Shown here in pieces: positions 1 to 22,675 of a stretch of 22,675 nucleotides of DNA. The notes under the pieces are model-generated. The model saw only the letters and a list, made by a program, of their open reading frames with translations. It searched no databases and was not told the origin of the DNA. The position numbers were made by a program, and so were the translations under genes. Every line of letters starts with the position of its first letter. Positions within the stretch are counted from its first letter, which is position 1. Source of the DNA: a virus. Where the stretch lies: the IMG/VR virus record IMGVR_UViG_3300024433_000060, positions 1 through 22,675 of that record; one strand, written 5' to 3'.

Positions 1-132
1 AATAAAATGTTGTTTTCATGACTTTGAGTTTAATTCTTTATGTAAATATACGATAAATAATATAAAAAGATACATTAAAACAAATAAAAAGATAATAATA
101 TGATAATTTATAGTCTGTCTAAATAATATTAA
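1..132. other. AT-rich gene-free leader
   Basis: Very AT-rich stretch with no credible reading frame on either strand. I see no clear hairpin, tRNA or full TAnnTTTG promoter box in it. It precedes the promoter at 133-163 and may act as an upstream A/T-rich element or simply be the boundary of the late operon. Confidence 0.6.
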
Positions 133-163
133 TTTGATTTTAATACAGCATTGTGTATTTTTG
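133..163 (+). promoter_or_regulatory. Bacteroidota-type promoter of the packaging/head operon
   Basis: TTTG at 133-136 (-33 element), a 19-base spacer, and TATTTTTG at 156-163, an exact match to the -7 consensus TAnnTTTG used by the primary sigma factor of Bacteroidota. The predicted start of transcription, about 4-6 bases past the box, falls at or beside the ATG at 168. The RNA would therefore begin almost at a start codon and run through the tRNA-like element at 201-299 into the terminase genes. It is the only such promoter seen upstream of the packaging genes and the glycosyltransferase cassette. Confidence 0.7.
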
Positions 164-167
164 TATC

Positions 168-272
168 ATGGCAAGACCGAAACAGGAGGCTACTAGCTTT
201 GGGGGTGTAAATGGAAAGACAGCAAACAAATCTCGGGTGGAAACAATGAAACAAATTCCTGATGGAAACTAG
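168..272 (+). CDS. 34-codon upstream ORF, near-leaderless
   Basis: An ATG four bases after the -7 box opens a 34-codon frame that ends at TAG 270-272. Its first five codons (MARPK) are identical at the base level to those of the small terminase gene at 303. The frame runs through most of the tRNA/tmRNA-like element and stops just before its T-arm, so the same RNA can hardly serve as message and folded RNA at once. There is no Shine-Dalgarno sequence; if used, it would be translated leaderless. It may be a real leader peptide, or the remnant of the terminase start left by a duplication or insertion. No function is recognised. Confidence 0.3.
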   Translation: MARPKQEATSFGGVNGKTANKSRVETMKQIPDGN

Positions 273-299
273 ACGGCGGTTCGATTCCGCCCATCTCCA
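201..299 (+). ncRNA. Short tmRNA/tRNA-Ala-like RNA element
   Basis: The 3' half is a canonical tRNA end: T-stem GGCGG/CCGCC (275-279/287-291), T-loop TTCGATT (280-286), acceptor strand CATCTCC (292-298) and discriminator A299. The 5' strand GGGGGTG (201-207) pairs with it over 7 positions, including G203:T296, which equals the G3:U70 pair that alanyl-tRNA synthetase recognises in tRNA-Ala and tmRNA. The bases after the acceptor (TGGAAAGACAGCAA, 212-225) resemble the D-region of Bacteroidota tmRNA. There is no normal anticodon arm; the roughly 67 bases between the acceptor and T-arm are A-rich and contain a small hairpin TTCC-TGAT-GGAA (256-267). At about 99 nt it is far shorter than a tmRNA (about 350 nt) and shows no pseudoknots or usual tag ORF. 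CCA is not encoded. It could be a minimal tmRNA mimic, a degraded ssrA fragment captured from a host, or a processing signal ahead of the terminase. Confidence 0.5.
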
Positions 300-302
300 C
301 AA

Positions 303-668
303 ATGGCAAGACCGAAAGCAGATATAGACTGGAAACGTGTTGACGAACTCCTGGAAGCCGACTGCGAAGGAACGGAAATAGCTGCTGTACTAGGGCTTAA
401 TCCACTCACATTGTATAAAAGATGCGAACAGGACAATAAACTTAGTTTTTCAAAGTATTTACAAGAAAAGAAAGCATCGGGGAATTCAATGCTAAAAGAG
501 AAGCAATTTAAGAAGGCTATATCCGGTGATAGTGGGATGCTCGTATGGCTCGGCAAAAACAGATTAGGGCAGGCAGACAAAAAAGATTTAGCTCACACGA
601 TAAAAGACGAACTACCATTTAACATAAAGCTTGAGTACAGAAACCGAAAAGAAAATAATCCTCAGTGA
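303..668 (+). CDS. terS: Putative terminase small subunit
   Basis: 121-residue protein with the size, position and composition of a small terminase. It begins MARPKAD and has a helix-turn-helix-like stretch at about residues 8-42 (EIAAVLGLNPLTLYKR), followed by a charged region and the ending typical of Bacteroidota phage TerS (MLVWLGKNRLGQ). It would bind the packaging start site on phage DNA and load the large subunit. It lies directly upstream of, and overlaps by 38 bases, the large terminase gene, which supports the assignment. The ATG follows the tRNA-like element by three bases and has no Shine-Dalgarno sequence. The family is called from motif and context, not from a search. Confidence 0.75.
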   Translation: MARPKADIDWKRVDELLEADCEGTEIAAVLGLNPLTLYKRCEQDNKLSFSKYLQEKKASGNSMLKEKQFKKAISGDSGMLVWLGKNRLGQADKKDLAHTIKDELPFNIKLEYRNRKENNPQ

Positions 669-2079
669 TCCGCAGAGATATATTTATGAGAGTCCAAACC
701 GTATCAATCTTTTTATGGGAGGGACCGGAAGCGGCAAGACTTTCTTAGAAGGAGTTATATCAGCTGCTCTTGTAAAGAAACACCCTCACATGACAGGATT
801 CATCGGAGCCAATACATACGAACAGCTCAATACATCCACTTTAAAGAACATTAGGGACGTTTGGGGGAAGTATTTCGGCCTTGTTGAGGGTTTACATTAC
901 ATTATAGGTAAGAAGCCTCCTAACAGCTTTAACACAGAGTTTCATAATTTCGATAGATACGATTCAATAATAAGTTTTGTTAATGGTGCAGTAGTTTACA
1001 AAGCCTCTTTGGATAATTACATGGCTCATGAAGGAAAAGAAATAGGATGGGCTGTGCTTGATGAAACAAAAGACACAAAGGAAGAAGCGATAAAGGAAGT
1101 TATTCTGCACAGACTCCGGCAGCCAGGCATAAAAATAAACGGTGTTTCGGTTAATCCTCTCTATATAGGCACTACTCCAGCCAAAGTAGATTGGCTAAAT
1201 GATTGGTTCCGTTTAGATGAGATGGAAGATGAGATCCATTCCAAAATATACGACAAAGACGATTTCTTTAAATACGAGAACGGCGATCAGTGTGTTTCTA
1301 TATGCTCAACGTACCACAACAAAGAAAATCTGCCAGAGGGACATATCGAAGGACTGATAAAAGAACACTCCGACAGAGAAGGCAAGCTAAAAGAATCCGG
1401 TAAACGATTAATCTTCGCTAATCCTTTTGGAAAGGCCGGTGGAGAATTTTATTCAAGTTTCGACCGGCAAGTGCATACAAACTATGTTCCTTTCCTGGAA
1501 AACGAACCGATACACATCTCTTACGACTTCAATGTAGTTCCTTATATGACTTTAACATGCTGGCAGATAGTTTCCATAAAGGAAGGTTACCAGGTCCGGG
1601 CATTTGATGAATTCTGTATGGGATCACCTAATAATACAACAGAACGTGTAACAAGGGAATTTTTACGCAAGTATGCTCAGAAGCTCACAGCGGGGATATT
1701 CTACTACGGTGATCCTACAGGGTCGGCAAGGGACACACGGAGCCGTAGAAACGACTATGATATCATTAGAGATGAACTACAGCCGTATCTCAATAATTAT
1801 TCAGACAGAGTACGATATAAAGCACCGTCAGTAATCAAACGTAGAGACTTTGCAAACAATATATTTGATGAACGGTTTGATATTCGTATCTTAGTAGACC
1901 GAAATTGTAAGAAAATTATAGCTGATTTCGAGTATCTTAAAGAGGATCCAGAGGGTAAAAAGATGAAAACAACCGTAAAAGATCCCGATACGGCGCAGAG
2001 TTACGAGAAATATGGCCATACTTCTGACAGTTTTGATTATTTCATTACAGAGGCTTTCAGTAAATACTTTAAATTATGA
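631..2079 (+). CDS. terL: Terminase large subunit
   Basis: 482-residue packaging motor. The N-terminal ATPase domain has Walker A GGTGSGKT at residues 30-37 and Walker B AVLDE at 141-145. The C-terminal RNase H-like nuclease domain shows candidate metal-binding acidic residues at D299 (SYDFN), D361 (GDPTG) and D466/D469 (SDSFD). The length is normal for the family. The enzyme pumps DNA into the prohead through the portal and cuts the concatemer. No in-frame ATG lies before the Walker A motif, so TTG at 631 is the best start; this puts the start inside the small subunit gene and suggests translational coupling. The end overlaps the portal gene by four bases (ATGA). Confidence 0.95.
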   Translation: MSTETEKKIILSDPQRYIYESPNRINLFMGGTGSGKTFLEGVISAALVKKHPHMTGFIGANTYEQLNTSTLKNIRDVWGKYFGLVEGLHYIIGKKPPNSFNTEFHNFDRYDSIISFVNGAVVYKASLDNYMAHEGKEIGWAVLDETKDTKEEAIKEVILHRLRQPGIKINGVSVNPLYIGTTPAKVDWLNDWFRLDEMEDEIHSKIYDKDDFFKYENGDQCVSICSTYHNKENLPEGHIEGLIKEHSDREGKLKESGKRLIFANPFGKAGGEFYSSFDRQVHTNYVPFLENEPIHISYDFNVVPYMTLTCWQIVSIKEGYQVRAFDEFCMGSPNNTTERVTREFLRKYAQKLTAGIFYYGDPTGSARDTRSRRNDYDIIRDELQPYLNNYSDRVRYKAPSVIKRRDFANNIFDERFDIRILVDRNCKKIIADFEYLKEDPEGKKMKTTVKDPDTAQSYEKYGHTSDSFDYFITEAFSKYFKL

Positions 2080-3884
2080 TACAAATCCTAGATGATTACA
2101 TCCAGCAGCTTGCTGATATTGTAGTAAACAGTACACGACATCAAGATTATGAACGTGTAAAAGATCTCGCTGGTATGTATTACAGCTTCATTACAGGCGA
2201 AGGACTTGACGATATGATGAAACAATTCTCTATGCGGGAAACTGACACAGCTTTTGAGCAACGTAAAGCGATTACACAACATATTATTCCTTCAGTTGTC
2301 TCCAATATCACTTCAGTAGAAAGAAAAGTACCGCGTTCTAACGGCATGACAAGGGTGATAGGTTATAAAGATGATAAAGAATTTAAACAAGCAAAAGATT
2401 TAGAAGATATTCTTAAAGTCTTTTGGGGAGATATGTCTTTTGATGATTGGATGTCTACGCGGTGGATCGAACTAAACGACATTGATCCTAATGCTTTTGC
2501 TATTATCGAATGGAAGGCTTTTGATGAGAAAGTTAAAAAAGCCAGTCCATATCCTTACGAGTCCAAAGCCTCAGAAGCGATAATGTTTGAATATGATAAC
2601 AACATCCTTCAGTACTTAGTTGATAAAAAGGATGAAGTTTATACTATGTATCTTCTTAATCAGACTATCCAAGCCATACAGCTTGATGAAGATAATCCTA
2701 TTTATGGGTCTGTTGCACACACCGCAACTGAAGTAGGGGAGATCGTAGAAGTTGATGGACGGTTGTTTTTCAAGAAAGATGAAAAGACTTATTTCGAGAT
2801 AATTCAGTTCAAACCACACAATCTTGATAAAGTTCCTGCTTTCAGAGTTGGTTATAAACGTGACGATGTTACAGACGGTAGGACTTATGTTTGTCCCTAT
2901 CATGAAGCAGTTCCTCATCTTAAAAAGACGCTTAAAGCAAACTCTGAGCTTGATCTTACAATGGCTTTGCATGCTTTTCCTCAAAAGATAGTCATGGCGA
3001 ATAAATGTACTAATCCAGACTGTCTTGAAGGATATACACACAGGAGTGATGACGGGAAACAAGTAACAACTAAGTGTAATCAATGTCGTGGATCAGGATT
3101 TGAAGTACATACTTCAGCACAGGATATGATTTATGTGCCTATTCCTAAAGTACCAGAAGAACAACTATCTTTAGATAATCTTGCTAAATATCTTACTCCC
3201 GAAGTGGCTCTTATAGAATTCCAGCGTAGCTATGTTGAATATTTAACTAATGAATGTATGCAAGCGGTCTTTAACTCTGATATTTTCACACGCGAAGAGG
3301 TAGCTACGACAGCTACAGAGAAACGCATAGATCTGGATAATATCTACGATACACTTTATCCGTTATCATTGCGCTATGCTAAGTTGTGGAAGTTTGGAGT
3401 CAATCTAATAGCAGAGATAACCAGCCTGGACAATAATCTTACAGCAGTGCTTACTTTTTCGAAGGATTTCAAGTTTAAATCAAAAGATGACTATATCCGG
3501 GACCGGGCAGCAGCCAAAGAAGCAGGTGCGCCGGATAAGATTCTACGTAATATTGATGATGAGATTATAAGAATAGATACGGCAGATAATCCACACGAAT
3601 ATCAGGTTTTCAAGACAGTAGAATCTTTCGATCCTTTTTCAGGAAAGAGTGATGAAGAAATTATAACGGCCTTAACAAGTAATTCTGTTCCTTTCGATAT
3701 AAAAGTCCTTTACAATAACCTGGGGTGGATCTTCGATGATATCTTCTTAGAAAATGATGGATTCTTTCAGATGCCGCGTAAAAACCAAGTTGAGATAGTT
3801 GACGCAAAGGTTCAGGAGATTGTTACAGAACTAGAAAGTCAAATGTCTCAAGCTGCAACATTTGTAGAGCCGGACAATGCTTAA
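2076..3884 (+). CDS. Portal protein with inserted zinc-ribbon-like motif
   Basis: 602-residue protein placed between large terminase and minor head protein, where the portal of siphophages lies, and with the usual portal size. It would form the ring at the single capsid vertex through which DNA enters and leaves. The unusual part is a four-cysteine segment: C311-x4-C316, a 17-residue turn, then C334-x2-C337 followed by RGSGF, closely matching one DnaJ-type zinc finger half (CxxCxGxG). Flanking residues are acidic and mostly helical; the C-terminal 100 residues are rich in D/E. Its start overlaps the terL stop (ATGA). It is assigned from position, size and general composition; the zinc ribbon is read from the sequence, metal binding is inference. 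Confidence 0.85.
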   Translation: MIQILDDYIQQLADIVVNSTRHQDYERVKDLAGMYYSFITGEGLDDMMKQFSMRETDTAFEQRKAITQHIIPSVVSNITSVERKVPRSNGMTRVIGYKDDKEFKQAKDLEDILKVFWGDMSFDDWMSTRWIELNDIDPNAFAIIEWKAFDEKVKKASPYPYESKASEAIMFEYDNNILQYLVDKKDEVYTMYLLNQTIQAIQLDEDNPIYGSVAHTATEVGEIVEVDGRLFFKKDEKTYFEIIQFKPHNLDKVPAFRVGYKRDDVTDGRTYVCPYHEAVPHLKKTLKANSELDLTMALHAFPQKIVMANKCTNPDCLEGYTHRSDDGKQVTTKCNQCRGSGFEVHTSAQDMIYVPIPKVPEEQLSLDNLAKYLTPEVALIEFQRSYVEYLTNECMQAVFNSDIFTREEVATTATEKRIDLDNIYDTLYPLSLRYAKLWKFGVNLIAEITSLDNNLTAVLTFSKDFKFKSKDDYIRDRAAAKEAGAPDKILRNIDDEIIRIDTADNPHEYQVFKTVESFDPFSGKSDEEIITALTSNSVPFDIKVLYNNLGWIFDDIFLENDGFFQMPRKNQVEIVDAKVQEIVTELESQMSQAATFVEPDNA

Positions 3885-3891
3885 CAATAGA

Positions 3892-3963
3892 TGCAAGGAG
3901 GGTGCTGGTTCCCAGTTAGGTCTCATAAGCCTGATTACGCAAGTTCGATTCTTGCCCTTGCTA
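3892..3963 (+). tRNA. tRNA with anticodon CAT (Met or Ile2)
   Basis: Acceptor TGCAAGG/CCTTGCT (3892-3898/3956-3962) pairs at six of seven positions, with the first pair T:T mismatched. The D-arm is GGG/CCC (3900-3902/3911-3913) around TGCTGGTT with the conserved GG. The anticodon stem TAGGT/GCCTG encloses CTCATAA with anticodon CAT at 3924-3926. The variable loop is 5 nt, and the T-arm is GCAAG-TTCGATT-CTTGC. Discriminator A3963; CCA is not encoded. All core distances are canonical. CAT may read AUG or, if the wobble C is modified to lysidine, AUA. An unpaired 1:72 position is an initiator-tRNA feature, but the anticodon stem lacks the three G:C pairs of initiators. It fills the gap between portal and minor head genes and ends 7 bases before the next ATG. 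Confidence 0.85.
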
Positions 3964-3970
3964 CAAAAAT

Positions 3971-4882
3971 ATGGCTGATAATAAAAAACTATCTGATCTA
4001 TGGAAGCGCAAAGATGATTACATTGCTTCTCGACTGGACTGGCTCAGTAAAAGAGTAGACCGAAGCCAGCAGATCCTATTATCTAGCTTAGTAAGTGATT
4101 TTATGGGTGAATTCTCAGTAGACGAGACAGGTAAGTTAATAGCCAATACAAAGAATATGCGGCTAACTATGAAGTTAGACAAGTTCTTTGATACGCTGGA
4201 CACAGAAACACTCAGAAAGGTAAACACTCAGTACGGCCAGGATATGCTTAAGCTTACTCCATTATCAGAGAGATATTATTCAAAGATGCTCCCCGATGCT
4301 GCTGATGCCATAAAGAGTATAGGGGAAAAAGTAGGATTCATTGAGACATCGATAGGCATAAAAAAAGGTAAACTAATCAAAGGAGGTTATTTAGAGAAGG
4401 TAACCAGGATGCCGGAAGTTCGCCAGGAGCTAAAAGATTATGTTATCCGGTCAGTGAACAACAAAAAAGGCTATTCTGAGTACCTTCGGGGAATGAAAGA
4501 GATTGTTACCGGAACAAAGGTACGAGATGGAATGATTGAACGGTACTACAGGCAGTTTGCGTATGATACGTTTAATCAGACAGATGCGGCAATTAATAAA
4601 CATTATGCTGACAGTTTGGAGCTAACATGGTTTGTTTACGCAGGTGGAACGATAGATACTTCTCGACAATTCTGTATAAAACGTGCAAACAAAGTCTTTA
4701 ACACGAAAGAGACAGAGAAATGGAAATGTGACCCTTATCTGATAGGCAAGCCGAAGGGTGTACGATGTGACCAGAAGTACAATGCTTTGATAGAACGCGG
4801 CCGGTGGAATTGTAGACACTCGATACGGTACATTACAGAGAGTTTGGCTTGTGAGCTTGGCAGAAAGGAAGCTTGTGATTAG
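3971..4882 (+). CDS. Minor head protein, SPP1 gp7 / Mu F family
   Basis: 303-residue protein following the portal, as in many siphophages. The C-terminal part has the family signature: an SRQFCIKRANKVF stretch (about residues 230-245), then the conserved GRWNCRHSIRYI at 277-288. The N-terminal two thirds is helical and charged. Members of this family bind the portal or the inside of the prohead and take part in head assembly or DNA exit. Downstream it overlaps the first glycosyltransferase gene by 8 bases, so the sugar cassette is joined directly to it. C-terminal cysteines (C294, C302) lie outside the core motif. Confidence 0.85.
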   Translation: MADNKKLSDLWKRKDDYIASRLDWLSKRVDRSQQILLSSLVSDFMGEFSVDETGKLIANTKNMRLTMKLDKFFDTLDTETLRKVNTQYGQDMLKLTPLSERYYSKMLPDAADAIKSIGEKVGFIETSIGIKKGKLIKGGYLEKVTRMPEVRQELKDYVIRSVNNKKGYSEYLRGMKEIVTGTKVRDGMIERYYRQFAYDTFNQTDAAINKHYADSLELTWFVYAGGTIDTSRQFCIKRANKVFNTKETEKWKCDPYLIGKPKGVRCDQKYNALIERGRWNCRHSIRYITESLACELGRKEACD

Positions 4883-5480
4883 CGTAATAATGCCCTCCTA
4901 TTTAGGTAAGTACAAAACTGCTGCTAAAGATCGGGATACAAAGATTGTTCGGGCAATACGAAGCGTACAGGGACAGACCTACAAAGACTGGGAGTTAATA
5001 ATAATTGCTGATGGATGTGAAAAAACAGTTGAAATTGTCAAGCAAATTAACGATCTTTATAACGTTAAAGTCTTATACATTGACAAGCAGCCGCAATGGA
5101 GTGGCACTGTCAGAAACACCGGACTAGATGAAGCTAAAGGCGATTATTGTTGTTACCTGGATATTGACGATGCGTTTGCTCCGGGGCATTTGGAGGGATT
5201 GGCTACGGGCAGCAAGAATGGGAAAGATTGGTATTGGTTCGATGACTATGTTTGGAATGGACAGGAATTCAGGCATAATAAATGCAATATCAACAAAGTC
5301 GGGCGTTGTGGAACATCCAATATCATGCACAGACCTAACGTTGCTCGATGGAACAAAAAAGGCAATTACTCACACGACTGGAAATTTATCACTAACTTGC
5401 GACAAGCCTCTAGGGATTACGAATACATTAGAGCCGGGGAATACCTCGTTTGTCACGTGCCCGGAAGATTCGATATATGA
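4875..5480 (+). CDS. Glycosyltransferase, family 2 (GT-A)
   Basis: 201-residue single-domain GT-A enzyme when started at GTG 4875. It opens with the family 2 nucleotide-binding strand (ISVIMPSYL), continues with the SVQGQTYKDWELIIIADG motif at about 30-47, RNTGLDEAKGDY at 80-91, and the metal/nucleotide-binding DIDD at 96-99. It would transfer a sugar from an NDP-sugar in the cytoplasm; donor and acceptor cannot be read from the sequence. GTG 4875 is preferred because AAGGA lies a few bases upstream and the protein then begins at the first beta strand as its paralogue at 5821 does; a GTG at 4851 would add eight residues. There is no membrane segment or signal peptide. First gene of the sugar cassette. 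Confidence 0.88.
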   Translation: MISVIMPSYLGKYKTAAKDRDTKIVRAIRSVQGQTYKDWELIIIADGCEKTVEIVKQINDLYNVKVLYIDKQPQWSGTVRNTGLDEAKGDYCCYLDIDDAFAPGHLEGLATGSKNGKDWYWFDDYVWNGQEFRHNKCNINKVGRCGTSNIMHRPNVARWNKKGNYSHDWKFITNLRQASRDYEYIRAGEYLVCHVPGRFDI

Positions 5481-5501
5481 TATACAACTAAAATTTATAC
5501 C

Positions 5502-5708
5502 GTGGAATATAAAGAATTAATCGATTATCTTATTAAAACGCATCCATATCCTGAAGATGTATTTATCCCACCTACTAAGGAACAATGGGAGCAGTTCCAT
5601 AAAGTCCTTAAAGATGCAGGGATGGGTTCAGATGGATTTGTGGGACATTGTTGCAGGATAGGTTATGATGCTTGTTTATATCAACTAAAAAAAATTGAGG
5701 AGGAATAA
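5502..5708 (+). CDS. Hypothetical 68-residue protein
   Basis: Small, slightly acidic cytoplasmic protein starting at GTG (5502). Visible features are YPEDVFIPPTKEQWEQFHKVL in the middle and the segment GFVGHCCRIGYDACLY with three cysteines and a histidine near the end, which could hold a metal or just be structural. The last residues (LKKIEEE) are coded by the purine-rich run that serves as ribosome binding site for the next ORF, so the two genes are spaced as a pair. No family recognised. It lies between two glycosyltransferase genes. Confidence 0.65.
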   Translation: MEYKELIDYLIKTHPYPEDVFIPPTKEQWEQFHKVLKDAGMGSDGFVGHCCRIGYDACLYQLKKIEEE

Positions 5709-5710
5709 TA

Positions 5711-5824
5711 ATGGCGTGTGGATGCAAAAAAAAGAAAGGTGCTAAAGTAGCTAAAACACCGAATAAGATAGTAGTTCCGAAAGGTTCTTCAAGATATGTA
5801 GTTCCTACTAAACGTAAAAGATGA
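5711..5824 (+). CDS. 37-residue cationic protein with CGC motif
   Basis: Short ORF (MACGCKKKKGAK start, TKRKR end) preceded by the strongest Shine-Dalgarno run in the window (GAGGAGG, 8 bases before the ATG). Its stop overlaps the ATG of the next glycosyltransferase (ATGA), a typical coupled junction. About a third of the residues are Lys or Arg, and two cysteines stand at positions 3 and 5. It could bind nucleic acid or a metal, or act mainly as a translational lead-in for the gene behind it. The ribosome binding site and exact junction argue that it is translated; no homologue is recognised. Confidence 0.7.
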   Translation: MACGCKKKKGAKVAKTPNKIVVPKGSSRYVVPTKRKR

Positions 5825-6462
5825 TTTCTATTATCACCCGTTGCCGCAATAGGCTTGAATACACTGCTCAGGTTTTAGATGCTGTTCGTAGTAACACGAA
5901 ATGCGACTATGAGCATATAATTATTGATAATGATAGCTCCGATGGTACAAGAGAATGGTTTAATTGGATGCTGGTAAATACTGATTCATGGTATAATCAT
6001 GTGACTTATTGCCGAATGACAAGAAATTACGGTGACTGGGGTGGTATGTTGGCCGGATTCCTTATAGCAAGAGGTGATTATATTGTTCAATTAGATAATG
6101 ATATTATTCCTTGCGAAGGCTGGCTTACAGCGATGCTAACAGTCTTAAATAAGACAAGCTATAAGGTAGTAATGCTCAAGAGAGATAACGTAGCCTGGGA
6201 GCTAAAACCGCTATCTACGCCTAAAATTATAGACGGTTTAGAGGTTACAAGAGTAGAAAGAGCCGTTGCATGTTACATGATGAGCCGGGAAAGCTTTGAA
6301 TTGTGTGCTAAATATATACCACCGAAGAGAGGTGCATTGAGTAAATATATCATGGCTGGATTGAAACCGAAAATATGGAAAGGATTAAAACCAATTGGAA
6401 AGATTCTAAATAAGACTTGCATAGAGCTTGGCAGATTTCCAGAGACAGAAATATTCACCTAA
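5821..6462 (+). CDS. Glycosyltransferase, family 2 (GT-A)
   Basis: 213-residue GT-A enzyme. The N-terminal strand MISIITRCRN is followed by EHIIIDNDSSDGTREW (31-46), RNYGDWGGMLAGFLIARGDY (69-87) and the DXD motif LDND at 91-94, all characteristic of family 2. The C-terminal portion (about 165-213) is basic and may form the acceptor or membrane-surface contact. Cytoplasmic, no signal peptide. It is coupled to the 37-residue ORF by an ATGA overlap. It differs clearly from the enzyme at 4875, so the two probably use different donors or acceptors and are not a recent duplication. Confidence 0.9.
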   Translation: MISIITRCRNRLEYTAQVLDAVRSNTKCDYEHIIIDNDSSDGTREWFNWMLVNTDSWYNHVTYCRMTRNYGDWGGMLAGFLIARGDYIVQLDNDIIPCEGWLTAMLTVLNKTSYKVVMLKRDNVAWELKPLSTPKIIDGLEVTRVERAVACYMMSRESFELCAKYIPPKRGALSKYIMAGLKPKIWKGLKPIGKILNKTCIELGRFPETEIFT

Positions 6463-6474
6463 AAACCCTCAGAT

Positions 6475-6828
6475 ATGGGAGAAGATATAGTTAAAATACT
6501 TGAATTCAAAGTACCCCCTGCTAAAATAATGCTAAGAATAGGCAATAAAGAACAATTATCTGAATTTTGCAAAAAACATGGGATTATAGAAGTAGAAGAA
6601 TATGTCCATGCTCGTTCTTTATGGTTCCAAGATGAAAATAAATTTATTTTATTATTAAGGAATGATTGTGAATTAAAGATTCATGAATTGGTACACGAAT
6701 GTAAACATCTTACTAATTTCATCATGGAATCAAGACAATGGAAACTTGATCTTGATAATGATGAACCTGAATGTTATTTGCTTGGAGAAATATTTAAAAG
6801 AATATATGCGATATGGGAGAAAATATAA
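6475..6828 (+). CDS. HExxH zincin-like protein
   Basis: 117-residue protein with HELVH at residues 70-74, the zinc-binding and catalytic motif of zincin metallopeptidases, followed about 23-27 residues later by DNDEPECYLLGEIF, where an acidic residue (E97 or E99) could be the third zinc ligand. Small proteins of this build, with a HExxH helix and a later D-E-A/P-x-x-YL segment, are common in phages of many hosts; their substrate is unknown to me. There is no signal peptide, so it would act in the cytoplasm or in the particle. It overlaps the next glycosyltransferase by 16 bases. Peptidase activity is inference. Confidence 0.7.
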   Translation: MGEDIVKILEFKVPPAKIMLRIGNKEQLSEFCKKHGIIEVEEYVHARSLWFQDENKFILLLRNDCELKIHELVHECKHLTNFIMESRQWKLDLDNDEPECYLLGEIFKRIYAIWEKI

Positions 6829-7481
6829 TCTTTACAGCTTATTTTACCACTAAAAAGGATCCCCAAAGGAGAAAATATTGGAAGCAAAATGATATAACAC
6901 TCATTAATCCTTTGTATGACAGCGTAAAGCGACTGGGATTAAATATGATTATCTTCCAGGATGGGGCAAGTAAGGAGTTTGTTAACAAGTATTCAACAGA
7001 CAAGATACGATTTGAGAGATATAAGCTTAGAGGTGAAATTCCCCTCACAGAGCGGTTCAGGTGTTATTTCCACTATTTAAAGAAATATCGATATGAAAAG
7101 ATATTATGCCTGGATTGTGGAGACCTGGAACTTTTCAAAGATCCATTTCCGCTGATTGATGATAGTATACTGATTGGATCCGAAGAGAGTAAGATAGGTG
7201 ATTCAGTGTGGATAAAAGATAAATTCCAAAAAGCCTTTGGTGAAGTTTCGCATGAAGACAAAAAAGTATTAAATTGCGGTATCCTGGGAGGGCAATATGA
7301 TAACTTATTCACGTTGCTATCAGAATTTAAACAAATAACAGATACTATGAAGCGTAATGCTGATATGGCTATTTTCAATAAACTGATCTATGATGGATTT
7401 AAATTCAAGACGGGTTATCCTATTCATACGGTTTTTAATAAATTTGAGACAGATTCAGGTTGTTATATAAGGCATAAATGA
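6813..7481 (+). CDS. Putative glycosyltransferase (GT-A, GT8/GT77-like)
   Basis: 222-residue protein with the outline of a retaining-type GT-A enzyme that is not family 2: a start strand NIIFTAYFTTKKDPQRRKYW, the metal motif DCGD at 101-104 in the setting ILCLDCGDLELFKDPF, then LNCGILGG at about 152-159 and a DMAIFNKLI motif near 183-191, which in GT8/GT77-like enzymes bind sugar and acceptor. The start ATG overlaps the HExxH gene and the stop overlaps the next ATG (ATGA). No membrane segment. Assignment rests on the motif order; the exact family needs a profile search. Confidence 0.72.
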   Translation: MGENIIFTAYFTTKKDPQRRKYWKQNDITLINPLYDSVKRLGLNMIIFQDGASKEFVNKYSTDKIRFERYKLRGEIPLTERFRCYFHYLKKYRYEKILCLDCGDLELFKDPFPLIDDSILIGSEESKIGDSVWIKDKFQKAFGEVSHEDKKVLNCGILGGQYDNLFTLLSEFKQITDTMKRNADMAIFNKLIYDGFKFKTGYPIHTVFNKFETDSGCYIRHK

Positions 7482-8143
7482 TAGACATAGTAATTGTAAC
7501 CAACAGCATAAACAGCCCTTTATGGTCAATGACCAGGAATGCTATTCGCACAGCCAGAGAGAATGCAGGAATGCAGATAGGTCAGGTAGTAGTAGTTGAA
7601 GAGTGTCTTACGGCCAGAGAGCAACCAGGTACAAAAATGCTTTACTATGATTTCGAGTTTAATTACAATAAATGTCTTAACTTGGGCTTTTCGGTCTGTG
7701 AGAATAAATATGTAGCTTTCTGTAATAATGATCTATACTTCGAGCAGAATTGGGCTAAGAACGCTATTTATGCAATGGAAACGTTTAGCTTTTTAAGTGT
7801 CAGTCCTACTCCAAGGCATATATTCGGAGGGTTAAGAGTAGGTTATGAAGTCGGGAAACATGTATTAGGATGGTGTATTATCATGGATCGGGTAGTAATG
7901 GATATGATCGGAGGGTTTGACTATCCTGTAAGGTTCTGGTATTCTGACGATGTTTATGCAGAACAACTAAAAGCCGCCGGCATACAACATGCACTAGTAG
8001 GTAATTCTCTTGTAAGACATCTCACAAGTGTAAGCCTTCTCAATCGGAAGATAGTTAGTGGCAAGTTACGCATGGATATGCAAAAAGGACAGGAGAAGAT
8101 TTTTAAACAATATAAAAAAGAAAAGTATGAAAGCACAAATTAA
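7478..8143 (+). CDS. Glycosyltransferase-like protein, family 2
   Basis: 221-residue GT-A-type protein. FNYNKCLNLGFSVCENKY (61-78) followed by VAFCNNDLYF (79-88) matches the family 2 pattern in which the DXD position is NND (N83-N84-D85). A later GGFDYPVRFWYSDDVYAEQL resembles the catalytic ED/DD region of these enzymes. The last 25 residues are strongly basic. The protein begins with the nucleotide-binding strand MIDIVIVTNS. It is coupled to the gene before it by ATGA and overlaps the small ORF after it by 17 bases. The donor is unknown. Confidence 0.83.
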   Translation: MIDIVIVTNSINSPLWSMTRNAIRTARENAGMQIGQVVVVEECLTAREQPGTKMLYYDFEFNYNKCLNLGFSVCENKYVAFCNNDLYFEQNWAKNAIYAMETFSFLSVSPTPRHIFGGLRVGYEVGKHVLGWCIIMDRVVMDMIGGFDYPVRFWYSDDVYAEQLKAAGIQHALVGNSLVRHLTSVSLLNRKIVSGKLRMDMQKGQEKIFKQYKKEKYESTN

Positions 8144-8285
8144 AATTACTTATCCGGGGCCACTAAACGTAGAGGTTGATAAAAAAATCACCAAGGCAAT
8201 GGAATTGACCGGCGCGAAATGGTGGGCGCAAGGGACTAATTTATCATCCAATGAAAGGGATATTTGTTTTGATTTAGAAGTATGA
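8127..8285 (+). CDS. Hypothetical 52-residue phage protein
   Basis: Starts at ATG 8127 inside the end of the preceding glycosyltransferase gene. The sequence MKAQIKITYPG..., ending in GAKWWAQGTNLSSNERDICF, matches a small, widespread phage protein type in which a W-x-A-x-G-x-x-x-x-x-x-x-R-D core is conserved; its function is unknown to me. The frame could be extended upstream to 8058, but that part would lie wholly within the glycosyltransferase gene and lacks the conserved look. The last gene before the 101-bp structured gap. Confidence 0.65.
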   Translation: MKAQIKITYPGPLNVEVDKKITKAMELTGAKWWAQGTNLSSNERDICFDLEV

Positions 8286-8290
8286 AAAAA

Positions 8291-8357
8291 CCGGGGTGGA
8301 AAGTTGCTGCATCCTCTCCTAACAGCTTTACCCCGGCTTTCAAGGACATATAGTCCT
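8291..8357 (+). other. Two consecutive RNA hairpins in the cassette gap
   Basis: Hairpin 1: CCGGGGT (8291-8297), a GG bulge, AAAGTTG (8300-8306), a 16-nt loop, CAGCTTT (8323-8329) and ACCCCGG (8330-8336), together 14 pairs including one wobble. Hairpin 2: AGGAC (8343-8347), loop ATATA, GTCCT (8353-8357). They fill the 101-base gap (8286-8386), the only non-coding break within the cassette. There is no T-tract directly after hairpin 1 beyond CTTT, so a strong intrinsic terminator is unlikely. A processing site, attenuator, mRNA stabiliser or small structured RNA are possible. Confidence 0.6.
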
Positions 8358-8386
8358 CTACCTCCAATTGGATTAATACAAAGATA

Positions 8387-9088
8387 ATGAAAATATCTAT
8401 AGTATCAGCAATATGGAAGCGTAAGGCATTGACTAAAATCTTTCTTTCGAGTCTTCAGAGATACAAAAAAGACTACGGGATAGAGGCGGCAATAGCGGGG
8501 AGCGAAGGTCTAAAATCAAAAAGAATGTGCCTAGACTATGGAGTAGCCTATGTAGAAACTCCTAACAAACCTCTCAGTAACAAGTTTGTTAAAGCTTCTC
8601 AGTTAGCGGCCATGAGATTCAATCCTGATGGGTTTCTGATTCTAGGAAGTGACGATTTCATTGATGATGCTTTGATTCAGAAATATTTCAAGACACTAAA
8701 AGACGGTGCGGATATAACGGGCATAAAAGACTGTTATTTTTACCATACAAGAAGCAAGGAAGCTATGCACTGGATAGGATACACGAATTTCCGCAAAGGA
8801 GAGACTGTAGGCATGGCCCGTATGCTCAGTAAGAAAGCTTTTAACAAACTCAACGGCAAGCTATGGCCTTCGGGTATGAATTCCGGGCTTGATTATAATA
8901 TGATGAAAAGACTAAGGATGCACAATAATTTTAACTGGATCTCTTTTTCTATTAAGGGAATGGTTGCAGTAGATGTTAAGGGACAGGGGAATATTACGGG
9001 GTTTGATTGTTACCGTGAGAATATGGAGCCTGTAGATATAAGTATTTTTGATACTATACCTGAATTTAAACTAATAGAGAGATTGTGA
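8387..9088 (+). CDS. Glycosyltransferase-like protein (GT-A)
   Basis: 233-residue protein with a family 2-like N-terminus (MKISIVSAIWKRKALTKIFL), conserved phage-type middle FLILGSDDFIDD at 83-94 with the SDD acting as DXD motif, and a GETVGMARMLSKKAFNKL-GKLWPSGMNSGLDYNMMKRL region that could carry the acceptor site and catalytic acid. Bacteriophage-encoded proteins with this SDD and SGLDY arrangement are usually labelled glycosyltransferases. It is the first gene behind the double hairpin and overlaps the methyltransferase by GTGA. No membrane segment is visible. Confidence 0.75.
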   Translation: MKISIVSAIWKRKALTKIFLSSLQRYKKDYGIEAAIAGSEGLKSKRMCLDYGVAYVETPNKPLSNKFVKASQLAAMRFNPDGFLILGSDDFIDDALIQKYFKTLKDGADITGIKDCYFYHTRSKEAMHWIGYTNFRKGETVGMARMLSKKAFNKLNGKLWPSGMNSGLDYNMMKRLRMHNNFNWISFSIKGMVAVDVKGQGNITGFDCYRENMEPVDISIFDTIPEFKLIERL

Positions 9089-9642
9089 ATTATACTCCTA
9101 GCGCATATAATAAAATTTATAAATGTTCGACAAAATATAGATGTCATTATACAAAGAGTCCATATTATCCGTTATGGTTAGCTTCTTTAAAATATATTTC
9201 AGACAATATAATAGAACTTGGTTGTGGGACGGGGCAATTTGCACAAATATTCGGGGATAATCCTAATATTTCTTATATAGGAGTTGATTTCAGTGAGGAA
9301 GCTATCAATCAGGCCCGGTTAAGAAATCCATCCATGAAATTTATGTGTAATGATATTTGCTCAATTGATATATCTCAATATGATACTATAATAGCATTCG
9401 AGGTATTAGAACATATTAAAGATGATTTGGGTATTTTAGAAAGAATGAAACCCGGACAGAGAATTGTATTCTCAGTGCCGGATTATATGTCTGAAAATCA
9501 TTATAGATGTTTTAAATCGGAGGATGAAATATATTTGCGATATCAGTTATTAGATATTTATAATATTGAAGAATTTGAATTAGTGAAAAATAAATTTAAT
9601 GATGTAAACACATTATTTTTGGTCTATGGAAACAAGAGATAG
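9085..9642 (+). CDS. SAM-dependent methyltransferase, class I
   Basis: 185-residue Rossmann-fold methyltransferase. Motif I IIELGCGTGQFAQIF at 42-56, the acidic ribose-binding residue in GVDFSEEAINQAR (about 66-78), motif II-like NDIC at about 94-97 and AFEVLEHI at about 109-116 place it with the Methyltransf_11/25/31 group, which methylates small molecules and sugars more often than DNA. It starts at GTG 9085, overlapping the stop before it (GTGA), and overlaps the PP-loop gene by 17 bases. Its DNA looks more AT-rich than the neighbours. In this setting O-methylation of a sugar is the likely role, but the substrate is inference. Confidence 0.87.
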   Translation: MNYTPSAYNKIYKCSTKYRCHYTKSPYYPLWLASLKYISDNIIELGCGTGQFAQIFGDNPNISYIGVDFSEEAINQARLRNPSMKFMCNDICSIDISQYDTIIAFEVLEHIKDDLGILERMKPGQRIVFSVPDYMSENHYRCFKSEDEIYLRYQLLDIYNIEEFELVKNKFNDVNTLFLVYGNKR

Positions 9643-10759
9643 TTTAAAAACGACCTTCCACCGCGGAATCATGAAAGATGATCACGGGAATATGGATTAT
9701 GACTTTATACGTCTTGCCAATAAACAACAATCGCTTACTTTTCTGACAAAATTCCTTAACCATAGATATAATCCTCCTTGGTGGGAGACACCTTTCGAAG
9801 AGATTAAATTCACAACTCCAGCAGAACGGATTAATCCTGATTATAAATATTTGCTCAAAGATCAACCTAAAACGAAACTATCCATTCAGCAATTCACCCA
9901 AAATATAGTCGATGGAGTAAAAAAGTATATTGTTGTAAATCTCAAAGAAGGCGAAAAATATCTCATGTTACATAGTGGAGGTTATGATTCTCGCATTATA
10001 AGTTCTTGTATGCGTGATCTATGGCTGGAGGGATTGCGCTTTGATATTCATTTCCGCTGTCATCAGCCGGAGGGGCCACAATTTTTGGAGATTATGAAAC
10101 GACAGGGCTGGAATAAGGATCAATTTTCAATCTTTGAAGGAGCGAAGGAAAACTATTATAATATCGGCGATAAGAATAATACACTTAATGGCTGGAATAA
10201 TTACAATCAGTCCATGAATTTCTGGTCAGATATTGTTCCTGATGAAAGTAAATATTTTGTCATAACGGGATTGATGAGTGAGAGTTTCAAATATATTGCA
10301 ATGCATGGTAAAGAAAATTTTCCTAGAAGGAGCGATAATAGATTTATAGATATACTCTTACACTTCACTCCCGATGAGGGACAATGGGACTCTTTATATA
10401 TGATGGAATTTAAGGATTTACTTATGCCCCTTGGCTCTTATACATATCTTGAGCATGCTCTTACTGTTGACCCTGAGTGGTGTAAATTTAATGGAAAGAC
10501 TGATACTATACGAATAGAAATAACAAAAAGATTCAAATATAATATAACAGATATCCCATACGGAAGGCATGATTATAGCTGGAATCTGACAGATAAGTTT
10601 TTCAAAAAGCTTGAGAATGATTTTTATGATTCAGTATTCTATAAAAATTATGGAAAATATCTATCTAAAAAACCTGATTTCACAAAACTTTATGGTTGGG
10701 ATGCAAAATTATGGGGATTTATGACTGTATATGATGCAATATTTAAAAACTATGCTTGA
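9626..10759 (+). CDS. Asparagine-synthase-like PP-loop amidotransferase
   Basis: 377-residue protein with the ATP-pyrophosphatase motif SGGYDS at 117-122, preceded by the hydrophobic strand KYLMLH and followed by RIISS, as in the synthetase domain of asparagine synthase B. The N-terminal glutaminase domain and its catalytic Cys2 are missing: the protein starts METRDS. It would adenylate a carboxylate and might take ammonia from solution or another protein. Related enzymes act in cell-surface sugar pathways and in peptide maturation, so amidation of a uronic acid or a protein side chain is possible. Overlaps the genes on both sides. Enzyme class is well supported, substrate is not. Confidence 0.8.
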   Translation: METRDSLKTTFHRGIMKDDHGNMDYDFIRLANKQQSLTFLTKFLNHRYNPPWWETPFEEIKFTTPAERINPDYKYLLKDQPKTKLSIQQFTQNIVDGVKKYIVVNLKEGEKYLMLHSGGYDSRIISSCMRDLWLEGLRFDIHFRCHQPEGPQFLEIMKRQGWNKDQFSIFEGAKENYYNIGDKNNTLNGWNNYNQSMNFWSDIVPDESKYFVITGLMSESFKYIAMHGKENFPRRSDNRFIDILLHFTPDEGQWDSLYMMEFKDLLMPLGSYTYLEHALTVDPEWCKFNGKTDTIRIEITKRFKYNITDIPYGRHDYSWNLTDKFFKKLENDFYDSVFYKNYGKYLSKKPDFTKLYGWDAKLWGFMTVYDAIFKNYA

Positions 10760-11366
10760 CGAAAAGAGACTAATCTTATGTGCCGGATCGCAAACACGGT
10801 GGAACAAAGTTCTTAATCCTGATATCCCTGAGATCAAGCAACTAATAGAAGTCAAAGATGAAATACTAATTGAAAGAATACAACGTCAGTTTCCGGGATC
10901 TATTGTTATAACTCATTTAGACGCAATAAAGCAACATTCTACAATGGTATTTAACGTAGAGCAGGGCATTTGTACTCTAAACACTTTACTTACTACTCAC
11001 TTGCTTTGGTCAGAATGGACAACAATTCTTTTAGGAGATGTTAATTATGGAAAAGACACTATCAGGAAAATTAAGGCCCAGGAACAGCAGATACAGTTCT
11101 ACGGCGATCAGAAAGAAATCTATGCTTTAAAATGGCATCGTTCATTCAATGACTTTATAATAATGAATATCGGAGCAGTTATTAATAATCCGGGATGGAC
11201 TCCGCAATTTGGTAAACTATGGAATTTATATCGCAGTTGCACGGGTACTCATTTCATGGTTAGGAGTGAGATAAAAAAATTCTTTACCTTTGTAAGTGAT
11301 TCGCAGGATTTTGATATACAGGCGGAATACATTAAATATGCCAAGAAGCAAGGAATACGAAAATAG
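10752..11366 (+). CDS. Sugar-nucleotidyltransferase-like protein
   Basis: 204 residues from ATG 10752, beginning MLDEKRLILCAGSQTRWN: the CAGxxxRW glycine loop at 10-17 is that of nucleotidyltransferases that charge a sugar phosphate with an NTP (GT-A-like fold). TILLGDVNYG in the middle would be the metal-binding D of this class. The later GTHFMVRSEIKKFF also fits a nucleotide-binding fold. The start at 10752 is chosen because it puts the glycine loop close to the N-terminus and leaves an 8-base overlap with the gene before; ATG 10731 would add seven residues. It could supply the activated sugar for the cassette enzymes; which sugar is unknown. Confidence 0.65.
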   Translation: MLDEKRLILCAGSQTRWNKVLNPDIPEIKQLIEVKDEILIERIQRQFPGSIVITHLDAIKQHSTMVFNVEQGICTLNTLLTTHLLWSEWTTILLGDVNYGKDTIRKIKAQEQQIQFYGDQKEIYALKWHRSFNDFIIMNIGAVINNPGWTPQFGKLWNLYRSCTGTHFMVRSEIKKFFTFVSDSQDFDIQAEYIKYAKKQGIRK

Positions 11367-11601
11367 AATACCCGCTTTTTATCGCAGACAAACAATTGAT
11401 GTAATGTTATTTGTGCATGTTACGGCAATGATAGAACGCAATAAAATGGAGATAAAAGATGCTATTAATGACTTTTTTTTATTGTATGGAATTGATGAAG
11501 AAGAGTATCCTATAGGTACTGCCTTAAAGGTCTATCACAGAGTGCGTGTTAATTTTTTATGGACATCATTAAGAGACTCACTTGATAATTTAAATAAATA
11601 A
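11338..11601 (+). CDS. Hypothetical 87-residue protein
   Basis: Basic helical protein (MPRSKEYENRIPAFYRRQTI...) with no recognised family. It starts at ATG 11338 inside the end of the nucleotidyltransferase gene; an ATG at 11296 in the same frame would add 14 residues entirely within that gene. Hydrophobic-basic spacing in VMLFVHVTAMIERNKMEIKDAI suggests a helical bundle, perhaps DNA- or protein-binding. It contains an 8-T run (11473-11480) in its coding sequence. The last cassette gene; the capsid promoter overlaps its end. Confidence 0.6.
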   Translation: MPRSKEYENRIPAFYRRQTIDVMLFVHVTAMIERNKMEIKDAINDFFLLYGIDEEEYPIGTALKVYHRVRVNFLWTSLRDSLDNLNK

Positions 11602-11612
11602 ACTTAAATTTG
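11582..11612 (+). promoter_or_regulatory. Bacteroidota-type promoter for scaffold/capsid genes
   Basis: TTG at 11582-11584, a 20-base spacer and TAAATTTG at 11605-11612, an exact TAnnTTTG -7 box. The predicted transcription start is 2-4 bases before, or at, the ATG at 11619, so the message would be leaderless or nearly so, as at the first promoter. It splits the capsid block from the sugar cassette and, with the terminator at 14493-14519, makes 11619-14445 a separate unit suited to high capsid expression. Confidence 0.65.
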
Positions 11613-11618
11613 TAAATC

Positions 11619-12038
11619 ATGGAAAAGGAAAAAGAAACACCCTGGACAGAACAAAAAGTATTATACAAAGACGGCAACGTTGATGTATATCGTAAATTTG
11701 GTTGGGAAACCTGGAAGCGTATGACCGAAGATGAACGGGCAATGTGGACAGAATTTTCCGAAGCTACTCCTGCTCCGATTTCTAAGGAGGTAATTGATTT
11801 TAACGAAAAGATTGTTGCAAAAGCAAATAAACCAAAGCCAAAAGCAGTTGAAGTTTCTGTTGATGAATTAACCGAAATTCCCGATGTTTTCGAAGATGAA
11901 GATATTGACACATCTAAATCACTTAGTGAAATTGAACAAGTCCGGGCAGAACTAAAGGAACGTGGAATAAAGTTCGCATACAATTCTAAGCTTGAAACAT
12001 TACAGAAAAAACTAGATGATGCCGACAATACAGAGTAG
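11619..12038 (+). CDS. Head-region protein with C-terminal HeH/LEM-like motif
   Basis: 139 residues in three parts: an N-terminal segment (KVLYKDGNVDVYRKFGWETW, about 13-32), a Pro/Lys- and acid-rich linker (about 50-100) and a C-terminal helix-extended-loop-helix motif of the HeH/LEM type (about 103-135: IEQVRAELKERGIKFAYNSK and LETLQKKL). HeH modules occur at the ends of many small phage structural proteins and are thought to bind DNA or proteins. It lies first behind the capsid promoter. The next gene has the same order of parts. Exact role unknown; a head decoration or adaptor function is possible. Confidence 0.65.
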   Translation: MEKEKETPWTEQKVLYKDGNVDVYRKFGWETWKRMTEDERAMWTEFSEATPAPISKEVIDFNEKIVAKANKPKPKAVEVSVDELTEIPDVFEDEDIDTSKSLSEIEQVRAELKERGIKFAYNSKLETLQKKLDDADNTE

Positions 12039-12312
12039 GAAATATGAAGATCATGTGGATTATGTCACGGTTGAGACATGGCAGATGATGAAAGACAAGG
12101 GGCTTGCTCGTAGATTTAAAGTCATTGATGATAAAGACTTGCAGGATACGGTAGTAGCAACGCCTCAAGCCTTTACTGAGCCGGTTTCTTTTGAAATACC
12201 TGAGATGGAACGCGATGAAATAAAAGCTGAATTGGATAAAATAGAAGGGTTTGAATACAATAAACGCGCTTCTACAGATAAATTATATCAATTATATTTA
12301 GAAAATTTGTGA
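12016..12312 (+). CDS. Second HeH/LEM-like protein, paralogue of the gene before
   Basis: 98 residues: an N-terminal RKYEDHVDYVTVETWQMMKD that aligns with the ETW-x-x-M stretch of the preceding protein, a short linker, and a C-terminal HeH/LEM-like motif (DEIKAELDKIEGFEYNKRAS, then DKLYQLYLENL). It appears to be a shortened copy from an old duplication. The start (ATG 12016 or 12019) overlaps the preceding gene, so the two are coupled. Function unknown; probably a small virion or assembly protein. Confidence 0.65.
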   Translation: MMPTIQSRKYEDHVDYVTVETWQMMKDKGLARRFKVIDDKDLQDTVVATPQAFTEPVSFEIPEMERDEIKAELDKIEGFEYNKRASTDKLYQLYLENL

Positions 12313-12313
12313 A

Positions 12314-12511
12314 ATGGCAGTACGACTTAGAAAAGGCAAAGATGGTTTCTATAAAGCATTGTGTGCTGCAGAAACCGAAGCAAATAAAGGTGACATTTAT
12401 ATTGACGATACAATGGATGAGGCTCTAAATGCGAAATATTATGAAGATTTTTATAAGATGGGAGCATTAAAAAAAGAGTGGATTCCTGAAGATATGAATT
12501 TTGAAGTTTAA
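12314..12511 (+). CDS. Hypothetical 65-residue head-region protein
   Basis: Small protein (MAVRLRKGKDGFYKALCAAE..., ending in MNFEV) between the HeH proteins and the putative scaffold. It follows the previous stop with a single base between. The N-terminus is basic, the rest acidic. There is no recognised family. Position suggests a capsid-assembly accessory protein, but nothing in the sequence proves it. Confidence 0.6.
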   Translation: MAVRLRKGKDGFYKALCAAETEANKGDIYIDDTMDEALNAKYYEDFYKMGALKKEWIPEDMNFEV

Positions 12512-12525
12512 TAAATTGTAACGCA

Positions 12526-13428
12526 ATGAACGAAAAAGAATTGCTTACCGGGCTTTTGACGAAAGCTTATAATAAAACGTCCGAGGAGATTTCAGCACTC
12601 CTTTACGAAAAAGCTGACGATTCTGATGAAGTTACTTTAAAAGAAGGTGCGCTTGACTTGGGACTTGACCTTGATACGAAACGAGTTGAAAAACTCAAAT
12701 CATCTGCCACGCTTGACAAAACTCAGATCAAAAATCTCCGTGACCAACATATCAAAGAGATCATGGAAGATTTTGAGAAGAAAATCAAAGCTGCTTACGG
12801 CATAGAGAGTACGTCAAAAGGTCTTGACCTTGTAAAAGAAATCATTGATCAGGTTTCAGAGTGTGACATATCTGATGAAAAAGTAAAGACTCATCCTCTT
12901 TATGTTGAGCTTGAAAAACTCAAGAGCAGAGAAGATTATGATACACTTCAGAATGATTTCAATGATTATAAGTTAAACCAGGACAAAATTTCCAGGCTTA
13001 CTAAAATCAAAAGCAACGTATTGTCTATATTTTCCAGCCTTAATCCTATACAAAGCGAGAATCCTGTAGTTGCTCAGAACCGTAGAGAAGATTTTCTCAA
13101 CAAGTTCGATCAATACGATTACGAACCACAGGAAAGCGGAGATCACCTGATTCTAAAAGGTGGTAACCGCATGGATGACCAACACGGTAATCCGATAAAA
13201 TTTGCTGACTTTGTAAAAGGACTTGCCGAGTTGAATTACGATTTTGCTCAGAGTGACCAGAGAGGCAACGCCGGAAATGACCCGGGTGGCAATGGTGGTG
13301 GAAGCCATATTGACGTACCTAAAGACGAAAAAGAATACCTTGCTAAGATGGCGGACCTTATGCAAAAGAACGATAAGGAAGGCGGTATAAAGCTTGCTGA
13401 GGCGTGGAATGCGTCCCAAAACAAGTAA
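12526..13428 (+). CDS. Putative capsid scaffolding protein
   Basis: 300-residue, highly charged, mostly helical protein directly upstream of the major capsid gene, the usual place of a scaffold. It shows a long coiled-coil-prone region (about 65-165), a Gly/Asn/Asp-rich flexible linker (AGNDPGGNGGGS, about 249-260) and a short helical C-terminus (AKMADLMQKNDKEGGIKLAE), an arrangement common to scaffolds whose tail binds capsid protein. No protease motif is apparent. It would fill the prohead and leave before packaging. Assigned from order and composition. Confidence 0.72.
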   Translation: MNEKELLTGLLTKAYNKTSEEISALLYEKADDSDEVTLKEGALDLGLDLDTKRVEKLKSSATLDKTQIKNLRDQHIKEIMEDFEKKIKAAYGIESTSKGLDLVKEIIDQVSECDISDEKVKTHPLYVELEKLKSREDYDTLQNDFNDYKLNQDKISRLTKIKSNVLSIFSSLNPIQSENPVVAQNRREDFLNKFDQYDYEPQESGDHLILKGGNRMDDQHGNPIKFADFVKGLAELNYDFAQSDQRGNAGNDPGGNGGGSHIDVPKDEKEYLAKMADLMQKNDKEGGIKLAEAWNASQNK

Positions 13429-13431
13429 AAA

Positions 13432-14445
13432 ATGTCAACAGCTAAAGGCGTGTTTTCAGAAACCGCCCTTGTAAACATCCAAGTAAAAGCAGATCAGATT
13501 TGGGCTGACCGTATTCAGAAAGTTGATTATGAACCACAAGCGGAAATCGTAAAGTGCATAATCGCTCAGACTACGGCTAAATTTGGTGATTTGAAAGGAA
13601 AAAAAGACCCGACTATAGATGTAGGCTGGGTCAATGCATGTGACGTTGAAGATGGTAGCTGTACCGATTGTACTATTTCGGGTACTGAACTGTCTACAAA
13701 CGTTGAAGAATACTACTTAAACCGCGAACGGTGTGCTGAATTTAAAGTTGGCGAAGATGTTTTCCGTACCAATTTCTTCGATTTCGAAGATATTGTTGCA
13801 AAAGGACTTCTGAAAGCTTCTCTTTCTTTAGACGAATGGTGGGCCGGTCAAGCGGTTGCTGTACTGAACGCCAATCTTGGTGTGAATGAATCTGACCATG
13901 GAAAAGGTGATGTAGCAGGAACAACTACTTATGTTCAGCCTGCTTACTGGAACGCTGATCTTATGGGTTATTTTGCCCGTGTAGCAAAGATGAACAGATT
14001 CAAAAATCCTATGCTTATTTCAGGTCTTAACCTGTATGAAAGTATCTGGACAGCCGAATGGGATAAATGCTGTGAGAACGGTATAGGGAAATTCGGTACT
14101 ATGGACTTTTGCTTTGATTTGTTTAACATTGATAGCGTCAATGACCCTAATTATATCACTTATATGTTGAACAAAGGATCCTTAGCATTTGTAACCAAGT
14201 GCTATTACGAAGCAAATAAAGCTGCAAATCCTGTTAAAAATATGGATCAATATCGCTGGTCGATGCCTTCGTTCTACTTACCGGGAGTATGTTACGATGT
14301 TCATTATAAAAATACTTGTGACGATGGGGACTTCTTCAGTCACGAATTCAAGCTGAAAACTTTCGGAGATATCTTTTTGAATCCTGTAGGTTGTACTGCA
14401 ACCCGTACAGGCATCCTTGAATTTGAATGTGGTGAAGAACCATAG
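13432..14445 (+). CDS. Major capsid protein (cysteine-rich)
   Basis: 337 residues, following the scaffold by three bases and followed by a strong terminator, as expected of the most expressed head gene. It has no signal peptide or membrane segment. The C-terminal region (FSHEFKLKTFGDIFLNPVGC) looks like the final P-domain strands of capsid proteins from Bacteroidota phages. It contains about 13 cysteines, including NACDVEDGSCTDC (70s-80s), DKCC, GVC and FEC near the end; this is unusual for a capsid and suggests disulfides or metal sites. An HK97-like fold is assumed from gene order, not shown. Confidence 0.82.
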   Translation: MSTAKGVFSETALVNIQVKADQIWADRIQKVDYEPQAEIVKCIIAQTTAKFGDLKGKKDPTIDVGWVNACDVEDGSCTDCTISGTELSTNVEEYYLNRERCAEFKVGEDVFRTNFFDFEDIVAKGLLKASLSLDEWWAGQAVAVLNANLGVNESDHGKGDVAGTTTYVQPAYWNADLMGYFARVAKMNRFKNPMLISGLNLYESIWTAEWDKCCENGIGKFGTMDFCFDLFNIDSVNDPNYITYMLNKGSLAFVTKCYYEANKAANPVKNMDQYRWSMPSFYLPGVCYDVHYKNTCDDGDFFSHEFKLKTFGDIFLNPVGCTATRTGILEFECGEEP

Positions 14446-14492
14446 AAATGACATAAAGTTTTTCATTGTCATAGTAAACTGTCTTAAATTTA

Positions 14493-14519
14493 GGGGTGTG
14501 TAAAAGCACCCCTTTTTTT
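14493..14519 (+). terminator. Rho-independent terminator after the capsid gene
   Basis: GGGGTG (14493-14498), an 8-nt loop, CACCCC (14507-14512) and seven T (14513-14519): a complete intrinsic terminator. A weaker hairpin ATGACA/TGTCAT (14448-14453/14467-14472) lies between it and the capsid stop. It probably limits read-through from the capsid unit so that tail genes are expressed at a lower level. The gap 14446-14538 holds nothing else apart from an imperfect TAAATTTA box. Confidence 0.92.
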
Positions 14520-14538
14520 AAATTTAAAAAATAAGATA

Positions 14539-15672
14539 ATGTCAATCATTGTCACAGACTTGTACGATTGCTATGATTACATAATCGGGCTGTCAAGAAC
14601 CGAATGTGAATGCTGGGACCCTAAAGAGAATTTTACGCTGAACTTTAATACAAGCTATTCAGGATTGTATATTGATGAGTTATGGCCTTTGCGGAGTCTG
14701 GCTTCTTTGGAGAAATGTGAACAAGATGTATGGGATGCTATGAATCAATCCAGAGAGAACGCTATCAAGTATTTCGTATCGGACGCATCCAGAGAGCTTC
14801 TGAAACATAATGAGCTAAGGGTGCAGCCTTATACGGGGGTGATAGGGCGGCGTAGGAACACCGCTGATCGCTCAATAGCGAAAACTTATGCTGGAGTACA
14901 CCTTGTATGCAAAAAGATCGTAGGAGGGCAGATTACACTAAAAAAGATTTACACCGCTTTTAACTTTACCGGAACAGTTGACATAACGATTGCTGACAAT
15001 ATCGGAAATACCTGGGGACCATATACGCTGAATACTACTATAGATACATGGGTAGAGAATGATATCGTTGATCTTGAGTTACCATTGTGGAGTGATCTTG
15101 TAGACAACCTTGAGTACTTCATTTACTATACTGTAGGAGCTAACCAGCCGCGTAATAACGAGATATGCAGCGATTGTGCTAAGTCTATGATATTCTGTTC
15201 CAACCGTCCTTATTATCTATTGGGACATTCCGATCCTTACAAATGGGCTGAGAGTGTTATGGTCGGTGGATTTACTACAAATGACATCACTGATTTTGAT
15301 GATATTACGAAAGATTACGGAGGGAATAATTTCTTAAATGGTCTTAACCTGGAAGTAAATATCGATTGTGATTTCGGACTGGGACTGTGTAAGGATTCAC
15401 TTAACTTCTTGTCTGATCCTTTGGCTATAGCTACGGCGGAGGCTGTTCTTTATAAGTCGGGTGAACTGCTGGCAGATATGATTGCCGGATCCATTACGAT
15501 GAGTTACACAAAACTTATCAATCGTGAAACGTTGATGAAGGAACAGGCTGTATGGATTGAAAAATATGATGAATTGATTGAGTATATAGGTCTTAATACG
15601 GACATTACTAAAACAGATTGTCTACAATGTAAGGATAACCAACCAATAAGGAAAGGAACGATATTGTCATGA
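14539..15672 (+). CDS. Virion structural protein, cysteine-rich, role uncertain
   Basis: 377-residue protein between capsid and neck genes. N-terminal cysteines (C11, C23, C25 in TECECW), a beta-rich middle (YTAFNFTGTVDITIADNIGN onwards), a C-x-x-C plus C cluster (EICSDCAKSMIFC) and a terminal DCLQC give about 12 cysteines in all. The middle could be a jelly-roll-like or decoration domain. Candidates are a capsid decoration or fibre protein, a head-tail connector, or the major tail protein, which is otherwise missing before the chaperones. Ends overlapping the next gene by four bases (ATGA). Function not recognised. Confidence 0.7.
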   Translation: MSIIVTDLYDCYDYIIGLSRTECECWDPKENFTLNFNTSYSGLYIDELWPLRSLASLEKCEQDVWDAMNQSRENAIKYFVSDASRELLKHNELRVQPYTGVIGRRRNTADRSIAKTYAGVHLVCKKIVGGQITLKKIYTAFNFTGTVDITIADNIGNTWGPYTLNTTIDTWVENDIVDLELPLWSDLVDNLEYFIYYTVGANQPRNNEICSDCAKSMIFCSNRPYYLLGHSDPYKWAESVMVGGFTTNDITDFDDITKDYGGNNFLNGLNLEVNIDCDFGLGLCKDSLNFLSDPLAIATAEAVLYKSGELLADMIAGSITMSYTKLINRETLMKEQAVWIEKYDELIEYIGLNTDITKTDCLQCKDNQPIRKGTILS

Positions 15673-16277
15673 CTCCTGAAGAAGCAGCAAAACGGTTTAA
15701 GCGATTGAGCCAGATGGTAGCTAGAGATATGCCTCAGTTCATTACCAGGCGTATTGCTGAGGACGCTCAGGAGTATATTCGCAGAAGGGTAACAATGCAA
15801 GGGTTAAATTATCGTGGAGAAGCATTTAAACCATATAGCAGGAAACCTATGCTTACGTCAGGTACAACCGAAAAAAGTAAGTTAATATGGACTAAATTAG
15901 CAAGTTCACCAGAAAAACGGAAGCAATTGCAATGGAGAACGATAAAACACAAAGGTAAGAATGTACGGTTATTTATTCTTCCTGGCGGTTATGCTCAGAT
16001 GAGAAGTTTAGAAGCAGGTTTACAAACTTCACACAAAGACTTTACATTTACAGGTCAAATGTGGCGCGGCTTTGGAGTAAAAAGAATATCTAAAACAAAG
16101 AATGAATTTGTTGTTACTTTGGGAGGGAAAAACGTAGAAGCTCAAAAGAAGATTGATGCAAACTCAAAGCGCGAAGGTGTTAATATCATTAATCTTTCAG
16201 ACTCAGAGACAAAGAAATTAGCCAAGACAGTAGATAAAGAGTTACAGAGATACATAAATAAAGTAGGATTATCATGA
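15669..16277 (+). CDS. Neck/tail-completion protein (HK97 gp10-like)
   Basis: 202-residue, strongly basic protein. The pattern of a helical N-terminus (EAAKRFKRLSQMVARDMPQF), the RGEAFKPYSR motif and the SHKDFTFTGQMWRGFGVKRI segment fits the HK97 gp10 / Mu G-like virion morphogenesis proteins, which join the tail to the head. It lies in the right place, between capsid and tail terminator. Its start is coupled to the gene before (ATGA) and its stop overlaps the next ATG. Assigned from motif resemblance and order. Confidence 0.7.
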   Translation: MTPEEAAKRFKRLSQMVARDMPQFITRRIAEDAQEYIRRRVTMQGLNYRGEAFKPYSRKPMLTSGTTEKSKLIWTKLASSPEKRKQLQWRTIKHKGKNVRLFILPGGYAQMRSLEAGLQTSHKDFTFTGQMWRGFGVKRISKTKNEFVVTLGGKNVEAQKKIDANSKREGVNIINLSDSETKKLAKTVDKELQRYINKVGLS

Positions 16278-16873
16278 TATATAAAATAGCCGATCTGTTA
16301 AGAGACGAGATAAAGGATCTAAACTTTGTGGATATAGCTGTAGGTTTAGCCAAACCGACAGTAGTAAAAGTTCCCGGTCCGGAAGAAGAAATAACTCCTA
16401 TAATAGTTCCTATGGCTCTAAATAGCTTAGATGATCCTTGTATTCCGGGTGATCTCCTGCCGCTTGTTCCCGATACTACAAAGATGTCAATTCATTTCTG
16501 GGAAGATCAAGGCTTAGAACTTCTTAATGAAGGTACGTATTATTATCATTCCCAAGCTTCTTTGCGGCTTGTTAGTTGGTGGAATCTTCCGCTGATAAAC
16601 TCCGCTTATACTGATCCTTCTTTGCTAGTGGCCAATCTTATCGCCGAGATACCAGAATCGCTTACGACAATAGATTATTTATCACAGATCCAGGTAATGT
16701 TTAACGGCGAAGAAACCGGGGCCAACGTAGTAGCTGCTTATAACTTCGATGAACCGGAGAATCAGTTTACTACTTATCCTTATGTGTATACTGCACTGAG
16801 TTATGTGGTGGAGTTTGCTTTCGGTAAGAATTGCGTTGATGCTGTTGTATTAAATCCTTCGGCATGTCCTTAG
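16274..16873 (+). CDS. Putative tail terminator protein
   Basis: 199 residues. An N-terminal helix (MIYKIADLLRDEIKDL), a strand-helix unit in the middle (ASLRLVSWWNLPL followed by LLVANLIAEI) and the closing strand YVVEFAFGKNC resemble the small alpha/beta tail terminators that cap the tail tube at the head end. Order after the gp10-like gene supports this. It could instead be a head-tail joining protein. It ends with NPSACP, overlapping the following membrane protein start by 10 bases. Confidence 0.5.
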   Translation: MIYKIADLLRDEIKDLNFVDIAVGLAKPTVVKVPGPEEEITPIIVPMALNSLDDPCIPGDLLPLVPDTTKMSIHFWEDQGLELLNEGTYYYHSQASLRLVSWWNLPLINSAYTDPSLLVANLIAEIPESLTTIDYLSQIQVMFNGEETGANVVAAYNFDEPENQFTTYPYVYTALSYVVEFAFGKNCVDAVVLNPSACP

Positions 16874-17157
16874 AATTACTTATAATATCGTTACAGATAG
16901 CTGTTTTCGCTGTTGTTTTTTCGTGCATCCTGATCGAGGAAGGACAGATATTCAGCTTTTATGGTGATCTGTTAGGCCGTTTGCCTGATTGGTTAAGCCA
17001 GCCGCTAGGGCTTTGCGCTTATTGTTTCGGCGGACAGGTCGCTTTGTGGTATTTTATTTTTATTCCTGAGTATAATTTTTTCACTCACATTTCCTTTGTT
17101 GCTATTACTATTTTTTTAATTCACCTAATCCTATATGTCTATGAAAGAACAGAATGA
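16864..17157 (+). CDS. Small membrane protein with CxxC motif
   Basis: 97 residues with three hydrophobic stretches: about 4-24 (LLIISLQIAVFAVVFSCILI), 47-68 (LGLCAYCFGGQVALWYF) and 72-92 (SFVAITIFLIHLILYV). The CAYC motif (51-54) stands at the start of the second and is followed by FGG-Q-W, a pattern seen in DUF1360-like small membrane proteins of phages and bacteria. It overlaps the tail-terminator and chaperone genes on either side, so it is embedded in the tail operon. It could be a superinfection-exclusion or thiol-redox protein, or a holin-like protein; the sequence does not decide. Confidence 0.7.
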   Translation: MSLELLIISLQIAVFAVVFSCILIEEGQIFSFYGDLLGRLPDWLSQPLGLCAYCFGGQVALWYFIFIPEYNFFTHISFVAITIFLIHLILYVYERTE

Positions 17158-17671
17158 AGTAAAACACCTTGATCAGTCGAAGTCTCATTTTGAGGCTAAC
17201 GGCAAGAAATATCATATTACAAAGAATATATGCATTGAGCGATGGAGACATTTTGAAGATTTACAGGCAATGGTAGGTTTTGGACGTACCTTTGAAGATT
17301 TGTTTACGGCCTTTAAGGATATTTGGTCAGCATTAGATGAGAAAGGCGGTGCTAAAGTTGCAACAGCTTCTATTATATGCCATAATGCGATGACAGGAAT
17401 AAAGACTAAATTGGAAGAAAGGCATCATCCAGCCCTTATGCTATGTACTATTTTTGTTAATTATGAGGGTGAAGATGAAAAAGTTTTCGATGAAGAAATA
17501 ATGAAGTCTAAAATTAACGATTGGCAGGAGGAGGGCTATGATATAAATGATTTTTTTCGTTTGGCTTGGAAATTAGTTCCAAGCTTTATAGAGACTTACA
17601 AAGAAGATATAGCCAGTACTTTGAACCTTACGAAGCAGGAACAATCCTCCACATCGAAAGGCAGAAAATGA
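17135..17671 (+). CDS. Tail assembly chaperone, zero-frame product (G-like)
   Basis: 178-residue soluble, mildly acidic protein two genes before the tape measure, the place of the lambda G-type tail chaperone. It has a motif-poor helical body (FEDLQAMVGFGRTFEDLFTA, KINDWQEEGYDINDF) and a polar C-terminal tail (LTKQEQSSTSKGRK). Its importance lies in the frameshift signal at codons 139-141 (17549-17557), where ribosomes can shift -1 to give the longer G-T form. The chaperones coat the tape measure and recruit tail tube subunits, and are absent from the virion. Start ATG 17135 (or 17141) overlaps the membrane protein gene. Confidence 0.82.
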   Translation: MSMKEQNEVKHLDQSKSHFEANGKKYHITKNICIERWRHFEDLQAMVGFGRTFEDLFTAFKDIWSALDEKGGAKVATASIICHNAMTGIKTKLEERHHPALMLCTIFVNYEGEDEKVFDEEIMKSKINDWQEEGYDINDFFRLAWKLVPSFIETYKEDIASTLNLTKQEQSSTSKGRK

Positions 17672-17811
17672 AAAGAGACTTGTTTTGGACAGGTCTGCTA
17701 ACAAGGATAGCAAAGCAGGGAGCAGTAAGTTATATGGAATTAAAGAAATTACCTGTAGATGAATTTTTTCTTTTAGTGATGGAATACGAAAAATCTATGC
17801 AAAATGGCTGA
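17135..17811 (+). CDS. Tail assembly chaperone, -1 frameshift product (GT-like)
   Basis: Predicted 225-residue fusion: 141 residues of the zero-frame protein up to the TTT at 17555-17557, then 84 residues read in the -1 frame from 17557 to the TGA at 17809-17811. The T part (LEISSKLYRDLQRRYSQYF... to YEKSMQNG) is basic and helical (KRDLFWTGLLTRIAKQGAV), unlike the polar tail it replaces. In lambda the T extension contacts tail tube subunits, while G binds the tape measure. The frame has no good independent start: TTG 17566 is only the first start-like codon in it and lies within the hairpin. Its stop overlaps the tape measure start by 8 bases. Confidence 0.85.
17551..17584 (+). promoter_or_regulatory. 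-1 programmed ribosomal frameshift signal
   Basis: Seven T at 17551-17557 are in phase as the heptamer T TTT TTT relative to the 17135 frame. After a 6-base spacer a perfect 8-bp hairpin follows: GCTTGGAA (17564-17571), loop ATTAG, TTCCAAGC (17577-17584). The -1 frame is closed by TGA at 17548-17550, immediately before the heptamer, and open from there to 17811. Heptamer, spacer and hairpin match known -1 signals, and the site sits where dsDNA phages shift between tail chaperones G and GT. Confidence 0.92.
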
Positions 17812-19774
17812 TGTAGTACTAAATATAAAAGCACAGATAGCAGATCTTCAGAAGGATATGAAGAAAGTACAGGCAGGGCAAAAAAATCTTGCCAAGCAAA
17901 GTACTAAGACGCAAAAGACTATGCAGAAAAATATCGGTGGTACAACAAAGTCAGTACAAGGCTTAGGTGCAGCATTTTTAACAGTATTTAGTATTGCAGC
18001 AGTTACACGACTAACAAAATCAATAATAGCTGTGCGTGGAGAATTTGCCACTTTCCAGGCTGTTCTTATAAATACATTAGGATCAGCAAAGGAAGCACAA
18101 AGGGAATTCGATAAGATACAAAAATTCGCCGCTGAAACTCCTTTTTCTGTTCGTGGTCTTACAGATGCTTTTGTACGATTGGTGAATCAAGGATTTAAAC
18201 CAACAACAGATCAACTTAGAAAGCTTGGGGATTTAGCAGCATCAACGGGAAAGGATTTTATTCAGCTTACCGAGGCAATTTTGGATGCTCAGACAGGAGA
18301 ATTCGAGCGGTTAAAAGAATTTGGTATTAAAACAAAAAAGGAAGGCGACAAAATCACATTTACATTTAAAGAACAGGCCACACAAGTTGAATATACTTCG
18401 GCGGCTATACAGGAATACATTCTTAGTTTAGGAGATGCGGAAGGTGTTAGCGGTGCTATGGCTGCAATATCTGAAACCCTTAATGGGCGTATATCCAACT
18501 TAACAGATTCATGGGAGGGATTACTTAATGTTTTAGGAGGTAGAACTGAAGGTGTATTTTTTAAGGCAATTGATTTGATAAAAAATGTAGTCGATGGCCT
18601 AAAAGCTTTCAATGAATTAGCTGAACCGGAAACGGCAGGTAGAAGGAGGGCAAATGTTATTACTGCATTAATGGGAGATGATTTTGATATATCTGAATTA
18701 GCAATAATAGAAAATTATATAAAAACTTATTCATCTGAGTTGATCACATTACAGCATGCAATTTCAACACTTCAAACGGCGGAGGAGGAGGCTTCTATAG
18801 CAGGGGTTTTTTATCTTGATTCTGACAAAAAAAAGCTAAAGAATTTAATAGAACAGAGAGAGGAACTTGCGGCATTAATTCAGACACTTAAATTTTCTAC
18901 AGAGACAACAGAAGAAAATGCCAAGGCTACTGATGAAAGCGGAAAATCATTAAAAGAATTAGCTAAAGAACGTAAGGAACTTATTAATAGTTTAGCATTA
19001 ACACAAAAACTCGAAGAAGAAGAAGCAAAACATTTCGAGGATATGACGGATTTCATAATGGGTCTAGGCGAAGAAAGGCTCGCACAAACGGAAAGCATAA
19101 CGGATCAATTAAAACTAGCTGCTACAGAAAGAGTTGATCATGAAATTGCAGAAAATGAACGCCTTGCTGAATCTGAAAGGCAATTAGCTCTAATCAGAAT
19201 AACTATGCTCCAAGCAAGGGGGGAAGCTGTTTTGTCAGGGCTTGATTTACTTGCAGCAGTAACAAAGGAAAATGCTTTAGCTCAACAGGTCATTGCAATA
19301 TCTCAGGCTATTATAAACGGCGCTTTACAGATTACCAAGATAGGCGCACAAGCAGGAGTATTCGCTTTACCCCTACAAATAGCTGCGGGGCTCAAAACAT
19401 TAGCACAAATAGCTATTATCAAACAACAAAAATTTGAGAGAGGTGGTTATGATGTTCTCAAAGGTCGCCGTCATGCTCAGGGTGGCGTAGACGTTGGAAT
19501 AGGTGAAGCGGAAGCAGGAGAGGGGCTTGCAGTTTTCAGCCGCGAGGCTACGCAAAAGTATGGTAAGTTCCTCCCTGCCTTCGTGAAAGCGATTAATGAA
19601 AATAATGGTGAGCTAGGTTATTCAGACGGTGCTTACATGATTTCGTTTGATGATTCTAAGTCAGTAAAAGAGCTTAAAGGAATAAAAGAACTTCTTAATA
19701 AGCCTGAAATAAGATATGAAGGTCGCTATAGGATAGAAACACGCAAAGGACAAGTCACAAGAGTGAAATTATGA
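17804..19774 (+). CDS. Tape measure protein
   Basis: 656 residues, the longest complete protein here, just after the chaperone pair. The N-terminal coiled coil (about 10-45, Lys/Gln-rich) leads to a hydrophobic segment GLGAAFLTVFSIAAVTRL (about 53-70) and a TP901-type core with ETPFSVRGLTDAFVRLVNQG (about 110-130) and SNLTDSWEGLLNVLG. A second coiled coil (about 380-470) is followed by a long Ala/Ile-rich hydrophobic helix region (about 480-545) and a C-terminal domain with HAQGGVDVGIGEAEAGEG. It sets tail length and probably passes through the host membrane during infection. The length implies a tail of roughly 100 nm by the usual 1.5 angstrom per residue rule. Overlaps the next gene by four bases (ATGA). 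Confidence 0.93.
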   Translation: MADVVLNIKAQIADLQKDMKKVQAGQKNLAKQSTKTQKTMQKNIGGTTKSVQGLGAAFLTVFSIAAVTRLTKSIIAVRGEFATFQAVLINTLGSAKEAQREFDKIQKFAAETPFSVRGLTDAFVRLVNQGFKPTTDQLRKLGDLAASTGKDFIQLTEAILDAQTGEFERLKEFGIKTKKEGDKITFTFKEQATQVEYTSAAIQEYILSLGDAEGVSGAMAAISETLNGRISNLTDSWEGLLNVLGGRTEGVFFKAIDLIKNVVDGLKAFNELAEPETAGRRRANVITALMGDDFDISELAIIENYIKTYSSELITLQHAISTLQTAEEEASIAGVFYLDSDKKKLKNLIEQREELAALIQTLKFSTETTEENAKATDESGKSLKELAKERKELINSLALTQKLEEEEAKHFEDMTDFIMGLGEERLAQTESITDQLKLAATERVDHEIAENERLAESERQLALIRITMLQARGEAVLSGLDLLAAVTKENALAQQVIAISQAIINGALQITKIGAQAGVFALPLQIAAGLKTLAQIAIIKQQKFERGGYDVLKGRRHAQGGVDVGIGEAEAGEGLAVFSREATQKYGKFLPAFVKAINENNGELGYSDGAYMISFDDSKSVKELKGIKELLNKPEIRYEGRYRIETRKGQVTRVKL

Positions 19775-21267
19775 AATATCACTATTACATAAACGATGTA
19801 GAGGTTTTTCCTAAAGGTGAATGGTCCATAAATTATCAACGTAACGAGGGACAGATATTCTTTCGAAGGATCTTTGAAGGGGAGCTGACTTTCGGAGATG
19901 CTGACTATGATCTTATCAAAGGATTGAGTTGCGAGATAGCGACTTTTGATATTTATTGTGGTGGCTCAATAGATTGGCAAGGACAATTTCAGTATCCCTA
20001 TCTGTTAGGATTTGATGATGATTCATGTACAGTTGTTTTGACTCCCGAAGTAGTGGACGAGTATTCTTGTATAATGAATCATTATGATACAGATTTTATA
20101 GGCGGTGGGTTAGCAGCGGCAATTACGCCACAGTTATGGACTTGTCCTGCACCGGGAGCCTTAGTTCGTGCTTTAGCTTCTGCATGGCCGTTAATAGGTA
20201 ATACAGGAGTAGTAACAGATGATTATTTCACCAATATATTAAATAGTGTACTCAGGATGGATTGCGGACTTACATTGAGGAGTTCATTTATGCTCAATGA
20301 TGATTTTGCTAACGGTGATAATTATGCTGCTGCTTATGGGACTGATAATTATATAACGGGTGCTAATAATAGATTACCTAATGTTCATTTAATAGATCAT
20401 TATTACCTGAAAACGGCATGGGCTTCATCATGTGATATGCATCCTGAAATGAATTTTAAAATGTTAGAAGAATTAATAAGAAATGCTTTCAATGCTTATT
20501 GGTTCATCGACGAAAATGGACATTTCAGAGTAGAACATATATCATATTTTGATCCTGCCTTTGCTCATTCAGATTATACCGTAGGTTATGATCTGACTAC
20601 CTTAATGGATCGCGGAGGGCGGAGTTTTGCTTATCGAAGGAATAAGTATGAATACGAAACAGGCAGGATGTACGACCAGGAACGTTGGTCATGGCAATAT
20701 TACGAGGGGACAGAGGGAACAATACCTCACAATACAGAATTTGAAGGATTACCATTATATTATGGCGCTGCAGCAGGTCATAAAAGCGATTATGTGTCCG
20801 GGGAATTTAAAGAAAAAGAACATGCTTGTCCTAGGTTCTGGACAGACATTGACTGGGGTGAACAGCTAGTGGCAGCAGGAGAAGTTGATACAATAAATTG
20901 CGATGGGTTTTTAATGGTTGATGTTGACCTGACTACAGCACCAAATTATAAAGTATTCTGTGAAACAGGATTACTCAGTGGTGTTAGTATAGCTAACGGG
21001 CATCTATCTACAGAAAATTTACTCGAACATTATCACACTTACGACAGGATTTTCTTAGAAGGCAATATGAATGATGGTAATGTAATGACTTTCGATACAG
21101 CACAAAAACACAAACTACAGGAGTCTATAGAATTTCCGGTATGTTGTGATGAGTCGTTTGATCCGTTAAACAGAATAAGAACAGAACTGGGAGACGGCGA
21201 AGTGAAAGCAGCCGTACAAAAGAAACAAAGTATAGAAGTAGAATTATGGCACGAATTTGATTGTTAA
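19771..21267 (+). CDS. Distal tail / baseplate hub-like protein
   Basis: 498-residue protein right after the tape measure, where siphophages encode the distal tail protein and hub. The N-terminal part (MKYHYYINDVEVFPKGEWSI...) has the short strands of a Dit-like beta domain; the middle contains LEELIRNAFNAYWFIDENGH-type residues, a helix-strand unit common in hub and tail-lysin-like proteins of Bacteroidota phages. Cysteines are frequent (at least ten), including CCD near the C-terminus and a final C498. No lysozyme, peptidase or carbohydrate-binding signature is seen. A Dit/Tal role is inferred from order and size. Confidence 0.7.
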   Translation: MKYHYYINDVEVFPKGEWSINYQRNEGQIFFRRIFEGELTFGDADYDLIKGLSCEIATFDIYCGGSIDWQGQFQYPYLLGFDDDSCTVVLTPEVVDEYSCIMNHYDTDFIGGGLAAAITPQLWTCPAPGALVRALASAWPLIGNTGVVTDDYFTNILNSVLRMDCGLTLRSSFMLNDDFANGDNYAAAYGTDNYITGANNRLPNVHLIDHYYLKTAWASSCDMHPEMNFKMLEELIRNAFNAYWFIDENGHFRVEHISYFDPAFAHSDYTVGYDLTTLMDRGGRSFAYRRNKYEYETGRMYDQERWSWQYYEGTEGTIPHNTEFEGLPLYYGAAAGHKSDYVSGEFKEKEHACPRFWTDIDWGEQLVAAGEVDTINCDGFLMVDVDLTTAPNYKVFCETGLLSGVSIANGHLSTENLLEHYHTYDRIFLEGNMNDGNVMTFDTAQKHKLQESIEFPVCCDESFDPLNRIRTELGDGEVKAAVQKKQSIEVELWHEFDC

Positions 21268-21270
21268 GAT

Positions 21271-22675
21271 ATGGAAAAAGGAGCATTATTACCACTAAGG
21301 TTTTATCCTGGCACAAGTTGGCAGGATTATAATAAGATAAGTCATGCTCAGGATATGGCAATATTTAGAGAGCATCAGAATTTCCCTCCTGCCTTTCAGC
21401 TTACTTTGCCAGATATTGGTATGCATTGGGGGATATTGGATTTTACTACTATAGATATGGTAAATATTGAAGATCTGTCTACAGTAGATATCACGGGGCA
21501 TATCTTTGAGGTCTATTCCGTTGCAGGGGAATTTCGAGCATTGGTACATTTCCGCTATCCTTTGGGTAGCCTGAATATAGGACGCTTTTATTATCACATC
21601 TCCGATGGACAAACAGATTGGTATAGCGAAGTATTTGAATTATGTGATCTTGATACAAATGCCTTAAGTGCAGTATTTGATCATGAAACGAATTTTTCTC
21701 AGTGGGGGAGTACTTATTCAGCAGCTGCGGAAGCTATTGTAGGAACATTCTTTTGTAAGACAACAGCAGCAGGAAGGGGGCATGCTTATACTGATATAAC
21801 AGCTTTCCTCGAAGAGGAATTTGATCTTTATGTTACAGCAGCTAATTATGGCGGTCCCGCTTGTGGTGCAACAGACTGGAATGCTTCATTGTTTTTAGAA
21901 CTAAGGACTGCAACAGGACTTGTAGTAAGTAATACCATAGAAGTAACCGCCGTAGGAACATATTCTTTTCAGTTAATAACAGAAGCAGGAGGCAGTTTGC
22001 GGCTTTATATGTATGCTGAAGATGATGAAACAACAAAAGGAACTGTTGCAGTATGGCTACAACGTAGATATTCGGAGAAAAATGTACAGATAAGATGGTC
22101 ACATCCAAAGAATTTCTGTAAAATTTTCTATGAAGATGGATATGAGAATGTAATGTTTCTCAATTCCAAACAGGTAATTAATGAAAACTCAATTGAGGAG
22201 ACGGTAGTTGAAGATGATGAAACAAACAAATATCGGATTATAGGCACTAACAAAAAGTTTAATTCTTTGCGAATAGCATCCGGGGAGGCTATGTTAAACG
22301 CTATGAGTCTATTAAGACTTCATGATAATATAACAATCTATCGCGAAACGGGCGAACCGATGGATGTTGATGACATTACTTTAGAACAATCTGTCAAAGA
22401 TTATGAAACATCTATTATAGATTTGGTTTACCGGGAGCGTAGCTGTTCTGTTGAGGCTTGTGGTTTTGAGATATGCTGTCCTGATGAAGAAATTCCTATA
22501 ATGGAAGATGTTATCTATGGAGGTGTAGGAAATTTACCTCCGGCTGCTGATTGGACAGGCAAATATTTTATTGTAGATGTAAATCCCTGGGATTTCTTTC
22601 TTATTTATAACTCCACGGGTGCAGCTTGGGTGGGAACTATAGTTACATGGAATATCATAGGGAATTGCTTAGAAG
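21271..22675 (+). CDS. Tail-associated protein, 3' end outside window
   Basis: Open frame from ATG 21271 through the last base, 468 codons without a stop; the gene continues past the window. The start is MEKGALLPLRFYPGTSW, three bases after the previous stop. It is beta-rich with frequent aromatic and acidic residues and several cysteine pairs (RSCSVEACGFEICC-like arrangement near residue 395-410). Two adjoining segments look like repeated beta-sandwich domains of tail tip or fibre proteins. It is probably a tail tip, baseplate or host-binding protein; no enzymatic motif is visible and the family is not recognised. Confidence 0.75.
   Translation, partial: MEKGALLPLRFYPGTSWQDYNKISHAQDMAIFREHQNFPPAFQLTLPDIGMHWGILDFTTIDMVNIEDLSTVDITGHIFEVYSVAGEFRALVHFRYPLGSLNIGRFYYHISDGQTDWYSEVFELCDLDTNALSAVFDHETNFSQWGSTYSAAAEAIVGTFFCKTTAAGRGHAYTDITAFLEEEFDLYVTAANYGGPACGATDWNASLFLELRTATGLVVSNTIEVTAVGTYSFQLITEAGGSLRLYMYAEDDETTKGTVAVWLQRRYSEKNVQIRWSHPKNFCKIFYEDGYENVMFLNSKQVINENSIEETVVEDDETNKYRIIGTNKKFNSLRIASGEAMLNAMSLLRLHDNITIYRETGEPMDVDDITLEQSVKDYETSIIDLVYRERSCSVEACGFEICCPDEEIPIMEDVIYGGVGNLPPAADWTGKYFIVDVNPWDFFLIYNSTGAAWVGTIVTWNIIGNCLE

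Follow-up and report, generated by a model that had tools for sequence, protein, structure and literature searches.

A variable block of glycosyltransferase and tailoring genes in the head operon of an uncultured phage, probably for glycosylation of its own virion

About nine sugar-handling genes form a block among the head genes of an uncultured phage, represented here by positions 1 to 22,675 of the IMG/VR record IMGVR_UViG_3300024433_000060, which were analysed as a single stretch of 22,675 nucleotides (the window). At 4875-11366, between a MuF-like minor head gene and a scaffold/capsid pair, the window encodes five different glycosyltransferases (GT1 to GT5), a methyltransferase, a PP-loop protein, and a probable nucleotidyltransferase, two of these genes being identified weakly. 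The block is kept in place among relatives with a swappable middle, and therefore probably coats proteins of the particle itself with a variable sugar chain, a decorated oligosaccharide assembled in the cytoplasm on a virion protein with a conserved root and a variable tip.

All genes of the window described here lie on the plus strand. The cassette is preceded by the gene for the MuF-like minor head protein (3971-4882), which has a C-terminal NCRH...I motif; its orthologues are present in all relatives whose record extends that far, and that of L006 matches PF04233 weakly (E 0.082). GT1 (4875-5480), the first cassette gene, starts with GTG and overlaps the MuF gene by 8 nt. A 68-aa ORF with no assigned function (5502-5708) and a 37-aa Cys/Lys-rich peptide, MACGCKKKK... 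(5711-5824), similar peptides to which occupy the same site in L002, L003, and L005, separate it from GT2 (5821-6462). Then come a 117-aa HExxH (zincin-like) protein (6475-6828), GT3 (6813-7481), GT4 (7478-8143), a 52-aa ORF that overlaps GT4 and has no assigned function (8127-8285), GT5 (8387-9088), the class I SAM methyltransferase (9085-9642), the PP-loop protein (9626-10759), and the nucleotidyltransferase candidate (10731-11366), and a conserved 87-aa ORF, the border gene (11338-11601), closes the cassette. The HExxH protein, which carries HELVH at residue 70 and matches phrog_1365 (1.1e-13, function unknown), had no counterpart in the cassettes of relatives, and its membership of the cassette is uncertain. 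It and the border gene were left out of the list in an earlier sequence-only reading, which located the ORFs of 4875-11366 correctly. That reading had nearly all of the genes joined by overlapping stops and starts, and this is true of most of them but not across gaps of 340 bp (5481-5820, with two small ORFs), 12 bp, and 101 bp (8286-8386). The downstream flank comprises a scaffold-like protein (12526-13428), named from position and composition and kept in all relatives whose record extends that far, and the putative major capsid protein (13432-14445), named from position and conservation, which is 59-85% identical in relatives and had no match in PHROG, Pfam or PDB. The specific capsid promoter that had been proposed was not supported, as promoter-like sites were close to shuffled background; promoter and terminator scans within the block were near chance, and a good terminator is located at 14492, downstream of the capsid gene. 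The cassette would be expressed late, and its position in the head operon, as a counterpoint to a virion target, suggests timing rather than target.

GT1, of the GT-A fold, and GT2 are both GT2-family enzymes (PF00535, 8.5e-18 and 4.2e-20, respectively), with an invariant DIDD motif in the former and an invariant DND in the latter. Comparison with the relative L002 gave pN of 0.16 versus pS of 0.53-0.73 for these two genes, which are under purifying selection, and because pN is so far below pS, the cassette genes are real rather than chance ORFs. GT3 and GT4 match PHROG glycosyltransferases (phrog_1579, 1e-18, and phrog_22332, 1e-22). GT5 itself, a divergent GT-A-type enzyme with a GSDD motif, had no profile match, but two orthologues score above the threshold of PF00535 (29.5 and 24.1 bits). 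The GT5 profile aligns with that of GT1 across the DxD region (hhalign E 8e-4, at a probability of only 24%), and its comparisons with GT2 and GT4 were not significant. The five different transferases proposed from the sequence are thus borne out by Pfam and PHROG matches, GT5 through its orthologues.

Three of the transferases are homologous to those of actinophages, some of which come from virion-glycosylation loci. The profile of GT1, which was found in 49 viral loci, matches Che8 gp108 (1.6e-9). GT3, present among the relatives only in L005, is found in 340 phage records, nearly all of them mycobacteriophages, and matches the C-terminal domain of SiSi gp96 (6.6e-16), whereas GT4 is 31-37% identical to transferases of Gordonia/Mycobacterium phages. 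The relatives of GT4 include LittleE gp17, a fusion of a methyltransferase with GT4 whose gene is flanked by those for the major capsid and the head-tail connector, and this fusion and its position link the methyltransferase, GT4, and the head. GT5 was found in 62 viral loci. Of 21 non-redundant loci in other phages, four (L048, L052, L055, and L057) have a GT5 relative directly behind an unrelated major head gene, for which assumed adjacency rates give a rough chance of 0.0004-0.02, and GT5 relatives are also near head proteases and portals. Transferase homology, for its part, leaves the acceptor unfixed. Ser/Thr-rich tails and sequons, sought in the structural proteins as acceptor signatures, gave nothing convincing, and the C-terminus of the capsid protein is conserved and not tail-like.

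Late in infection, the cassette might instead change the host surface (capsule, LPS, or a lipid-linked precursor), which could, for example, prevent superinfection or stop progeny from attaching to debris. The profiles of GT1 and GT2 do resemble envelope polysaccharide transferases (chondroitin synthase, TuaG, WcaA, and PglI), and PHROG labels are of the GtrB-like type. 'Gratiaviridae' gut phages, with a transferase, an ATPase, and a HipA kinase between the portal and capsid genes, were also read as modifying the host surface (PMC8008677); as far as the published description goes, their transferase has a comparable place in the head operon but is a single one accompanied by a kinase. In contrast, families for GtrA (PF04138) and Wzx had no match in the six records searched, and the cassette proteins of the window lack a clear membrane segment, peaking at a hydropathy of 1.44 or less over 19 residues in the search for a membrane-anchored bactoprenol transferase. 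The cassette therefore differs from GtrABC O-antigen conversion systems, which it resembles in GT2-family similarity, by the lack of the GtrA flippase and membrane-anchored GtrB and by its location in the head operon. This late position leaves little time for changing the host surface, and GT5 relatives track capsid genes. We consider a host-surface target rather unlikely and favour the virion over it, as the sequence-only reading did, and also over DNA. Counting against a virion target are a moderately hydrophobic stretch in GT3 and in one GT-B-like protein of L005, and a 91-aa probable membrane protein within the block of L004.

Hypermodification of phage DNA to escape restriction would also suit soluble transferases accompanied by tailoring enzymes, and phages do decorate DNA with diverse glycans (Pyle 2024, as cited in PMC12619734). 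However, neither a thymidylate-synthase-type hydroxymethylase (PF00303) nor Tet/JBP (PF12851) was matched in the same six records, genes placed in the head operon would act late for modifying DNA, and loss of the block has occurred in one relative; a DNA target is accordingly improbable. Because all of the six records are fragments, the absence of flippase and DNA-modification genes is incomplete.

The other enzymes of the block would activate and decorate sugars. The methyltransferase is confirmed as class I by PF13489 (1.4e-14). The PP-loop ATP pyrophosphatase/AMP-ligase-like protein carries SGGYDS (SxGYDS is kept in L004 and L005) and resembles the C-terminal domain of asparagine/beta-lactam synthetases, in line with the asparagine-synthase likeness noticed earlier; in a low-confidence model, the PP-loop region matches beta-lactam, asparagine, and NAD synthetases (Foldseek probability ~1, E 0.003-0.02). 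It starts with METRDS and has no Pfam glutaminase match, and because the N-terminal Cys glutaminase domain is absent, it can be called only ligase-like; a single-sequence search found no relatives of the gene in phage records or viral contigs. The last enzyme is probably a nucleotidyltransferase of the sugar-phosphate or CMP-sugar type: the earlier assignment is more weakly backed here, by the motif AGSQTRWN...K, by a match of one orthologue to PF12804 (E 0.022), and by those of a low-confidence model to IspD, AGPase, and CMP-sugar synthetases as top folds (E ~0.03). Orthologues with 44-49% identity end the interior in L004 and L005. AlphaFold pLDDT was 50 for this protein and 38 for the PP-loop protein, so that the models give weak support only. 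The complete sugar path that had been suggested is thus supported as a multi-step glycan cassette but less so in its completeness, since the contig has no epimerase/dehydratase or aminotransferase and the nucleotidyltransferase is weak; the amide step that had been suggested for the PP-loop enzyme is likewise conjectural.

Relatives with a portal identity of 45-74% hold the block at the same place. It lies between head genes in the window and in every spanning relative that retains it (L004, L005, L010, L014, and L017) and is also found in L098, L100, and L101, where it is closed by the same border gene. In L004, identities are 63% for the portal, 68% for MuF, and 60, 57, 55, and 49% for GT1, GT2, GT4, and GT5, respectively, and the divergence of these four root genes is only a little faster than that of the head genes. 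The borders are largely fixed, with GT1 near the start and the 87-aa ORF at the end, also in relatives whose block is on the opposite side of the MuF gene; orthologues of the border gene were found in L004, L005, L014, L017, L098, L100, L101, and the deleted relative L137. The interior is exchanged among relatives for GT-B enzymes, an NAD-sugar epimerase, a formyltransferase, and ATP-grasp-like ligases. In L137/L136, head genes are intact and just a GT1 stub of 30 codons precedes the border gene; from this loss of the interior, the block is an accessory module. The conservation as a block that had been proposed as a check was thus found, with an exchangeable interior. A near DNA search for the window among phages gave no match.

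The interiors of L004 and L005 include an aspartate 1-decarboxylase (PanD; PF02261, 3.6e-32 and 1e-28), an enzyme for beta-alanine, which keeps the processing-site and active residues K9, Y22, G24-S25, R54, T57, Y58, and N72, whose roles we take to be those in E. coli PanD. Among other viral contigs, PanD was limited to these two; a few phage records carry it with no demonstrated glycan link, and we found no papers that connect phage glycans with PanD and beta-alanine. Small-molecule pathways also use PP-loop enzymes, ATP-grasp enzymes, and PanD, which would agree with a free or small-molecule glycoconjugate, or with modification of tRNA or some other host target; the location among head genes would then be an accident of hitchhiking. 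This is improbable as well, since each cassette has several transferases and divergent relatives retain the head location. A variable island with fixed borders also recalls defence hotspots, and the methyltransferase matches mad2, but that match spans the methyltransferase fold only, the ten proteins checked had no further PADLOC match, and the contents are consistently glycan enzymes; we rejected a defence or counter-defence island as very improbable.

If virion glycosylation is the function, this accessory late module would act in the host cytoplasm on virion proteins of the phage itself, with soluble transferases drawing on nucleotide sugars. The always-present GT1, GT2, GT4, and GT5 would make a conserved root, one of them presumably attaching the first sugar to the protein, most likely the capsid protein, in a presumed order of action. 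Relative-specific interior genes would add and decorate outer sugars by methylation, formylation, and epimerised sugars, and with an acyl or aminoacyl group from the PP-loop ligase or, in a second clade, from the ATP-grasp-like ligase, the nucleotidyltransferase activating one of the sugars. Swapping of the interior would alter the outer glycan, leaving the root and head genes unchanged, and the benefit might be a changed particle surface, for example in adhesion, stability, or evasion of surface binders. A further, more tentative possibility is a particle system resembling a serotype locus, in which recombination inside fixed borders exchanges the outer part on a conserved capsid root, some versions bearing PanD-derived beta-alanine joined by the PP-loop ligase.

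Few cultured phages are known to glycosylate their virions, and we found none that does so with this many enzymes. Capsid and tail tube are glycosylated in the mycobacteriophages Che8, Corndog, and Myrna (Freeman et al. 2023, as cited in PMC12363180 and PMC12619734), and Che8 gp110 is reported essential for capsid glycosylation (PMC12363180, citing Freeman 2023). The cassette shares phage-encoded transferases with the Che8 type, GT1 being related to Che8 gp108 and GT3 to SiSi gp96 of the same Cheoctovirus locus, and shows both transferase homology and linkage to virion genes; no cassette profile matched Che8 gp110 up to an E limit of 10. Che8, however, has three transferases at the genome end, whereas here about nine genes, including tailoring enzymes and an exchangeable interior, are inside the head operon, for a predicted glycan. 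Omegavirus LittleE has transferases (gp15-gp21) between major capsid and connector genes, the same neighbourhood as the cassette, and in gp17 the C-terminal half is related to GT4 and the N-terminal half is the methyltransferase; LittleE differs in its Mycobacterium host and fewer activities, with no PP-loop protein, nucleotidyltransferase or epimerase annotated. Beyond the sequence-only reading, the comparisons add the root genes, the exchangeable interior, the largely fixed borders, the interior-deleted relative, and the actinophage homology. If the virion is the target, phages outside actinobacteriophages would use a self-contained late module to make elaborate, variable particle glycans. 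Such a module would be to phages what O-antigen loci are to bacteria, with conserved root, swappable tip, and occasional loss. Such modules would be a source of enzymes for cytoplasmic, lipid-free multi-sugar protein glycosylation, and phage aspartate decarboxylase would be predicted to act beyond coenzyme A supply. The role of particle glycans would become testable because relatives with different or deleted interiors share the same head genes.

As for the host, a portal profile search of bacterial genomes found no prophage. TerL is best covered by Bacteroides phage BS-TP1 (28%), the portal is weakly matched by Polaribacter P12002 (26%), and gene starts are without Shine-Dalgarno sequences, hints only that the host might belong to Bacteroidota.

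On its plus strand, the window encodes the small and large terminase subunits, the portal, a tRNA-Met, a MuF-like minor head protein, the glycan cassette, a scaffold-like protein, the putative capsid protein, and then tail proteins that include a tape-measure-like protein; no close relative of the 22.7-kb stretch was found in phage records. The large terminase subunit and the portal matched phrog_2 (1.9e-17) and phrog_7376 (7.5e-17), respectively, and the putative capsid gene, which had no profile match, is named by its position and conservation. The tRNA-Met (CAT; 3892-3964) separates the portal and MuF genes, which abut in several relatives, and no tRNA was found in the 14 related loci examined.

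The sequence-only reading of a sugar-enzyme cassette was sound, and indeed understated. The five different glycosyltransferases it proposed were borne out, GT1 (4875-5480) and GT2 (5821-6462) by Pfam, GT3 (6813-7481) and GT4 (7478-8143) by PHROGs, and GT5 (8387-9088) via orthologues above the PF00535 cut-off; they represent separate families, with no recent duplicates. The methyltransferase (9085-9642) is clear and the nucleotidyltransferase-like protein (10731-11366) probable only, while the PP-loop enzyme (9626-10759), likened to asparagine synthase, has the motif and a partial fold but not the glutaminase domain of asparagine synthetase. Most of the genes do overlap, by 4-29 nt, but larger gaps of 340 bp, containing two small ORFs, and 101 bp exist. 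Two genes had been overlooked: an 87-aa border gene (11338-11601) and a small HExxH protein (6475-6828; phrog_1365), whose membership in the cassette is doubtful and of which no counterpart was seen in relatives. Between GT1 and GT2 lies a Cys/Lys-rich 37-aa peptide, M[A/G]C.C.KK... (window 5711-5824; related contigs L002 4485, L003 6476, and L020 6188), whose character is kept more than its sequence among close relatives.

Related contigs, fifteen from portal searches and further ones from GT1 and GT5 searches, indicate that the block is conserved in order but not in its whole content. As far as each contig extends, the window, L004, L005, L010, L014, and L017 share the order TerL, portal, MuF, GT1, GT2, (GT3), GT4, GT5, variable part, border gene, scaffold, and capsid. 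Divergence of GT1, GT2, GT4, and GT5 tracks that of the head genes at a somewhat higher rate, and GT1 and GT2 have accumulated predominantly synonymous substitutions. The variable part of L004 and L005 contains aspartate 1-decarboxylase (PanD; E at most 1e-28), two or three GT-B-like enzymes, one or two PP-loop proteins, an epimerase (E at most 5e-56), and a nucleotidyltransferase, to which L005 adds a formyltransferase, a rhamnosyltransferase-like protein, and a methyltransferase; PanD, with an intact processing site, lies inside the cassette at L004 8639-9001 and L020 8843-9190. L014 and L017 have an ATP-grasp-like protein (by inspection only) and GT2-like transferases, with a GT25-like transferase and a methyltransferase added in L017, and L010 has an epimerase. 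A 367-aa cassette protein of L100 (10930-12033) resembles, by inspection, a B12-binding radical-SAM enzyme at its N-terminus.

In more distant relatives, the block occupies the portal-MuF interval (L100 and L101) or follows MuF (L098), and each of the three blocks ends with the border gene directly after GT4. The block of L100 opens with GT1, but the left border is less strict in the other two because a methyltransferase (L101) or acyltransferase-like and transferase-like ORFs (L098, by inspection) precede GT1. In L137, the portal is followed by GT1 truncated after ~30 codons, immediately after which come the border gene and MuF, the stub being joined to the border gene at 3227-3541; L136 overlaps this contig and is identical to it there. 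No GT2-family match was found in these 15.6- and 7.7-kb records. The simplest history would be loss of the interior by recombination, and the head genes therefore would not need the cassette. MuF has a long C-terminal extension in L006 (4356-5912; ~215 extra residues, including HEYGH, a zincin-like motif) and L007 (5365-6801), where no GT1 was seen downstream up to the contig end.

The pathway reading is supported, and its target is probably a virion protein, which is favored because of three lines of evidence. First, divergent members keep the location. Second, in L048, L052, L055, and L057, a major head gene of another type is immediately followed by a GT5 relative, although the probability of this adjacency, derived from an assumed rate and fragmentary records, is a guide only; the neighbors of GT5 relatives elsewhere include head protease and portal genes, and also NeuB, WbqC, sulfotransferase, and hexapeptide acyltransferases. 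Third, GT4 is homologous to Gordonia and Mycobacterium phage transferases, including LittleE gp17, a methyltransferase fusion between capsid and connector genes, and GT3 and GT1 are homologous to transferases of the SiSi/Che8 locus. According to two secondary reports, capsid glycosylation requires Che8 gp110 and Corndog gp38, and the glycans are located at the C-termini of capsid and tail-tube proteins (PMC12363180; PMC12619734). Against a virion target, no counterpart of gp110 was found, the capsid family here has no obvious acceptor tail, and a similar placement elsewhere has been interpreted as host-surface modification (PMC8008677). Searches of the incomplete records for flippase, GtrA, and base-modification families gave no match.

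If a virion protein is the target, the cassette works like mycobacteriophage virion glycosylation and represents a variant of virion glycosylation by phages that is larger and modular, rather than a new kind, but we do not class it with the mycobacteriophage system because a gp110 counterpart was not found and the glycan is a prediction. The enzymes, their order, swapping, and loss are documented in the contigs, whereas the steps of assembly are inferred. GT1 or another root enzyme would put the first sugar on a head protein in the cytoplasm, and GT2, GT4, and GT5 would extend the chain. The interior epimerase and nucleotidyltransferase might prepare outer sugars, which other interior enzymes might decorate with methyl, formyl, acyl, or aminoacyl groups. 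In L004 and L005, the PP-loop ligase may activate beta-alanine, as suggested by the presence of PanD; the window has the PP-loop protein and not PanD.

Farther downstream, the protein at window 16274-16873 has an orthologue ~240 residues longer, with an extra domain, in L004/L005 (L021 9407-10741; L022 1132-2460). A GIY-YIG-like ORF (L021 6719-7459, by inspection) is inserted between the capsid and the next structural gene, and a run of small related Cys-containing ORFs lies close to where the tail region ends (L021 17101-19010; L023 12007-13136).
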